NCBI RefSeq assembly: GCF_021278965.1
Contig: NZ_CP065589.1
Coordinates: 3,167,001-3,231,000, forward strand
Reading direction: 5' to 3'
Length of the DNA: 64,000 nt
Origin: Chryseobacterium capnotolerans
GTDB lineage: Bacteria > Bacteroidota > Bacteroidia > Flavobacteriales > Weeksellaceae
The notes under the pieces were generated by a model. It was not told where the DNA came from, ran no database searches, and saw nothing but the letters and a program-made list of their open reading frames with translations. Positions 1-64,000 of the stretch are shown here, in pieces. Every line of letters begins with the position of its first letter. Position 1 is the stretch's first letter. The position numbers were made by a program, and so were the translations under genes.

Positions 1-2267
1 ACTGACTGAAGTATACGGAATACCAAAAGAGAATTTATATGTAACCATTTTTGAAGGGGATGCATCTGAAAACCTTAACAGAGACCAGGATGCTTATAAT
101 TTCTGGAAATCTCATATTGCAGAGGATAGAATCATCAACGGAAATAAAAAGGATAACTTCTGGGAAATGGGCGCAAGCGGACCTTGTGGACCTTGTTCGG
201 AAATCCATATCGATTTAAGAACTCCTGAAGAAAAAGCTAAAGTTTCTGGTTTGGAACTGGTGAACAATGATCACCCTCAAGTAGTAGAAGTTTGGAACCT
301 CGTTTTCATGGAATTTAACAGAAAAGCTGATGGTTCTCTGGAAAAATTACCTGCTCAACACGTAGATACAGGAATGGGCTTTGAGCGTCTTTGTATGGCA
401 CTTCAAGGGAAATCTTCCAACTATGATACTGATGTTTTCACTCCGCTAATTGCTAAAGTTGAAGAACTTTCAGGAAAAAAATATACCGGAATTTTAGAAG
501 ATGAAAAAGATATTGCCATTCGTGTGGTGGTTGATCACATCAGAGCAGTTTCTTTTGCAATTGCAGACGGACAATTGCCTTCAAACGGAGGAGCCGGTTA
601 CGTTATCAGAAGAATTTTGAGAAGAGGAATTTCTTATTCTTATCGATTCTTAGATATGAAAGAACCTTTCCTTTACAAATTGGTTGCTGTTCTTCAGGAA
701 CAAATGGGAGCTTTCTTCCCTGAGCTTGAAAAGCAAGGAACTTTGGTAACAGAAGTCATCAAAAGTGAAGAAGATTCATTCTTAAAAACGATTGAAAACG
801 GTCTGATCAGAGTTGATAAATTAATTCAACAGACGATTGCTGATAACTTGAAAGTATTACCAAGTGAAGAGGTTTTCGAATTGTATGACACCTATGGTTT
901 CCCTGATGACTTAACAAGAATTATTGCTGAGGAAAAAGGATTAACGATTGATGAAAAAGGTTTTGAGGCTGAAATGGAGAAGCAAAAACTTCGTTCAAAA
1001 GCGGATTCTGCTCAGAAAGTATACGATTGGGTTATTGTAGAAGAAAAGCCTGAAACATTTGTGGGATACGACCAGATTGAGTCTGAAACTTCTATTACAA
1101 GATACAGAAAAGTAGAAAATAAAGACGGAGAATTTTACCAAGTGGTACTCAGCAACTCTCCTTTCTACCCTGAAGGTGGTGGACAGGTTGGTGACAAGGG
1201 TGTCCTTGAAAACGCTACTGAAAGCTTCGAAGTATTGGAAACTAAAAAAGAAAATGGATTGATCATTTCTTTGATTAATGGTCTTCCAAAAGATGCAGGT
1301 GCGGTTTTCTATGCTAAAGTAAATGCAACAGATAGAAAGAACTCTCAGGGTAATCACTCTGTAACTCACCTTTTACATGAGGCATTAAGAGATGTTCTGG
1401 GAACTCACGTAGAGCAAAAAGGTTCTTACGTAGGTCCTGATTATCTTCGTTTCGACTTCTCTCACTTTAATAAAATGACTGAAGAAGAAATTGCTTTAAT
1501 TGAAGAAAAAGTAAACCACAAGATCAAAGAAAGCATTGCATTACAGGAATTCAGAAGCATCCCGATTAAGGAAGCTTTGGAGAAAGGAGCAATGGCTTTA
1601 TTTGGTGAAAAATATGGTGACAATGTGAGAATGATCCAATTCGGAAGTTCTAAGGAACTTTGCGGAGGAACTCACGTAAAAAACACCAGCGAAATCGGTC
1701 ATTTCAAAATTACTTCTGAAGGATCTGCAGCAGCAGGGATCAGAAGGATTGAAGCCATCTCAGGAGATAAATCTGAGGAATATTTCAAGAGTCTTGAAAA
1801 ACAGATCATTGAACTTTCTCAATTACTGAAATCTAAAGATGTGGTAAGATCTATCGAGAAATTAATGGAGGAAAATGCTTCATTAAAAGCTGAAGTAGAT
1901 TCTTTTAAAAGGAAAAAGCAAAAGGAGAAATTGGTGACTGGAAAAATGCTTATGAGCAGAAAGGTAACAAACAGTTATTGGTAAAAAGACTTCTTTAGAT
2001 GCTGGATCTGTTAAAGATATTGTATTCCAGTTGAAGAAAGAGATCCCAACTTCGGTGACGATCATTCTTTCTAATGCTGATGGTAAGCCAATGATTACGG
2101 TAGGAGTTTCCGATGATCTGGCAGCAGACTATCAGGCAGGAGCTATTGTAAAGGATCTTGCTAAAGAAATCCAAGGTGGCGGAGGTGGAAATCCAGGTTT
2201 CGCAACAGCTGGAGGTAAAAACCTTGATGGATTGGAAAATGCTTATCAGAAGGCTTTGAATGTTTAA
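1..2267 (+). CDS. alaS: Alanine--tRNA ligase, 5' partial, with a frameshift
   Basis: Charges tRNA-Ala with alanine in the cytoplasm. The gene enters from the left edge, open in frame 2 from base 2, and lacks its N-terminus. Seen in order: the end of the aminoacylation core ([13 protein letters not shown]), the editing domain with a [12 protein letters not shown] metal motif near 1350-1380, the CGGTHV motif near 1660, and a C-terminal glycine-rich C-Ala segment ([14 protein letters not shown]) ending at 2267. The reading frame breaks at a run of four A at 1907-1910. With five A the lysine-rich linker reads through to the C-Ala domain. AlaS is essential, so a sequencing error is more likely than a real lesion. 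The family assignment is certain. Confidence 0.95.
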
Positions 2268-2290
2268 TAAAAAATACTTCAACATATTGA

Positions 2291-2326
2291 AAAACACCTG
2301 AATGAATCCATTCAGGTGTTTTTTAT
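2291..2326 (+). terminator. Rho-independent terminator after alaS
   Basis: Hairpin with arms AAAACACCTGAAT and ATTCAGGTGTTTT followed by more T, 23 bases after the alaS stop. Confidence 0.85.
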
Positions 2327-2424
2327 TTATATCCATTCTAATTATTGACTATTCCTTAACAAACCTCTACCTAATCTTAAACTATTTGTTTTCTCCCCGT
2401 AAAGTCTAATTAACACTAAGCCTT

Positions 2425-2432
2425 TAGTTTTG
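2425..2432 (+). promoter_or_regulatory. Candidate -7 box for the PhoX-like gene
   Basis: TAGTTTTG matches the Bacteroidota -7 consensus TAnnTTTG exactly and lies 28 bases before the ATG at 2461. No TTG is found 19 bases upstream, so only half of the promoter is supported. Confidence 0.4.
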
Positions 2433-2460
2433 TCATAATCGAAATTCAAAAAAAGTAATT

Positions 2461-3939
2461 ATGAAAATTAACAAAACTATTGGAGCTTTAGTCTTTGCTG
2501 CACTTGCTTTTCAAAGCTGTAATGAAGACAATAACAGCGATAATAATACTCCTGTCAATGACAAAATCAAAATTGAAAATTTCTCTAAAGAGTCGGCTTT
2601 TGTGTATGGAATGACTGGTTTTGAAAACTTAAATATTACCACGCTTATTTCCAGTTCTGATATTCTTTCAGGCTCTCCTGATTTTGTTTTTGGAGGCCAG
2701 CCGGACGGAATGGGAATCATGAAAGACCCTAAATCCGATGGTTATCTGATGATTACCAACCATGAGATCAAACAATCTGTCTCAAGAGTATATCTGGATA
2801 AAACGTTCAGACCTGTAAAAGGAGAATATATTTTAAATGGAACCGGTGGGATGACAAGATTGTGTTCTGCGACTTTGGCAACTCCAGAAATTCATGGTTT
2901 CAGTGCGTTTCTTACTGCAGGTGAATCTGGTGAAGAAAGTATGGTTCATGCTCTGGATCCATTATCACCAGCTTCTCAGGCATCAGATAAAACCAGAGTA
3001 AAGCCGGCTTTAGGAAAGGCTTCTATGGAAAATGCAGTTCCGCTTCCTAAAGATGTTTCTAATGGAAAATCTTATATCCTGATTGGTGAAGACCAGTCGT
3101 ATTCTTCTTCTCATCAATCTGCAGGACAGCTGATCATGTATGTAGCAGATACTCAGGGAGACCTTAACAACGGAAAATTATATGCTCTGAAAAGAACCAA
3201 TAATAATTATACTGAAACAGATATGACGAAAGGAAATTCCTACGATGTAGAGTTTGTTGAAATTCCTAACGCTAAAAACCTTACCGGAGCTCAAATCAAT
3301 CAGAAAAATATTGATAATAACGCCATTCGTTTTTCAAGAGTTGAAGATGTAGATTACAGAAAAGGAGCGGGAAAAGGAAGAGAGATCTACTTTACCGCTA
3401 CCGGAGAATCTTCTGACGGGGTAAATCCAAAACCGGGATTAACGATGTGGGGAAGAGTTTACAAACTTGTTCTTAACTCCAGTAATATGCTGGCAGGAAA
3501 ATTAGAAGTAGTGGCAGAAGGAGATTCTGATCCGGGAAATAACCTGATCAATCCTGATAATTTATGTGTAACTGAAAACTATGTTTACATTCAGGAAGAT
3601 GGAGACTCCTATTACAAAGCAGCCAAACATGATTCTCATATCTGGCAATTGAATATCGCTACAAAGCAATATAAGCCATGGCTGAATATGAAACATAACA
3701 GAGGTAATGCTGCATGGAATACGGCTTACAACCAATCCGGAGACCTTGAGAAGTACGGTTCATGGGAATATGGAGCAATGGTTGATATTTCTGATATCAT
3801 CGGAGTTCCTAATACATTTGCTGTGAATATCCACTCTCACACCTGGCAGCTGGATAAATTTAAAAATCCTGACGGCTCCGGAATCAACACCAACAAAGAA
3901 GGTGGACAAATTGTAATTATCAGAAACGTAGAAAAATAG
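2461..3939 (+). CDS. PhoX/DUF839-like lipoprotein
   Basis: A 492-residue exported protein. Residues 1-20 form a lipoprotein signal (AALAFQSC, lipidated Cys near 20) followed by an Asn/Asp-rich linker. The body has motifs resembling the PhoX alkaline phosphatase beta-propeller family: an early NHE, FSRVEDVDYR near residues 291-300, NPDNLCV near 361-367 and a late NIHSHTWQL. PhoX enzymes are Ca/Fe-dependent phosphatases, but I cannot confirm all metal ligands here, so phosphatase activity is inferred. It stands alone between two terminators, upstream of the cytochrome c peroxidase gene. It could be a non-enzymatic propeller lipoprotein. Confidence 0.65.
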   Translation: MKINKTIGALVFAALAFQSCNEDNNSDNNTPVNDKIKIENFSKESAFVYGMTGFENLNITTLISSSDILSGSPDFVFGGQPDGMGIMKDPKSDGYLMITNHEIKQSVSRVYLDKTFRPVKGEYILNGTGGMTRLCSATLATPEIHGFSAFLTAGESGEESMVHALDPLSPASQASDKTRVKPALGKASMENAVPLPKDVSNGKSYILIGEDQSYSSSHQSAGQLIMYVADTQGDLNNGKLYALKRTNNNYTETDMTKGNSYDVEFVEIPNAKNLTGAQINQKNIDNNAIRFSRVEDVDYRKGAGKGREIYFTATGESSDGVNPKPGLTMWGRVYKLVLNSSNMLAGKLEVVAEGDSDPGNNLINPDNLCVTENYVYIQEDGDSYYKAAKHDSHIWQLNIATKQYKPWLNMKHNRGNAAWNTAYNQSGDLEKYGSWEYGAMVDISDIIGVPNTFAVNIHSHTWQLDKFKNPDGSGINTNKEGGQIVIIRNVEK

Positions 3940-3961
3940 TTGTAAATACTCCATATTAATC

Positions 3962-3998
3962 AAAGTATCAACAGAAAATTCCTGTTGATACTTTTTCG
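3962..3998 (+). terminator. Rho-independent terminator
   Basis: Twelve-base perfect arms AAGTATCAACAG and CTGTTGATACTT followed by TTT, directly after the PhoX-like gene and just before the ATG at 4004. Confidence 0.85.
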
Positions 3999-4003
3999 TA
4001 CTT

Positions 4004-5818
4004 ATGAAGAAACTTTCAAAATATCCGATATTTCTTCTTTTATATTCTGCAGCGGCACTTTTTGTTCTTTCCTATTGTAAAAGTGAGAAACAGCAGCCAG
4101 TATATGAAGATCTGGGTTCTGTGAAAAACAGAATCATCACCACCAACACTGATTTTGAAAAACAAATCAATGAACTGAAAACCCTTGTTTCTAAGGACTC
4201 TGATGAAAAACTTCTTCAGGAGAAGTTTGAAAGTATCAGAAAAACTTATAAAAAAATGGAATGGGCTATAGAGTATTTCCTTCCGCATTCTGCAAGATTC
4301 ATTAACGGCCCTGCTCTTCCGGAAATAGAAATGGATGAACATACAGAGATAGAACCTGAAGGACTACAAGTTTTGGAGGAAATGTTTTATCCTTACCAGA
4401 AAGAAAATAAAGATGAGGCAAACAGAATGCTCAACAAACTCATCAATAAAAGCAATACCATAAAAACCAATTTCCAGGTCATTACCGTTAGCAAAGATCA
4501 GGTTTTTGATGCTTTGAGGCAGGAAACTTTCAGAATTTCCAGTCTGGGAATATCAGGTTTTGACACTCCTATTTCCGGAGTATTTTTAAAGGAAATCCCT
4601 TCTTCTCTGGAAGGTATTAGAGAAGCCTTGGAACAAATATCAACTGACAGATCAAAAGATAAAGCTCTAAAAAAGCATTATAACGGAGATCAATGCAGCA
4701 ACACAAGCTCTGAAAAAAAATACGGATAAAAATACATTTGATTATGTAAACTTTATACCGGATCATCTTAATAAGATCACTGCCCTGATGCTTGATTTTA
4801 AAAATCAGGAAAAAATTCCTGATGTAGAGGTAACAACAGCATTAAACAAAAATGCCGCTACCTTTTTTCTAAAAACGCTTTCAATTCTAATGCTTTCACT
4901 CCTGGAAAAGAATATGCTTTTTCTGAAGAAAAGGCAGCTCTTGGACATCAGCTTTTTAATGATAATATGTTATCAAATAATAACAACCGCAGCTGTGCAA
5001 CCTGCCACATCCCTGAAAAAGCTTTTACTGATGGTCTTGCAAAATCGATGTCGCTTGAAAATTCGGAACTTGCCAGAAATGCCCCTTCTCTCAACTATGC
5101 CGGTTATCAGCATGGACAGTTTTGGGATATGAGGAAAGATGATCTGGAAGGGCAAAGTTCGGATGTTATCTCTAACAAAGAAGAAATGCATGGTGATTTA
5201 ACGATCATTCTTGCCAAAATTAATCAGGATAAAAATTACCAGGCGGCATTTAAAAAGATTTATCATTCACAAAAGGCTGAGGTGTGGCAGCTTCAAAATG
5301 TATTGGCAAGCTATATACGTTCTTTAGCAAAGTTCAATTCCAATTTTGATGAATATATGCGGGGAAATAAATCGGCAATGACCGAAAGTCAAAAGCGTGG
5401 TTTTAATTTATTTGTAGGGAAAGCCCAATGTGCCATATGTCATTTTATTCCTTTATTCAATGGTACTATTCCTCCTACTTTCAAAAAAACAGAGCAGGAA
5501 GTATTGGGAATAGCTATGAATGGAGAAAATAAAACATTTGACAATGATCTGGGAAGAGGAAAATTTCATGAAACAGTGGCAGCATTACAGCACTCTTTCA
5601 AAACACCTACCCTTAGAAATATTCATAAAACAGCTCCTTATATGCACAACGGAGGTTATAAAACCTTGAAAGAGGTCATGAATTTTTACAATAAAGGCGG
5701 TGGAAAAGGTTTCGGATTCAAGGTAGACAACCAAACACTTTCTGATGCTCCTTTGCGGCTAACTGAACTTGAAATAGATGATATTATTGAATTTATGAAG
5801 GCTTTGGATGATAATTAA
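4004..5818 (+). CDS. Di-haem cytochrome c peroxidase with a long N-terminal extension (two frameshifts)
   Basis: Periplasmic c-type cytochrome of the CCP/MauG family, which reduces peroxide or oxidises other substrates. It has an N-terminal signal/anchor with a possible lipobox (LSYC), then about 270 mostly helical residues before the catalytic part. The catalytic part carries two haem motifs, CATCH (4994-5008) and CAICH (5429-5443), and a C-terminal TPTLRN...APYMHNGGY signature. The frame shifts +1 at an A6 run (4669-4674) and is restored at a T6 run (4863-4868). Between them the alternative frame reads the expected sequence. Corrected length is 604 residues. The two compensating homopolymer indels look like sequencing errors. 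The N-terminal part resembles imelysin-like extensions known in Bacteroidota CCPs, but that is a tentative reading. Confidence 0.85.
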
Positions 5819-5839
5819 ATAATTTAAGATCTAAACAAT

Positions 5840-5880
5840 GATAAAAACTCCTGGATAAATAGAATTCGGGAGTTTTTTTA
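5840..5880 (+). terminator. Terminator after the cytochrome c peroxidase
   Basis: Imperfect hairpin AAAACTCCTGG...TCGGGAGTTTT ending in a seven-T run, 25 bases after the stop. Confidence 0.7.
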
Positions 5881-6040
5881 TTGGAATTTTTCAGAAAATA
5901 CAGAAACACAATCTAGAGGTATTCTTTACGGCGGATATTTTAGGAAACAATAATCCCTATCTTAGATTAAATCAATGTTATACTGTGTTAAAAACTTTTC
6001 TACCACAATAAATATTATTAATTTTACCTAGTTTTTTTAC

Positions 6041-8437
6041 ATGAAAAGGGGTTTACAATTATTTTTTTTCCTGATATGCTTTTTGGGGTATTCACAGCTT
6101 AAAATTAAAGTTGTAGATGCCGCCAGTCAAAAACCCGTATCAAAAGCTAAGATTTTCTGTGACAGTACCATTCTTGGCTATACCAACACACAGGGAATTC
6201 TGGAATTTAAAGCGGAATGCAAAAACATAGAAGTTGAAGCAGAATCATACCAAAAGGAAATAGCCACTGTAGAAAGCAGTATGGAAGTTTTCCTGACCAA
6301 AAAAACTTCAAAAACCACCAATATTGAAACGGTAGTGATTGAAGATAAAAGTGATCCCAGGGCTTTGGAAATTCTGAAAAAGGTAAATAAGCTCTTCAAT
6401 GAAAACTCTCCTAAAAGCTTAAGTTCTTACACTTATAAGTCTTACGAAAAAATTTCCCTTGATATTGACCAGGACAGTCTGACTCAATTCAATCAGTATT
6501 TTAATGATTTGAACTTCTTCAAGAAAAAGAGGGAAAAGGACTCCCTGAATAACATCAGTGCAAGAAAAATTTTTGCGAAGAGCAAACTCTTCCTTTGGGA
6601 AAGAGCCCAGGAGTTTTTATATTCCAAAAAATACGGTGAAAAGATCAATATCCTTGATAACAGAATTTCGGGTCTAAAACAGCCAGTCTATGAAATGATT
6701 GCGCTTCAGCAAAGTAACAGAGATATTGTTCCCGAGCAGGTAAAACCAGAAAACAGAGGGCTTTACAGATATTTTCTTTCTGATACCATAGAACTTGACG
6801 GAAGGAAAAACTTTGTCATCCGTTTTCGTGAGGTGAACTATAAAAATCCGGATAAAAAAAGAAAGTACACAGGAGCCATCTATATTGACACTGAGACTTA
6901 CGGGATCAAAAAAATTGAAAACTTCAGTAAAAACAAGAACGACGGTATCATCACCAGTACCTGGATTTTTTACAACAATAAATGGTTCCTTGCCCATGAA
7001 ACGACCAAGCTTAAAATGGGAAAAATGGCTATGGACGACAAGGAACATACCGACAAAAAAGATAAAAAAAGCTTTGGTACTTACGCGTTTCTTACCTCAA
7101 AATATTTTGACTTTGCTTCTCCGATTGAAGAAAAACCCCAGGATTTCAAAGGGTATACTTTCTCTGTAAAAAGCATTGACGGGCATTCTCTGAATCAATA
7201 CAGAACTGAACCGCTTACAGAAAGGGAACAGAATACTTACAAAACCATTGACAGTCTTGGTAAGAAATATAAAATTGACAGCAAAGCACAAATCATTTCA
7301 GGATTGCTTAACGGGCAAATCAGAGTAGGTATCGTGGATTTTGCTGTGGATGAAATCGCCAATTATAACTCATACGAAGGATTTCGATTGGGATTAAAGG
7401 CTAAAATCAATGAAAATTTCAATCCTTATTTCTCTCCGGATTATTATTTTGCTTATGGTGTAAAAGACCGAAGATGGAAATACGGGATGGGAATCGATAT
7501 CAAAACAACGTTGGAAAAGAATTCCTTTTTCAGGTTTGATTTTTATGATGATGTGACTGCTTCCGGGGAATTCTACAGAAGACTCTGGAATTTCAAAATG
7601 CGGATGATGAACTTTGGAAATAACCTGAACAATGATAAGTATTTCCACTTCAAAGGTGCCTCATTATCTTATCTGAATGATGTTACAAATGGCCTTACCT
7701 TAGCCTTTGCTGTAAGAAGAAATATTGAGGAAGCCCAGTTTGATTATCAGTTCAGAGATGGCGGGTCTTCTTTCAAGAACTTCAATACATTGTTTACATT
7801 AAAGTATTCACCGAATTCTACTAATATTATGACACCTCAGGGAAAATCTCTGATCGATCAAAAATATCCTGAATTGTATTTCAACTATGAGCAGAGCTAT
7901 AAAATGGCGGGTGGAAGTTTCAATTATTCCCGTTTTGATGCCCTTTTTGTTCATAATTTTAAAACCCCAATCGGAACAACAGGTTTCAGATTATACGGTG
8001 GACTGGTTTTAGGAGAAGCTCCCATCTGGAAGAACTTTACGATGAACGGACTAGCCTCTCCGGGCAAGGATTTTAATTTTAACCTTACTTCGTTTCTTGG
8101 GTTTGCTACTTTGGAAGGTGGGAAATATTATAACGATAAATTTGTTGCTTATTATTTCACCCATAAACTTCCTTGGTACTTCAAAAGTTTTGGACATAAT
8201 GTTTCCAGCTTTGATTTTGTACTGCGTGGAACGATTGGTGATATGAAACATCCGGAATACCATCAGTTCAAGTTTAAAAAACTGGATCACCTGTATCAGG
8301 AGGTAGGATTGGAATGGAATAACTTCCTTTCCAGCTATTTCAATCTGGGGTTATTTTATAGAGTGGGATATTATGCTACGCCACACTTTAAACAGAATTT
8401 TGCTATTCAGTTTAAATTGAAATTCCTTGAATTTTAA
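6041..8437 (+). CDS. DUF5686 outer-membrane protein with a carboxypeptidase-regulatory-like domain
   Basis: A 798-residue outer-membrane protein. Residues 1-18 are a signal peptide (FFLICFLGYSQ). Residues 19-85 are a carboxypeptidase-regulatory-like beta sandwich (KIKVVDAASQKPVSKAKI). The remainder is a long region ending in many amphipathic strands and a terminal aromatic (KLKFLEF), as expected for a beta-barrel. DUF5686 proteins are common in Flavobacteriia and their function is unknown. The gene stands alone, with a gap of about 220 bases upstream, and is followed 27 bases later by a small ORF. Confidence 0.85.
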   Translation: MKRGLQLFFFLICFLGYSQLKIKVVDAASQKPVSKAKIFCDSTILGYTNTQGILEFKAECKNIEVEAESYQKEIATVESSMEVFLTKKTSKTTNIETVVIEDKSDPRALEILKKVNKLFNENSPKSLSSYTYKSYEKISLDIDQDSLTQFNQYFNDLNFFKKKREKDSLNNISARKIFAKSKLFLWERAQEFLYSKKYGEKINILDNRISGLKQPVYEMIALQQSNRDIVPEQVKPENRGLYRYFLSDTIELDGRKNFVIRFREVNYKNPDKKRKYTGAIYIDTETYGIKKIENFSKNKNDGIITSTWIFYNNKWFLAHETTKLKMGKMAMDDKEHTDKKDKKSFGTYAFLTSKYFDFASPIEEKPQDFKGYTFSVKSIDGHSLNQYRTEPLTEREQNTYKTIDSLGKKYKIDSKAQIISGLLNGQIRVGIVDFAVDEIANYNSYEGFRLGLKAKINENFNPYFSPDYYFAYGVKDRRWKYGMGIDIKTTLEKNSFFRFDFYDDVTASGEFYRRLWNFKMRMMNFGNNLNNDKYFHFKGASLSYLNDVTNGLTLAFAVRRNIEEAQFDYQFRDGGSSFKNFNTLFTLKYSPNSTNIMTPQGKSLIDQKYPELYFNYEQSYKMAGGSFNYSRFDALFVHNFKTPIGTTGFRLYGGLVLGEAPIWKNFTMNGLASPGKDFNFNLTSFLGFATLEGGKYYNDKFVAYYFTHKLPWYFKSFGHNVSSFDFVLRGTIGDMKHPEYHQFKFKKLDHLYQEVGLEWNNFLSSYFNLGLFYRVGYYATPHFKQNFAIQFKLKFLEF

Positions 8438-8464
8438 TCAAGAATAAATTATACATACAATAAT

Positions 8465-8701
8465 ATGCAAAGAATAGAGATCAAAGCGGAAGGCTTTTTT
8501 GAGTTATTAAAATTAAAAGATACTTCCATGTGGGCTATTTTCTCACAGATGATTGATGGGAATGAAAAAGAAATCATATTTTTAGATCATGAAGGTAAAA
8601 TCCTTTTCAACTATATTTTACCAGCTGATGCAGAGAAACTGGAAGAAGACAGAAAAGAGTTCTCCAAACAGTTTACTGATAAGCTTGGCAGTTTAAATTA
8701 A
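8465..8701 (+). CDS. Small conserved-looking hypothetical protein
   Basis: 78 residues, no signal peptide and no membrane segment. It is rich in acidic and basic residues, with an alternating strand pattern (EIIFLDHEGKILFNYIL) and a C-terminal charged helix. It lies 27 bases after the DUF5686 gene and 6 bases before the M28 peptidase gene, so co-transcription with the peptidase is likely. No family is recognised. Its tight fit between two real genes and normal codon use support it being a gene. Confidence 0.65.
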   Translation: MQRIEIKAEGFFELLKLKDTSMWAIFSQMIDGNEKEIIFLDHEGKILFNYILPADAEKLEEDRKEFSKQFTDKLGSLN

Positions 8702-8707
8702 AAGCCA

Positions 8708-10177
8708 ATGAATAAGAATTATATTTTTTCTTTACTGGGTCTTTTTTTATTCAGTATCGGAAGTGCTCAAAGCTATAAAAAACCTCTGGTATCAGCTATT
8801 AAAGAAACTGATCTCAGAAAAGACATGTATGAATTGGCAGCAGATCAGTTCTGGGGCCGTGAAGCAGGAACTTTAGATGAATTAAAGGTATCCATGTGGC
8901 TGGCAGATAAAGCCAAAGAGACAGGAATGAAACCTGCTGGTGACCATGGGACTTTTTTCCAGTTTTTTGATATGTACAGGCATCAGACCACTCCACAGAG
9001 CAGTCTGAAAATTGGAGATACTCCATTGAAACTATGGAAAGACTACCTTGTTGCAGAACCTGTAAATGCTTCTGTTGATGCAGAAATTGTATATGCCGGA
9101 AATACTGAACCTGAAGATCTTGCCAAACTGAATCTTAAAGGAAAAGTACTGGCTGTAAATGCTTCTGACAAAAACATTGATAAGGAAATGACTCTTTTTG
9201 TAAGAAGATATCCCGGATTTGTAAGAACAAAATATTATAATAAAGCAAATGAACTGGGAGCAAAAGCGATCATTTTCATCACGGATGATATTTCTGAAAA
9301 AAGCTGGGTAGAAGTTCTTCCTCAAATGACAAGAGGAACCTATGGTGTAGAAGGGCTTAGAGAAAAAATCACCAACAATATTCCTGTTCTTTGGATCAAA
9401 AGAGAAAATGCTGCCTGGGTAAAAAACAATCCTAAAGTTGCTCTTAACCTGATGACGGAAACGTACAAATATCCTTCAGTAAACATCATCGGGAAAATTG
9501 AAGGAACAGACCCTGTCCTTAAAAAAGAATATGTTCTGTTGAGCGGACACCAGGACCATGACGGAATCAGACATCCTGTAAAAAACGACACGATTTACAA
9601 TGGTGCTGACGACAATGCAAGTACCTGTGTTGCGATGCTGGCCATGGCGAGAGCTTATAAAAAGCAACCGGGAAAAAGAAGTATTCTGTTTGTTTTCCAT
9701 GGAGCTGAAGAAAGAGGATTATTAGGTTCAAGATGGCATGCTGCCCATCCTGTAGTTCCGAAAGAGAATATTGTAGCGGTACTGAATGGTGACATGATCG
9801 GAAGAAATGATAATAATGAAGCCGCTTTATTAGGTGGAAATGCGCCGCATAAAAACTCTGAAGAGCTTGTAAAAATGGCCGAAGATGCTAATAACGAAAG
9901 TACAAAATTCAAGTATTTAAAAGATTGGGATTCTCCGAATCATGCTGAATATTTTTATTTCAGAAGCGATCACCTTCCGTATGCTAAAGTAGGTATTCCT
10001 TCCATATTTTTCACCAGTGTGCTGCATGATCAGTATCACACTCCACAAGATGAATCTGAAAACATCAACTACAAGAAGCTGTATAAAATGACAGAATGGA
10101 TGTACAGAACATCCTGGAAAGTAGCCAACGAGGTTGAACGTCCGAAAGTCATTTCAAATTTTACGCTTGAAAGATAA
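8708..10177 (+). CDS. Secreted M28-family zinc aminopeptidase
   Basis: A 489-residue exported metallopeptidase that probably removes N-terminal amino acids from peptides outside the cytoplasmic membrane. Residues 1-20 are a signal peptide (SLLGLFLFSIGSAQ). Residues of about 110-240 look like a PA-type insert. The M28 zinc ligands are visible in order: LSGHQDHDG, YNGADDNAS, HGAEERG, LNGDMIGR and DQYHTPQDE. The set of His, Asp, Glu, Asp and His is complete, so the enzyme should be active. It ends at its own terminator, convergent with the ilv operon. Confidence 0.9.
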   Translation: MNKNYIFSLLGLFLFSIGSAQSYKKPLVSAIKETDLRKDMYELAADQFWGREAGTLDELKVSMWLADKAKETGMKPAGDHGTFFQFFDMYRHQTTPQSSLKIGDTPLKLWKDYLVAEPVNASVDAEIVYAGNTEPEDLAKLNLKGKVLAVNASDKNIDKEMTLFVRRYPGFVRTKYYNKANELGAKAIIFITDDISEKSWVEVLPQMTRGTYGVEGLREKITNNIPVLWIKRENAAWVKNNPKVALNLMTETYKYPSVNIIGKIEGTDPVLKKEYVLLSGHQDHDGIRHPVKNDTIYNGADDNASTCVAMLAMARAYKKQPGKRSILFVFHGAEERGLLGSRWHAAHPVVPKENIVAVLNGDMIGRNDNNEAALLGGNAPHKNSEELVKMAEDANNESTKFKYLKDWDSPNHAEYFYFRSDHLPYAKVGIPSIFFTSVLHDQYHTPQDESENINYKKLYKMTEWMYRTSWKVANEVERPKVISNFTLER

Positions 10178-10182
10178 ATAAT

Positions 10183-10217
10183 CAACTCCGGCTCACGAAT
10201 GTGAGCCGGAGTTTTCT
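10183..10217 (+). terminator. Terminator after the M28 peptidase
   Basis: Perfect 13-base arms AACTCCGGCTCAC and GTGAGCCGGAGTT around a GAAT loop, followed by TTCTT. It may also end the ilv operon from the other side, but the T run favours the plus strand. Confidence 0.8.
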
Positions 10218-10227
10218 TGTTATAATA

Positions 10228-10265
10228 CCACTAATACACGAATGATTTTATTTGTGTATTAGTGG
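10228..10265 (+). repeat. Intergenic palindrome, AATACAC family
   Basis: Twelve-base perfect inverted arms CCACTAATACAC and GTGTATTAGTGG around AT-rich sequence. Its core at 10233-10251 matches 60667-60685 at 18 of 19 bases, so it belongs to a dispersed family. It sits between the convergent M28 and ilvA genes. Confidence 0.7.
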
Positions 10266-10303
10266 ATAATAAACATATACTGGATTCCAACGCTATAAAA
10301 CTG

Positions 10304-11570
10304 CTAGATCAGCAGGTTCATTAAAGACGGATCATTGTTGAGATAATTTACAAAAAAATCCTGTCTTTTCATGTTGTCCATTAAAGGGGTAAAATCTTCT
10401 TTCTGTTTCAGCGCTATTCCTACTACCGCAATTCCTTTTTCTTTTGAATTTTTCTGAGTGTATTCAAAAAAAGTAATATCGTCATTAGGCCCAAGCACAT
10501 CCATTACAAAAGCTTTCAATGCTCCCGGACGTTGTGGGAATCTTACCAGAAAATAATGTTTCAAGTTGGCATACAGCAGAGCTTTTTCTTTGATTTCTTC
10601 CATCCTGGTAATGTCATTATTGCTTCCACTGATAACACAAACTACATTCTTTCCTTCTAATTGGTCTTTATATTTTTCCAACGCTGCTACAGAAAGAGCA
10701 CCCGCAGGTTCTACCACAATAGCATCTTTATTATATAAGGAAAGAATGGTTTCACATACAAGCCCCTCCTCTACCGTGACTACATCGTACAAAGTATTTT
10801 TACAAAGTTCAAAAGTGAGCTCTCCTACCTGTTGTACGGCTGCACCATCTACAAAACGACTGATTTTTTCGAGATGGACAGGTTGACCGTGTTCCAAAGC
10901 CTTTTTCATACTTGCAGCGGCAGAAGGTTCTACTCTCAATGATTTTAGTTTGAGGAGACAATTCTTTAAAAACAGAACAAACACCTGCAGCCAAACCTCC
11001 CCCTCCAATCGGAACAAAGAGATAATCAATAGATTCTTCCGACTGCTCAAGAATTTCCAATGCAGTTGTCGCCTGCCCTGCAATGATTGCAGGATCATCA
11101 AAAGGATGAATGAATGTTCCGTTATTTTCATTACAAAACCTCATCGCAGCCTCTTTTGCTTCATCAAAAGTGTCTCCATGCAAAACAATATCAATATAGT
11201 CTCCACCAAACATCCTAACCTGTTCCAGTTTTTGTCCCGGTGTGGGTAAAGGCATGAAAATAGTTCCTTTCACCTTCATTGTATGGCATGCAAAAGCAAC
11301 TCCCTGGGCATGATTACCGGCACTGGCACAAACAATACCTCTGGAAATATCTTCTCTTGGCATGGTAGACATTTTGTTATAAGCCCCACGAATTTTATAC
11401 GATCTTACTCTTTGAAGATCTTCTCTTTTAAAATGTACTTGAGCATTATAAATTCCTGATAAATTATTGTTAACAGCCAATGGCGTTCTGACACACACAT
11501 TTTTAAGTCTTTCTGCTGCCTTGTAAACAGTATCCAATACGGATAAATAGGTTTCTCCCGTCCTCATCAT
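10304..11570 (-). CDS. ilvA: Threonine ammonia-lyase (frameshifted)
   Basis: Cytoplasmic PLP enzyme converting threonine to 2-oxobutanoate, the first step to isoleucine. The N-terminal part holds the PLP lysine in SYKIRGAYN (Lys59) and the glycine loop PIGGGGLAAG. The C-terminal part holds SGSNNDI and an ACT-like regulatory domain (FPQRPGALKAF). The frame changes near 10931-10940: the family motif IIGVEPSAAASM is recovered if one base is removed from the TCTCT stretch. The corrected protein is 421 residues, normal for the Bacteroidota short form. It is the last gene of the ilv operon, 9 bases after ilvC. This break is not in a homopolymer, unlike the others in the window. Confidence 0.9.
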
Positions 11571-11579
11571 TGTTTTTTA

Positions 11580-12626
11580 TTAATTATTCTCCGGTCTCAG
11601 GCTTCGTACAGTTTTTCCTGCTTGCCACATTTCGCTTTCTCTTAGCTCTGTTAACTCTACTTCTAATTTTTCTCTGTAATCAGGTTTGCTATTACTGTCG
11701 ATGGATCTTTGAGCTTCATTTCCTGCGGCAACATTATCATATAATTCCTCAAATAAAGGAGAAGTGGCATCTCTGAAACGCTTCCACCAGTCTAAAGCTC
11801 CTCTTTGAGCTGTTGTACTGCAGTTTGCATACATCCAGTCCATTCCGTTTTCTGCTACTAAAGGCATCAGTGATTGAGTTAATTCTTCCACCGTTTCATT
11901 GAATGCTTCTGACGGACTATGCCCATTCTTTCTCAATACATCATATTGTGCAGCAAATATTCCCTGTACGGCTCCCATCAAGGTTCCTCTTTCTCCGGCA
12001 AGATCGCTGTAAACTTCTTTTCTAAAATCTGTTTCAAATAAATACCCGCTTCCTATGGCAATTCCCAGAGCTGTTACTCTTTCCCTTGCTTTTCCTGTGG
12101 CATCCTGATAAACGGCAAAGCTGCTGTTTAATCCTCTGTCCTGAAGGAACATTCTTCTCAATGAAGTTCCTGATCCTTTTGGAGCTACCAAAAACACATC
12201 TACATCAGCCGGAGGAACAATTCCTGTACGTTCATTAAAAGTAATTCCGAAACCATGAGAGAAATACAATGCTTTTCCGGGAGTAAGATGTTGCTTAACC
12301 TTCGGCCAGTATTCAATCTGTGCAGCATCACTCAGTAAATAACAGATGATGGTTCCTTTTTCTAAAGCTTCTTCAATTTCAAACAAAGTTTCGCCCGGTA
12401 CAAAACCGTCTGCTACAGCCTTATCCCAGGATTTAGAATTCTTTCTCTGCCCTACGATTACATTAACTCCATTGTCTTTTTGATTAAGTGCCTGCCCTGG
12501 TCCCTGTACTCCATAACCAATTACGGCTACTACTTCATCTTTTAATACTTCCTGAGCTTTATTTAGTGGAAACTCTTCTCTTGTTACTACATTTTCTTCT
12601 ACTCCTCCGAAATTTAATTTTGCCAT
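11580..12626 (-). CDS. ilvC: Ketol-acid reductoisomerase
   Basis: Isomerises and reduces acetolactate or acetohydroxybutyrate with NADPH and Mg, the second common step to Val and Ile. It has 348 residues. The Rossmann motif is GYGVQGPGQA (residues 38-47), followed by a GQRKNSKSW cofactor loop. The catalytic knotted domain has SDLAGERGTLMG and CSTTAQRGALDWW. The divergent nucleotide loop is typical of Bacteroidota enzymes. It follows ilvN after a 232-base gap filled by a repeat element and overlaps no neighbour. Confidence 0.95.
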   Translation of the reverse strand: MAKLNFGGVEENVVTREEFPLNKAQEVLKDEVVAVIGYGVQGPGQALNQKDNGVNVIVGQRKNSKSWDKAVADGFVPGETLFEIEEALEKGTIICYLLSDAAQIEYWPKVKQHLTPGKALYFSHGFGITFNERTGIVPPADVDVFLVAPKGSGTSLRRMFLQDRGLNSSFAVYQDATGKARERVTALGIAIGSGYLFETDFRKEVYSDLAGERGTLMGAVQGIFAAQYDVLRKNGHSPSEAFNETVEELTQSLMPLVAENGMDWMYANCSTTAQRGALDWWKRFRDATSPLFEELYDNVAAGNEAQRSIDSNSKPDYREKLEVELTELRESEMWQAGKTVRSLRPENN

Positions 12627-12687
12627 TTTCTATAATTTTATTTTGTTGTTTATTTTAATTTTGTTGACTATATACAATTTTACTCTA

Positions 12688-12810
12688 CTGTCATTGGCTA
12701 CGCCGAATCTTCGATTTCTGACAAAGGAAGAATCTCATAATATGATTTAGATTCTTCATTTCACTTCTGAACTACGTTCGCAAACCTTCAGTTTGTATTC
12801 AGAATGACAG
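12688..12810 (-). repeat. REP/MITE-like element inside the ilv operon
   Basis: About 123 bases with inverted ends CTGTCATT and AATGACAG. Inside are nested hairpins: GAATCT...AGATTC around 12730-12755 and CAAACcttcaGTTTG at 12781-12795. No ORF is present. It occupies most of the 232-base gap between ilvN and ilvC, the only long gap among the last five operon genes. Strand is arbitrary. Confidence 0.65.
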
Positions 12811-12858
12811 ACTCATAATAATAAGGCAACCGCATTGTATATAATTACCTTGTTATGT

Positions 12859-13140
12859 TTAGCTAGCGTATTCTATTGCTGTGAGGTATGGATTTTTATG
12901 ATAATGAACCTCCAATACATCTATTTGTTTTTCCATTTGTCTGGTGATCTTCTGAACAGATTCTTCTGTTTCTCTGATGGTAATCACATACTTTTTTACA
13001 TTCTCAGTTTCAGACGGTCCCATATTAAAATGGGTGATAGAAATCCTCCGTCTTGAAAAAATAGCATTGATTCTGCTCATAAGCCCCAAACAATCTTCTG
13101 TATAGGCTGTTATGGTGTATTCTTTATTTTCTGTTCTCAT
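12859..13140 (-). CDS. ilvN: Acetolactate synthase small (regulatory) subunit
   Basis: ACT-domain subunit that activates the large subunit and gives it feedback control by valine. It has 93 residues and consists of the ACT domain only (EYTITAYTEDCLGLMSRINAIF, then an RISITHFNMGPSE strand). This matches the length of the E. coli IlvN/IlvM type and lacks the C-terminal half of the roughly 160-residue IlvH type. The gene starts 14 bases after ilvB. The short form could be natural. The repeat element at 12688-12810 lies downstream and does not obviously cut the gene. Confidence 0.85.
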   Translation of the reverse strand: MRTENKEYTITAYTEDCLGLMSRINAIFSRRRISITHFNMGPSETENVKKYVITIRETEESVQKITRQMEKQIDVLEVHYHKNPYLTAIEYAS

Positions 13141-13154
13141 TTCTGTTGATTTTA

Positions 13155-14876
13155 TTATTTATGATTCAATACAATCTCTGAAACACTTTTTCCCTGAGGA
13201 ATCATGGGAAATACATTGTGTTTTTTGCCTGTCATCACCTCCAGCAAAAAGGCTCCTTTATGACTAAGCATTTCTTCCAATCCTTCTTTCAAGTCTTCTC
13301 TCTGAGCAACTTTTCTTCCCGGAATATGATAACCGTTTGCCACCTGAACAAAATCCGGACTCTGGATGTCTACGGAAGAATACCGTTCTTCATGAAAAAG
13401 TTCCTGCCACTGTCTTACCATTCCCAGATAGCTATTGTTCAGAATTAGAATTTTAACCTCAGGATGATACTGCATGATTGTTCCTAATTCCTGAATATTC
13501 ATTTGGGCTCCTCCATCTCCCATTACTGCGATAACAGGAAGATTTCGTTCTCCGTAAACCGCTCCTATTGCCGCAGGAAGACAGAATCCCATTGTTCCCA
13601 ATCCACCACTGGTAATATTGGTCCGGGAATGTTGGAAGTTGGAATACCTGCAAGTGATCATCTGATGCTGACCTACATCCGTTACAATTACCGCTTCTCC
13701 TTTGGTTATTTCATTAAGACATCTGATCACCTCTCCCATCGTCATTTCTTCTTCATTGGGATACAGCTCTTCATTAATAAGATTGATACTTTCCACTTCC
13801 AGACAGTCTTTAAATCTTTGATGCCATTCCGAATGCTCTCTTTTTTGAATTAGTGCTGTAAGAATCGGTAAAGTGTCTTTACAGTTTCCAAGAACCGGAA
13901 CGTCTGCTTTTACATTTTTATTAATCTCTGACCAATCAATGTCAAAATGAATAATCTTAGCCTGTTTAGCATATTGATCCAATCTTCCGGTTACACGGTC
14001 ATCAAAGCGCATTCCCACGGCAATCAGTACATCACATTGATTGGTAAGAATATTAGGTCCGTAATTTCCATGCATTCCTACCATTCCTACTGCCTGTAGA
14101 TGATCTGTAGGCAAAACACCCATCCCCAAAGCAGTCCATGCTACCGGAACTCCTGCTTTTTCTGCAAATTCTAAAAACTCACGTTCTGCTTTTCCAAGCA
14201 TAATCCCCTGTCCCGCAATGATGAAAGGACGTTCTGCTTTATTAATAAGTTCTGCTGCCTGTTCAATATGTTCCAGCGACGGTGCAGGATCTGGCTTATA
14301 ACTTCTCAAAGAATGGCAGGGAGAATATCCCTTGTATTCAACTTTCTGCAACTGGGCATTTTTCGTCACATCAATAAGTACCGGTCCTGGGCGTCCCGAT
14401 TTCGCGATATAAAATGCTTTAGCTAATACTTCAGAAAGTTCATTGGCATCTGTTACCTGATAATTCCATTTGGTAACAGGGCTGGTGACATTCATAACAT
14501 CTATTTCCTGGAAGGCATCTGTTCCTAAAAGATGTTCAAATACCTGTCCTGTAATACATACCAGCGGAGTATTATCTAATAAAGCATCTGCAAGACCTGT
14601 CACTAAATTGGTTGCTCCCGGACCGCTCGTTGCCATAACCACTCCTACTTTCCCGGAAACTCTGGCCAATCCCTGTGCTGCATGTACTGCCGCCTGCTCA
14701 TGGCGAACCAGAATATGTTCCAACTGATCTTTGTAATCATAAAGGGCATCATAAATAGGAATGATAGCACCACCGGGATAACCGAAAACCGTTTTCACGT
14801 CCTCCTGAAGAAAGGCTTCAAGAATAATCCGGCTTCCGCTCAGTTCTGTAGCTATTGATTGATTTAAATTCTTCAT
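13155..14876 (-). CDS. ilvB: Acetolactate synthase large (catalytic) subunit
   Basis: ThDP- and FAD-dependent enzyme that condenses pyruvate with pyruvate or 2-oxobutanoate, the committed step to Val and Ile. It has 573 residues. Visible are the catalytic glutamate region (LVRHEQAAVHAAQG), the central FAD-binding domain (GMVGMHGNYGPN), and the ThDP/Mg motif starting GDGGAQMN at residue 453 and ending LNNSYLGMVRQWQ. It lies 11 bases after ilvD and 14 before ilvN. Confidence 0.95.
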   Translation of the reverse strand: MKNLNQSIATELSGSRIILEAFLQEDVKTVFGYPGGAIIPIYDALYDYKDQLEHILVRHEQAAVHAAQGLARVSGKVGVVMATSGPGATNLVTGLADALLDNTPLVCITGQVFEHLLGTDAFQEIDVMNVTSPVTKWNYQVTDANELSEVLAKAFYIAKSGRPGPVLIDVTKNAQLQKVEYKGYSPCHSLRSYKPDPAPSLEHIEQAAELINKAERPFIIAGQGIMLGKAEREFLEFAEKAGVPVAWTALGMGVLPTDHLQAVGMVGMHGNYGPNILTNQCDVLIAVGMRFDDRVTGRLDQYAKQAKIIHFDIDWSEINKNVKADVPVLGNCKDTLPILTALIQKREHSEWHQRFKDCLEVESINLINEELYPNEEEMTMGEVIRCLNEITKGEAVIVTDVGQHQMITCRYSNFQHSRTNITSGGLGTMGFCLPAAIGAVYGERNLPVIAVMGDGGAQMNIQELGTIMQYHPEVKILILNNSYLGMVRQWQELFHEERYSSVDIQSPDFVQVANGYHIPGRKVAQREDLKEGLEEMLSHKGAFLLEVMTGKKHNVFPMIPQGKSVSEIVLNHK

Positions 14877-14887
14877 ACTCTCTGATT

Positions 14888-16576
14888 TTAAATTTCATCC
14901 GTTACACAGCCTTCAGCGGCGGATGATACGGTTAATGCATATTTATAAAGCAATCCTTTTTTCACCTTTAAAGCAGGTTTTTGCCAGCCTTGCTTTCTTT
15001 TTTCAATCTCTTCTTCCGAAACTTTTAGCTGTATGGTATTATTTACCGCATCAATTTCAATCAGGTCATTATCTTCTACAAAAGCAATTAATCCACCTTC
15101 ATGAGCTTCAGGAGTGATATGTCCTACAACAAAACCGTGAGTTCCGCCACTGAACCTTCCATCTGTAATCAAGGCCACGCTGCTTCCCAATCCTGCACCA
15201 ATCAAAGCGCTTGTTGGCTTCAGCATTTCCGGCATTCCGGGAGCACCTTTTGGTCCTTCGTTACGAATTACAATCACATCTCCATGTTGTACGGTTCCGT
15301 CTTCAATCCCTTTAATGAGGTTCTTTTCACCATCAAATACACGGGCTTTTCCAACAAACCGTTCTCCTTCTTTTCCTGTTATCTTGGCAACACTTCCTTT
15401 TTCAGCAAGATTTCCGTATAGAATTCTCAAATGTCCGGTTGGTTTTATAGGATTTGATAGAGGTCTTATAATCTTCTGAGTGTTAAAGTCTAATCCGGCT
15501 ACATGTTCCAGATTTTCAGCTAATGTTTTTCCAGTAACAGTTAAACAGTCTCCGTGTAACAATCCTTTTTCCAATAGATATTTCATTACAGCAGGTATTC
15601 CTCCGTGCTCATACAAGTCCTGCATCAGATATTTTCCACTTGGTTTCAAGTCAGCTAAAACGGGCGTGCAGTCACTCATTGCCTGAAAATCATCCTGAGT
15701 AATAGAAACTCCCACACTTTTAGCCATTGCGATGAAGTGAAGAACTGCATTGGTACTGCCTCCTAAAACCACAATCAGACGGAGTGCATTTTCAAAAGCT
15801 TTACGGGTCATGATATCCGAAGGCTTGATATCTTTTTCAAGAAGGATCTTCAAATATTTTCCTGCTTCCAGGCATTCATCTTGTTTTTCTTTGCTTAAAG
15901 CTGGGTTAGAAGATGAATATGGAAGACTCATTCCCAATGCTTCTATGGCAGATGCCATTGTATTCGCAGTATACATCCCTCCACAGGCACCTGCACCGGG
16001 ACAGGAATTTTTAACCACTCCATCAAAATCCTCTTCTGAAATTTCTCCTGCGATCTTTTTTCCTAAGGCTTCAAAAGCAGAGACAATATTCAAAGTTTCA
16101 CCTTTATAACATCCTGGGGCAATGGTTCCGCCATATACCATCAATGAAGGTCTGTTCAGTCTTCCCATTGCGATGATTGTTCCGGGCATGTTCTTGTCAC
16201 AACCAGGCAAAGCAATCAATCCGTCGTAATACTGGGCACCACAAATAGCTTCAATACTGTCTGCAATTACATCACGGCTTACCAGTGAATAGCGCATCCC
16301 ATCAGTTCCGTTACTCATCCCATCGCTTACTCCAATCGTATTAAAGATTAGCCCTGCCAATCCATGATCCCATGTCCCTTTCTTGACGACTCTGGCCAGA
16401 TCGTTGAGGTGCATGTTACAGGTATTTCCATCGTACCCCATACTTGCAATCCCGATCTGTGCTTTGTACATATCTTCTTCTGTAAAGCCAATTCCGTATA
16501 ACATGGCTTTTGCCGCTGGCTGCTCACTGTTTTGTGTGAATGTTTTTGAATATTTATTTAACATATTTTCCTGCAT
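14888..16576 (-). CDS. ilvD: Dihydroxy-acid dehydratase
   Basis: Fe-S enzyme dehydrating the dihydroxy acids to 2-oxo acids in Val and Ile synthesis. It has 562 residues. The three cluster cysteines of the family are visible: Cys53 (NTCNMH), Cys126 (GCDKNMPG) and Cys198 ([10 protein letters not shown]). [15 protein letters not shown] near the C-terminus is the usual substrate-site motif. The ATG at 16564 (MLNKYSK) is an equally good start and agrees better with relatives. It follows ilvE after 167 bases. Confidence 0.95.
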
Positions 16577-16743
16577 TTGCTGATCTTCCAGTCTGTTTAA
16601 GTGATTCTTTTTTTCTTTAATTTTGGTTCAAAACTACAGCTTGTAATATTTTTTCAATGCTCAGTTTTTTTGAAACTACAATATCCAATTGTTTAAAAAC
16701 AGATTATAACTAATTAATAATCAATGTTTTGAATTTTTAAAAT

Positions 16744-17616
16744 TTACAATGACAGAACTCTCACTAATTTTGAATAAGCCTGTTGTACCTTTTCACTTGC
16801 AGTATCTTCCCATTGCTTTGTGAAAGGAACATCATCCAGGGAATCCAATGCAACGATTTCAGCGGCTGTACCACAGAAAAAAGCGGCATCTGCCCCTCTC
16901 ATTTCTTCGGGTTTGAAGAAGGTTTCTTTAACTGGAATATTCAGTTCATTGCATATTTCAAAAACAGTCTGTCTTGTGATACCTGGAAGGATGCTTCCTT
17001 TTGCCGGGGTGAATAATGTTCCGTCTTTTTCATAAAAGACATTCGCTCCTGAGCTTTCTGCAACATTTCCATTTTCATCCAGTACCAAGGCTTCATCATA
17101 CCCTTTATCTTTGGCATCCTGACAAGCTAAAATGGAGTTTACATAGTGTCCGCCTACTTTAGCTTCCACTTTGAAAGCTTTCGGGTTAGGGCGTTGGAAA
17201 GGAGAAGTCATGATTTTCATTTTATCTGCCAGATAACCGTTGCTCCATTCCCAAGCCAGGAGAGATAAGTAAGATTCTTTGCCTTTTGAAAGGGACATAT
17301 TGGGTGAACAGGTGACCAAAGGACGGATATAAGCATCTGTAAAGCCATTCAGTTCCAGCAGTTCATACGTAAGATCTGTAAGCTGATCTGCAGAATAATC
17401 GAAAGGAATGTGCATCAATTCTGCGGATCTTTTCAGCCTTTCATAATGTTCTTTTGCTTTAAAAATCTTTGTTCCATGGGCAGTGTTGTAAGATTTAATT
17501 CCTTCAAAAACTGAATATCCGTAATGAAGAGATTGTCCGTAAAGATTGGTTCCTGCGTCTTTGGCTTTCATGAAGTTTCCATCAAAATAGATGACCGTGT
17601 CGTCGTTGTAATACAT
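16744..17616 (-). CDS. ilvE: Branched-chain amino acid aminotransferase
   Basis: PLP enzyme (class IV fold) that makes Ile, Val and Leu from their 2-oxo acids with glutamate. It has 290 residues. The PLP lysine is Lys153 in AKVGGHYVNS, with the class IV signature EALVLDENGNVAESSGANVF downstream. It is the first structural gene of the ilv operon, 34 bases after the second attenuator terminator, so it is controlled by both upstream leaders. Confidence 0.95.
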   Translation of the reverse strand: MYYNDDTVIYFDGNFMKAKDAGTNLYGQSLHYGYSVFEGIKSYNTAHGTKIFKAKEHYERLKRSAELMHIPFDYSADQLTDLTYELLELNGFTDAYIRPLVTCSPNMSLSKGKESYLSLLAWEWSNGYLADKMKIMTSPFQRPNPKAFKVEAKVGGHYVNSILACQDAKDKGYDEALVLDENGNVAESSGANVFYEKDGTLFTPAKGSILPGITRQTVFEICNELNIPVKETFFKPEEMRGADAAFFCGTAAEIVALDSLDDVPFTKQWEDTASEKVQQAYSKLVRVLSL

Positions 17617-17649
17617 GTTATAGTGGGTTAAAATTTAAAAATCGGGAAT

Positions 17650-17681
17650 AAAAAAAGCCCTCTCACAGTGTGAGAGGGCTC
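17650..17681 (-). terminator. ilv attenuator 2, terminator hairpin
   Basis: Perfect 12-base arms AGCCCTCTCACA and TGTGAGAGGGCT (17656-17680) followed on the minus strand by six T. The 5' arm of the terminator (17668-17675) can instead pair over 8 bases with 17709-17716, which overlaps the stop codon of leader peptide 2. This is the antiterminator expected of translation-coupled attenuation. Confidence 0.85.
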
Positions 17682-17710
17682 AATATATGTACAGTCATAC
17701 ATCTTCCGTC

Positions 17711-17767
17711 TCACACACGTAAGGGAATAATAATGACGATAATAATTACTGCGAATAACTGATACAT
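17711..17767 (-). CDS. ilv leader peptide 2
   Basis: An 18-residue ORF, MYQLFAVIIIVIIIPLRV, with 11 of 18 residues Ile, Val or Leu and a run of eight Ile/Val interrupted by nothing else (VIIIVIII). It lies between attenuator 1 and attenuator 2. Its TGA stop is inside the antiterminator arm. A ribosome slowed at Ile/Val codons would leave the arm free and allow read-through into ilvE. No strong Shine-Dalgarno is seen, as usual in Bacteroidota. Function is inferred from sequence and position. Confidence 0.85.
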   Translation of the reverse strand: MYQLFAVIIIVIIIPLRV

Positions 17768-17791
17768 AATTGTACTCTAAAAAATTAAAAT

Positions 17792-17822
17792 AAAAAAAAG
17801 CCGCTTCAAAATGAAACGGCTT
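17792..17822 (-). terminator. ilv attenuator 1, terminator hairpin
   Basis: On the minus strand GCCGTTTC (17813-17820) pairs with GAAGCGGC (17800-17807), extended by AA/TT, then an eight-T run (17792-17799). The 5' arm is perfectly complementary to GAAACGGC at 17853-17860, which lies in the last codons of leader peptide 1, giving an alternative antiterminator. Confidence 0.85.
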
Positions 17823-17845
17823 ATATAATTTAAGAAAAATCTATT

Positions 17846-17929
17846 CTAAAATGCCGTTTCCTGACTGTTGTAAATGACAACAGCTGCAATAGAAATGACA
17901 ATAATATTTTTCTGATTCGTAAAATTCAT
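17846..17929 (-). CDS. ilv leader peptide 1
   Basis: A 27-residue ORF starting MNFTNQKN, with an Ile/Val-rich centre IIVISIAAVVIY and ending NSQETAF. It begins only 4 bases after a perfect TAnnTTTG box, so its mRNA is probably leaderless. The arm that pairs with terminator 1 lies in its last codons. It is the first of two successive leader peptides upstream of ilvE. Confidence 0.85.
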   Translation of the reverse strand: MNFTNQKNIIVISIAAVVIYNSQETAF

Positions 17930-17933
17930 ACTG

Positions 17934-17963
17934 CAAATGTATAAACTTTTTAAAAACCTACAA
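17934..17963 (-). promoter_or_regulatory. Promoter of the ilv operon
   Basis: On the minus strand, TTG (17961-17963), a 19-base spacer and TACATTTG (17934-17941) fit the Bacteroidota -33/-7 promoter. It sits just after the folP stop. Transcription would start at or next to the ATG of leader peptide 1. Confidence 0.75.
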
Positions 17964-17979
17964 GTTTTTTTATCACTTT

Positions 17980-18845
17980 TTATTTTTTCTGTAAAAATTG
18001 ATTGAGCGTTTCCTTTGCTTGAGCTACATCATGAACTCTCAAAATTTTAGCTCCCTGCTCCAGAACTTTCAGGTGTAATTTCTGCGTTTCTTCATTGATG
18101 TCAAGCGGAGATTTTCCAAGCGGTTTATAGATAAATGATTTTCTTGAAATCCCGATTAATAAGGGAAATTTTCCAAATCCAAGATATTCAACCTCATCAA
18201 TCATTTTCATCTGATCGTCAACCGTTTTTCCAAAGCCAAAACCGGGATCTAAAATGATGTCTTTTACTCCTTTTTGCAACAGCTCATTGGTCTTTTCAGA
18301 AAAGTATCTGTTGACCTCTAATGTTATATCTTCAAACTTAATTTTATCATGCATGGTCTTATAGGAAGGATTGACATGCATTAAAATGTAAGGAAGCTGA
18401 GTTTCTGCCGCTGTATCAAACATTTTTTCGTCATATTGTCCACCTGAAATATCATTAATCATATCTATCCCTTCATTGAATCCAAACTTTACAGTTTCAG
18501 CATAAAAAGTATCCAAAGAAATCAATGCTTCCGGAAACTCTTTTTGATGTTAGAAATCACATTTCCAATCCTTTCAATTTCCTCTTCACTGGTCAGAAAT
18601 TCAGCATTAGGACGGGTAGATTGTGGACCGATATCCAAAATTTCAGCACCTTCTTTTAATAGTTTTTCTGCATGCACTAATGCCAGTTTTTCATCATTAA
18701 ATTTCCCACCATCTGAGAATGAATCTGGCGTCAAATTCAGGATTCCCATGATCTTTGGAGTATCCAGTTGTACCAGTCTGCCATTACAGTTAATAGAATG
18801 GGTTTGAGAGTTTGAGGGATCGAGAGTTTGAGAGTTTGAAAGCAT
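17980..18845 (-). CDS. folP: Dihydropteroate synthase (frameshifted)
   Basis: Joins p-aminobenzoate to the pterin pyrophosphate in folate synthesis. The family motifs are present: MGILNLTPDSFSDGG, DIGPQSTRP, ISLDTFYAE, NDISGG, DPGFGFGK and GISRKSFI. The frame breaks at 18541-18545, where AAAAA should be AAAAAA on the minus strand (IKKEFPEALISLDTFY is then continuous). The corrected length is 288 residues. The first 17 residues (SNSQTLDPSNSQTH) are a translated CAAACTCTC-type repeat, not part of the family, so the true start may be a non-ATG codon downstream. It lies upstream of the ilv promoter on the same strand. Confidence 0.9.
18803..18845 (-). repeat. Degenerate CAAACTCTC tandem repeat at the folP start
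   Basis: About four imperfect copies of TCAAACTCTC on the minus strand. They are in frame and translate as SNSQT twice. Similar CTCTC-rich sequence continues in the gap at about 18965-19020. Confidence 0.6.
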
Positions 18846-19057
18846 AGGAATTTATAAATGATGAATGATAATTGATAAATGATTTTATCTCCTGCAAAAT
18901 TAGCGATTTGCACTTGGAATAGGAAGCTAATATCCAGAAATTAGATCTCTTTAATTACTTATTTTCACTCGATACTCTCACACTCTCTTACACTCCTACT
19001 CTACAACCCTCAAACATGATTCCCCTCAGACTCGTTTCATAAACAAAACCGAATTCG

Positions 19058-19065
19058 TATATTTG
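19058..19065 (+). promoter_or_regulatory. Candidate -7 box for the DUF1599 operon
   Basis: TATATTTG fits TAnnTTTG exactly, 17 bases before the ATG at 19083. No TTG lies at the ideal -33 distance. Confidence 0.45.
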
Positions 19066-19082
19066 GAAGATTAAGAAATTTT

Positions 19083-19649
19083 ATGTCAAAAACATCAGTA
19101 CAGTTCGAGAAAGTTATCAGTCAGTGTCGTGATCTTTTCAGTAAAAAATTACAGGATTATGGACCTGCGTGGAGGGTTTTGAGACCAAGTTCCATTACGG
19201 ATCAGATTTATATCAAAGTCAACAGAATCCGTACACTGCAAATGACTGATGTGAAAATGGTGGATGAGAGTGAAGAGGATGAATTTATCGCAATTGTCAA
19301 CTACTCTATCATTGGTCTTATTCAGCTTGAAAAAGGTCTTTCCAATGATTTTAATGAAAATAAGGAGGAAATTTTAAATCTGTATGACAAATATTCCCAA
19401 GAAGCTCAGGCTTTAATGGAGAGAAAAAACCATGATTATGGTGAGGCATGGAGAGATATGAGAATCTCTTCTATTACAGATCTTATTTATCAGAAAGTAT
19501 TAAGAACCAAACAGATTGAAGACAACCAGGGAAAAACCATCGTATCAGAAGGCCTTGATGCCAACTATTTCGATATGCTGAACTATGCTGTTTTCTGTCT
19601 GATTAAATTCTCAGAACAAAAAAACCAATTCGAACCCAAAACTATTTAA
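19083..19649 (+). CDS. DUF1599 domain protein
   Basis: 188 residues, cytoplasmic. It holds two similar halves with the pattern CRDLFSKKLQDYGPAWRVLRPSSITDQI and ALMERKNHDYGEAWRDMRISSITDLI (given here as the paired DYGxAWR and SITDxIY motifs), an internal duplication typical of DUF1599. The family is described as associated with nucleotide modification, but no reaction is known here. It ends one base before the next ORF and is the first gene of a run of six on the same strand. Confidence 0.85.
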   Translation: MSKTSVQFEKVISQCRDLFSKKLQDYGPAWRVLRPSSITDQIYIKVNRIRTLQMTDVKMVDESEEDEFIAIVNYSIIGLIQLEKGLSNDFNENKEEILNLYDKYSQEAQALMERKNHDYGEAWRDMRISSITDLIYQKVLRTKQIEDNQGKTIVSEGLDANYFDMLNYAVFCLIKFSEQKNQFEPKTI

Positions 19650-19650
19650 C

Positions 19651-20759
19651 ATGATCAAAGGTTTATTACGCTTTATTATCGCTGTCATTTTTATCCTTTC
19701 AGGCTTTGTAAAAGCTGTGGATCTGGTAGGATTCTCCTTTAAAATGGAGGAATATTTTTCACCTGCAGTCTTCAATATGCCGTTTTTTGAAAAATTTGCC
19801 CTACTGTTTTCAATTATCGTTGTCATACTGGAGCTTTTCCTTGGATTTATGCTGCTGCTGAAAATGAAGCTTAAATTTACCTTATCAGCTTTAATTGCAC
19901 TTTGTGTATTCTTTGGCTTCCTTACCTTCTATTCCGCTTATTTCAATGTGGTTACAGATTGTGGATGCTTCGGAGATGCCATTAAATTTACGCCTTGGCA
20001 GAGTTTCTTTAAAGATGTAGCTCTTCTTGTAGGATTGATTATTTTGTTTGTCCTGTACAAAAAGATTTCCGTAAAACGGATGAGTATGGCAGCAGTAAAA
20101 AAGAATCTACAGGAAAGTTCAAGTATATTCTTTTCGCTGTATTTTCTTTGGGAATGATCTACATTATGGCCCAGGGAATTATGCACGAACCAATGATTGA
20201 CTTCCGTGATTATAAAATAGGAACAGATATTAAAGGAGAAAAAGAAAAAATCAATAAAAACCCTTCAGAATATAAGACTTTTTATTCTCTGAAAAATCAA
20301 AAAACAGGTGAAGTCATAAAGGTGAATCAGGATGAGTATATCAAGGAAACAAAATACTGGGCAGAAGGCTCGCCTTGGAAAATTGAGGATGGTAAAAATG
20401 AATCTGTACTTGTAAAAGAAGGCTATAAATCTGAGATTGTAAAATTCAAGATTGAAGATCCTACAGGAATGGAACTTACCGATGAAATCATCAAAGCTCC
20501 AAAAGCAATTCTCGTATTTTCTTACCATCCGAAAGAAGTTTCATCTGATCTTCTTCAAAAGGTAGAAGCTAAGGTAAATGCTCAGAAAGGAGCACTTATT
20601 TATGGAGTTTCAACAGATCAGAAAACTTTTAAAACCATTAAAAATGCAATGATGGATGGTACCGCCATTAAAACCATTGCAAGAAGCAACCCGTTTGTAC
20701 TGGTTCTTCAGAACGGAAAAATTATTGACAAACAGCCTGCTAAAGATTACATTAAATAA
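19651..20759 (+). CDS. BT_3928-family DoxX-like membrane protein (frameshifted)
   Basis: The N-terminal half has four transmembrane segments (residues 1-145) of the DoxX type, with a DCGCFGD motif near residue 108. The C-terminal half is a soluble domain with a thioredoxin-like layout (KAILVFSYHPKEV, NPFVLVLQNGKI). The frame breaks at an A4 run at 20073-20076. One more A makes VKTDEYGSSKKESTGKFKY continuous and gives 369 residues. The family is common in Bacteroidota and of unknown function. A redox or quinone-linked role is a guess from the fold. Its stop lies 8 bases before the next gene. Confidence 0.85.
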
Positions 20760-20767
20760 ACCAAGCT

Positions 20768-21439
20768 ATGGAATCAAATTTTGAATACATCAGCGGAAAT
20801 TATATTACAGAAGAAAAACTATGTGATATAACGGGAATTACGAAGGATAAACTGAATGCACTTATTCAAAATCATCTGGTTCCGGAAGCTTCTTATGTAG
20901 TCACCAGAAGTATAAAGATCACCTCTCCCCTTAATGATGAATTTCAAACTAAAATTACAGAGAAATATTTTAGCAAAAACTGTATTTCATTGATTCAGAA
21001 GAATAAAGAAACGAAAGATTCGCATGAATATAAAGCAGAATTCAGAGAAAAATTCATTCAGAATCTCATGAAACATCCTGACAGGAACTTTGCCTATCAT
21101 AATGCTTTTAATAATGATCAGGAAAAACTCGAAGAGATCTTTGAGAGTGAGTGGGAAGCTTATTGTAACGGAATATATGGAATATGTACCATCAATTCTA
21201 CTGAAGAAGACATTGTAAGGAAAGAAATTGCTGTAAAAAAATTAATACATTTCAACACCTTATTTTCTCAAAAAACATTGAATGAAAATGAGACTGAAGA
21301 ACTTATACAGCTGAATAAAGAATTCAACGAAGTTGCTGAGAAATTTGCCCCGTACCAAAGAGCATCCAGCAGCAGAGGTAAATATCTCGACAAAATTTTA
21401 GAAGACAATAGTTTAGACTATTTAATAAAGAAATATTAA
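20768..21439 (+). CDS. DUF6058-like hypothetical protein
   Basis: 223 residues, soluble, with no signal peptide. The first 60 residues look like a regulator-type helix-turn-helix (YITEEKLCDITGITKDKLNAL). A region with HPDRNFAYHN and SEWEAYCNGIYGICT follows, and then a charged helical tail. This layout resembles DUF6058 proteins, but I am not certain of the match. It lies 8 bases after the BT_3928 gene and 5 before the TerB-like gene, so it is in the same operon. Confidence 0.55.
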   Translation: MESNFEYISGNYITEEKLCDITGITKDKLNALIQNHLVPEASYVVTRSIKITSPLNDEFQTKITEKYFSKNCISLIQKNKETKDSHEYKAEFREKFIQNLMKHPDRNFAYHNAFNNDQEKLEEIFESEWEAYCNGIYGICTINSTEEDIVRKEIAVKKLIHFNTLFSQKTLNENETEELIQLNKEFNEVAEKFAPYQRASSSRGKYLDKILEDNSLDYLIKKY

Positions 21440-21444
21440 ACATT

Positions 21445-21792
21445 ATGCAAAAATCAAATAAATCTATCGCCGGTTACCACTTATTAATGATCCTTTCTTC
21501 TGTAGACGGAGAATTCGCTCCTGAAGAAGGAATGCTGGTACAGCAATATCTGGCAGATGAATTTCCCTTCAGAATGAACCTTGACAATGAACTTGAAACA
21601 TTGGCTCTTTTACAACCTGAAGAATGGAAAGATCATTTTGAATTTCATGGAAGATGTTTCCTTGAAGATTCTACAGAAGATGAACGTATAAAGTTTGCTC
21701 AGTTTGCCAAGTCTCTGATTAAAGCAGACAATAAGGTCACTGAAGAAGAGCATACCTTCTATGTTCTGCTGAAAAACTTATGGGGATTATAA
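21445..21792 (+). CDS. TerB-like protein
   Basis: 115 residues, all helical, acidic. The pattern LLMILSSVDGEFAPEEG followed later by FAKSLIKADNKVTEEEHTF is the duplicated acidic helix motif of the TerB/DjlA-N fold, which binds metal and acts in envelope stress modules. No other Ter genes are nearby, so tellurite resistance is not implied. Confidence 0.7.
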   Translation: MQKSNKSIAGYHLLMILSSVDGEFAPEEGMLVQQYLADEFPFRMNLDNELETLALLQPEEWKDHFEFHGRCFLEDSTEDERIKFAQFAKSLIKADNKVTEEEHTFYVLLKNLWGL

Positions 21793-21815
21793 TTCCTTCC
21801 TAAATCAAAAATACC

Positions 21816-23942
21816 ATGAAAAAAATTTATCTAGGACTATTAGTAATGAGTGCATCTACATTTCAATCTCAGAAATTTCCGGATTTGAAAGCTCCTGTTG
21901 CAGAAAAGCAGGAACACATCAGAGAGATTCATGGTGATAAGGTCAATGATCCTTATTACTGGATGATCGATTATTTTAAAAAAGGAAAAGATTCTACCAA
22001 AGTTGTTGATTATTTAAAGGCTGAAAACACCTATTGGGAAGGCATGATGAAAGATACAGAACCTTTCAGAGAAAAGCTTTTCCAGGAGATGAAAGCTCGA
22101 ATTAAGGAAAAAGATGAGTCTGTCCCGGTTTTTAAAAACGGATATTATTATTACACCCGTACGGAAGCTGGAAAACAGTATTTTAAATATTGTAGAAAAA
22201 AAGGAAGCCTTACCGCCCCTGAAGAAATTCTTCTGGATGTAGATCAACAGGCTGAGGGTCATTCCTATTATTCTGCTTCAGGCTTCATTATCAGTCCGGA
22301 TAATACGAAAATGATTTATGGTGTGGATGATGTATCCAGAAGACAGTATAAATTATTTTTAAAAGATTTGTCAACAGGAAAAACCATGGATCTGGGTATT
22401 AAAAACACAACAGGATCAGCCACATGGGCGAATGATAACAAAACAATATTTTATACATCAAAAAACCCGGAAACTCTTTTAACGGAAAAGATTTTCAGAC
22501 ATACCCTAGGAACTGATTCTTCAAAGGATGCCCTTGTATATGAGGAAAAGGATAAAACCAATTATATTGGGGTAGGAAAATCCAAGAATGAGAAATTCAT
22601 CATGATCTATTCTCAGGCTACCACTTCTTCTGAAACCAGGTATCTTGATGCCAGTGACCCTAACGGAACATTCAAGGTATTTCAGCCTAGAATAAAGGAT
22701 GTCCTGTATGATGTCACTCCACTGGAAGATAAATTTTTAATTACCACCAATAAGGATGCTCTTAACTTTAAGGTTGTAGAAACTCCTTTAAACAAAACAG
22801 GTGTTGAGAACTGGAAAGATTTTATACCTCACAGAAAAGAGGTTCTGATGGAAGGAATTACTGAGTTTAAGAATTATCTTGTGTTCAGTGAAAGACAAAA
22901 CGGGCTTTCTCAGTTGGTAATTTATGACAGGAAAACAGGTAAAAAGGATTTTCTAAAATTTGATGAAGCTGCTTACACTGTTTATCCATCAGGAAATCCT
23001 GAGTATAACACGGATAATTTCCGCTTCGGATATACTTCCATGATTACCCCAAGTTCTCAGTATGAACAGGATTTAAAAACGGGTAAAAGAAATCTTTTGA
23101 AGCAACAGGAAGTTCTGGGTGGCTACAACAAAGATCTTTATACAACGGAAAGACTTTTTGCTACTGCAAAAGACGGAACCCAGATTCCAATATCTATTGT
23201 TTACAAAAAAGGATTGAAAAAAGAAGGAAACAATCCACTTCTTCTTTATGCTTACGGTTCGTACGGAAGTTCTATGGATGCTACATTCAGCAGCACAAGA
23301 CTGAGTCTTCTGGATAGAGGTTTTGCCTATGCTATTGCTCACATCCGTGGCGGTCAGGAAATGGGAAGACAATGGTATGAAGACGGGAAAATGATGAAAA
23401 AGAAAAACACATTTACCGATTTCATTGATGCCGGAGAATATCTTGTGAAAGAAAAATATACATCACCTAAACATTTATATGCTCAGGGCGGAAGTGCCGG
23501 AGGACTTTTAATGGGGGCTATCGCGAATATGAGCCCTAGCCTTTGGAATGGTGTTATTTCTCAGGTTCCTTTTGTAGACGTTGTCAATACCATGCTTGAC
23601 ACCAGCATTCCTTTGACAACCAACGAATATGATGAATGGGGTAATCCTAACAATAAGGAGGCTTATTTCTATATGAAATCTTATTCTCCTTACGAAAATA
23701 TTGAAAAGAAAAACTATCCGAATCTATTGGTAACAACAGGACTGCATGATTCTCAGGTTCAGTATTTTGAACCTGCTAAATGGGTAGCCAAACTGAGAGA
23801 TATGAAAACGGATAAAAACGTATTATTATTAAAAACAGACATGGACTATGGCCATGGTGGAGCTTCCGGAAGGTTTGATTATCTGAAGGATCTGGCTTTG
23901 GTGTATGCTTTCATGTTTAAATTGGAAGGGATCAATAAATAA
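21816..23942 (+). CDS. S9 family prolyl oligopeptidase / oligopeptidase B-like
   Basis: A 708-residue serine peptidase cleaving short peptides. Residues 1-19 look like a signal peptide. Then comes the N-terminal beta-propeller (about 75-420) and a C-terminal alpha/beta-hydrolase. The nucleophile is in GGSAGGLLMGA. The Asp of the triad is likely in LVTTGLHDSQVQ and the His in DYGHGGASGR. The RGGQEMGRQWYEDGK segment is typical of oligopeptidase B. Export suggests a periplasmic role. It lies 23 bases after the TerB-like gene. Confidence 0.9.
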   Translation: MKKIYLGLLVMSASTFQSQKFPDLKAPVAEKQEHIREIHGDKVNDPYYWMIDYFKKGKDSTKVVDYLKAENTYWEGMMKDTEPFREKLFQEMKARIKEKDESVPVFKNGYYYYTRTEAGKQYFKYCRKKGSLTAPEEILLDVDQQAEGHSYYSASGFIISPDNTKMIYGVDDVSRRQYKLFLKDLSTGKTMDLGIKNTTGSATWANDNKTIFYTSKNPETLLTEKIFRHTLGTDSSKDALVYEEKDKTNYIGVGKSKNEKFIMIYSQATTSSETRYLDASDPNGTFKVFQPRIKDVLYDVTPLEDKFLITTNKDALNFKVVETPLNKTGVENWKDFIPHRKEVLMEGITEFKNYLVFSERQNGLSQLVIYDRKTGKKDFLKFDEAAYTVYPSGNPEYNTDNFRFGYTSMITPSSQYEQDLKTGKRNLLKQQEVLGGYNKDLYTTERLFATAKDGTQIPISIVYKKGLKKEGNNPLLLYAYGSYGSSMDATFSSTRLSLLDRGFAYAIAHIRGGQEMGRQWYEDGKMMKKKNTFTDFIDAGEYLVKEKYTSPKHLYAQGGSAGGLLMGAIANMSPSLWNGVISQVPFVDVVNTMLDTSIPLTTNEYDEWGNPNNKEAYFYMKSYSPYENIEKKNYPNLLVTTGLHDSQVQYFEPAKWVAKLRDMKTDKNVLLLKTDMDYGHGGASGRFDYLKDLALVYAFMFKLEGINK

Positions 23943-23944
23943 AG

Positions 23945-23977
23945 CTCTCGCAGATTTTGCAGATAGCGCAGATTGAT
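23945..23977 (+). repeat. Left end of the GxxExxY element
   Basis: Begins CTCTCGCAGATT, the exact reverse complement of AATCTGCGAGAG at 24399-24410. It continues TTGCAGATAGCGCAGAT, which is repeated directly with one change (TTGCAGATAACGCAGAT) at 24431-24447. Confidence 0.8.
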
Positions 23978-23982
23978 ACTTT

Positions 23983-24360
23983 ATGACAGAAAATGAAATT
24001 TCATATATTGTACGAAAGTCTGTTTTCAAGGTTTATAATCAGCTAGGTCCTGGTTTACTGGAATCTGTGTATCAAAAAATTCTCATCTACGAATTAGAAG
24101 AAAATGGATTGAGCGTTAAATCTGAAGTTTTACTTCCTGTTTATTATGACAATAAAAAATTTGATATCAATTTTAAAATTGACATTTTAGTGGAAGATAA
24201 AGTTATTTTAGAATTAAAATCTGTAAAAGAGCTTGATAATGTTTATTATAAACAATTATATACTTATTTGAGATTGTCTGACAAGAAACTGGGACTATTA
24301 ATTAACTTTAATACAACCAATATTTTAGATAATATAAAAAGAGTGGTCAATAATCTGTAA
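23983..24360 (+). CDS. GxxExxY protein (PD-(D/E)XK nuclease-like)
   Basis: 125 residues. The name-giving motif is seen as GPGLLESVYQ (residues 19-28). The nuclease-like core follows: FKIDILVEDKVILELKSV gives D-x10-ELK, as in the PDDEXK_3 family (TIGR04256/PF13366). These genes are often multicopy and their role is unproven. The ORF is bracketed by 12-base inverted repeats at 23945 and 24399, with very small spacing to both, suggesting that gene and repeats move or are kept as one unit. It separates the S9 peptidase from tpiA. Confidence 0.9.
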   Translation: MTENEISYIVRKSVFKVYNQLGPGLLESVYQKILIYELEENGLSVKSEVLLPVYYDNKKFDINFKIDILVEDKVILELKSVKELDNVYYKQLYTYLRLSDKKLGLLINFNTTNILDNIKRVVNNL

Positions 24361-24377
24361 AGATCTATTACGACTAC

Positions 24378-24449
24378 ATTAATCTGCTAAATCAAACTAA
24401 TCTGCGAGAGAAAAAATAAAGCACGCAGATTTTGCAGATAACGCAGATG
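24378..24449 (+). repeat. Right end of the GxxExxY element plus an extra direct repeat
   Basis: Contains AATCTGCTAAATC, then AATCTGCGAGAG (24399-24410), inverted relative to the left end. Next is GCACGCAGATTTTGCAGATA (24421-24440), a direct copy of the left end that looks like the start of a second, lost element. Confidence 0.75.
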
Positions 24450-24498
24450 TAAACTGTGAGTTTAATTAAAAAGTAAAATAAATCAATATATAAATCTT

Positions 24499-25257
24499 AT
24501 GAGAAGAAAAATAGTTGCAGGCAACTGGAAAATGAACAAAAATGTAATTGATGCACAACAATTAATGATTCAATTGCTAAGCTATAAAAACAATAATGCA
24601 ACGAACTGTGAGGTTTGGATTGCTCCACCATCTTTATATTTAATGATGGCTAAAGATATCTTTGAAAAGGATGAGATCGGAGTATTCTCTCAGGATATGA
24701 GTGAGCACGAAAGCGGTGCCTACACAGGAGAAATCTCTGCTGATATGTTGGAGTCTATAGACGCAACAGGTTCTTTGATCGGACACTCTGAAAGAAGACA
24801 ATATCACGGAGAAACAGATTCTCACTGCAACAGAAAAGTAAAATTAGCTTTAGATAAAGGTCTTACTCCAATCTATTGTAACGGAGAAACTCTTGATCAA
24901 AGAAAAGCAGGACAGCACCTTGAGGTAGTAAAAAACCAAACTGAAGTAGCCCTTTTCACGCTTTCTGCTGAAGAGATCAAAAAAGTTGTAATCGCTTACG
25001 AACCGGTTTGGGCTATCGGAACAGGAGAAACAGCAAGTCCAGAGCAAGCTCAGGAAATTCACGCACACATCAGAAACATCATTGCTTCTAAATACGGGCA
25101 AGAGGTTGCTAATGAGGTTTCTATCCTTTACGGAGGTTCTGTGAAACCTGATAATGCGAAGGAAATCTTCTCTCAGCCTGATATTGACGGAGGTCTTATC
25201 GGAGGTGCTGCTTTGAAATTAGAGGATTTCTCTAAGATTATTGAGGCTTTCAACTAA
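24499..25257 (+). CDS. tpiA: Triose-phosphate isomerase
   Basis: Interconverts dihydroxyacetone phosphate and glyceraldehyde 3-phosphate in glycolysis and gluconeogenesis. 252 residues, normal length. Visible are Lys11 (GNWKMN), the electrophile His in IGHSERR, the catalytic Glu in AYEPVWAIGTG and the phosphate loops YGGSVKPDN and GGAALK. It is a single gene with its own terminator. Confidence 0.97.
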   Translation: MRRKIVAGNWKMNKNVIDAQQLMIQLLSYKNNNATNCEVWIAPPSLYLMMAKDIFEKDEIGVFSQDMSEHESGAYTGEISADMLESIDATGSLIGHSERRQYHGETDSHCNRKVKLALDKGLTPIYCNGETLDQRKAGQHLEVVKNQTEVALFTLSAEEIKKVVIAYEPVWAIGTGETASPEQAQEIHAHIRNIIASKYGQEVANEVSILYGGSVKPDNAKEIFSQPDIDGGLIGGAALKLEDFSKIIEAFN

Positions 25258-25281
25258 TATTGAGACGAATAATATACATAT

Positions 25282-25316
25282 AAAAGCCCCTGAAATTTAT
25301 TTTCAGGGGCTTTTTA
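25282..25316 (+). terminator. Terminator after tpiA
   Basis: AAAAGCCCCTGAAA pairs with TTTCAGGGGCTTTT, followed by T, 25 bases after the stop. Confidence 0.9.
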
Positions 25317-25324
25317 TTATAGGT

Positions 25325-25392
25325 TTTGGCTAAAGTCAATGGATATTAATTTCTCATTTAAATGGACTAAAGCCCATTTCTATTGAACCATT
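25325..25392 (+). repeat. CTAAAG intergenic repeat
   Basis: Two related units, GGCTAAAGTCAATGGATAT and TGGACTAAAGCCCATTTCT, the second being nearly palindromic. It has no coding potential and lies between two terminators. Confidence 0.55.
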
Positions 25393-25407
25393 CAAATGAT
25401 ATACAAT

Positions 25408-25437
25408 AAAAAACGGCGGAATAAATTCCGCCGTTTT
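25408..25437. terminator. Bidirectional terminator between tpiA and the convergent lipoprotein gene
   Basis: Perfect 13-base arms AAAACGGCGGAAT and ATTCCGCCGTTTT around AA. A and T runs on either side allow use on both strands. It is best placed to end the minus-strand gene at 25455. Confidence 0.85.
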
Positions 25438-25454
25438 CCGTTAAAAAAATCTAA

Positions 25455-26720
25455 TTATTGAATATCGACTATATACATAGTTCCTTTGTCAACCTTCCCG
25501 GTTTTAGGAAGGATTTTAGCTTTTGGGTTTCCGCTTCCGTCGTCTACTACTCCAAAATCATCATCATTGAAAACAGCCAGTTTATTATTTCCTAAATAAA
25601 CAATTCCTTCAAATTTATCATGTTCATAACCAAGCTTTGCAACAAGGTCTACAGCTAATTTTTTAGTCACAGGCTTAATTCCTGCGTTGGTAAGCTCATC
25701 CCAGGTACATTGCTCCAAAGCTTTTCCATTTACTTTCATTCCGTCTACGGCCGCAAGATCAGTTCCGGTTACATCTGTTGCATCACTTAGGTTGATTCTG
25801 TATACCTTTTTAATTCCACCCTGTGTTCCGAAGTTACCATCTCTTTCAATAACAAGGAATTCATTATTCCCCAATGCTGTAATATCACAAACCGAATCAG
25901 AAGCTCCGCCATCCTGTTTATAAATATATTGTTTCGTTTGCCCTGTAATAATATCGAAAGTTACAATTCTGGTTAAAGTCGTATTAGTTGCCAAAGCTTT
26001 TGAAGGAACCAACATCATCGATTGCATTGTTCCTACCAATGTTTTTCCGTCTGGAGTAATGCAAAGCCCTTCCATTCCTCTGTTCGCTCTTCTTTTTGCT
26101 AAAACAGCGGGTAATTTTCTAGTTCCTGTATTTACACCCATTGGGCTTATCCTTTCCATCTCCACTCCATCTGCATTGTAATGAACTATATGTGGACCAT
26201 ATTCATCAGAAACCCAGAATGTACCATCAGGTGCCGCTACAATGCTTTCACTGTCTAAACCATATTTATCCGTACCCAACTCATTTCCTGCTTCATCATA
26301 GGCTACTTCACCCGTGCTTCCCATTCCTAAAGGGTTTGGAAGCCCTGTGATAGGCTGACCGGATGGGTTTTTAAGTTTAATATATTTAATCACTTCCACC
26401 TTTCCTTCAGCATTAATTTTAAAATGCATAATAGTAGGCGTAAAATTAGGTGCTAAAAACTTCTTCCCGCTCTTATAATCGGTATTGGGGCCACGGTCTG
26501 TAATAACATAAAACTCACCTTTTCTTGTGGGATGAGCTGCCGCTCCGGATCCGAATCCACCATTAATGACATCTACTCCATTTATTGTTGCCAGTTTTGA
26601 AAATGGAAACTCCTGCGGAAGTTTAGAATAATTAATATCTGGATTATTCATATTGTTGTCATCATCTTTGCATGACCACAATGCAGCCATCATCAAAGCA
26701 GATAATAGTATTCTTTTCAT
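25455..26720 (-). CDS. Esterase-like-activity-of-phytase lipoprotein
   Basis: 421 residues from the ATG at 26720. The 25-codon longer frame upstream lacks a signal and is rejected. The signal MKRILLSALMMAALWSC carries a lipobox with Cys17, then an acidic CKDDDN linker, which fits a surface lipoprotein export signal. The body matches the phytase-like esterase family (PF13449): AAAHPTRKGEFYVITDRGPN, LDSESIVAAPDGTFWVSDEYGP and RRANRGMEGLCI. It is probably a propeller acting on phosphate or ester substrates. The substrate is unknown. Confidence 0.8.
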   Translation of the reverse strand: MKRILLSALMMAALWSCKDDDNNMNNPDINYSKLPQEFPFSKLATINGVDVINGGFGSGAAAHPTRKGEFYVITDRGPNTDYKSGKKFLAPNFTPTIMHFKINAEGKVEVIKYIKLKNPSGQPITGLPNPLGMGSTGEVAYDEAGNELGTDKYGLDSESIVAAPDGTFWVSDEYGPHIVHYNADGVEMERISPMGVNTGTRKLPAVLAKRRANRGMEGLCITPDGKTLVGTMQSMMLVPSKALATNTTLTRIVTFDIITGQTKQYIYKQDGGASDSVCDITALGNNEFLVIERDGNFGTQGGIKKVYRINLSDATDVTGTDLAAVDGMKVNGKALEQCTWDELTNAGIKPVTKKLAVDLVAKLGYEHDKFEGIVYLGNNKLAVFNDDDFGVVDDGSGNPKAKILPKTGKVDKGTMYIVDIQ

Positions 26721-26955
26721 AGTAACTTTTATGGCGCGAAAGTATAAATTGATTGTAAACTGATCTTGAATACAATGATAATTGTATTTTAACAATAGAA
26801 TACTAAGATGAATTCAATATAAACAATGAAATACCCTATTTGATTCGGGAAATCAAAAACAAAGTAGCAATTCATTATCAATCAACAAAATCCATCATCA
26901 GAAAACACTGAAACCTGATCTATAATTCACAAAACAGATATCAAAATTTATATGA

Positions 26956-26963
26956 TATATTTG
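26956..26963 (+). promoter_or_regulatory. Candidate -7 box of the cobalamin-riboswitch transcript
   Basis: TATATTTG fits TAnnTTTG. It ends about 10 bases before the first conserved riboswitch helix, the position expected for a promoter of this RNA. Confidence 0.6.
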
Positions 26964-26973
26964 CACCGTTTTT

Positions 26974-27190
26974 AAGGTTGAACACTGTTCACAATAGGGA
27001 ATCAAGTGAGAATATTATTTAAATCTTGAGCTGTACCCGCAACTGTAAGCTGTTTTACCTATAGCTATTAATAATACCACTGGGCTAGGATCCGGGAAGG
27101 TTGGCTATAGGATGCGAGCCAGGAGACCTGCCTTAAATACACATTTAGTTTCAGGCTGAAGATCATCCTGTAGATAAATAAGTTTCGGGA
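26974..27190 (+). ncRNA. Cobalamin riboswitch
   Basis: Conserved blocks in order: GGGAATCAAGTGAGAAT near 26998, GAGCTGTACCCGCAACTGTA near 27030, CACTGGGCTAGGATCCGGGA near 27080, and the B12 box GCGAGCCAGGAGACCTGCC ending at 27132. These are diagnostic of the class that binds adenosyl- or related cobalamins. The remainder up to about 27190 holds the likely expression platform, directly before the ATG at 27215. Ligand binding normally lowers expression of the gene downstream. Confidence 0.95.
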
Positions 27191-27214
27191 ATAAAACTTT
27201 AATTTAATTATATT

Positions 27215-28329
27215 ATGAGAAAAATCTATCTTTTTTTCTTACTGCTTTGTACGCAGTTTTTCTTTGCCCAGTTTACAGAAAACGACATTAAGTTTTGGGT
27301 GGGAACCGGTTCTAAAAAGGCTTATTTCATTGCTGATTTCAATGATAATAATACTCCTAAATCTTATGCATGGGGCTATCGTTTTGATGATGATAATTTA
27401 ACAGCCGAAGACATGATCAATGCGATTGTGGCTGCAGAACCTAAAATAGAGGCTGACATTCCTTCAGGATTTCTACACAGTTTCAAATATAATCACCATA
27501 CTCCAAGTACTGATGATTACTGGATTACCTGGACCGGGTCAACTGCCGGAAATATGTCCAATCAAAATAATGGTGTAGGGTATACGGCTTTAACAGACGG
27601 GCTGTGGTTTGGCATTACTTATGGTCTTGATTTCATCGACACACCACCATCAACTCCGGTACCAGCCTACAGTTCTCAATGGTACACCTTATCCCAAATC
27701 ACCAATTGGATAGGAACAGGAAACAATAAAAGCCTTGTTGTTGTAGATTTCGGAACCAATAATTCAAGTGGAAAAGCTAATTCCTTCGTTTTTGGAATTC
27801 AATATAACGGCAGTATCACAGCGGAACAAGCTCTACAGCTTATCCAGTCACAGGCTGCTTATTTCAATTTTACTTCCAACAATAATCAGGTTTCCAGTTT
27901 ATCATTAAATACGTTCTCTGGAAACACCTCTGGAACAGAAAGATGGAAGTTATATGCCGGAAAAGACCTTTCAAGCTGGCAAAAAAGACTGATCTGAGTC
28001 AGATCCAATTAAGTAACAATACATGGCTGGGATTAAGCTTTGGAGAAAGAAGTCCTTTCACTCCTACTGAAGCAAATAATGCGACATTGTCTGTTGCCTC
28101 TGTATATAAGAAAGCATCATTCAACATTTATCCTAATCCAACAAGTGATTTCATTCAGATTGAAACTTCTGAAAATATCAGAGAGATTAATATCTATTCT
28201 TCTTTGGGACAAAAAGTAATGGCTTCACAGGAAACAAAAATTAATGTTAAGTCTTTAAAATCCGGGGTCTATTGGGTTGAGATTAAGACCAAAAGTGGTT
28301 CTACGGTGCATAAGATTGTGAAGAAGTAA
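27215..28329 (+). CDS. Cobalamin-regulated T9SS surface protein with two repeated domains (frameshifted)
   Basis: 371 residues after correction. Residues 1-18 are a signal peptide (FFLLLCTQFFFAQ). Two similar domains follow, with matching openings FWVGTGSKKAYFIADFND (about 26-43) and NWIGTGNNKSLVVVDFGT (about 166-183), each continuing with a GY or GI-type strand. The C-terminus is a type A T9SS sorting domain (FNIYPNPTSDFIQI...SGVYWVEI). The frame breaks at an A6 run (27981-27986); with A7 the reading WQKKTDLSQIQLS is continuous. Direct control by the riboswitch suggests a role in capturing corrinoids at the cell surface, as for BtuG/BtuH in Bacteroides. That is inference, as no sequence link to these was established. 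Confidence 0.8.
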
Positions 28330-28344
28330 GAAAGGGGAATGATT

Positions 28345-28394
28345 GAACCACCCCGTCAAATCTTCGATTTGACACCCCTTCGGAGGAGGGGAAT
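28345..28394 (+). repeat. GGTGGTT-flanked hairpin repeat, copy 1
   Basis: AACCACCCC, then the hairpin GTCAAATCTTCGATTTGAC, then ACCCCTTCGGAGGAGGGG. The same architecture occurs inverted at 63774-63823 with a different but still paired stem. Confidence 0.75.
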
Positions 28395-28480
28395 TATCAC
28401 GTCTTCAATTGTTATTTTCTTCGTAATAGTAATTCACTATGAAATATATAATAAAAATTCGTGCAGCGGTGGCTAAAACA

Positions 28481-28510
28481 AAAAACGCATCCCGATTGGG
28501 ATGCGTTTTT
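28481..28510 (-). terminator. Terminator after clpP
   Basis: Arms AAAAACGCATCCC and GGGATGCGTTTTT around GATT, 20 bases beyond the clpP stop. The symmetric A/T ends would also serve the plus strand. Confidence 0.85.
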
Positions 28511-28530
28511 CATGATGATTATACAATCAA

Positions 28531-29214
28531 TTATTTTTTCTCTGCTCTTTGAAGAACTTCATCTACCATTCCGTAGCTCTTAGCTTCTTCAGAAGTCATC
28601 CAGTAATCTCTGTCAGAAGATTTCTCAACCCATTCGTAAGTTTGTCCTGAATGGTGAGCGATGATGTCATAAAGCTCCTGCTTTAACTTCAACATCTCTC
28701 TTAAGTTGATCTCCATATCAGAAGCTACTCCCTGAGCACCTCCTGAAGGCTGGTGAATCATTACTCTTGAGTGCTTCAGCGCAGAACGCTTTCCTTTTTC
28801 TCCGGCAACCAACAATACAGCTCCCATTGAAGCAGCCATCCCCGTACAGATTGTTGCTACATCAGGTTTAATGATCTGCATGGTGTCATAAATACCTAAT
28901 CCTGCATATACGCTACCACCAGGAGAATTGATATAGATCTGAATATCTTTAGAAGGGTCTGCACTTTCTAAGAATAGAAGCTGAGCAGTAACGATATTCG
29001 CTACCTGATCGTCAATTCCTGTTCCAAGGAAGATAATTCTGTCCATCATCAAACGGGAGAAAACGTCCATCTGAGCAACGTTTAATCTTCTTTCTTCCAT
29101 GATGTACGGAGTTAAGTTCGTTGGGCCATACATTCCCATATACTGATCGGTAGCCAAACCGTTGTTTCCTAAATGTTTTACAGAGAAATCTCTGAATTCC
29201 TTTTTAATGTCCAT
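28531..29214 (-). CDS. clpP: ATP-dependent Clp protease, proteolytic subunit
   Basis: Forms the barrel protease that works with ClpX or ClpC to degrade proteins. 227 residues. The catalytic Ser129 is in GMAASMGAVLL and His154 in MIHQPSGGAQG, with the acidic partner expected in the SSDRDYWM stretch. The N-terminus is about 25 residues longer than in E. coli, normal for Flavobacteriia. It is downstream of dnaG, separated by 112 bases, and no clpX follows. Confidence 0.95.
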   Translation of the reverse strand: MDIKKEFRDFSVKHLGNNGLATDQYMGMYGPTNLTPYIMEERRLNVAQMDVFSRLMMDRIIFLGTGIDDQVANIVTAQLLFLESADPSKDIQIYINSPGGSVYAGLGIYDTMQIIKPDVATICTGMAASMGAVLLVAGEKGKRSALKHSRVMIHQPSGGAQGVASDMEINLREMLKLKQELYDIIAHHSGQTYEWVEKSSDRDYWMTSEEAKSYGMVDEVLQRAEKK

Positions 29215-29326
29215 ATTTGTATTATGTATTATTTTAATAATATTTTCGATGTTTAAATTACAATATTTATTCCTAAAATTTTATAGGACTTTTTGTCATA
29301 GAATACTGACTCCTTTTGTCTTTAAA

Positions 29327-31312
29327 CTATCTTTTTCTATTGACATAGATTCCTTTAATCGGGGAATATTCAATAATATTACTTAATCTGATAGAAGCTT
29401 GTTTCAGCAGAGTGATTTTTTTAATCAGCTCATAATATTTTACTTCATCAGTGCTGCTGTATTGGTCCAGTTCCTTCGCTGTTTCTGTAATCAGATAATC
29501 AATATATCTGTATTTGTGCAGTAAAACATCCCCTTGAATCTGATCTGCAACTTTATCTCCATAATTAGGCGGATAAATATTTCTTGATGCCCAGTTTTCC
29601 AGTTCGTCCAGCGGCATCAAAGCATCTACAACCTTTGTCGTAATGTCTTCATCCATAAAAGATACAAAAAAGTTTCCACTTCTCAACTCATCTTTCTGAA
29701 TCCCCTCTTTTACCTGGTTGATAATGATCTCATTTTCTTTGACTAAAAATGTATACTGCTCTTCTTCAAAATGATGGAGAATTTCTTCAATAACTGTAAT
29801 CTGATATTCTTCGTTGTTCTCATTTTTTCTTTTCAATACAACGTCACCAAACATCAGCATGTGATCCACCAACTTATTCTCCATAAACAGAACATCAAAC
29901 AAAAAAGGATCTTCTTTTTCCTGATCCAAAGGAACGATCTCCAACTTTGGAGCTGCTTTTTCCTTCTGTTGTTGCTGAACATGATGAGTTTGATTCTGGG
30001 TAATCTGTTTTTGAACATCCAGCTCATTGAAAAGACTCTGCTCAGAAAGACCGAATTTATTGGAAACCTCCTTCAGATACACCTCTCTTTTCAGTGCGTT
30101 TTGTACGAAGGAAACCGATTTTACAATGTCACGGATGGCCTCAGCCTTTTTGATAGGATCATTTCCAACATCCCGTAACAGAATCTCCGCTTTAAAGTCG
30201 ATGAAATCCATCGCTTCATTTTCAATGTATTTTTCAACATATTCCTGCGGATGTTTTCTGGCAAAGGAATCCGGGTCATCACCATCAGGGAAAAGCAGGA
30301 CACGAATGTTCATACCTTCTGTCAGAAGCATATCAATACTTCGGAAACTGGCTTTGATACCAGCATTGTCTCCGTCGAAGAGAATGGTTACATTTTCTGT
30401 AAGCCTCTTAATTAGTTTGATTTGCTCAGTGGTAAGGGAAGTTCCTGAACTCGCTACAACGTTTTCAATTCCGGACATGTGAAGGGAAATCACATCCATA
30501 TATCCTTCCACCAAAAGACAGCCATTCTTTCTTGAAATAGCCTGCTTGCTTTGGTTCAATCCATAAAGAACATTGGATTTATGATAGATCTCCGTTTCCG
30601 GTGAGTTGAGATATTTCGCTGTTTTTACATTATTCTTAAGAATTCTGGCTCCAAAACCTAAAACCCTCCCTGAAAAACTATGAATCGGAAAAATTACCCT
30701 TTCACGGAATCTGTCAACTCCCGCCGGAGTATTTTCCGGGAAAATAGAAAGTCCGGATTTTTCAAGGATTTCCTTAGTATATCCTTTCTCAAGAGCATAT
30801 GAAGTAAAAGCGTTTTTCTTTTCAGGAGAATATCCAAGCTGGAATTTCTTAATGATATCATCCTTAAGTTCTCTTTCTTTAAAATAAGCAAGTCCTATGC
30901 TTCTACCTTCCTGATCATCCCAAAGGATTTCCTGGAAGTAAGTATTGGCAACTTCATGAATTTTATACAATAGATCTTTTTCCGTTTGGGCATGTTTTGC
31001 TTCTTCGGAAATTTCACGCAGATCTTCTTCAATTTCAATTCCGTATTTTTTAGCGGCATGACGAAGTGCTTCAGGATAAGTGAAGTTCTCAATTTCCATT
31101 AGGAAAGAGATGGCAGTCCCTCCTTTTCCTGTAGAGAAGTCCTTCCAGATCTGCTTACTTGGCGAAACAACAAAACTGGGTGACTTTTCTTCATGAAATG
31201 GGCTGAGTCCCTTAAAATTAGACCCCGCTCTTTTCAACTGAACGTACTCTCCTACTATCTCTTCTACACGTATCGTTGAGAAAATTTTGTCTATGGTCTG
31301 CTTCGAAATCAT
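29327..31312 (-). CDS. dnaG: DNA primase
   Basis: Makes RNA primers at the replication fork. 661 residues: an N-terminal CHC2-like domain (1-95), a catalytic core with the Toprim motifs LLVEGYMDV and ILFDGDNAG, and a C-terminal helicase-interacting part. The CHC2 zinc ligands are mostly lost. At the canonical positions Cys37 is Ser, His40 is kept, Cys58 is Asp and Cys61 is Thr (GLSPFHEEKSPSF...WKDFSTGKGG). The fold is otherwise conserved, so the protein is probably a working primase with a zinc-free domain. Confidence 0.95.
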   Translation of the reverse strand: MISKQTIDKIFSTIRVEEIVGEYVQLKRAGSNFKGLSPFHEEKSPSFVVSPSKQIWKDFSTGKGGTAISFLMEIENFTYPEALRHAAKKYGIEIEEDLREISEEAKHAQTEKDLLYKIHEVANTYFQEILWDDQEGRSIGLAYFKERELKDDIIKKFQLGYSPEKKNAFTSYALEKGYTKEILEKSGLSIFPENTPAGVDRFRERVIFPIHSFSGRVLGFGARILKNNVKTAKYLNSPETEIYHKSNVLYGLNQSKQAISRKNGCLLVEGYMDVISLHMSGIENVVASSGTSLTTEQIKLIKRLTENVTILFDGDNAGIKASFRSIDMLLTEGMNIRVLLFPDGDDPDSFARKHPQEYVEKYIENEAMDFIDFKAEILLRDVGNDPIKKAEAIRDIVKSVSFVQNALKREVYLKEVSNKFGLSEQSLFNELDVQKQITQNQTHHVQQQQKEKAAPKLEIVPLDQEKEDPFLFDVLFMENKLVDHMLMFGDVVLKRKNENNEEYQITVIEEILHHFEEEQYTFLVKENEIIINQVKEGIQKDELRSGNFFVSFMDEDITTKVVDALMPLDELENWASRNIYPPNYGDKVADQIQGDVLLHKYRYIDYLITETAKELDQYSSTDEVKYYELIKKITLLKQASIRLSNIIEYSPIKGIYVNRKR

Positions 31313-31461
31313 GCTGTAAAATTAAGTATTTTTATGTAGATGCAGGAATATTTCGAGTGAGATAATTTGGAATAAACAGCGTCAAAAAATGCGAAATAGG
31401 ATAAATAAACACAATGATTAATTAAGGATTTGTAATTTATTCTCAATACTATTATTCAAAA

Positions 31462-31488
31462 AAAAATCTCCTTTGTGGAGATTTTTAA
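31462..31488 (-). terminator. Terminator after the T9SS protein at 31510
   Basis: Arms AAAAATCTCC and GGAGATTTTT around TTTGT. On the minus strand a T run follows, 20 bases beyond the stop of the T9SS gene. Confidence 0.75.
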
Positions 31489-31509
31489 ATATTAGAAATA
31501 AAAATCAGA

Positions 31510-32250
31510 TTACTTCTTAATAAATATTTTTGTAGAAGTGTTTCCAGATTTATCTATAAACTCCACTATATAACTTCCTATACTAAGATGATCTATAGAA
31601 ATTGAATTGTTATTCACTTTTGATATTTCTATTTTCTTTCCTTCCATGGTGTAGACTGTAGCAGAAATAATCTCCTTTTCTGATTTAAAATATAAATCTT
31701 TCCCTGCAGGATTTGGATAAACCCCTGTTTGTTTCTTCTTCATCTCAATATCATTTACAGAAAGAGTCTCAGATGTTACGTTAAGTGTATAAGGAACTGT
31801 CTCTGGATCAGGCCATGAAGAAATCAAGATATAATAGGTCTGCCCTAGAGTTACCGCAAAATTATTAACTGTTAAATCTTCACCATCTGAAGTACTTCCT
31901 TCACATGCAGCATAATTTAAACCGATATCAGCACAATCATTATAAACGAACAAGCCAGTCCAGCCCGTTCCACCCGGAATTTCTATTTTTATAGTTCCTG
32001 TAAATGTTGCTGTGTAAGAATAAATAACATCATTTCCTCCGTGATAATCATTTCCAAATCCATCTGCTGAGCCACTGCATGCAGGACTGTTATCGGTATC
32101 TGGATCGTAATTATCTGCATAATTGGCTGTATCATCCGTTGTCGTATATGGCAAAGTGCTAATTACAATAGGGTTGGTACAGGTTGTACCCACTTGTGCG
32201 CCTGTTATTCCAAAAAAAGAAATAAATAAAGCTAAGTAAATGTTTTTCAT
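31510..32250 (-). CDS. Small secreted protein with a T9SS sorting domain
   Basis: 246 residues. Residues 1-18 are a signal peptide (LALFISFFGITGAQ). A beta-rich middle follows (about 20-155) with TCTNPIVISTLPYTTTDDT, repeated Asp/Asn turns and four cysteines. Residues of about 170-246 are a type A T9SS sorting domain (GVYPNPAGKDLYF...SIGSYIVEF...TKIFIKK). The middle part resembles pre-peptidase or jelly-roll domains found before such signals, so the protein is probably surface-exposed. The ligand is unknown. Confidence 0.8.
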   Translation of the reverse strand: MKNIYLALFISFFGITGAQVGTTCTNPIVISTLPYTTTDDTANYADNYDPDTDNSPACSGSADGFGNDYHGGNDVIYSYTATFTGTIKIEIPGGTGWTGLFVYNDCADIGLNYAACEGSTSDGEDLTVNNFAVTLGQTYYILISSWPDPETVPYTLNVTSETLSVNDIEMKKKQTGVYPNPAGKDLYFKSEKEIISATVYTMEGKKIEISKVNNNSISIDHLSIGSYIVEFIDKSGNTSTKIFIKK

Positions 32251-32396
32251 AATAATTATTTAGTTTTCAACCAAATATAAGTATTAACAAAGAAAAACAC
32301 AAAGAATACTACTTAAAACAAACAAAACAACTCCAAAATGTTATTTTCACTTTATTATTTTCAATCTAAATCATTATAAAAAACATAATTTAGATT

Positions 32397-32404
32397 TAAA
32401 TTTG
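32397..32404 (+). promoter_or_regulatory. -7 box of tsaE
   Basis: TAAATTTG matches TAnnTTTG and is followed by GCAA and then the ATG at 32409. The 4-base gap is the same as at ilv leader 1, implying a leaderless or nearly leaderless mRNA. Confidence 0.6.
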
Positions 32405-32408
32405 GCAA

Positions 32409-32810
32409 ATGAAAATACAATCTTTACAGGAATGGCAGCAAATTGTAGATGAAGTTATTCCTAAACTAAAACATAATATTCTTTTGCTTAAAGGAAATCT
32501 TGGTGCAGGAAAAACTACTTTCACTCAGTTTTTGCTTAAGAACCTGGGAAGTGAAGATGAAGTAAACTCGCCTACCTATTCCATTGTTAATGAATACACC
32601 ACTTCAAAAGGAAAAGTATTCCATTTTGATCTTTACCGTTTAAAAAACATTGAAGAAGTATATGATATTGGGATTGAAGAATACCTTGACAATTCTTTTC
32701 TATGCATCATTGAGTGGCCGGAAGTGTATGAAGAGGAGCTCTACGGGCTCAACTATCACACAATGAGTATTGTGAATACAGGTGAAAACAGAGAAGTTTC
32801 ATTCGAGTAA
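32409..32810 (+). CDS. tsaE: tRNA threonylcarbamoyladenosine ATPase TsaE
   Basis: P-loop ATPase of the TsaBDE complex that makes t6A37 on ANN-reading tRNAs. 133 residues. The Walker A motif is GNLGAGKTTFT (residues 29-39), with SPTYSIVNEY and the FHFDLYRL motif downstream, all family hallmarks. It starts immediately after a perfect -7 box. Confidence 0.95.
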   Translation: MKIQSLQEWQQIVDEVIPKLKHNILLLKGNLGAGKTTFTQFLLKNLGSEDEVNSPTYSIVNEYTTSKGKVFHFDLYRLKNIEEVYDIGIEEYLDNSFLCIIEWPEVYEEELYGLNYHTMSIVNTGENREVSFE

Positions 32811-32818
32811 ATATTATG

Positions 32819-32826
32819 TATCTTTG
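32819..32826 (+). promoter_or_regulatory. Candidate -7 box for ald
   Basis: TATCTTTG matches TAnnTTTG, 51 bases before the ald ATG, leaving a normal 5' untranslated region. Confidence 0.5.
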
Positions 32827-32877
32827 CTTATTAATTAAGTGTAAAAAACAATCTGTAAGACATAATTTAATTTAAGG

Positions 32878-34068
32878 ATGAGTACAAATATTTTTACTCC
32901 TTTCACAGAAGAAGAATTGATGCCGAAAGAGGAAAAATTGGAGGTTATAAAGAAGGGAAAACAATTCAGTATTGGAATTCCTAAGGAAACCTGTCTCAAC
33001 GAAAGGAGAACCTGCATTACTCCGGACGCTGTACAGGTATTGGTAGAGCACGGTCATGAGATTATCATAGAAGCAGGAGCCGGAGAAGGTTCGTTTTTTA
33101 CAGATTTACAGTATTCTGAATCTGGAGCAAAAATTACCAATGATCCTAAGGAAGCATTCGGGCAGGATCTGATTTTGAAAATCAACCCTCCTACTTTGGA
33201 TGAGATTGATTATATGAAGCCTAATACTTATATGGTTTCAGCTCTTCAGATCAACCTAAGAGATAAAGAGTATTTCCTTAAGCTTGCAGAGAAAAAAATT
33301 AATGCCATTGCCTTTGAATTTATCGTAGATGAATATAAACAGCTTGCATTGGTAAGACTTATTGGTGAAATTGCAGGAACCGTTTCTATTTTATATGCTT
33401 CAGAATTATTAGCCTTATCTAATGGTCTAATGCTGGGAGGAATCACAGGGGTAAGACCCGCTGAAGTAGTGATCCTTGGAGCTGGAATTGTAGGTGAGTT
33501 TGCAACGAAAGCAGCTATCGGCTTGGGAGCAAGTGTAAAGGTTTTCGACAACTCATTGTCAAAATTAAGAAGACTTCATACGATGGTAGACAGCCGCGTG
33601 CCGACTTCCATTATCGATCCTAAAGAGCTCAGCAAAAGCTTAAGACGTGCTGATGTAGTGATTGGAGCACTTCCAAGATTAAATATGACGCCTATTGTGA
33701 CTGAAGATATGGTCATGAAAATGAAAAAAGGCAGTGTCATCATCGATATTACCATAGACAACGGTAAGGTTATTGAAACGTCTGAACTGACTACTATGGA
33801 GGATCCTTATATCATCAAACATGGGGTAATCCACTGTGGACTTCCGAACCTTACTTCAAGAATGCCGAGAACCACGACTAAGGCTATCTCGAATTTCTTC
33901 CTTTCCTATATTTTAAATTATGACGAAGAGGGCGGCTTTGAAAATATGCTGATCCGCAAAAATGAAATGAAGCAGAGCTTATATATGTACAAAGGAAGAC
34001 ATACCAAAAAGATCATCTGTGACCGTTTCGGACTTACGTACCACGATATCAATCTTTTAATTTTCTAA
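32878..34068 (+). CDS. ald: Alanine dehydrogenase
   Basis: NAD-dependent enzyme interconverting L-alanine with pyruvate and ammonia. 396 residues. The N-terminal catalytic domain is seen as SIGIPKETCLNERRTCITPDAV (shown here by its GIPKE and NERR parts). The Rossmann motif is VVILGAGIVGEFATKAA, followed by KVFDNSLSKLRRL. The protein is about 25 residues longer at the N-terminus than Bacillus Ald, a common form in Bacteroidota. It ends one base before the next gene. Confidence 0.9.
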   Translation: MSTNIFTPFTEEELMPKEEKLEVIKKGKQFSIGIPKETCLNERRTCITPDAVQVLVEHGHEIIIEAGAGEGSFFTDLQYSESGAKITNDPKEAFGQDLILKINPPTLDEIDYMKPNTYMVSALQINLRDKEYFLKLAEKKINAIAFEFIVDEYKQLALVRLIGEIAGTVSILYASELLALSNGLMLGGITGVRPAEVVILGAGIVGEFATKAAIGLGASVKVFDNSLSKLRRLHTMVDSRVPTSIIDPKELSKSLRRADVVIGALPRLNMTPIVTEDMVMKMKKGSVIIDITIDNGKVIETSELTTMEDPYIIKHGVIHCGLPNLTSRMPRTTTKAISNFFLSYILNYDEEGGFENMLIRKNEMKQSLYMYKGRHTKKIICDRFGLTYHDINLLIF

Positions 34069-34439
34069 ATGAAAAAACTTAAATTTTATGCAATAGGCTT
34101 CGTTCCGGGGCTGCTTATCGTATTTTTTATATTAAACAAAAAAGGGGCTAGCTGCAGCGGCTATTTACCGAACAGCCGTGTAATAGCAGAATCTCTTTCT
34201 AAGGAATTTAAGTATTCCGAAGAAGCCAAAACAGCAATGACTGCCTACAAGATTGATGAAAAATTTGTAAAAGACAGCATTATTACCAACGGAAAGGTAG
34301 ATTTTGAAAGAAGTCATGCTCAAAAAAAACCGTGTCCGAATTATCTGATCATTTATCCTGAAAAAATCCGTCTTACGAGATCAGTTTTGAAAAATGTGAA
34401 GAAACTGTAACAGTAAACGGGCTTAAGAAGCTAAAATAG
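34069..34439 (+). CDS. DUF4258-like small anchored protein (frameshifted)
   Basis: One N-terminal membrane segment (IGFVPGLLIVFFIL), then a small extracytoplasmic domain with three or four cysteines (SCSGY, KKPCPN, EKCEET). The frame given by the sequence stops at 34410. Adding one A to the A6 run at 34361-34366 makes it continue as NPSYEISFEKCEETVTVNGL to a stop at 34439, giving 123 residues. The last part reads like a real C-terminus and has matching codon use. The assignment to DUF4258 rests on memory of similar Chryseobacterium proteins. It is directly joined to ald. Confidence 0.6.
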
Positions 34440-34458
34440 TTTCAAAAATTACAGCTTT

Positions 34459-35232
34459 ATGGAAGGCAATTACTACATGATTCATGATTATCTGATATTC
34501 ATTGGAGTATTTGCCATTTTCCTTTTTCTGGCAGCCGGCATCTATCTCTTCAGTCAAAATCAGAAACTGAAACAGCGAAATACCAAACTTTCAGAATCCA
34601 ATAAAATTATTGAGCAAAGGCTGAATGAGGTTCGTCTGGAACATATCGGCACCAAACTGAATCCGCATCTGTTTAAAAACATCCTGAATTCTGTACAGTC
34701 TCATGCCTACCAGACTTATATGTCATTGGATAAACTAGCTAATGTTCTGGATTATATTTTATACGAAAGCAACAATAAATATGTAAGCCCCAAAGAGGAA
34801 TTGAACTTCGCCTTAAGCCTTATTGAGATTAATAAAATTAAGGTAAACCCTCTCTTCGATTTCAGAATTAAATTTAAAATCAATAAAACGGATTCGATTT
34901 ATGAAGAAAAGGTTTTTGCCCCTCTTATTTCCGTTGATCTTATTGAAAACGCTTTCAAACACACCGATTTTCTGGCTCAGGATTCCTTCATTTCTATTTT
35001 CATGGAACTGGAAAACAGAACATTTACGATGAAAGTAAGCAATAAAGCTTCTTTAAAAAACAGTTTGGAAAAAGAAAAAAGTGGTTTTGGAAGCCAGTCT
35101 TTGGATCAGAGATTAAAAATGATCTACAATACTCATTATCACCTGGAAAAAAGTTCAAAAAACGGTATCTTCACTGCAGAATTAAAAATTAATTTAGGAG
35201 AATTCTATGATAAAATGCGTTATTCTGGATGA
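34459..35232 (+). CDS. LytS-type sensor histidine kinase
   Basis: 257 residues. One transmembrane segment (about 11-33) is followed by a coiled stretch. A His_kinase (PF06580) domain has the phospho-acceptor His in KLNPHLFKNILN. An HATPase domain has the N-box DLIENAFKH and a G-box GFGSQSLDQRL. No periplasmic sensor domain is present. The coding region overlaps the regulator gene by 26 bases, so the two are translationally coupled. Confidence 0.9.
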   Translation: MEGNYYMIHDYLIFIGVFAIFLFLAAGIYLFSQNQKLKQRNTKLSESNKIIEQRLNEVRLEHIGTKLNPHLFKNILNSVQSHAYQTYMSLDKLANVLDYILYESNNKYVSPKEELNFALSLIEINKIKVNPLFDFRIKFKINKTDSIYEEKVFAPLISVDLIENAFKHTDFLAQDSFISIFMELENRTFTMKVSNKASLKNSLEKEKSGFGSQSLDQRLKMIYNTHYHLEKSSKNGIFTAELKINLGEFYDKMRYSG

Positions 35233-35917
35233 TGAGTTACTGGCTATCAGCTATTTGAAACTTCTATGTGAGCAGATTGATGATGTAGAAGTCGTAAAGG
35301 CATTTAATGATCCTAAAATTTTCCTGAACGAAATTGATTCCCTTGATTGCAACCTTTGTATTCTAGATATTGAAATGCCCGGAATGACTGGTCTTCAGGT
35401 TGCCGAAATTATCTCTGGTTCTAAAAAAATCATCTTCACCACTGCCTATAAAGAATATGCTGCCGAAGCGTTTGATCTCAGCGTGGTTGATTATGTAAGG
35501 AAGCCGATCAAAAAAGAACGTCTTATTCAGGCTTTTGAAAAGGCGAAAGAGCAGATCAATACCATCCAGAAGAAAACCTTTATCGAATGGAATACCAATA
35601 TTGGGAAAACCGTTATTTTAACGGAACAGATCTCCTATATCAAAACATCGGAAATAGACAGCCGCGATAAGGATATTATTCTCAATGACGGCACGACCAT
35701 TGTTTTAAAAAACCTCAATTTCAAGAACCTTCTGGAAATGCTTCCCACCAAAGATTTTGCACAGGTTAATAAAAAAGAGATCATTGCGCTTTCTTCTATT
35801 AAAATCCTGGGAACCCATGAAATTATCACTACCATTCCTGCAGAAGAAGGTCATTTTCTTAAGCTTCAGATTGGGGATGCTTATAAAAATTCATTGATCG
35901 AATTGTTTACCAGATAG
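35207..35917 (+). CDS. LytTR response regulator
   Basis: 236 residues. The receiver domain has the acidic pocket (LDDELLAI), the phospho-acceptor Asp in CILDIEMPGMTG, the TTAYKEY switch and DYVRKPI. The C-terminal LytTR DNA-binding domain covers about 130-236. It partners the overlapping LytS-type kinase. Its targets are unknown; the antiporter gene lies downstream after a 364-base gap. Confidence 0.9.
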   Translation: MIKCVILDDELLAISYLKLLCEQIDDVEVVKAFNDPKIFLNEIDSLDCNLCILDIEMPGMTGLQVAEIISGSKKIIFTTAYKEYAAEAFDLSVVDYVRKPIKKERLIQAFEKAKEQINTIQKKTFIEWNTNIGKTVILTEQISYIKTSEIDSRDKDIILNDGTTIVLKNLNFKNLLEMLPTKDFAQVNKKEIIALSSIKILGTHEIITTIPAEEGHFLKLQIGDAYKNSLIELFTR

Positions 35918-36027
35918 CTTGAACAATTATTTTCTTACTCCTACAATAACTTTTTTTCTATAATGTATTATTCTTTTATTTTAAAACAAAAGAACTGCGC
36001 TCAGATATAATATGAACATGTTTTTTC

Positions 36028-36097
36028 ACGCAAAGATTTATTTAAAATATGCATTATTTTTAAGTGAGCTAAGAAAGAATCGATTTTCAATCGATTC
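36028..36097 (+). repeat. ACGCAAAG intergenic repeat with a terminal hairpin
   Basis: Starts CACGCAAAGATTTATTT, has TTTTTAAGTGAGCTAAG in the middle, and ends in the perfect hairpin GAATCGATT-TTC-AATCGATTC (36077-36097). Related sequences lie at 39829-39929, 60567-60626 and 63636-63737. The rest of the gap from 35918 to 36281 is AT-rich with no gene seen. Confidence 0.6.
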
Positions 36098-36281
36098 TGA
36101 TGAAGCAAATGTAATAGAGCCACTTCTTCGAATCAATTTCATTCATTAATTCCCACAACTCAAAAAAACATTTCAGCATCAGGATTTTTATTACATTTTT
36201 TACCATATTCGTTACATTTTAAAAACAAGCTCTTTTACTGTAATCATTTTCTTATCACCTTTGTATCAAAATAAAGGAATC

Positions 36282-38563
36282 ATGAATTGGGGGAAATACA
36301 GAAATTTAATTTTCTACATCACTACTATAGCAGTCTTTTCCTGTCTGATGTACTTTTTCATTATTGAAGGGCAGACATTAGAGATTAAGGAAAATATTGT
36401 CACTAAAACAAATACCGGATCTACCTGGGATAATTTTCAGGAATCATTTAAAACAAACCTTCATCACCCCCTAGCATTATTATTAGCGCAGATTGTTACT
36501 ATTATCCTTACCGCAAGGCTTTTCGGGTGGATCTGCATGAAGATCAAACAGCCTTCTGTGATAGGAGAAATGATTGCAGGTATTGTTTTAGGCCCTTCAT
36601 TGTTGGGAATGTACTTCCCGGAATTTTCTGCGTTTCTTTTTCCGAAAGAGTCATTAGGCAACTTACAGTTTCTGAGCCAGATAGGACTTATCCTGTTTAT
36701 GTATATCGTAGGAATGGAACTGGATCTGAGTGTTTTAAGAAAGAAAGCCCATGACGCTGTGGTTATCAGCCATGCGAGTATCATTATCCCTTTTGCCTTA
36801 GGAATAGGTTTATCTTACTTCATTTATCAGGAATTTTCACCTGATGGTATTCAGTTTACTTCTTTTGCTTTGTTTATTGCGATTTCCATGAGTATTACAG
36901 CCTTTCCGGTATTGGCAAGGATCGTTCAGGAAAGAAATCTTCAGAAAACCAAGCTCGGAACCATTGTGATTACCTGTGCAGCAGCAGATGATATTACGGC
37001 TTGGTGTATTCTTGCTGCTGTAATTGCCATTGTAAAGGCAGGCTCTTTTACAAGTTCTATCTATGTTATAATCATGGCTATTGCCTATGTCTTCCTGATG
37101 ATCAAAATAGTAAGACCCTTCCTGAAAAGAATCGGGGATCTTCAGGCCGGGAAAAATACGATCAGCAAACCTATGGTTGCTATTTTCTTCCTGACTTTGA
37201 TCTTATCATCCTACGTTACAGAAGTAATAGGGATTCATGCTTTATTCGGGGCATTTATGGCTGGAGCAATCATGCCGGAAAATGCAAAATTCCGCACCTT
37301 GTTTATTGATAAAGTAGAAGATGTAGCCCTGGTCCTTCTTCTTCCACTATTCTTTGTTTTCACAGGACTTCGTACCCAAATTGGTTTACTGAATGACAGC
37401 CACCTTTGGATGACTGCCGGATTTATTATTCTGACGGCTGTTATTGGTAAATTTGCAGGAAGTGCTCTCACAGCCAGGTTTGTCGGAATCAATTGGAAAG
37501 AAAGCTTAACTATAGGTGCACTGATGAATACCAGAGGTCTAATGGAGCTCATCGTTTTGAATATTGGATATGATCTTGGGGTTTTAGGTCCTGAAATCTT
37601 TGCAATGCTTGTTATTATGGCTTTGTTTACGACCTTTATGACAGGCCCGGCTTTAGATTTCATTAATTTTATTTTCAAATCTAAAAAGACGAAGGCGAAT
37701 CTAGTGATCCGGTCAATGATTCAAAATACCGGGTATTGCTATCCTTTGACAAGCCTGAATCCGGAAGTACACTTTTAAAACTGGCTCATGATTTCACCCA
37801 TAAAATGAATGGCAATAAAAGCATTACTGCGATGAACATTGCCCCTGTGAATGAAATGCACGCTTATGATATGGTGGAATATGAAGAATCACAGTTTCAG
37901 GATGTCATTGAAAAATCACATGAGCTGAATCTGGAAGTCACTACCCTTTTTAAAGCCTCTAACGATATAGAAAATGATCTGACCAGCATTACCAATAAAG
38001 GTCACTATGACCTTCTGCTTATCATGCTTGGAAAGTCTATGTATGAAGGAAGTTTATTGGGAAGACTTTTAGGGTTTACCACCAAGATTATTAATCCTGA
38101 AAAGCTTCTGAACACGGTAAAAGGTAAAGGAAATATCTTCAACAACTCTCCTTTTGACGACTTTACACTACAGATTTTAGATAAAACCAATATTCCAGTG
38201 GGAGTGCTGGTAGAAAAGGATTTCACGGCCGCAGATAAGGTATTTGTCCCGATCTTCAACCTGAGTGATTTTTACCTTCTTGAATATGCGAAAAGATTGA
38301 TTAACAACAACAATTCACAGATTATCATTCTGGATGCTGCCGGACAGATCCGCAACAATATTGAAGTGAAAGAACTGATCCGAAGTATTGAGCAGGTAGC
38401 TCCCAATCATATCACTTTGTATAACGAGAAAAAAATTGAGAAAGAGTTCCTTAATTCCCAGGATCTGATGCTTATCAGCAGCAAAAGCTGGAAAAACCTG
38501 ATCGATACAAAGAGTCTTTGGCTCTCTGATATTCCATCAACATTAATCATATCAAATCCGTAA
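36282..38563 (+). CDS. Monovalent cation:proton antiporter, CPA2/KefB type, with a universal-stress-like tail (frameshifted)
   Basis: 760 residues after correction. The start is the ATG at 36282 (MNWGKYRNL). A TTG seven codons earlier is rejected. There are about 13 transmembrane segments, with CPA2 signatures QPSVIGEMIAGIVLGPSLLG, TAFPVLARIVQE and TCAAADDITAWC (the Asp-Asp pair of cation exchange). The cytoplasmic C-terminus of about 280 residues resembles USP domains. The frame breaks at an A5 run (37683-37687). A sixth A gives FKSKKDEGESSDPVNDSKYR and joins the tail. It probably exchanges Na or K for protons. Confidence 0.88.
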
Positions 38564-38657
38564 CACCGATATTTTCTATTTCTACTGGAAGCTGTAAATA
38601 TTATTCGTTGTCTGTAAAGAAAAAACGGGTATATTTATAGCTTCAATTTTTTTGGAT

Positions 38658-39140
38658 ATGCTGATTAACAGTGAAAATGGAGTTCTGGATCTGAGTGATT
38701 TCAACACTCGTCTATATAAAGGAATGCTGCTGGATCAGCTGAAACAAACTGATTTTTATAAGGAGAAATATCACAATATGTGGGATGTAAAAACCGGATA
38801 TTTTTGGTATTATTTTAAAGAGGTAGAAATAGAAGGGCATGAACTTTCCCTTAGCCTCTGCTTTTGGGAAGATCAGCTGCACAGCATTCACATGAATACA
38901 TGGGAAAGTACTGATGCCAAAGATTGGAATGAATGGACAGAAGAAAAGGAAATGCAGGTATTCTACCGGAATAATAAATTCCTTACCTTAGTTTTAGGAA
39001 TGCCTCCAACCCGAAAAAAGAAAACGCCTTATCCAAGCTGTACTTTCATTTTTCCCTGGGGAAGTATATGGTCGGTTTATGATCCCAGAAGTGCCAGCAG
39101 CTTTATGGGAATCAGTTATGAAGAGAAAAAAAGTAATTAA
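38658..39140 (+). CDS. Hypothetical protein
   Basis: 160 residues from the ATG at 38658 (MLINSENGVLDLSD). It is soluble and rich in aromatic residues, including six or more Trp (TGYFWYYFKE, FPWGSIWSVYDP). No signal peptide and no motif that I recognise. It lies between the antiporter and a zinc-ribbon gene, 26 bases before the latter, and may be its operon partner. Confidence 0.6.
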   Translation: MLINSENGVLDLSDFNTRLYKGMLLDQLKQTDFYKEKYHNMWDVKTGYFWYYFKEVEIEGHELSLSLCFWEDQLHSIHMNTWESTDAKDWNEWTEEKEMQVFYRNNKFLTLVLGMPPTRKKKTPYPSCTFIFPWGSIWSVYDPRSASSFMGISYEEKKSN

Positions 39141-39166
39141 TAACTAAAAAAAACAACGATTATCCT

Positions 39167-39703
39167 ATGTGCCGATATGCCATGATGGTTTATAAATGTC
39201 ATTATGCCTGTTTCAACTGTCAGAAAACCTTCAAACGTCGCGTTTTAAAAGATGTAGACAGAGATGCTCAGACCTCCGTGGAAGCCAAGTGCCCGGAATG
39301 TGGGAATCTTATGGCCAATATGGGCCTTGACTTTGAATCGCCGGCAAAAAATGATCATAAACAATGGGCACATATCCGGGATCTGTATACTGTAGGAATT
39401 ACCTTTCATTCCTGTGGATGTTCCGGGCCGGGTTATATTCCCCAGGACCGCAAAGCAATCATCACTTATCTTGAAAAAATCCGTGCAGAATATATGCACT
39501 CACTGGTCTATTGGAGATACCGCATTGAACCTGAAACCAAAAGGGAACGTGAAATTGAGTATCAACAAAACCATTCTAAATTATGGACTGTAAGCCGCAA
39601 TGCTTTTAAGAAAACAGTAACCAATCAGGAAGGAATCAATTATTGGATCAATAAGATTAAAGAAGTGGAGGAACGTCTTACTCTTATTAAAGAAACTAAA
39701 TAA
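39167..39703 (+). CDS. Zinc-ribbon-containing hypothetical protein
   Basis: 178 residues. CFNC (residues 15-18) and CPEC (about 43-46) form a likely zinc ribbon. A further HSCGCSGP lies near residue 84. The C-terminal half is helical and highly charged (KREREIEYQQNHSK...). No catalytic motif is seen. A DNA- or RNA-binding role is possible but not shown. It ends before the repeat-rich gap at 39704-39986. Confidence 0.65.
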   Translation: MCRYAMMVYKCHYACFNCQKTFKRRVLKDVDRDAQTSVEAKCPECGNLMANMGLDFESPAKNDHKQWAHIRDLYTVGITFHSCGCSGPGYIPQDRKAIITYLEKIRAEYMHSLVYWRYRIEPETKREREIEYQQNHSKLWTVSRNAFKKTVTNQEGINYWINKIKEVEERLTLIKETK

Positions 39704-39753
39704 ATTGTTTTTTCAACCACAAATCGAAGATTCGACGAAGTCAAAATTTGCAT

Positions 39754-39765
39754 AATCTGCGAGAG
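39754..39765 (+). repeat. Solo right end of a GxxExxY-type element
   Basis: AATCTGCGAGAG followed by TAAAATAAAG, matching the right end at 24399 (AATCTGCGAGAG, AAAAAATAAAG). No gene and no left end are present here. Confidence 0.6.
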
Positions 39766-39828
39766 TAAAATAAAGATTCTAAGCACAATAATCTGTGAAA
39801 ATCCGTGTAATCCGTGGGAAATAAATTT

Positions 39829-39929
39829 AACCACAAAAGACACAAAAGTTTTTAAATGCTTAAGTGATTTTAAGTGACAAACAGCATGCATAAGAAGTTC
39901 ATATAAGTCTTTGAAAATCTACGATTTTC
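39829..39929 (+). repeat. CACAAAAG intergenic repeat ending in a hairpin
   Basis: Begins AACCACAAAAGACAC, contains CTTAAGTGATTTTAAGTGA, and ends GAAAATCTACGATTTTC (39913-39929). It can be aligned along its length with 63636-63737. With 39754-39765 it fills most of the gap from 39704 to 39986. Confidence 0.65.
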
Positions 39930-39986
39930 AGTATTAAAGGACCGTTTACAATGTATTCTATACTCCTATATGGTAAAATAAAAATA

Positions 39987-40637
39987 TTAGTTCGCTTTTT
40001 CCAGCTTTAAAAGTCTTATAAAAGCCTCTTTAATACTTTTATCCTCTTCTCTCATATAATCGCCACTGAACGGAGCTCCACAATCCTGGCTGTTGACGAT
40101 ATGGATCAGGTTTCCTTTTTCAAAATAGTTACGGGTCTCTATAATTTCTGATTTTTCAAAGTCAAAAGCTTCCGTATCATTATTTTCTTTCATCGCCTTT
40201 ACATCATAAAAAAGCGGACGATTGTACTTGTAATCTTTTTCAAAAACGAATGACAACTTACCGTTCATCAAATAATATTCTATCAACAACTGCCCCATTT
40301 CTCCATAGTGCCTGGCCATGATTTTTTCCAGACGATTACCTTTATAATAATAGGCTGCTTCTCCGCCTTCAGCAGACTCACCCTCAATGATTTTCTTTTT
40401 GATTGCTGTCCATTGAGTGATAGAATTGATTCGCTTAAAATTAGCCTGAATCGGTTTTAACCGATCTTTCAGATATTCATTGGCTTGAATATCTTCTTCA
40501 TTACGGCTTTCTTTAATTCTGGTAGTATCCTTTTGGATTACTGAAAATGCTGCCATCTTAGGAAGACAATTTCCAGCATATCCCAAATGGAAGGTTATCA
40601 ATAGTATAAAAAGACTTTGTAAATATTTATTTTTCAT
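39987..40637 (-). CDS. Secreted hypothetical protein
   Basis: 216 residues from the ATG at 40637 (MKNKYLQSLF). A TTG start ten codons earlier is rejected. Residues 1-20 are a signal peptide (FILLITFHLGYAG), followed by a Cys in GNCLP. The rest is soluble and charged, with ITQWTAIKKKIIEGES and strand pairs such as EAAYYYKGNRLEKIMARHYG and GQLLIEYYLMNGKLSFVF. No family is recognised. It is the only minus-strand gene next to the effector cassette and is divergent from it. Confidence 0.65.
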   Translation of the reverse strand: MKNKYLQSLFILLITFHLGYAGNCLPKMAAFSVIQKDTTRIKESRNEEDIQANEYLKDRLKPIQANFKRINSITQWTAIKKKIIEGESAEGGEAAYYYKGNRLEKIMARHYGEMGQLLIEYYLMNGKLSFVFEKDYKYNRPLFYDVKAMKENNDTEAFDFEKSEIIETRNYFEKGNLIHIVNSQDCGAPFSGDYMREEDKSIKEAFIRLLKLEKAN

Positions 40638-40835
40638 AGCATTAGATCTTGTGTTAAGTGAGGGCAAGCTGTATTCCTGCCGGACATTTTTACAAAATTA
40701 ATAAATCTTCTTTTGGGTTTCTATCAAAATCTCAGTATTCTCTTGTCGTAGTTTTACTACAATTTTTAAAATTTAACCTTAAAAATTAATTTCAAATTTA
40801 CTTTTTTAATAGTTTTATGGTATAATTCACTTTCG

Positions 40836-41861
40836 ATGGAAATTGGCTTTTTAGAATATAAGGTTCGAAATGGAGATTCCCTGAGCTCCATTGCTTCCCG
40901 GTTGGGTATTACCGGAGAAGATCTCAAGTCATTTCACAATTCCCATTGCCAAAGAATGGATAGAATCTGGTTTGATAATTTAAATGAGGTGAAAAGTATT
41001 TTTGTTCCGCTACATATTCAAACCGAAAAACAGAAGGATCAGAAAATAAAAGAGATTCTTCCTCTTCCTCAGGTATCCGATTCATTTTTCGAAAAAACAT
41101 ATAAAGTTTCCGAAACTTTTGAAAGTCCGTTTCAAACTTCTTTAACAGTAGATTACGATGTAAATCTTGATGTCTATAAAGACAGAAACACAGCACATTA
41201 TAAGGTCTCATACAGCCAGGATCACTTCATAGCCAATGGAAATCTTCCGGATGATAAAATGAGCAATCTGTCTATTTCCTGTATGAAAAGCATTATGCCT
41301 ATCGATTTTGTTCTCAATGAAAAAGGTAAAATCATAGGATTCGCAGACCATAAAAAGATCATTACAACATTTGCTGATCAACGTAAAGATCTTGATGAAT
41401 TCTTCATTGGAGAAGTCTCTAAAACATATCTGGATACTTTTGAAAAAAATATTGCTGAAGAACCATTTTTTCTGCAACAATTTCAGGGCACCCTACTCTT
41501 TCAAACCTTATTTCCTAAAATGGATTGGTTTCATAAGAAAGCTGATTGGACAGAATCATTTTATTTTTTACAAAACTCCTTTTCTGTACAATGTCATATG
41601 GAAATCGAGCAAAAAAATGACGATCAAAATCATATTACAACCATTTTAACGGGAAACAGTACAGAATTTTACAGTTTACAGGAATTAAAGACCGGAACAA
41701 AATATACTATTCCCGCTGAAGATCCTGTTACAGGACATATCATTATTGAATACACCACTCATAAAAAAAATAAAAACCTCCTTCAAGCCACAGTCAGTAT
41801 CAACCTTTGGCGTGGAGAAGAATTCATTCAACAACACACCATCACCATAACACAAGGATAA
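40836..41861 (+). CDS. LysM-domain protein, first gene of the effector cassette
   Basis: 341 residues with no signal peptide. Residues of about 6-55 form a LysM domain (EYKVRNGDSLSSIASRLGI). The rest is beta-rich with no known motif. LysM domains can bind peptidoglycan, and they also occur in hub or adaptor proteins of contractile injection systems. The lack of a signal peptide and the position before a DUF4280 gene favour the second. It ends one base before the next gene. Confidence 0.75.
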   Translation: MEIGFLEYKVRNGDSLSSIASRLGITGEDLKSFHNSHCQRMDRIWFDNLNEVKSIFVPLHIQTEKQKDQKIKEILPLPQVSDSFFEKTYKVSETFESPFQTSLTVDYDVNLDVYKDRNTAHYKVSYSQDHFIANGNLPDDKMSNLSISCMKSIMPIDFVLNEKGKIIGFADHKKIITTFADQRKDLDEFFIGEVSKTYLDTFEKNIAEEPFFLQQFQGTLLFQTLFPKMDWFHKKADWTESFYFLQNSFSVQCHMEIEQKNDDQNHITTILTGNSTEFYSLQELKTGTKYTIPAEDPVTGHIIIEYTTHKKNKNLLQATVSINLWRGEEFIQQHTITITQG

Positions 41862-41862
41862 T

Positions 41863-42702
41863 ATGAAAAATTATGTCATACAGCAGGGCGACACCTTCAG
41901 CTCGCTGGCTCAGCAATTTAAGCTGAAAAATGAAGGTATCTTAAAGACCTATCACAATCTCCACTGCGCAGAGGAGGATGTCATGCAGGAGCCTATTCCC
42001 GGAAAGAAAATTATCATTCCGGAAGATCCTCAGCTTATGACTGGAGAAACAGACACTCCCAGCGTATCTACTCAGGATGAAACTACAGACGAAGAAATTG
42101 GTGAAGATTCTTCTTCAGAACAGTCTTCAGATGAAAATCAATCTTCTGAAAAAGCAACGGAAAAACAAGATAAAAAAGAAGAAAAGAAAGATGAGGATGG
42201 AGAAAGCAGCTCCGGCCCTCACGAAGGCAAATATTTTGTCATACAAAAAGGAACTGTACAATGCAATCAGGGCTTTAAGTTTCCAAAGTTTAAAGTAACC
42301 AGCCACCAAAAGCATTATTGGAATAACAAAGAAGGTGAAGCCGACTATCTTGCGGTTACGGAAGACGATGTACAGCTGGATCCTCCTGCACAGCCTTTTG
42401 GGCAATGCAAACTAAAACCGACTTCCGGAGGATACCTTCCCTGCGCCTATGCTCCCGCAGGAAAATGGCAGAAACCTTATGAAAAGGTAAAAGTTATGGG
42501 TAAAAGCTGCCTTACAGAAATCTCGGAACTGATGTGTACCACAGGTGGAAAAATCACCATCTTAAAACATGGCCAGCAAAGTGAAGTTGCTAAAAATAAT
42601 GTTGACAAAGCCAATACCCAGGAGCAACAAGTTTACAATCCTGTGATCAATTTTGATGAATTCAAAGCAGAAACTGATGAGCAGGAGGCAGAAGCCTGGT
42701 AA
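41863..42702 (+). CDS. LysM plus DUF4280 (PAAR-like) protein
   Basis: 279 residues with no signal peptide. Residues 1-55 are a LysM domain (NYVIQQGDTFSSLAQQFKL). About 65-125 is a low-complexity acidic linker rich in Glu, Ser and Lys. About 128-245 is a DUF4280 domain (GTVQCNQGFKFPKF, CKLKPTSGGYLPCAYAPAG, VMGKSCLTEISELMCTTGG). DUF4280 proteins are PAAR-like tips of T6SS or related spikes and carry effectors. It lies directly between the LysM gene and the large effector gene. Confidence 0.85.
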   Translation: MKNYVIQQGDTFSSLAQQFKLKNEGILKTYHNLHCAEEDVMQEPIPGKKIIIPEDPQLMTGETDTPSVSTQDETTDEEIGEDSSSEQSSDENQSSEKATEKQDKKEEKKDEDGESSSGPHEGKYFVIQKGTVQCNQGFKFPKFKVTSHQKHYWNNKEGEADYLAVTEDDVQLDPPAQPFGQCKLKPTSGGYLPCAYAPAGKWQKPYEKVKVMGKSCLTEISELMCTTGGKITILKHGQQSEVAKNNVDKANTQEQQVYNPVINFDEFKAETDEQEAEAW

Positions 42703-42719
42703 CTAAAAAACTAAAGATC

Positions 42720-45502
42720 ATGGCAAAAAAAGGCGTTTCAAGAATCACCGGAAATACGTCTCCCAAAACAGGAGAAAAAGCATTGTATAAAGTCACGGAA
42801 TGGTATCCCGGTACTCCGGCTAATGAACGAAAAGAATCCCTTGTTACCTGGGAATTGTTCAGAAAAAGACCGGATGGAAAATTTACCTCCACAAATATCA
42901 AGAAAAAAGTGGGCGAATTTACTTTTGGTAAAGATGCCTGGCAGTACACTTACAGAGTTGAAGGCTATCTGGACAAACCAGAAGGTAAAGATCCTATGTC
43001 TATTATTGTACAGCCTCAAAAGAATGAACAGCAGCCTTCAGCAGAAAAAAAGATCCTTGATGTAAAACTTACTTTTCAGGATGGCACTCCGGTTAATAAG
43101 AAATTAAGCTATCAGGATCGTCTTTGGGCCATCGCTAAATGCCAGGGTATGGAAGGTGAACATATTATTTTCACGCTCTGGGAAGATGATGAAAGAGGTG
43201 ATGGCCACAATAAGAAGAATCAGTCTATCGTAAAATCTCCTCCCGTCCTGGTAGACAGTCAGGGCAATGCCCGCTGGAATTTTGCATTGCTCAGCACTTA
43301 TATTGCTATTGCCAACCAAAGGGAAGACGATAAAAAGCAGCATGAATATTACGTTACGGCAGAATACAATGGGAAATTAAAAGCCTCAGATAACGCCAAT
43401 GCTAATAATCCTGAGTATAAAGCTCCTCCTGCCCCACCTAAAAAACCGGCAGGAGGTACTGGTGGAACATCACAGCCAAAACCCGCTCCACCCAAACCTC
43501 AACCCAATTCCCCAAAAGGTTCTACAAGACCTAATTCGCCTAATAATCAACCGGATAAAAAAGGAGAAATTACTCTAGTAAAACTGACCGATAAAAATGG
43601 TAAAGAGTTTAGTAAAAATCCTAAATTTGGAGAAACCATCATCGTTCATATAGAATCTAAAAACCTTAAAGGCAAAAAATACACCCTTAAAATATGGGAA
43701 CATGACACGATTGGAAAAGATGACCTTTTATATAGCCATGAACACACGTTCTTAGGGGATAAAATAAATCTGTCTATGCCCTTAACTGCCGCCATGCAAA
43801 AATCCGGAGAAATAGGAAATGATCCTAAAAATCCGGATAGCGGAGAATATTGGAAAGGCGGACAACAGGAAATCTTTGCGGAAGTTATTTATATAGACAT
43901 CTCTTCCAAATCAAAAATTATTGATGTGGGGATTATGGAAACTCCGAAGCCACAGAATAATGGGAATACGGCGACTGGGGTGAAGAATGAGCCGAAAACT
44001 AACAAACCTGGAGAAAAATGTTTTTGTAACAGAGACTTTGAGGAAAAAGATGTGAGAAGGCTTGTAAAGCTATTAAAAGGTTCTGAAACAATTTGGGAAG
44101 GACAGGCTTTAAAAGGAGGTAAAAGGGCTTCTTGCAATATTAGTGATAAATCTTTTGCCTCTTTAACAAAAGAATTAAATAGTGCTTTAAAAAATACAAA
44201 GTAAATACTTGCGCACAAAAGATGCATTTTCTTGCCCAAGTTTGTGAAGAGACAGGAACATTTTCGTTATCAGAAGAAACAAAAAGTAACCATCTATCAA
44301 GTGTTAGTTTTTATAAAGGGCGTGGAATATTACAACTAACAGGGGTTAAGAAAAAGGGAGAGGATAAGTATGATGCTCCTGGCCCTTATAAAGATTATGC
44401 AGATTATAAAGGAGATCAAAGTATTATAAAAAAGCCAGAAACGGTAGCAAACAACATTCATTATTGTATAGATAGTGGAGCATGGCTTTGGAGCATTAAT
44501 AAAAAAATGACTAGTAACCCCAAATCAGATGCAATAACCAAATGGGGAAAAGAAACTTTGGGTAAATCTCTAAATGAGCTGGCAGTATATGTTGATAAGT
44601 ATTTAGAATTGATTTCTGTTTTACTAAATGGACGGAATGCCTCAACAGGAATGCCCAATGGATGGCAAATAAGACAAAATAATTATAATTTATTAAAAAC
44701 AGGCTTTTTCATGTACGAAAAGTTTCATGGAAATAATAAAACTCCCATAGTGGGTGCCAAAGGGATTGTCACTTATCATATATATGCTGAAGGAAAAATA
44801 GAAAAACATATTCCAAAAACAATTAAATCAGGATATGAAAAACAATATAGATATGTGTATCATGAAAATAATAAAGAACATGAAATATGTACGGTTGAAT
44901 GGCATATAACGAAGAAAAAAAATAATGGTGTTAGATTTAATACTATACCAAATCACAGTAAAGTATTAAAAGATGAAAATGTGAATGAAGGACAAACGAA
45001 AAGAAGAGTAAAATATGAAAATGGAGATATTGCAGAATATGGAAGTAACAAAGGAAAAAAATTCTGGAATTTATATACAGCAATAAACAGCAATATAGAA
45101 TTAGTAAAAATGCCAGATTCTCTTACTGAAACAAGTTTAGGTATAATCTATAAATTTTCAAATACAAAAAGAAGATATACAGCACCAGGAGCATTAGCAG
45201 GTTTTATTGGAGCTTTGGCTGATTGTAAATTTAATGATATATTAACAACAGGTAGCTGCTTTTATGAAGGGACATGTTTTCCTAGTGTTGCACATGTTAA
45301 TGGGAAAAGTATAGATACACTATATATTGAACGAAAAAAAGAAGAAAAATTTGTAAAAGCAATGTCAAAATTTTATTTTGATGGCCAAATTACAGGAAGC
45401 GATGGAACGCACTCCTATCCTGGTACTACTCATAAATCCGACCACAATGATCATTTACACTCCGGATTTAATGAAAGTAAAATAAAAATAATAAACGAAT
45501 AA
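42720..45502 (+). CDS. Large effector with GH19-like and M15/M74-like peptidoglycan hydrolase domains (frameshifted)
   Basis: Read as one 927-residue protein. The frame stops at 44204, and the next ORF starts at 44222. With one more A in the A6 run at 44189-44194 the sequence continues as LKKYKVNTCAQKMHFLAQ. There is no signal peptide. Residues of about 1-240 and 290-420 are beta domains joined by a Pro/Gly/Ser-rich linker. From about 450 a GH19 lysozyme/chitinase-like domain follows, with HFLAQVCEETG (catalytic Glu) and YKGRGILQLTG. The C-terminus has SVAHVNGKSIDTLYI and HNDHLHSGF, the His, Asp and HxH pattern of LAS zinc peptidases. It is probably a dual cell-wall toxin delivered by a contractile system. 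Confidence 0.75.
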
Positions 45503-45513
45503 ATATCTAATAA

Positions 45514-46104
45514 ATGAAAAACTTAATTTTAATCCTACTCATAAGCATCTTTATCCCTATTTCATGTCAACAAAAAAAAGATATAAAACAAGAAAATACA
45601 ACTGAAAATAAAAACATCATTGATAGTGCCTTTCTAGGAGATCCTAAAATTATTAATGAAAATTATATAAATAATATTCAAAGCGAAGAAGGCTTTACTG
45701 GATATAATACAATAGAAAAAAGTTTGAATAAGATCCAAAAAAATTTATCTACCCTGAAGGGAGAAAAAAATTTTCAAATTAATAATTTAACATTTAAACT
45801 AACAAAATCTAAGAATGCTGTACGATTATATACAATCTCGAATAATAAAACTATTGACTCTTTAAAAGTTTACCAGAATATAACTGATAAGCAATTTGAT
45901 GATCAAAAATTTGCAACTTTATTCTATTTAGAGGAAGGAAAATACTTATGGATACTTAATGTAGTAATAAATACATCTGAACAGGTCGTTTCAATTGTTT
46001 CTTATAAAAAGTACAAAGTATCTGAAGACGGAAAGTTCCTCAATGAAAATGCATATATTGAAAATAAAAGTTTGCAACAACTATTTCAAAGTTTTTTTAC
46101 TTAA
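45514..46104 (+). CDS. Lipoprotein 1 of the cassette, candidate immunity protein
   Basis: 196 residues with a lipobox ending in Cys18 (IFIPISC) and then QQKKDIK, which has no acidic export signal, so the protein probably stays on the periplasmic side. The core (NNKTIDSLKVYQNI, VVSIVSYKKYKVSEDGKF) resembles the next lipoprotein, so the two are paralogues. It starts 11 bases after the effector. AT-rich composition suggests transfer together with the toxin C-terminus. No known immunity family is recognised. Confidence 0.65.
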   Translation: MKNLILILLISIFIPISCQQKKDIKQENTTENKNIIDSAFLGDPKIINENYINNIQSEEGFTGYNTIEKSLNKIQKNLSTLKGEKNFQINNLTFKLTKSKNAVRLYTISNNKTIDSLKVYQNITDKQFDDQKFATLFYLEEGKYLWILNVVINTSEQVVSIVSYKKYKVSEDGKFLNENAYIENKSLQQLFQSFFT

Positions 46105-46194
46105 AAAATTGCAAACAAATACTTAATCTATTTGAATAAGTATTTTAGATAAAAACAAATATAAAATCCCTTATATAATCATCAAAAAATAATA

Positions 46195-46812
46195 ATGAAA
46201 AATTGTAAAAAAACATATATTTTTTCAGTGTTATTACTGTTAATCATTCTGAGTATTGGTTGTAAGCAAATTAAAAATACACCGTTAAAAACTGAATCGC
46301 AAAATCATCTCTATTTTTCTGGAGACTCCATTCTTGCAAGTCCAAATTACTTCAATTCTCTGAAGAACAAAAAAGGAGACTTGGTCTTACAACAACAAAA
46401 TGAAGAATATCTAAAAAAATATACATTATCAGAAAATAATGAATCCTATTTTCCTTTAAAAGATAATGTTTCCATTAAACTTGTAAAAGAAAAACAAACT
46501 GATAAAAGTATCATAAAAGTAAACCTATTTACTTACGTCAACAATAAAAAAACAGATTCAATGCAATTTTACAGAAATATTTCAGGAGAAGGTTTTGGAA
46601 ACTACAACTGTCTGTCTTATTTTAATGCAAAGACAAATAAAATCTGGCAAATAAAGTATTTCCCCTTAAATCCTTTAAGAGGAAATTCAGCAGGCATTGT
46701 TTCCTACACAGAAAACAGCATAAGTGCTGATGGTACAATCAAATCTGATTCTCTACATTATCTGGACGAGTCTTTAGATGTTGAAATGGAGAAATATAAT
46801 CTTTATTATTAA
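46195..46812 (+). CDS. Lipoprotein 2 of the cassette, paralogue of lipoprotein 1
   Basis: 205 residues, lipobox Cys23 (LSIGC). It shares with lipoprotein 1 the pattern NNKKTDSMQFYRNIS and AGIVSYTENSISADGTI at corresponding positions. Very low GC: 12 of 60 bases are G or C at 46381-46440. It lies 90 bases after lipoprotein 1. A second copy of an immunity gene beside its parent is a common arrangement in polymorphic toxin loci, but here it is inferred. Confidence 0.6.
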   Translation: MKNCKKTYIFSVLLLLIILSIGCKQIKNTPLKTESQNHLYFSGDSILASPNYFNSLKNKKGDLVLQQQNEEYLKKYTLSENNESYFPLKDNVSIKLVKEKQTDKSIIKVNLFTYVNNKKTDSMQFYRNISGEGFGNYNCLSYFNAKTNKIWQIKYFPLNPLRGNSAGIVSYTENSISADGTIKSDSLHYLDESLDVEMEKYNLYY

Positions 46813-46918
46813 GTGTAATAAGCATATATCAAGTATACTTTCATCGAGAGTCAATTAAAAGATATGTCCGGAGTAACAAAAGAGTTAAAGACAGAATGAA
46901 GTAAAAACCAAAACACAA

Positions 46919-47788
46919 ATGAAAAACTTATTAATTCTACTAAGCTTTATCATCACTTCATGCCCGGGAAAACAAAAACAAGAGCTTCTTCTTTTTCCTG
47001 GTTCGTGGCATTGGAGATCGGAAGACAAAAGTCAAGAATTTACCATTAAAATTCAAAGAATCACTAAAGATTCTTTATTTGCCCAATATTGTGTAGTATA
47101 TAACAATGGACAAAAACTTGACTGTGATTTTGAACAAAATATCAATATAAAAGCAATTTTCAATAAAGATAAAAATGCTTATGTTGGAGAATTTCATAGT
47201 TTTTTCAATTCTGGAAAAGGAACATGTCTTATAAAAATAATAGATAAAAATCTAAATTGGGAAATTATAAAAACACCCCATGGAGAATATTATGCTCCTA
47301 CTAAATGTATTTTAAAGAAAGAAAATAAAATTGAATCCAAAGGCAATCCTGAAGCTAAAAAGCCTGAGCAAGTAAACAACAGTATTCCAATATCTACTGT
47401 ATTACCATTGGATTATAAAAATTTAAGTGACAAAATTAAATTAGAAACGTCCTCTGATAACAATATCAAAAACTTATTTAAACAAAAGTATCAACTTAAT
47501 GTAGATGCAATGACACAACTTCCTTCAAAAGGAAATTTTGATTTGTATATTATCAATAATATGAGTGGAGACAGTGACTTACTGTATCTTATTACATTAA
47601 AAGAAGGAAAATTAATCGATGGGCTCGAAGTCGCTAACAGCAATGGTGATAGTGATGAAACAACTGTATTTTCTATTAATGAAAAATATGAAATATCCAT
47701 TTATTCTGAAAATAATAACAAAAGGAAATTAATTGCATTATATTCTTTAAATGATATGGGAAATTTCAATAAACAGAAAGCTCATTAA
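46919..47788 (+). CDS. Lipoprotein 3 of the cassette
   Basis: 289 residues, lipobox Cys15 (FIITSC). The first half (about 20-140) is a small beta domain (FPGSWHWRSEDKSQEFTIKI, LDCDFEQNINIKA, GTCLIKI) of a type frequent in Chryseobacterium lipoproteins. The second half (about 165-289) is separate, with a TVLPLDYKNLSDKIKLE start and an Asp-rich turn (NSNGDSDETTVFS). It ends 11 bases before lipoprotein 4. Function unknown. Confidence 0.6.
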   Translation: MKNLLILLSFIITSCPGKQKQELLLFPGSWHWRSEDKSQEFTIKIQRITKDSLFAQYCVVYNNGQKLDCDFEQNINIKAIFNKDKNAYVGEFHSFFNSGKGTCLIKIIDKNLNWEIIKTPHGEYYAPTKCILKKENKIESKGNPEAKKPEQVNNSIPISTVLPLDYKNLSDKIKLETSSDNNIKNLFKQKYQLNVDAMTQLPSKGNFDLYIINNMSGDSDLLYLITLKEGKLIDGLEVANSNGDSDETTVFSINEKYEISIYSENNNKRKLIALYSLNDMGNFNKQKAH

Positions 47789-47799
47789 CCAAAGAAACA

Positions 47800-48630
47800 A
47801 TGAAAAGAATTTCTTTACTTTTTATTCTCATTTTACTTTCTTGCAATAAACAAGAAAGTAAAGGCCATTTACGGAATAACAAAGAAATAAACTCTTTAAA
47901 AAACGCCCCATACAATATTACAGATGAAGGAGATGGAACAAAATCAAACTATGACGATCTATCTCCTGAATTTATAAGGACAGAAAAAAAAATATTAGAC
48001 CAAAGAAAATTTCAATTTCCGGATGAAAATACTTTCAATCACAAGGTTGCAGAAGTCTTTTCTATTAATTTAAAAGAATATTCAAATCCTATTATTGCCT
48101 TACGCCTTTCAATGTTTCCTGAAGTGGCTATTAGGAAAGATCAATTTATCTTCATTCAGGATGCCAATGCCAATGAACCTGAATTTATAAATCCTGATTT
48201 ATTATATCACTTTAATTCCTATGTATTTTATAATACACCTGTCTCTTATATCTGGTTACAGTCTAATAGTCCCAATCTTCTATATGATTTAGTCGCTCAT
48301 TACGGGTATAATAAAGATAAAAAACTTACTAATACAAAAGTTTTAGAAGGCAATGCAAATTGTCCAGATATTAGTCTTGATAACATTGCATTAAAAAATA
48401 ATTATTTTACTATCGAAAAGTACAATTGTACGGATAAATTTTATCTGAAAGAATACATCACATTCAAATTTGATAAAGACCTTCTTCTGCATAAATATAG
48501 TATAGAATTTACTGACAGGCATGATCCGGATAAAAGTATACCTAATAAAAATTATACTTCTAAAGATTTAGGAAATGTTAAGTTTGAAAATGTTGATCGT
48601 GAATTTTTAATAAACTTATTAAATAAATAG
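47800..48630 (+). CDS. Lipoprotein 4 of the cassette
   Basis: 276 residues, lipobox Cys15 (ILLSC) followed by NKQESK. The body is beta-rich with many aromatics (NPDLLYHFNSYVFYNTPVSYIWLQ). No family is recognised. The composition is still AT-rich. It lies 11 bases after lipoprotein 3, so the two are co-transcribed. Confidence 0.6.
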   Translation: MKRISLLFILILLSCNKQESKGHLRNNKEINSLKNAPYNITDEGDGTKSNYDDLSPEFIRTEKKILDQRKFQFPDENTFNHKVAEVFSINLKEYSNPIIALRLSMFPEVAIRKDQFIFIQDANANEPEFINPDLLYHFNSYVFYNTPVSYIWLQSNSPNLLYDLVAHYGYNKDKKLTNTKVLEGNANCPDISLDNIALKNNYFTIEKYNCTDKFYLKEYITFKFDKDLLLHKYSIEFTDRHDPDKSIPNKNYTSKDLGNVKFENVDREFLINLLNK

Positions 48631-48682
48631 TATTAAACATTAACAAATCTAAGTCGGAAAAAAGAATTAAAAATTGTATACC

Positions 48683-49333
48683 ATGAAAAAAATACTTTCC
48701 GCTTTTGTTCTAACAGCCTTGTTTATGCTTTCCTGTAGGGACAAAAAAACAACAGAGCCTTTCAAGCCTGATTCCAATAAAGTGAAATCCATGATGTCTC
48801 CTACAGAAAAAAAAGATGAAAAAGAAGACAAAGGTTTTATCGTCTTAAAAAACACTTACCAGCAAAAGGACTGGCTTACACTTTATAATGAAGATCATTC
48901 GGAATGGAAATCGTTTCAAATGACTGATACCTTCAATGATGATGATATTATCCCTTACATGATAAAACCTGATTACAGCCTTTTGATTTTCAAATTCTTA
49001 GGCAAAGAAAACGGATTCTATAAAGTATTGGTGAATGAAAATGAAAATACCATAAAATATATAAAAGAATCAGATCCGCAGTTTTTATATCGGACCGTTG
49101 AGGAGCATATTTTATCGGTCTTCTCTGTGGGGTTCAATGAAAAAGAAAACCCTTTAAGAACAGCACCTGATAATAAAGCTTCTTCACAACCACTGGATGA
49201 TGACAGCTTTTATTATCCTGTTAAAATTACCGGAAATTGGTTAATGGTACAAGATGACCATGAACAAAACTTCTGGATAAAATGGTGTGATGAAAAAGGG
49301 CGTTTGATTCTGGAGCTATATTATGATGCCTGA
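48683..49333 (+). CDS. Lipoprotein 5 of the cassette, SH3-like C-terminus
   Basis: 216 residues from the ATG at 48683 (a TTG three codons earlier is rejected), lipobox Cys18 (FMLSC). The C-terminal 70 residues (NPLRTAPDNKASSQPL, YYPVKITGNWLMVQ, QNFWIKWCDEKGR) look like a bacterial SH3 domain, which often binds cell-wall peptide. Base composition returns to the genome norm around here. Confidence 0.6.
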   Translation: MKKILSAFVLTALFMLSCRDKKTTEPFKPDSNKVKSMMSPTEKKDEKEDKGFIVLKNTYQQKDWLTLYNEDHSEWKSFQMTDTFNDDDIIPYMIKPDYSLLIFKFLGKENGFYKVLVNENENTIKYIKESDPQFLYRTVEEHILSVFSVGFNEKENPLRTAPDNKASSQPLDDDSFYYPVKITGNWLMVQDDHEQNFWIKWCDEKGRLILELYYDA

Positions 49334-49423
49334 AAACTTCCTCAAAAAGGTAAAAATCCCCACAAACAGTGAAAGTATCAGGCAGAAAAAAGGTTTATAT
49401 TCGGTTCATAAAAAGATAATATC

Positions 49424-50017
49424 ATGAATTCAGAAAATAGGGTCAGAAAGAAATACCGTCATCTTTTCCAGACCATTACTCTCATTTATGTAATCAGTCT
49501 TATTTCCTGTAACAAGAACAGAGAAAAAAGACCAATGACGTTAAGTGAACAAATCAATACCCGTGACAGTATTGCAGCAGACAGGCTTTCCCAGATAGGA
49601 CATGATGAACACATTAAAGATACCATAACCGGAACTTGGAAGTATTACGGTAACAAAGACAGCCATGTATTAGAAATGTTCCATCTCATCTTAAAGAAAA
49701 ACGCTCATAATGATAGTATTACAGGCTCCTACGAGCTGATGAAATTAGGGAAACCCGAACGTGGTATCATCATAGGGTATATCACCGGTAAAAAAGCAAT
49801 CGCTGAATTTTATGCTCAGCCAGGGTCATCAAAAGATAAGGGTAAAATTGAATTGCTGGGTTGGAGCAATAAAAAATATGACTCCATGAAAGTTAATCTT
49901 ATAGAAGCACCAGTAAAACCTCCTTTTTTTCCTCAAACCTTTATTCTCGATAGAAAAAAAGAAATGACAAGAAGGGGGTGCCAGTTCTTAGGCAGAAAAA
50001 AATCATCCACAAAATAA
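49424..50017 (+). CDS. Lipoprotein 6 of the cassette
   Basis: 197 residues. A hydrophobic stretch precedes Cys29 (VISLISC), with a long basic n-region. The soluble part (ITGTWKYYGNKDSHVLEMF, DSITGSYELMKLG, KIELLGWSNKKYDS) looks like a small lipocalin-like beta barrel. Function unknown. Normal GC for the genome (27 of 60 at 49561-49620). Confidence 0.6.
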   Translation: MNSENRVRKKYRHLFQTITLIYVISLISCNKNREKRPMTLSEQINTRDSIAADRLSQIGHDEHIKDTITGTWKYYGNKDSHVLEMFHLILKKNAHNDSITGSYELMKLGKPERGIIIGYITGKKAIAEFYAQPGSSKDKGKIELLGWSNKKYDSMKVNLIEAPVKPPFFPQTFILDRKKEMTRRGCQFLGRKKSSTK

Positions 50018-50033
50018 ACATAGCCCACTATTA

Positions 50034-50528
50034 ATGAAAAAGATAAGCATAATCACCATTATTTTATTCCTGATCACAGGATGTAAAAACGATCCAAAAC
50101 AAACGGTCAACGAAACCAAGCCTATAAAGAAAGACAGCACTATTGCAAAAGCTTCTATAGAAGAAAAAGCTGTTGAAGAAAAGTCCGTAGAAGATAGCAA
50201 GATCATTCCTACCCTGAAAGAATGTACAGAAAAGACAGTCGAATATGAAACGCAGCAGGAATGTATTTTCCCTAAAAATACAATGAAAGAGGTTTACCAG
50301 AGAACCATCAAGGAAAAAGAAGTGGAAAAAGCTGAACTTCTCCTTTCAGAACTGCCTAAACAAAGTAGTGAAAAGGAAATTCATCAGGATGGACTGGAAA
50401 CGATCAGCTACAAAGTATCTCCCCACAAAATTGAAATTGAATTCAATTTTGCAGGCGGTGTAACCACCCTTGAACTAGAACAGAAAGGCGAAAATGTAAA
50501 AAGAACCATCATCCACAGCGCTGATTAG
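50034..50528 (+). CDS. Lipoprotein 7 of the cassette
   Basis: 164 residues, lipobox Cys17 (LFLITGC). A Lys/Glu-rich linker (EEKAVEEKSVEDSK) is followed by a small domain with two cysteines (LKECTEKTVEYETQQECIF). It starts 16 bases after lipoprotein 6 and ends 12 before lipoprotein 8. No family is recognised. Confidence 0.6.
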   Translation: MKKISIITIILFLITGCKNDPKQTVNETKPIKKDSTIAKASIEEKAVEEKSVEDSKIIPTLKECTEKTVEYETQQECIFPKNTMKEVYQRTIKEKEVEKAELLLSELPKQSSEKEIHQDGLETISYKVSPHKIEIEFNFAGGVTTLELEQKGENVKRTIIHSAD

Positions 50529-50540
50529 GACAAATTCAAT

Positions 50541-50987
50541 ATGATGAAAAAAACACTTTTTATCCTTACTGCTCTCAGTATTATTTCTTGTAAAAGTCTG
50601 CCGGAAGAACCTTCTAATAATTCCGAAGTCACCCTTCATCAACAATGGAAAGGAAGTTATTCTATCTCTCATGATTTTGGAAAACTGGATGAAAATGCAG
50701 AAATGACATTGGATTATGCCCTCACTATCACTAAAGACAGCTGTACTTTTTGGGGACTTGGCTACAAAACTTTTTTTACAGACGTTTGCAGCATCACTGG
50801 AAATGAAAAACAGATCACAGTGAAATACATCAGACAGATTGAAGGCAACCCTATGAGTAATCATGCTCCTACCGATACCTTGGCCGTGGTTTTCAGGAAA
50901 GGTGGAAAATATTTCCTCCAAAGCAAAGTGGTTCCCAATAAGGATTGGCAGTACGATACCCCAATTCCTGTTAAAAAGAAATCATAA
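50541..50987 (+). CDS. Lipoprotein 8 of the cassette, DUF5991-like
   Basis: 148 residues, lipobox Cys17 (LSIISC). The body has WKGSYSISHDFGKLDENAEM, then YALTITKDSCTF and TDVCSITGNEKQITV, which resembles DUF5991 (tentative). It is the last gene of the cassette, before the tyrA leader region. Confidence 0.6.
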   Translation: MMKKTLFILTALSIISCKSLPEEPSNNSEVTLHQQWKGSYSISHDFGKLDENAEMTLDYALTITKDSCTFWGLGYKTFFTDVCSITGNEKQITVKYIRQIEGNPMSNHAPTDTLAVVFRKGGKYFLQSKVVPNKDWQYDTPIPVKKKS

Positions 50988-51028
50988 AAAAGTGGTCAAT
51001 TTTAAAAAATATTTTATAATTTCGCTTT

Positions 51029-51085
51029 GTGAATTTTAACAACGGAACATATTATTATAGAATTTTTAACTCAGATCTGGGATAG
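51029..51085 (+). CDS. Tyr/Phe-rich leader peptide upstream of tyrA
   Basis: An 18-residue ORF from a GTG: MNFNNGTYYYRIFNSDLG, with three adjacent Tyr and two Phe. A near-consensus -7 box TAATTTCG (51017-51024) lies exactly 4 bases before the GTG, the same gap as at the ilv leader. A terminator follows at 51109 and tyrA after that. The layout fits attenuation by tyrosine supply. A clear antiterminator was not found, and the start is not ATG, so support is moderate. Confidence 0.55.
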   Translation: MNFNNGTYYYRIFNSDLG

Positions 51086-51108
51086 GGATTCTTATGAACA
51101 TAACTTAA

Positions 51109-51137
51109 AACCTCGTCCTAGGACGAGGTTTTTTTAT
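51109..51137 (+). terminator. tyrA attenuator terminator
   Basis: Perfect arms AACCTCGTCCT and AGGACGAGGTT with almost no loop, followed by seven T. It lies between the cassette and the tyrA ATG, so it can act as attenuator or as cassette terminator. Confidence 0.8.
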
Positions 51138-51154
51138 TTAAAAAATTTAAAAAG

Positions 51155-51997
51155 ATGAAAATAAGTATTATTGGAGTAGGATTAATCGGAGGTTCAATGG
51201 CTCTGAAATTAAGAGAAAAAAACATCGCCAGCTTCATTTACGGAATCGATAACAGCCAACAGCATATCAACGAGGCATTAGACTTAAAAATAATTGATGC
51301 CGGGGCAGATCTGGAACAGGGAGTCAAAGATTCGGATCTTATCATTCTTGCCATTCCGGTAGATGCGGCCAGAAAATTATTGCCAAGCGTTCTGGATCTT
51401 GTATCCGATCACCAGACCGTTATGGATGCCGGTTCTACCAAAGCAGGAATCGTAGCCGCAGTGAAAGACCATCCGATGCGCTCTAGATTTGTAGCCTTTC
51501 ACCCAATGTGGGGTACTGAAAACAATGGGCCTAAATCTGCCATTTCTGAAAGTTTCTCAGGCAAAGCCGGAGTAATCTGCAACAAAGAAGAATCCGCAGA
51601 AGATGCACTCAACCTCGTTGAAGATATTGTTAATGCCCTTGAAATGCATCCCATCTATATGAATGCAGAAGATCATGATATCCATACCGCATACATTTCC
51701 CATATCTCCCATATCACATCGTATGCCCTTGCCAATACCGTCCTGGAAAAGGAAAGGGAAGAAGAAACGATCTTTCAGCTTGCCAGTTCCGGGTTCTCCA
51801 GTACTGTACGTCTTGCCAAATCTCATCCTGAAATGTGGGTTCCGATCTTTAAACAAAACAAAGAAAATGTATTGGATGTACTGAATGAGCATATTACCCA
51901 GCTTAGAAAATTCAAATCGGCTTTAGAAAAAGAAAACTACGAATATCTGGAGGAATTGATTACCAATGCTAACAGGATCAGAGGAATATTAAGATAA
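51155..51997 (+). CDS. tyrA: Prephenate dehydrogenase
   Basis: NAD-dependent conversion of prephenate to 4-hydroxyphenylpyruvate, toward tyrosine. 280 residues. Rossmann motif IIGVGLIGGSMALKLR (residues 5-20), the substrate region DAGSTKAGIV and FHPMWGTENNGP, and an all-helical C-terminal dimer domain (HISHITSYALANT). It stands alone, not in an aro operon, and follows a Tyr-rich leader and terminator. Confidence 0.93.
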   Translation: MKISIIGVGLIGGSMALKLREKNIASFIYGIDNSQQHINEALDLKIIDAGADLEQGVKDSDLIILAIPVDAARKLLPSVLDLVSDHQTVMDAGSTKAGIVAAVKDHPMRSRFVAFHPMWGTENNGPKSAISESFSGKAGVICNKEESAEDALNLVEDIVNALEMHPIYMNAEDHDIHTAYISHISHITSYALANTVLEKEREEETIFQLASSGFSSTVRLAKSHPEMWVPIFKQNKENVLDVLNEHITQLRKFKSALEKENYEYLEELITNANRIRGILR

Positions 51998-52046
51998 TCC
52001 CTATACGATACTAAAAGCCAACAGCTTTTACTTTTATTTTATTAAG

Positions 52047-52077
52047 AAACCCTTAGTCATAATGTCTAAGGGTTTTA
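52047..52077. terminator. Shared terminator between convergent tyrA and sdaA
   Basis: Arms AAACCCTTAG and CTAAGGGTTT around TCATAATGT, with T on the plus side. It lies 50 bases after tyrA and 22 before the sdaA stop. Confidence 0.75.
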
Positions 52078-52098
52078 TATTGTAAATAGTATTCTCAA

Positions 52099-53517
52099 CT
52101 AGCATTCCGGAACATTGACTGCAATTGCTAACCCTCCTTCAGAAGTTTCTTTAAAACGGTCACTCATGGAAAGAGCGGTTTCCCACATCGTTTGAATCAC
52201 CTCATCTAAAGTTACTTTAGCTTTGGTAGGATCACTTTCCAAGGCGATATTGGCTGCGGTGATGGCTTTCATCGCACCCATTGTATTTCTTTCAATACAT
52301 GGGATCTGTACCAATCCTCTGATAGGATCACAAGTTAATCCAAGGTGATGCTCCATTGCAATTTCTGCGGCCATCAATACCTGCCCTACGCTTCCACCTA
52401 AGATTTCCGTAAGCCCGGCTGCTGCCATTGCTGATGAAACCCCGATTTCTGCCTGGCATCCTCCCATTGCGGCAGAGATTGTTGCATTTTTCTTAAATAA
52501 AGTACCAATTTCTCCAGCCACCAATAAGAAACGAATGATATCATCCTCACTGATAGAATCTGTAAAAGCCTGAGAATACATCAGAACCGCCGGAATTACC
52601 CCACTGGCACCATTGGTAGGTGCTGTAATGATTCTTCCAAAGCTGGCATTCTCTTCATTTACGGCCAATGCGAAACAGGCAATCCATTTATTGATATTGG
52701 TAAAGTTTTCTTCTGCATCCACAACCTGCTGGAACCATTCATCCTTATTTTTATAGATTTTATCCCCCAGTAATTTTCTGTTGATTCCTGCGGCTCTTCT
52801 GGAAACATTTAATCCACCGGGAAGAACTCCTTCCTTATTAACGCCTTTATAAATACATTCCTTGATCTGCTGCCAGATATACAATGCTTCTGCTTTCGTC
52901 TCCTCTTGGGTTCTCCAGCTCTCTTCATTAATAAAGATTAAATCAGACATCTTTTTAAGCCCTAGTTTTTCACAGTATTTTGCAATATCTGAAGCCTTGT
53001 GGCAAGGATATAATGTTCTTACACATTGCTTCTGAATGGAATTTTTCTCCTGACTGGCAATAAAACCGCCGCCTACAGAATAGAAATCCTGAACAAGTTC
53101 GGTTCCATCTTCAAAAACAGCTCTGAAGATCATTCCGTTCGGGTGAAAATCAAGAGATTTCTTCATATTGAGAATCAAATGATGTCCATAAATAAATGGA
53201 ATCACCTTTTTCCCTCCAAGATTAATGGTTTGGGTACTCTTTATATAATCAATTTTCTCGTCAATCTTTGTAGTATCAATGATCTTATAGTCTTCTCCAT
53301 TCAAGCCAAGCATTCCGGCAATATCTGTTCCGTGTCCTATTCCCGTTTTAGCCAATGAACCAAAGAATTCAAGGAAGACCTCTTTCACTTCTTCTATTGA
53401 TCTTTCCCTTTTTATAATTCTGATAAATGCTGATGCAGCATTCCATGGCCCCATCGTATGCGAACTGGATGGGCCTATCCCTACTTTAATAATCTCAAAA
53501 ACTGATATTGATTCCAT
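52099..53517 (-). CDS. sdaA: L-serine ammonia-lyase (single-chain, iron-sulfur)
   Basis: Deaminates serine to pyruvate with a [4Fe-4S] cluster. 472 residues from the ATG at 53517 (MESISVFEIIKVGIGPSSSHTMGP). A longer frame from 53589 is rejected. The beta domain (IGPSSSHTMGPW) comes first and the alpha domain after it, with TNGASGVIPAVL, MGGCQAEIGVSSAMAAAG and LTCDPIRGLVQIPCIERN carrying the cluster cysteines. Both domains are in one chain, as in E. coli SdaA. Confidence 0.93.
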   Translation of the reverse strand: MESISVFEIIKVGIGPSSSHTMGPWNAASAFIRIIKRERSIEEVKEVFLEFFGSLAKTGIGHGTDIAGMLGLNGEDYKIIDTTKIDEKIDYIKSTQTINLGGKKVIPFIYGHHLILNMKKSLDFHPNGMIFRAVFEDGTELVQDFYSVGGGFIASQEKNSIQKQCVRTLYPCHKASDIAKYCEKLGLKKMSDLIFINEESWRTQEETKAEALYIWQQIKECIYKGVNKEGVLPGGLNVSRRAAGINRKLLGDKIYKNKDEWFQQVVDAEENFTNINKWIACFALAVNEENASFGRIITAPTNGASGVIPAVLMYSQAFTDSISEDDIIRFLLVAGEIGTLFKKNATISAAMGGCQAEIGVSSAMAAAGLTEILGGSVGQVLMAAEIAMEHHLGLTCDPIRGLVQIPCIERNTMGAMKAITAANIALESDPTKAKVTLDEVIQTMWETALSMSDRFKETSEGGLAIAVNVPEC

Positions 53518-53669
53518 AAATGATCCTTCATTTTCCTCAAAGCAAAGATACAGGATAAATCTTATAATATGCATAGTAAAATCCCACAATTAACAGCCTT
53601 TCATCATGAATATAACAAATGGGTAATCTGTATTTTTGTAAATTAGCCAATATCTTAATCTGTTTCAGA

Positions 53670-54248
53670 ATGGAAACATTAATAAAAAGCATTACACAGC
53701 ATGTGAAGCTTAGCTCCGAAGAGATTTCTCTTTGCAAAAGCTTTTGGACAGAAAGAACATTGGAAAAGGGAGAATTTTTGTTAAGAAACGGAGAGATCTG
53801 CCGGCATGACAGCTATATTATTTCAGGAGTTTTAAAGGCTTTCTGCATCAATGCTGAAAATGGAAATGAAGAAATTCTCTTTTTAGCGATTGATCACTGG
53901 TGGGCCACTGATATCTCCAGTTTCTCCAAACAAAAAGCATCTATTTACAATATACAGGCCGTTGAAAAAACAACACTCCTTCAGATCAGCCAGCCTTCTT
54001 TTCAAAAAATGCTGGAACAAATCCCCTCTTTGGAAAAATACTTCAGAATTATTTTAGAGGGTTATTTGGAAACTCTTGAAAAAAGAATTGTTTTTAACCA
54101 TATGTACAAGGCGGAACAGAAGTATTATGATTTCCTTGATACCTATCCGGATATAGCCTTCAGAGTTCCTCAATATTTAATAGCATCCTACTTGGGAGTA
54201 TCTGCGGAATTTATCAGCAGAATCAGGAAAAAAAATAAATCCGATTGA
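53670..54248 (+). CDS. Crp/Fnr-family transcriptional regulator
   Basis: 192 residues from the ATG at 53670 (METLIKSI). An N-terminal cyclic-nucleotide-binding-like barrel (about 15-115, LEKGEFLLRNGEICRHDSYI) lacks the Arg-Ser cAMP pocket. The C-terminal helix-turn-helix is short (PQYLIASYLGVSAEFISRIRKK). No Fnr cysteines. It is 60 bases upstream of the azoreductase-like gene on the same strand and probably controls it. Confidence 0.85.
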   Translation: METLIKSITQHVKLSSEEISLCKSFWTERTLEKGEFLLRNGEICRHDSYIISGVLKAFCINAENGNEEILFLAIDHWWATDISSFSKQKASIYNIQAVEKTTLLQISQPSFQKMLEQIPSLEKYFRIILEGYLETLEKRIVFNHMYKAEQKYYDFLDTYPDIAFRVPQYLIASYLGVSAEFISRIRKKNKSD

Positions 54249-54308
54249 ACTAGATCAATTTTTCTCTAATGAATAATCAGGAATTTTGCTGTTATAAAAT
54301 CATAACAA

Positions 54309-54932
54309 ATGAAAGTACTGATCATCAATGCGAGCGTAAGGAACGGAAGATCTTACAGCAGAAAATTAACCCAGCTTTTCGTTGAAAACTGGAAAACCAA
54401 ATATCCATCAGACACCTTCACCTATAGGGAAACCGGAATTGATAGTATCCCCAATATTGACGAAGGCTGGATTGCCGGCGCATTTAAAAAGCCTTCAGAC
54501 AGAACAGAGGAAAATCAGAAAGCTTTACAGCTAAGCGATGAGCTGGTAAAAGAGCTCAAAGAACACGACATATATGTCATTGGAACCCCAATGTACAACT
54601 GGTCTATTCCGGGAGGATTAAAAGCCTACATAGATCAGGTCATGAGAATTAATGAAACCTGGAAATTCAGATCCGGAGTTCCTGATGGTGATTATGTGGG
54701 CTTGCTGGAAAGCAAAAGAGCATTTATATTATCAAGCCGTGGTGATACAGGATATGGTGAAAATGAAAAAAACGGACACCTCAATTTTCAGACGACCTAT
54801 CTTAAACATATTTTAGGAATCATGGGAATCACGGATATTACCATCTTTTCATTGGATAACGAAGAATTTGGGGGTGAAGTTTTTGAAAATTCAAAAAATA
54901 CCATCTTCAGGGCTATTCAATCTATAGAATAA
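54309..54932 (+). CDS. FMN-dependent NADH-azoreductase-like protein
   Basis: 207 residues, flavodoxin-like fold. The FMN phosphate loop is NASVRNGRSYSRKL, and the family motif GTPMYNWSIPGGLKAYIDQ matches AzoR. SSRGDTGYG is the third flavin loop. It probably reduces quinones or azo compounds with NAD(P)H. It follows the Crp/Fnr gene and converges on amt. Confidence 0.85.
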   Translation: MKVLIINASVRNGRSYSRKLTQLFVENWKTKYPSDTFTYRETGIDSIPNIDEGWIAGAFKKPSDRTEENQKALQLSDELVKELKEHDIYVIGTPMYNWSIPGGLKAYIDQVMRINETWKFRSGVPDGDYVGLLESKRAFILSSRGDTGYGENEKNGHLNFQTTYLKHILGIMGITDITIFSLDNEEFGGEVFENSKNTIFRAIQSIE

Positions 54933-54949
54933 GACCCTATTTTTATTCA

Positions 54950-56293
54950 TCAATTAAAGCGTTCCTGATGTTGGGAAAGATCCAGCCCCATATTTTCTGA
55001 TTCCTCCGAGACCCTTAATGTAATAATCATGTTGGTCACTTTATACAACAATAATGATCCGAAAAAAGTAAACACGGATACCAGGAATAATGCAGCCAGG
55101 TGATGAAGAAACACGTCAATTCCACCATGAAGAAGACTGGCTTTCTCACCATGAGCAAAAACAGCGGTTAGAATCATTCCCATAATGCCTCCTACTCCAT
55201 GACAGGCAAAAACATCCAAGGTATCATCTATTTTATTTAAAGCTTTCCAGTTGACCATCAGATTAGAAACAATAGCAGAAATAAATCCTATGAAAAGACT
55301 CTCCTGAATACTCACAAATCCGCATCCGGGGGTAATTGCTACAAGACCTACCACCGCCCCAATACAGGCTCCCAAGGCAGATACACTTCGCCCATTGATC
55401 CTGTCAAAGAAAATCCAGGTCATCATGGCTGAAGCTGAAGCAATAGTAGTCGTTCCAAAAGCAGTGGCTGCAGAAGCAGAAGCACTTAGGGCAGATCCTG
55501 CATTAAACCCAAACCATCCAAACCACAACATTCCTGTTCCCAGAAGTACATACGGAATATTGGAAGGTTCATGATGCGGATTTTTCCGTTTTCCTAATAC
55601 CAGTGCACCGGCAAGTGCTGCAAAACCTGCACTCATATGTACTACCGTTCCACCGGCAAAATCTTTCACTCCGAAATATTTGTTTAAAAGACCATCAGGA
55701 TGCCATACCATGTGGCAAAGCGGAGTATAGATACAAATACTGAACAGAACAATAAATAAAAGGTAAGAAATGAAGCGAACTCTCTCTGCAAAAGACCCTG
55801 TAATAATTGCAGGAGTAATAACGGCAAATTTCATCTGGAATAAAGCAAACAGAATAAAGGGAATAGTAGGCGCCATTACACTATGCGGAAGGTTCCCAAC
55901 TCCATTAAAAAAGGGATAGCTTAACGGATTTCCAATAATTCCATAATGTTTTCCACCAATGGTAATCCCTAAAGATTCACCAAAGGATAATGAGAAACCA
56001 ACCACGACCCAAACAATAGAGATCACTCCTAAAGCAATAAAGCTCTGAAGCATTGTAGAAATTACATTTTTCCTTCCTACCATTCCTCCATAAAAGAAGG
56101 ATAATCCCGGCGTCATCAACAATACAAGTCCTGCAGCTGCCAAAATCCAGGCTACATCTGCTCCTACAATTTTATCTTCAGTTAAAAATGCTCCTCGATC
56201 AGAAATATTTGTAACCGGAGTCCAGAACAATCCTCCAATAGCGACCAATGCAATGATAGAGAATGAAACTATCCATTTAAAACCTATTTTCAT
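54950..56293 (-). CDS. amt: Ammonium transporter
   Basis: Inner-membrane ammonia/ammonium channel. 447 residues from the ATG at 56293 (MKIGFKWIV). A TTG eight codons upstream is rejected. It begins with a signal-like segment, then eleven transmembrane helices with TPGLSFFYGGMVGRKN, GGTVVHMSAGFAALAGALVLG (pore His) and FACHGVGGIMGMILT (second His). No GlnK-type regulator gene is next to it. Confidence 0.95.
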   Translation of the reverse strand: MKIGFKWIVSFSIIALVAIGGLFWTPVTNISDRGAFLTEDKIVGADVAWILAAAGLVLLMTPGLSFFYGGMVGRKNVISTMLQSFIALGVISIVWVVVGFSLSFGESLGITIGGKHYGIIGNPLSYPFFNGVGNLPHSVMAPTIPFILFALFQMKFAVITPAIITGSFAERVRFISYLLFIVLFSICIYTPLCHMVWHPDGLLNKYFGVKDFAGGTVVHMSAGFAALAGALVLGKRKNPHHEPSNIPYVLLGTGMLWFGWFGFNAGSALSASASAATAFGTTTIASASAMMTWIFFDRINGRSVSALGACIGAVVGLVAITPGCGFVSIQESLFIGFISAIVSNLMVNWKALNKIDDTLDVFACHGVGGIMGMILTAVFAHGEKASLLHGGIDVFLHHLAALFLVSVFTFFGSLLLYKVTNMIITLRVSEESENMGLDLSQHQERFN

Positions 56294-56373
56294 AAAATTT
56301 ATATTTAACCCTATCAAAATTACATATAAATATCATAAAAACATATTTATTTAACAAATACCCCCATCAAAAA

Positions 56374-57042
56374 CTATTCATATAATAATATTATTTCTTT
56401 TTCACCAAATATTTTATCCAGAATTTTAGAAACTTCTTTGGCTTTAGTAGCCGGAAACAGATGGGTTCCTCCTTTAATTACATAATCTGGTTTTGAATTC
56501 CTGATCGGAAAAACAATATCTTTATCTCCCAGAATCTGGATCACTTCCGGATTTTCTTCAAATTTCCATTCAGAAACCTTTTCTACAGACCATTTCAGAT
56601 AATAAGGATCTCTTACTCTGAAATACTGAAGAATTCTTGGATTCTTCGGATCGAACAATTTTCTGAGCACCCCATATACATTGGCTGCCCTTGTATTAAA
56701 TAGCCCTACAGGTAATATTCTAGGGATTTTAGTTACTTCCCCGGTCTTTATGAATTTGGATTTTTCTTTATCAGATTTGATACTTCCCAGAATAACTACT
56801 TTTTCGGCTGGTTTCAAACGATTAATCTCCTGCACCATAATACCGCCAAAAGAGTATCCCAACAGATAAAATGGCTCTGAAGAGTCTATTTTTTCCGCCA
56901 TTCTTTCCACATAGGTATGAAAAGGTTCATTTTTTTCAGGAATGAGCCAGTCTATAAAAATAAGTTCACAATGCTTAGGAAACTCTAGTCTTTCAAGTAC
57001 CTTAAAGTCCGCTCCAAGACCGCTTACAACGTAAATTTTCAT
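56374..57042 (-). CDS. Alpha/beta hydrolase
   Basis: 222 residues, no signal peptide. The nucleophile elbow is YLLGYSFGGIMVQE (Ser in GYSFGG). An Asp in IQILGDKDIVFP and His in KGGTHLF complete a likely catalytic triad. The oxyanion part is YVVSGLGADFK. Substrate unknown. Converges on nothing close; the amt gene lies downstream on the same strand. Confidence 0.8.
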   Translation of the reverse strand: MKIYVVSGLGADFKVLERLEFPKHCELIFIDWLIPEKNEPFHTYVERMAEKIDSSEPFYLLGYSFGGIMVQEINRLKPAEKVVILGSIKSDKEKSKFIKTGEVTKIPRILPVGLFNTRAANVYGVLRKLFDPKNPRILQYFRVRDPYYLKWSVEKVSEWKFEENPEVIQILGDKDIVFPIRNSKPDYVIKGGTHLFPATKAKEVSKILDKIFGEKEIILLYE

Positions 57043-57124
57043 CCTACTAATTTAAAAAAAATACTATTCATTTTAAGAAACCGATCTTATATATTAGAGA
57101 TCTTCATTCTGATCACCATCTTAC

Positions 57125-57156
57125 AAAAAAAGCAGCTCCAAGGAACTGCTTTTCTT
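57125..57156 (-). terminator. Terminator after the first YceI gene
   Basis: Minus-strand hairpin AAAGCAGTTCC...GCTGCTTTTTT with an A-rich top, 18 bases after the YceI stop at 57174. Confidence 0.7.
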
Positions 57157-57173
57157 ATCAACATTATTTAATT

Positions 57174-57800
57174 TTATTTCTTCTTTACAGGAACTCTGTT
57201 TTCATTATCCAGTTTTTCAGTAGATACTTTAAACTGAATATCCATTTCGTTCTTGATGAAGTAATCTTTCAGAGAAGATTGGTAGAATACTTTAAAGTCT
57301 CTTCTGTTCAGAGAGAACTTAGCAGATTCAATTACTGTAGTAAACTGGGTAACGTATACGTTTGCTGGGAAAGTAATCGTTTTTCTCACTCCTTTAAGGG
57401 TAAGATCTCCATATACGGTAGAATTATACTCACTGTTTGCTAAAGGAATTATTTTAGTCAAATGGAATTTGGCAACCGGAAATTTCTTTACTTCAAAGAA
57501 GTTCGTACTTTTCAGGTCATTGGTAAGTTTGATCTGATCCTCATCAGAAACATCACCCGCCATCATACTTCTCATATCTATGATGAATTCTCCATCTACC
57601 AAAACCGTATGATCAAAGTTGAATTTTCCACTTTTTAATTTTACCGTTCCTGAATGGGAGGAAGCCTCAGTTTTCACAACCTTATATCCCCACCACCTGA
57701 TCTCTGATGAAGTCACTTTCGAAACTTTATCAAATTTCCTTTGGGCAGAAACAAATGATATGCTTGCGCACACCATAGCAAACAATAGTAATCTTTTCAT
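57174..57800 (-). CDS. YceI-family protein A
   Basis: 208 residues, signal peptide 1-19 (FAMVCASISFVSAQ). YceI lipocalin-like barrel that binds isoprenoid-type lipids: VTSSEIRWWGYKVVKTEASSHSG and later YGDLTLKGVRKTITFPANV. It is a paralogue of the gene 76 bases upstream; both share RWWGYKVVKxEASSHSG-type openings. The longer C-terminus (KLDNENRVPVKKK) is extra. Confidence 0.85.
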   Translation of the reverse strand: MKRLLLFAMVCASISFVSAQRKFDKVSKVTSSEIRWWGYKVVKTEASSHSGTVKLKSGKFNFDHTVLVDGEFIIDMRSMMAGDVSDEDQIKLTNDLKSTNFFEVKKFPVAKFHLTKIIPLANSEYNSTVYGDLTLKGVRKTITFPANVYVTQFTTVIESAKFSLNRRDFKVFYQSSLKDYFIKNEMDIQFKVSTEKLDNENRVPVKKK

Positions 57801-57831
57801 TCTTTTTTATTTACAATTCAACAAAAAAAAA

Positions 57832-57856
57832 AAAAGTGTAGAACTTCTACACTTTT
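57832..57856 (-). terminator. Terminator between the two YceI genes
   Basis: Perfect arms AAAAGTGTAGAA and TTCTACACTTTT, with a long T run on the minus strand, ending the upstream YceI gene at 57877. Confidence 0.85.
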
Positions 57857-57876
57857 AATAATCTTTTTTGATTAAT

Positions 57877-58443
57877 TTATTGAGCAGTTACCTTTACTAC
57901 CATATCGATATCATCTTTCACAAAAACATCCTGCATTGTAGATTTATAAGCAACATCAAATTTTTGTCTGTCGAAAGAGAATTTGTTAGAGACTAAACTT
58001 ACTACTCCTTTGCTGTAAGAAATTTTAGCTGGGAAAGTAACCGCACTTGTTTTTCCTTTCAAAGTAAGATTTCCAGTTACTAAAGAGTTGTAAACTTTAT
58101 CGTTGTTTTTCTTTACACCAGTAATTTTGAAAGTGGCAGTAGGAAATTTTTCAACTTCAAAGAAGTCACCATTTTTAAGGTGTCCGTTTAATTTTTGCTG
58201 ATATTCTCCGCTAAGGTCAGTAGCATTGATAGAAGTCATATCCAATACAAAGTTTCCTCCCACAAGCTGGTTTCCTTTCATTACCATGTCACCTGATTTT
58301 ACTTTCACAGTTCCGTCATGAGAACTTGCTTCAGATTTTGCCACTTTATATCCCCACCAGTGAACATCTGATGCTACTACTTTTTTAGACTGTCCAAATG
58401 CCAAACCTCCAGCTAATACTGCTAGTAAAAATATTTTTTTCAT
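57877..58443 (-). CDS. YceI-family protein B
   Basis: 188 residues, signal peptide 1-17 (LAVLAGGLAFGQ). YceI barrel with SDVHWWGYKVAKSEASSHDG, VTGNLTLKGKTSAVTFPAK and FSFDRQKFDVAYKSTMQD. It is the likely parent of a tandem duplication with gene A. Both probably handle periplasmic lipids. Confidence 0.88.
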   Translation of the reverse strand: MKKIFLLAVLAGGLAFGQSKKVVASDVHWWGYKVAKSEASSHDGTVKVKSGDMVMKGNQLVGGNFVLDMTSINATDLSGEYQQKLNGHLKNGDFFEVEKFPTATFKITGVKKNNDKVYNSLVTGNLTLKGKTSAVTFPAKISYSKGVVSLVSNKFSFDRQKFDVAYKSTMQDVFVKDDIDMVVKVTAQ

Positions 58444-58554
58444 TGTTTAGAATTATTTTAATTAAGTTTAACAAAGGTAGCCAACTTATTCGATAGATTT
58501 CATTGATGTATATCAAGATTCTCAATTATTTTTATGAATAATATCATCTCATAA

Positions 58555-58585
58555 AAAAACTCCGAATTTCTTCGGAGCTTTACTT
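58555..58585 (-). terminator. Terminator after glk
   Basis: Arms ACTCCGAA and TTCGGAGC around TTTC, with an A/T-run on the minus strand. It is placed immediately at the glk stop. Confidence 0.7.
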
Positions 58586-59635
58586 TTATTCTTGATAGTA
58601 GGCCGTATACAGTGCCATACCTTTTAATGCTGTGTGGTTTTGCTTGACCAGATAAATCGGAATATTTTTAAGCATTCCTTCCATTTTATCACTGATCTTG
58701 AATTTTTCGTAGAACTTATCTTTATCAATGTATTCTCTTACCATCTGAGGAATATCTCCGGCGATGAGTAATCCTCCGGTAGCTTTTACCTTTAAGGTTA
58801 AGTTATTGGCTTCTCTTGCCAGGAATTCCAGGAAGGTGTCCAGCGCAATTTTACAGATCAATACGTTATCTTCTACGGCAGCTCTGTAAAGCTCTTCAAC
58901 AAAATTACCATGAGCAAGGCGTTCTCCTAACCATTCCGGTTCAGGATGCCTTTTTACATCTCTTAAGAAACGATAAATATTGAATAATCCTGATTTGGAG
59001 AGTACATTTTCCCAGCTTACAATACCATAGATATTATTAAGGAACTGGTAAAATTCAACCTCAACATTCGTTCTTGGTGAGAATTCAGAATGTCCTCCTT
59101 CTGTAGCAAAAGGTCTTAGATTTTTCCCGTCAAAGAAATATCCGGCTTCTCCCAATCCATTTCCTGGAGCAAGGATCGCTACATTTCCTTTTTCAAGATG
59201 ACCGCTGGTATAAATTGCTTCCAGATCATCATCTTCTAGAAGAGCCATTCCATAAGCGGAAGCTTCCAGATCATTCAGCATCTCTACCTTTTCAAAACCG
59301 AAATCTCTTTTATATTCTTCAATATCTAAGTTCCAGCCCAATCTTGCAGGGCTGCTTTTTCCGTCAATTACAGGTCCCGGCACAGCCATTCCCAGACGTT
59401 TTACATTTTCCAGCTGATTATCCTGAATAAACTTCTTTAAGATATCGTTAAAAGAAGCATATTCCTTGGTAGCATACGTATTTTGTAATTTAATCTCAAG
59501 ACCTCCGTTACCGGAAACAAAATAGCCTAAGATTGTCATATCTTCACGGAGACTTGCTCCAATGATAGAAACATTATCATTATTATTGTTCTCTACTCCT
59601 GGTAAATAAAGTGGAAATTTTGGATTCAGAATCAT
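58586..59635 (-). CDS. glk: Glucokinase
   Basis: ATP-dependent phosphorylation of glucose. 349 residues from the ATG at 59635 (MILNPKFPLYLPG). A GTG further upstream is rejected. The Glk (PF02685) motifs seen are AVPGPVIDG, MLNDLEASAYGM, ILAPGNGLGEAGYF and EGGHSEFSPR, with the catalytic Asp in the NDLEA motif. A C-terminal GGLLIAGDIPQMV segment closes the sugar site. Confidence 0.9.
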   Translation of the reverse strand: MILNPKFPLYLPGVENNNNDNVSIIGASLREDMTILGYFVSGNGGLEIKLQNTYATKEYASFNDILKKFIQDNQLENVKRLGMAVPGPVIDGKSSPARLGWNLDIEEYKRDFGFEKVEMLNDLEASAYGMALLEDDDLEAIYTSGHLEKGNVAILAPGNGLGEAGYFFDGKNLRPFATEGGHSEFSPRTNVEVEFYQFLNNIYGIVSWENVLSKSGLFNIYRFLRDVKRHPEPEWLGERLAHGNFVEELYRAAVEDNVLICKIALDTFLEFLAREANNLTLKVKATGGLLIAGDIPQMVREYIDKDKFYEKFKISDKMEGMLKNIPIYLVKQNHTALKGMALYTAYYQE

Positions 59636-59691
59636 AACCTCAAATTTTACCAAATATAATAATTGTTTTCGTAAATCCTGCACAGAACAAA

Positions 59692-59722
59692 AAAACCTTT
59701 CCACTTTCGTGAAAAGGTTTTG
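59692..59722 (-). terminator. Terminator after the outer-membrane protein gene
   Basis: Arms AAAACCTTT and AAAGGTTTT around CCACTTTCGTGA, with A/T runs both sides, 30 bases after the stop at 59752. Confidence 0.8.
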
Positions 59723-59751
59723 GTTAATAATTGTTTATATATTAAATCTAA

Positions 59752-60315
59752 CTACTTTCCTAATGGAATATTATAACCGAATCCTACTCCGATATTCCCC
59801 ACATTATAATCCTGACCTGCTAAATCTCCTTTAGTTCCTACAAAAACCTTCTGGTATTGTACGAAGAAATTCCAGTCTCTGTTGTGGTATCCGATCTCCG
59901 GTTTGATATAGAAACCTCCGTTTGCTCTTTCCACATTGGTGTTAGAAGCTACTGTTTTATCTCCAACTAAGAATCCGTATCCTAAGTCAGTTCCGAAATA
60001 GAACCCTGTTTGTTTTGGATAAATTCTTATTAAAGCAGCTACAGGAACTACTCCTACATCATTATTTTTATAACCGTTATTTTCTTTTCCAAAATAGTGA
60101 GTATATCCGGATGCGATACCTAATCCAAATCCAGGTGTAATAAGGTTTTGATAAGCCACATCCACTCCTACTGCAGCAGAAAGATTATCTGAAGGAACTG
60201 CTAAACCAACATTTGCGCCCACTTTAATCATATTATTCATTTGTGAACTTTGTGCGCTTGCGATACCTGCTGTTAAAATACCAGCCAGTACTATTGCCTG
60301 TTTAAACATTTTCAT
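59752..60315 (-). CDS. Outer-membrane beta-barrel protein
   Basis: 187 residues, signal peptide 1-21 (VLAGILTAGIASAQ). The mature part consists of alternating hydrophobic strands with aromatic girdles (MIKVGANVGLAVPS, FGLGIASGYTHYF, GFYFGTDLGYGFLVG, GFYIKPEIGYHNRDWNFFVQY) and ends GVGFGYNIPLGK. It resembles small OmpA-N/porin-like barrels. Ligand unknown. Confidence 0.8.
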   Translation of the reverse strand: MKMFKQAIVLAGILTAGIASAQSSQMNNMIKVGANVGLAVPSDNLSAAVGVDVAYQNLITPGFGLGIASGYTHYFGKENNGYKNNDVGVVPVAALIRIYPKQTGFYFGTDLGYGFLVGDKTVASNTNVERANGGFYIKPEIGYHNRDWNFFVQYQKVFVGTKGDLAGQDYNVGNIGVGFGYNIPLGK

Positions 60316-61018
60316 AACTCTAATTTTTAAATTTTACTAAACAAGAGGATGTAAAAATCATGCCAAGGTAGGCCAATCCTTCTTTTTTAACATTAAACAA
60401 AAACACAACAAAATGATTATCAATCACTTATTTTACATTAAAATTCAAATGTTTGTTTAACAATTTTTATAAAAAATAGAGCCTGAAATGTGAAATAATT
60501 CTAAAAAGTTAAAAATTTGAAGACTAGAAAACGTAACTCTTTGGTATAAAACAGATTCTACTATTGGCAAACGCAAAGGCATAAAGAAATATAAATATGA
60601 TACTGCTTTTAAGACGCAAGAAACTTAAGGATTTTCAGCAAGGATATTGCTTTATTTTTTGCCACGAATACAGGAATGATTTTATCGTAAATAAAATCCT
60701 CCTATGTTTGTATAAGTTATAATTTGCTTTATCTCAAATATTATCTTAGCCATAAAGTGAATAAGAATGAGAGTTGAATAAAAATCCAATAGTTCAAAGA
60801 AACATATTCGGCGCAAGAAACGACCTCATTCTTTTTTATCTTGCGTCTTACAACAGAAAGTCGGTCAAAAATCTTTACGTCTTTACGTTTTCCAACAATC
60901 CCACGATCCACACCAATTACCCATTACCTATTACTCATGATAATATTAACAAACCTTAACCCGTTATTATTTTAACCTTTATTCATCAACAACATCAAAA
61001 AAATAAAACGTTCTCATC
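60316..61018. other. Gene-free region with decayed intergenic repeats
   Basis: 703 bases without a credible gene. It holds an ACGCAAAG-type repeat (about 60567-60626, ACGCAAAGGCATAAAG then TGCTTTTAAGACGCAAG) and a partial AATACAC-type repeat (AATACAGGAATGATTTTAT at 60667-60685). The rest is AT-rich. A 61-codon ORF at 60774 has no gene-like features. Confidence 0.6.
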
Positions 61019-62398
61019 ATGGCTGATTCATTAGTAAAAAACAAACATCTTCTTTGGCGATCAGGTTTCGGTATTGGAATCAACCAAATTGAAGACCTGA
61101 AAAATAAATCCTCCAAAACACTGATTAATGAATTGTTTAAAGAAGAAAGTTTTACAGAAGTTTCTTACGATACCCCAGATATAGATCCAACGGCTAACTA
61201 TATGGACACTACAGCGCCTGCTGATAAAAAGAAGGAAATGCAGCGCATCTATAGGGCACAAAACGAAGAGCTGAATCTTAATTTTCTGGCTCAAATGGTA
61301 AACAGCAAGGAACAGATGAGAGAGAAAATGGCTTTTTTCTGGCATGGTCATTTTGCCTCAAGGGTTCTTAATCCAAAATTCAATCGACAGCTATTAAATG
61401 TGATCCGAAAAAATGCATTGGGAAACTTTAAGGATCTTCTTTTTGAAGTAAGTCAGTCTCCAGCCATGCTCAATTTCCTGAATAATCAGCAAAATAAAAA
61501 AGATCACCCTAATGAAAACTTCGCCCGTGAAGTGATGGAACTTTTTACCATGGGAAGAGGAAATTACACAGAAAAAGATGTGAGAGAAGGAGCCAGAGCA
61601 TTTACGGGGTGGAGCTATGATAAAGAAGGAAGCTTTAAGGAAAGAAAAAATCAACATGATGAAGGCAATAAAACCTTTCTGGGAAAAACAGGTAATTTTG
61701 ATGGAGCTGATGCTTTAAACATCATACTGGAGCAAAAAGCGACTGCAACATTTATCACAGCCAAAATCTATAAGTTTTTTGTCAATGAAAATGTAGACCA
61801 GAACATTGTGAACACTTTAAGCACAAGCTTCTACAATTCCGGTTATGATATAAAAAAACTGATGATGGATATATTTTCAAGCTCATGGTTTTATGATCAG
61901 AAAAATATCGGAAACAGGATAAAATCTCCTATCGAACTTATGGTTGGGATGATGCGGATGCTTCCGATGCATATTCAAAATCCTGAAAACCTCATCGTGT
62001 ATCAAAAGCTGTTAGGGCAAATGCTGCTCTATCCGCCCAATGTTGCAGGATGGCCCAATGGAAAATCCTGGATTGACAGCTCTACGCTGATGCTAAGGCT
62101 TCAAGTACCTCAAATCTGGTCAGGGCTTCGTCCGCTGGAATACAGTCCGCGGCAGGATGATGATATTGATATGGGAATGAAATCTAAGGAAAATACTTTG
62201 AATAAAAGCTTTAAAAATCCAAACATTACCATAGACTGGAACCGCGTGGATCAGATCTTTGCCCGTAAAAACTGTGAAGATTACTTAATTCAAAACCCCA
62301 AAAGCCTGGATATGAATACAGTGAACAATTTTTCTGATAAAAGCGTGAAAATGACCATTATTAATCTGATGTCAACCCCGGAATACCAGTTAATGTAA
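61019..62398 (+). CDS. DUF1800 domain protein
   Basis: 459 residues with no clear signal peptide (starts MADSLVKNKHLLWRSGFG). The LLWRSGFGI opening, the RAFTGW signature and the MFWH-like FFWHGHFASR segment are DUF1800 hallmarks. FMKELFTMGRG-type stretch is seen as REVMELFTMGRGNYT. DUF1800 is nearly always followed by a DUF1501 gene, as here, 39 bases later. Function unknown; the pair is exported or envelope-linked in other species. Confidence 0.88.
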   Translation: MADSLVKNKHLLWRSGFGIGINQIEDLKNKSSKTLINELFKEESFTEVSYDTPDIDPTANYMDTTAPADKKKEMQRIYRAQNEELNLNFLAQMVNSKEQMREKMAFFWHGHFASRVLNPKFNRQLLNVIRKNALGNFKDLLFEVSQSPAMLNFLNNQQNKKDHPNENFAREVMELFTMGRGNYTEKDVREGARAFTGWSYDKEGSFKERKNQHDEGNKTFLGKTGNFDGADALNIILEQKATATFITAKIYKFFVNENVDQNIVNTLSTSFYNSGYDIKKLMMDIFSSSWFYDQKNIGNRIKSPIELMVGMMRMLPMHIQNPENLIVYQKLLGQMLLYPPNVAGWPNGKSWIDSSTLMLRLQVPQIWSGLRPLEYSPRQDDDIDMGMKSKENTLNKSFKNPNITIDWNRVDQIFARKNCEDYLIQNPKSLDMNTVNNFSDKSVKMTIINLMSTPEYQLM

Positions 62399-62437
62399 AA
62401 CCGGCACTTCATCCAACTAACACTTAAATCCAACCCT

Positions 62438-63622
62438 ATGTTAATCAAAAGAAGAGAATTCCTCAAAATAAGTTCACTGGCCACCGCATCATTCTTGCTG
62501 CCTAATTTCCTAAAGGCTATGACACTGGATGAAGCATTAAACCCCAATCAGAATATCCTGATAGTCCTTCAATTTACAGGGGGCAATGATGGCTTAAACA
62601 CCATTATTCCAGCCAAAAATGACATCTATTTCAGGGAAAGAAAAACGCTTGCTGTTCAGGATTCTTTATCGTTGACCGATGAAGCTGGGATCAATCCTTC
62701 CCTATCCTATTTTAAAGAACTTTTTGATAATGGAGAGCTTTCTGTGATGAACAATGTAGGCTACCCCAATCCGGACAAGTCTCATTTCCGAAGCATGGAT
62801 ATCTGGCAATCGGCAAGCAGAAGTGATGAATTTCTGGATACCGGGTGGCTGGGCCGTTTTCTGGATGAGGAGTGCTACCGTTGTGAACATCCTACCCAGG
62901 CATTGGAAGTAGATGATATGCTCAGTCTTGCCCTAAAGGGAGAAAACAATAAAGCTTTTGCCTTTAAAGATCCTAAAAGATTATATCAAACCAGCCAGGA
63001 GAAGTATTTCAAATCTCTTTACGATCATCATCACGATGATGAAACAGTCTCTTATCTTTATCAGACTTTAGGTTCTACTATTAATAATGCTGGGTATATA
63101 TTTGATAAAAGTAAGGCTAAAAAAACAGAGCAGGCTTATCCTAATTCTCAATTGGGAAAGGATTTTAAAACTGTAGCTTCTTTAATCAAATCAGATATTA
63201 ATACTCAGGTCTATTATCTTTCTATTGGTAGTTTTGATACCCATGTGAACCAAAATGACCGTCAGAAAAAGCTATTCGGTGATATTAATGAGGCAGTAAA
63301 ATCCTTTGTGGCTGATATGAAAAGTAATGGTCTTTTTAATAATATTCTTTTGATGACCTTCTCTGAATTTGGCCGCCGCGTGGCTCAGAATGCCAGCAAT
63401 GGAACGGACCACGGAACTGCCAACCAGATGTTTTTCATCAGTGGGAACCTCAAAAAGAAAGGCTTACTGAACAGCCTTCCGGATCTGCAGAATCTGAAAG
63501 AAGGAGATCTGATTTACACTGAAGATTTCAGAAAGGTTTATGCCACTATTCTCAAAAACTGGCTAAAAGCGGATTCTTCTAAGGTTTTGGGATGGAAAAA
63601 TGGAGTTTATGATTTTATATAA
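62438..63622 (+). CDS. DUF1501 domain protein (sulfatase-like fold)
   Basis: 394 residues. The N-terminus MLIKRREFLKISSLATASF resembles a Tat-type signal (RREFLK). The body has the DUF1501 pattern: FTGGNDGLNTIIP, the HFRSMDIWQSAS motif and FSEFGRRVAQNASNGTDHGT (metal-like Asp and His). It pairs with the DUF1800 gene. The family is thought to be a sulfatase-type hydrolase, but no substrate is known. Confidence 0.88.
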   Translation: MLIKRREFLKISSLATASFLLPNFLKAMTLDEALNPNQNILIVLQFTGGNDGLNTIIPAKNDIYFRERKTLAVQDSLSLTDEAGINPSLSYFKELFDNGELSVMNNVGYPNPDKSHFRSMDIWQSASRSDEFLDTGWLGRFLDEECYRCEHPTQALEVDDMLSLALKGENNKAFAFKDPKRLYQTSQEKYFKSLYDHHHDDETVSYLYQTLGSTINNAGYIFDKSKAKKTEQAYPNSQLGKDFKTVASLIKSDINTQVYYLSIGSFDTHVNQNDRQKKLFGDINEAVKSFVADMKSNGLFNNILLMTFSEFGRRVAQNASNGTDHGTANQMFFISGNLKKKGLLNSLPDLQNLKEGDLIYTEDFRKVYATILKNWLKADSSKVLGWKNGVYDFI

Positions 63623-63635
63623 TTTTTCAAAGATT

Positions 63636-63737
63636 TATTTAATCACAAAAGTTTTAATACTTAAGTTATTTTTAAGTTACTACTAATTGCTTCAAAAGTT
63701 CACTTAAGTTTTTCAAAATCTACGATTTTCTTGAATA
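63636..63737 (+). repeat. CACAAAAG intergenic repeat, second copy
   Basis: AATCACAAAAGTTTTAATAC, then AAGTTATTTTTAAGTTACT, ending CAAAATCTACGATTTTC. It aligns with 39829-39929 along its whole length. Confidence 0.6.
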
Positions 63738-63773
63738 CTATAGAGAAAATTTCATTTGAAGGCCTGCATATTT

Positions 63774-63823
63774 CCCTCCTCTGGAGGAACGGCAAAAATT
63801 CAAAGAATTTTTGCCGGGTGGTT
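63774..63823 (-). repeat. GGTGGTT-flanked hairpin repeat, copy 2
   Basis: CCCTCCTCTGGAGGAAC, then the hairpin GGCAAAAATTC...GAATTTTTGCC, then GGGTGGTT. It is copy 1 (28345-28394) in the opposite orientation with a changed but still paired stem. Confidence 0.75.
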
Positions 63824-63845
63824 ATCATCTTTTTACCACCACAAA

Positions 63846-63881
63846 AAAAGAGACCATCCAATAATGATAGTCTCTTTTCGA
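63846..63881 (-). terminator. Terminator of the truncated right-edge gene
   Basis: Arms AAAAGAGAC and GTCTCTTTT around a 15-base loop, 30 bases beyond the stop codon at 63910. Confidence 0.75.
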
Positions 63882-63909
63882 TAATTTTAAATTTTAACTA
63901 CTTTTACAT

Positions 63910-64000
63910 TTAAGCAGTAATCTGCTTTGGTTCTTTCTCTTTCTGATCTTCTTTTTTATCTAGTTTCTCAGATATTTTTTTAACGATATACTCAATCGCT
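63910..64000 (-). CDS. C-terminal fragment of an unidentified gene
   Basis: The right edge contains the last 29 codons of a minus-strand gene, with a Lys/Glu-rich charged tail (KLDKKEDQKEKEPKQ) and a TAA stop at 63910-63912, followed by a terminator. The family cannot be determined from so little sequence. Confidence 0.5.
   Translation of the reverse strand, partial: AIEYIVKKISEKLDKKEDQKEKEPKQITA

Follow-up and report, generated by a model that had tools for sequence, protein, structure and literature searches.

Two probable leader-peptide attenuators in series precede the ilvE operon of Chryseobacterium capnotolerans

Introduction

Descriptions of attenuation usually involve a single leader and a single decision. 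The ilvGMEDA and ilvBN operons of enterobacteria (Gammaproteobacteria) are controlled by leader-peptide attenuators, one unit per operon. The locus described here, upstream of ilvE in Chryseobacterium capnotolerans, resembles these systems in that Ile/Val control codons, a terminator, and an alternative antiterminator precede genes for branched-chain amino acid biosynthesis. It differs from them in that two units stand in series, the first of which is apparently leaderless. Two leader peptides for a single gene are reportedly also present at ermB, where, by the title of the study, erythromycin induces translational attenuation; the number of leader peptides is the same as here, but they do not belong to amino-acid sensing transcription attenuators.

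The closest described tandem leader-peptide case is mgtCBR of Salmonella (PMC3641672). As at the present locus, its leader mRNA contains two short ORFs, both of which link translation to whether the coding region is transcribed, and the authors call this pair of attenuators with different signals a "singular example". The signals sensed there are ATP and proline, whereas both units described here would read the same amino acids. Furthermore, the mgtCBR leader does not have two intrinsic terminators, a point made by its authors in contrast with metE, whereas one is present per unit here. The closest functional parallel is found in Bacillota, in which tandem T-boxes, i.e. two and rarely three serial sensors of tRNA charging acting on the same pathway, precede trp, leu, and ilv genes (PMC12452182). 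T-boxes bind uncharged tRNA directly, whereas the sensor here would be the translating ribosome; the likeness is convergent and not homologous. Within the same order as Chryseobacterium, leader-peptide attenuation ahead of amino-acid operons has been proposed for candidates in Flavobacterium psychrophilum (PMC9723704); the excerpted main text of that paper does not mention tandem units, whereas two are present here. Attenuation of amino-acid operons was also treated by Lopatovskaya et al., as cited in PMC4833913, and that work may cover Bacteroidetes. A tandem terminator is described upstream of rimP in several Gammaproteobacteria (PMC2965389). Among the matches listed in searches of the open-licence literature, no description of tandem leader-peptide attenuators for the same amino acids was found.

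Results

The ilv operon and its setting

The window, by which we mean the whole stretch of 64 kb that was analyzed, is contained in a 5.36-Mb single-contig genome, and the best matches to its IlvE are from Chryseobacterium species (98% in C. contaminans). The operon runs on the minus strand in the order ilvE-ilvD-ilvB-ilvN-ilvC-ilvA, with one promoter and two complete attenuator units ahead of it. Its genes are as follows.

16744..17616, minus strand: ilvE, branched-chain aminotransferase, which opens the operon (TIGR01122, above cutoff)
14888..16576, minus strand: ilvD, dihydroxy-acid dehydratase (TIGR00110, above cutoff)
13155..14876, minus strand: ilvB, acetolactate synthase large subunit (TIGR00118, above cutoff)
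12859..13140, minus strand: ilvN, probable acetolactate synthase small subunit, 93 amino acids (named from its place in the operon)
11580..12626, minus strand: ilvC, ketol-acid reductoisomerase (TIGR00465, above cutoff)
10304..11570, minus strand: ilvA, threonine ammonia-lyase, split over two frames that overlap (10809-11570 and 10304-11131)

The regulated genes ilvE, ilvD, ilvB, ilvC, and ilvA (the last in two frames) make the amino acids that would be sensed. Each of the two ilvA frames matched one half of the threonine ammonia-lyase profile; the split is a frameshift and possibly a sequencing error. The same kind of split, into frames 18522-18845 and 17980-18525, is seen in the gene upstream of the attenuators (17980-18845, minus strand), which from its sequence resembles dihydropteroate synthase (folP). 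This second split gene again suggests indel errors in the assembly.

Elsewhere in the same genome, single attenuators with one terminator each were found before hisG (His-rich leader MKPIFLALHHYYHHLC) and trpE (Trp-rich leader MSNNIWWWLSNSSSGLKVLSCC). As far as three operons tell, attenuator doubling is no general habit in this genome. A second chorismate-binding match at 5089805-5090449 contains two internal stops and is apparently a pseudogene or an error.

Anatomy of the two units

The elements between the promoter and ilvE are listed in the order of transcription.

17934..17963, minus strand: single promoter of the Bacteroidota type (TTG at 17963-17961, 19-base spacer, TACATTTG at 17941-17934)
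17846..17929, minus strand: leader peptide 1, MNFTNQKNIIVISIAAVVIYNSQETAF, an Ile/Val-rich ORF starting 4 nt past the -7 box
17853..17860, minus strand: putative antiterminator segment 1, GAAACGGC, within the final codons of leader 1
17798..17822, minus strand: intrinsic terminator 1, an 11-pair stem followed by a U-run, present in relatives
17711..17767, minus strand: leader peptide 2, MYQLFAVIIIVIIIPLRV, an Ile/Val-rich ORF of 18 amino acids
17709..17716, minus strand: putative antiterminator segment 2, GTGTGAGA, across the stop codon of leader 2
17682..17703, minus strand: small predicted hairpin downstream of leader 2 and ahead of terminator 2, in the conserved stretch TATGACTGTACATAT
17655..17681, minus strand: intrinsic terminator 2, a 12-pair stem followed by a U-run

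A preliminary description of this DNA had claimed a promoter, two leaders, two terminators, and complementary arms, and all of these elements were found on the minus strand at the bases listed above. Over 8 bases the 5' arm of terminator 1 (17820-17813, GCCGTTTC) is fully complementary to 17860-17853 (GAAACGGC), as is the 5' arm of terminator 2 (17675-17668, TCTCACAC) to 17716-17709 (GTGTGAGA). Both units thus comprise, by sequence, an ORF rich in codons for the relevant amino acids, an intrinsic terminator, and a mutually exclusive antiterminator that uses the 5' arm. In a fold of the window sequence leader 1 was able to fold within its own codons, a candidate for the pause (1:2) hairpin that keeps ribosome and polymerase in step. 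The folding z-scores of the four stretches tried ranged from -3.6 to -5.8. The small hairpin at 17682-17703, seen in the folds of many but not all relatives, perhaps has a role in pausing or insulation. No family was matched by leader 1 in an NCBIfam search. A sigma-70 promoter scan is uninformative for this phylum.

Several controls addressed chance. A terminator scan of positions 8000-20000 returned 11 sites, compared with 8.2 expected from shuffles. Minus-strand sites with more than 6 pairs in this region were terminators 1 and 2 and, in addition, only 10213-10184, which has 13 pairs but a tail of GATTATTTAT. A unit detector, which required a short ORF rich in Ile/Val codons together with a strong terminator, was run over the 64 kb and returned the two units on the minus strand and one unconvincing plus-strand match (28339-28509). 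Applied to both strands of 10 dinucleotide-shuffled versions of the window, and to 2000 shuffled versions of the 500-nt stretch upstream, it returned no unit. The two units are not a chance product.

Conservation within Chryseobacterium

We searched for ilvE in 148 Chryseobacterium genomes, an even draw from a larger group, and by our own count found an operon-type gene in 104. The remaining 44 contained only a distant match (about 25-28% among the matches listed), which may mean that the synthesis of branched-chain amino acids has often been lost in Chryseobacterium. Upstream DNA was taken from 103 of the 104 genomes (G123, split over contigs, was omitted) and provided 104 ilvE places, since G080 has two ilvE genes. 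Two attenuators were present at 74 places and one at 28, and two places were too near a contig end to tell. The preliminary description had named a lack of conservation of leader codons and arm complementarity in relatives as a refutation. The sequences passed this test: 74 of the 104 places have both units, and leader ends prefer their own terminator arms (see below).

Places of the two kinds differed in their ilvE. At the single-attenuator places it was 67-75% identical to that of the window (G013, in two pieces, 65 and 78%), and at the tandem places it was at least 80% identical except in G029 (74%), G105 (two pieces, 74 and 81%), and G139/G080b (55%). Locus L020 scored one unit at the strict terminator threshold and two at a looser one, at which the identical G099 also had two, and was taken as two. 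G111 and G147 were counted as single using a longer reach, extra sequence being present between attenuator and ilvE. Such extra sequence, roughly 400-500 nt, separates the attenuator from ilvE in four single-attenuator loci (L223, L225, L226, and L227, from G119, G111, G138, and G147, respectively), and a small ORF is visible in it in G111 and G147.

We aligned 82 distinct upstream sequences, all of the tandem type; many are from close relatives, so that the following figures are not independent samples. A promoter-like pattern was present in 76 of the 82. Mean identity was 0.96 for TTG and 0.98 for the -7 box TACATTTG, with 0.80 for the spacer. In leader 1 it was, at the nucleotide level, 0.97 for codons 1-8, 0.94 for codons 9-14, and 0.83-0.84 for codons 15-23, and the VIIIVIII codons of leader 2 reached 0.98. 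Antiterminator segments 1 and 2 had values of 0.93 and 0.90. For terminator 1 the 5' arm gave 0.93 and the 3' arm 0.82, and both arms of terminator 2 gave 0.97-0.98. The lowest values belonged to the stretch from terminator 1 to leader 2 (0.68) and to the loops (0.63-0.65), while neighboring stretches ranged higher (terminator 2 to ilvE, 0.81; stop codon 1 to terminator 1, 0.88). The contrast between the putative functional blocks and some of their neighbors is modest. The leader 2 ORF is 54, 57, 60, or 63 nt long at the different places. Such whole-codon length changes were rejected as evidence for translation, because the ORF finder returns only multiples of three.

Probable serial action and probable leaderless start

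The promoter pattern TAnnTTTG was absent from the stretch between the terminator 1 hairpin, inclusive, and leader 2 at all 74 tandem places, and likewise at all 80 alignment rows (of 82) in which terminator 1 was found. The units would therefore act in series, as had been claimed in the preliminary description.

Leader 1 starts 4 nt past the -7 box at 66 of the 74 tandem places and 4 nt past a weaker box at four more. Exceptions are G029 (10 nt), G139/G080b (20 nt), and G008, for which the script took a longer ORF. All 28 single-attenuator places have 17-21 nt from promoter box to leader, which leaves no room for another unit between the two. Promoters of this class have a usual start-site spacing, and from this spacing together with the 4-nt distance we infer that leader 1 is probably leaderless or nearly so. 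This claim of the preliminary description is thus supported, the 4-nt spacing of the tandem places standing against the 17-21 nt of the singles. Leaderless mRNAs are uncommon in the phylum. In Flavobacterium psychrophilum they make up 5.5% of 890 CDSs with a mapped start (PMC9723704), and in Bacteroides thetaiotaomicron about 3.7% of 5' UTRs are shorter than 10 nt (PMC7366714).

Pairing of leader ends with terminator arms

The calculated duplex between leader end and terminator arm had a mean energy of -13.0 kcal/mol for 74 distinct first units and -13.7 kcal/mol for 68 distinct second units. With shuffled leader ends (60 each) the means were -6.0 and -6.6 kcal/mol, respectively. Wrong ORFs picked by the detector in G028, G091, G086, and G108 were corrected by hand, and L140, L141, L143, L145, and L147 were left out. 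Measured from the end of the stop codon, the pairing segment started 16 nt upstream in 61 of 74 first units, and in 68 of 68 second units it ended 6 nt downstream. Given the usual ribosome footprint, a ribosome finishing the leader would cover a segment so placed, and one stalled on most of the Ile/Val codons would not.

Because the arms differ between lineages, partners could be swapped. Among 40 hand-picked representatives the mean for own pairs was -13.73 compared with -8.64 for swapped pairs, and none of 20,000 permutations was as good. Leader ends thus prefer their own terminator arm, which bears out the complementarity proposed earlier. The own arm ranked first among all 40 partners in 12 of the 40 cases and third or better in 21. 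Pairing across units was calculated for 75 tandem loci: leader 1 with arm 2 gave -7.5 and leader 2 with arm 1 gave -8.6, compared with -12.7 and -13.7 for the own pairs. In the window itself the end of leader 2 paired with the terminator 1 arm at -12.9. Since leader 2 can pair in this way, the two units may not be fully insulated from each other. Outside the genus, the antiterminators of unit 2 in L074 and L079 were no better than shuffles, and those of the first units of L064, L070, L073, and L117 were marginal.

Control codons and tRNA-Val

The Val codon GTC accounted for 33 of 70 Val codons in 37 hand-picked representative leaders, compared with 20 of 276 in ten genes of the window (p = 1e-13). 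GTG was raised too (22 of 70 compared with 37 of 276). When leaders were compared with their own ilvE at 16 loci, GTC was again enriched (17 of 42 compared with 12 of 237; p = 6e-9). Among Ile codons ATA was lower in leaders (8 of 249 compared with 30 of 281; p = 0.001). The codon for V11 of leader 2 was GTC in 82 of 82 aligned sequences.

In a tRNA search of the genome 150 of 445 first-look candidates were scored and 98 places were listed, all of which were covered. ARAGORN identified 86 tRNAs in them, an approximate number after removal of repeats with identical surroundings; tRNA-Val(UAC) occurred four times, and no tRNA-Val(GAC) was found among the about 86 tRNAs from the 98 places. GTC would then be read by wobble only, and this suggests that the leaders use a poorly decoded codon for sensitivity to Val shortage. 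Published modeling of attenuation covers how ribosome and polymerase race each other and what part isoacceptors play (PMC1183508). The possibility that leaders 1 and 2 sense different amino acids was rejected, both being Ile/Val leaders. The suggestion in the preliminary description that the units sense different tRNA mixes likewise found no support, as Ile and Val codons make up both.

Two- and three-unit loci beyond the genus

Outside the family, 32 distinct ilvE loci, which are not a random sample, were curated by hand; L024, L053, L058, L059, and 21 exact upstream duplicates were left out of the count. Detector doubles at L056, L135, and L136 were recounted as one, a neighboring gene's end and hairpin preceding a single attenuator in each, and L143, L145, and L147 are doubtful single calls. 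At least two units were present in 11 of the 32 loci. Eight had two (L064, L069, L074, L075, L077, L079, L116, and L117) and three had three (L065 from Aequorivita, L070, and L073, the last two being close relatives). Units 2 and 3 of these three loci are 92-94% identical over 116-117 nt and by sequence are a plain tandem duplication. An IlvE tree of 43 rows, where L063 was labeled as one by eye and L020 as one although it has two, requires four changes, gains or losses, between single and multiple units; no fewer than three of them are forced by well-supported branches. In 35 regions in which ilvE was not found ahead of ilvD there were about 14 single attenuators and no double ones.

G139 and G080 contain an identical foreign IlvE that was placed among Flavobacteriaceae sequences (support 100/95). 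Ahead of the foreign ilvE (L241 of G080, L240 of G139) stands a tandem of its own with other leaders, MYNSIIISSIIIAGVISHTGEE (or a close variant of it) and MKSYNNTIIISIIISSPP, which suggests that attenuators travel with the operon. G080 carries the usual operon with the usual tandem as well, and G139 carries only the foreign one.

Discussion

The locus very probably contains two ribosome-mediated (leader-peptide) transcription attenuators in series on one ilvEDBNCA transcript, a reading that is based on sequence comparison. RNA polymerase would start at the single promoter, and a ribosome would enter leader 1 at or nearly at the 5' end of the transcript. With charged Ile- and Val-tRNA plentiful, the ribosome would reach the end of leader 1 and cover GAAACGGC, whereupon terminator 1 would fold and transcription would end near 17791. 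With the ribosome stalled on an Ile/Val codon, GAAACGGC would be free to pair with the 5' arm of terminator 1 and the polymerase would pass. The choice would be repeated at leader 2 and terminator 2, so that only transcripts clearing both would reach ilvE. The expected gain would be a lower basal expression, as two read-through fractions multiply, together with a steeper response to starvation. The sequences themselves show the anatomy, its conservation, the preference of leader ends for their own arms, and the lack of an internal promoter box; stalling, conditional termination, and multiplication are inferred by analogy with known attenuators. Our confidence in the structure is high and that in the purpose is moderate.

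It is unlikely that only one of the attenuators regulates while the other is a remnant or a fixed partial terminator. That 28 of the 104 places manage with a single attenuator would agree with such a division of roles, as would the weaker terminator 1 of some species (L020) and its more variable 3' arm (0.82). However, control codons and complementary segments are conserved in both units over the 82 sequences, and the otherwise rare GTC is abundant in both leaders. A separate promoter for leader 2, which would place the attenuators in parallel on different transcripts, is very unlikely. From terminator 1 up to leader 2 no TAnnTTTG occurs at any of the 74 places or in any of the 80 rows, which speaks against such a promoter; moreover, its -33 box would fall inside terminator 1, and the stretch from terminator 1 to leader 2 is the least conserved measured outside the loops (0.68). 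What could be taken as such a promoter are weak near-matches (TAnnTTT[AT]) 11-15 nt before leader 2 at 44 of 74 places, in AT-rich sequence and counted without a chance comparison, and a TAnnTTTG 58 nt before leader 2 in the foreign operon of G139/G080b, which lies ahead of the terminator 1 hairpin.

The leaders might instead be hydrophobic small membrane proteins, the hairpins being ordinary terminators of two tiny genes. Ile/Val-rich peptides do resemble a short membrane segment, and codons 1-8 of leader 1 are strongly conserved (0.97). This interpretation is nevertheless highly improbable, given that the peptides differ between lineages save for their Ile/Val content, that codon choice is constrained (GTC in all 82 sequences at V11 of leader 2), and that the leader-end segment complements the next terminator arm in lineages with differing arms. 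Finally, we give next to no probability to a pair of T-boxes or metabolite riboswitches in place of ribosome-sensed leaders. Tandem T-boxes are known before ilv genes of Bacillota (PMC12452182), but no Rfam family reached its gathering score in 8000-19000 and no T-box match appeared at E up to 1; the sole overlapping Rfam match, an L20 leader, was far below threshold (24.7 bits compared with a gathering score of 58.7; E = 0.26).

Returning to two leader-peptide attenuators in series, two switches in many Chryseobacterium and three in some relatives look like a recurrent tightening of control by repetition. At trp, where 10-15% of transcription leaks through the attenuator, a repressor acts as well (PMC1183508); adding an attenuator would offer a different means of reducing such leakage. 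There is about an even chance that leader-peptide attenuators in series have evolved repeatedly as a regulatory architecture in the ilv operons of Bacteroidota, with units gained by tandem duplication or by a leaderless unit at the promoter, and movable with the operon by horizontal transfer. The array would then act as a multiplicative gate by which both basal level and sensitivity are set, a ribosome-sensed counterpart to the tandem T-boxes in Bacillota. A further testable prediction, that leaders use poorly decoded codons, comes from linking their control codons to the apparent lack of tRNA-Val(GAC). In one clade, and apparently in further lineages, a decision on the same amino acids is repeated two or three times, which makes it a directly testable question what is gained in basal level, steepness, or noise from repeating a noisy, kinetic decision. 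Natural versions with one, two, and three units are available for comparison.
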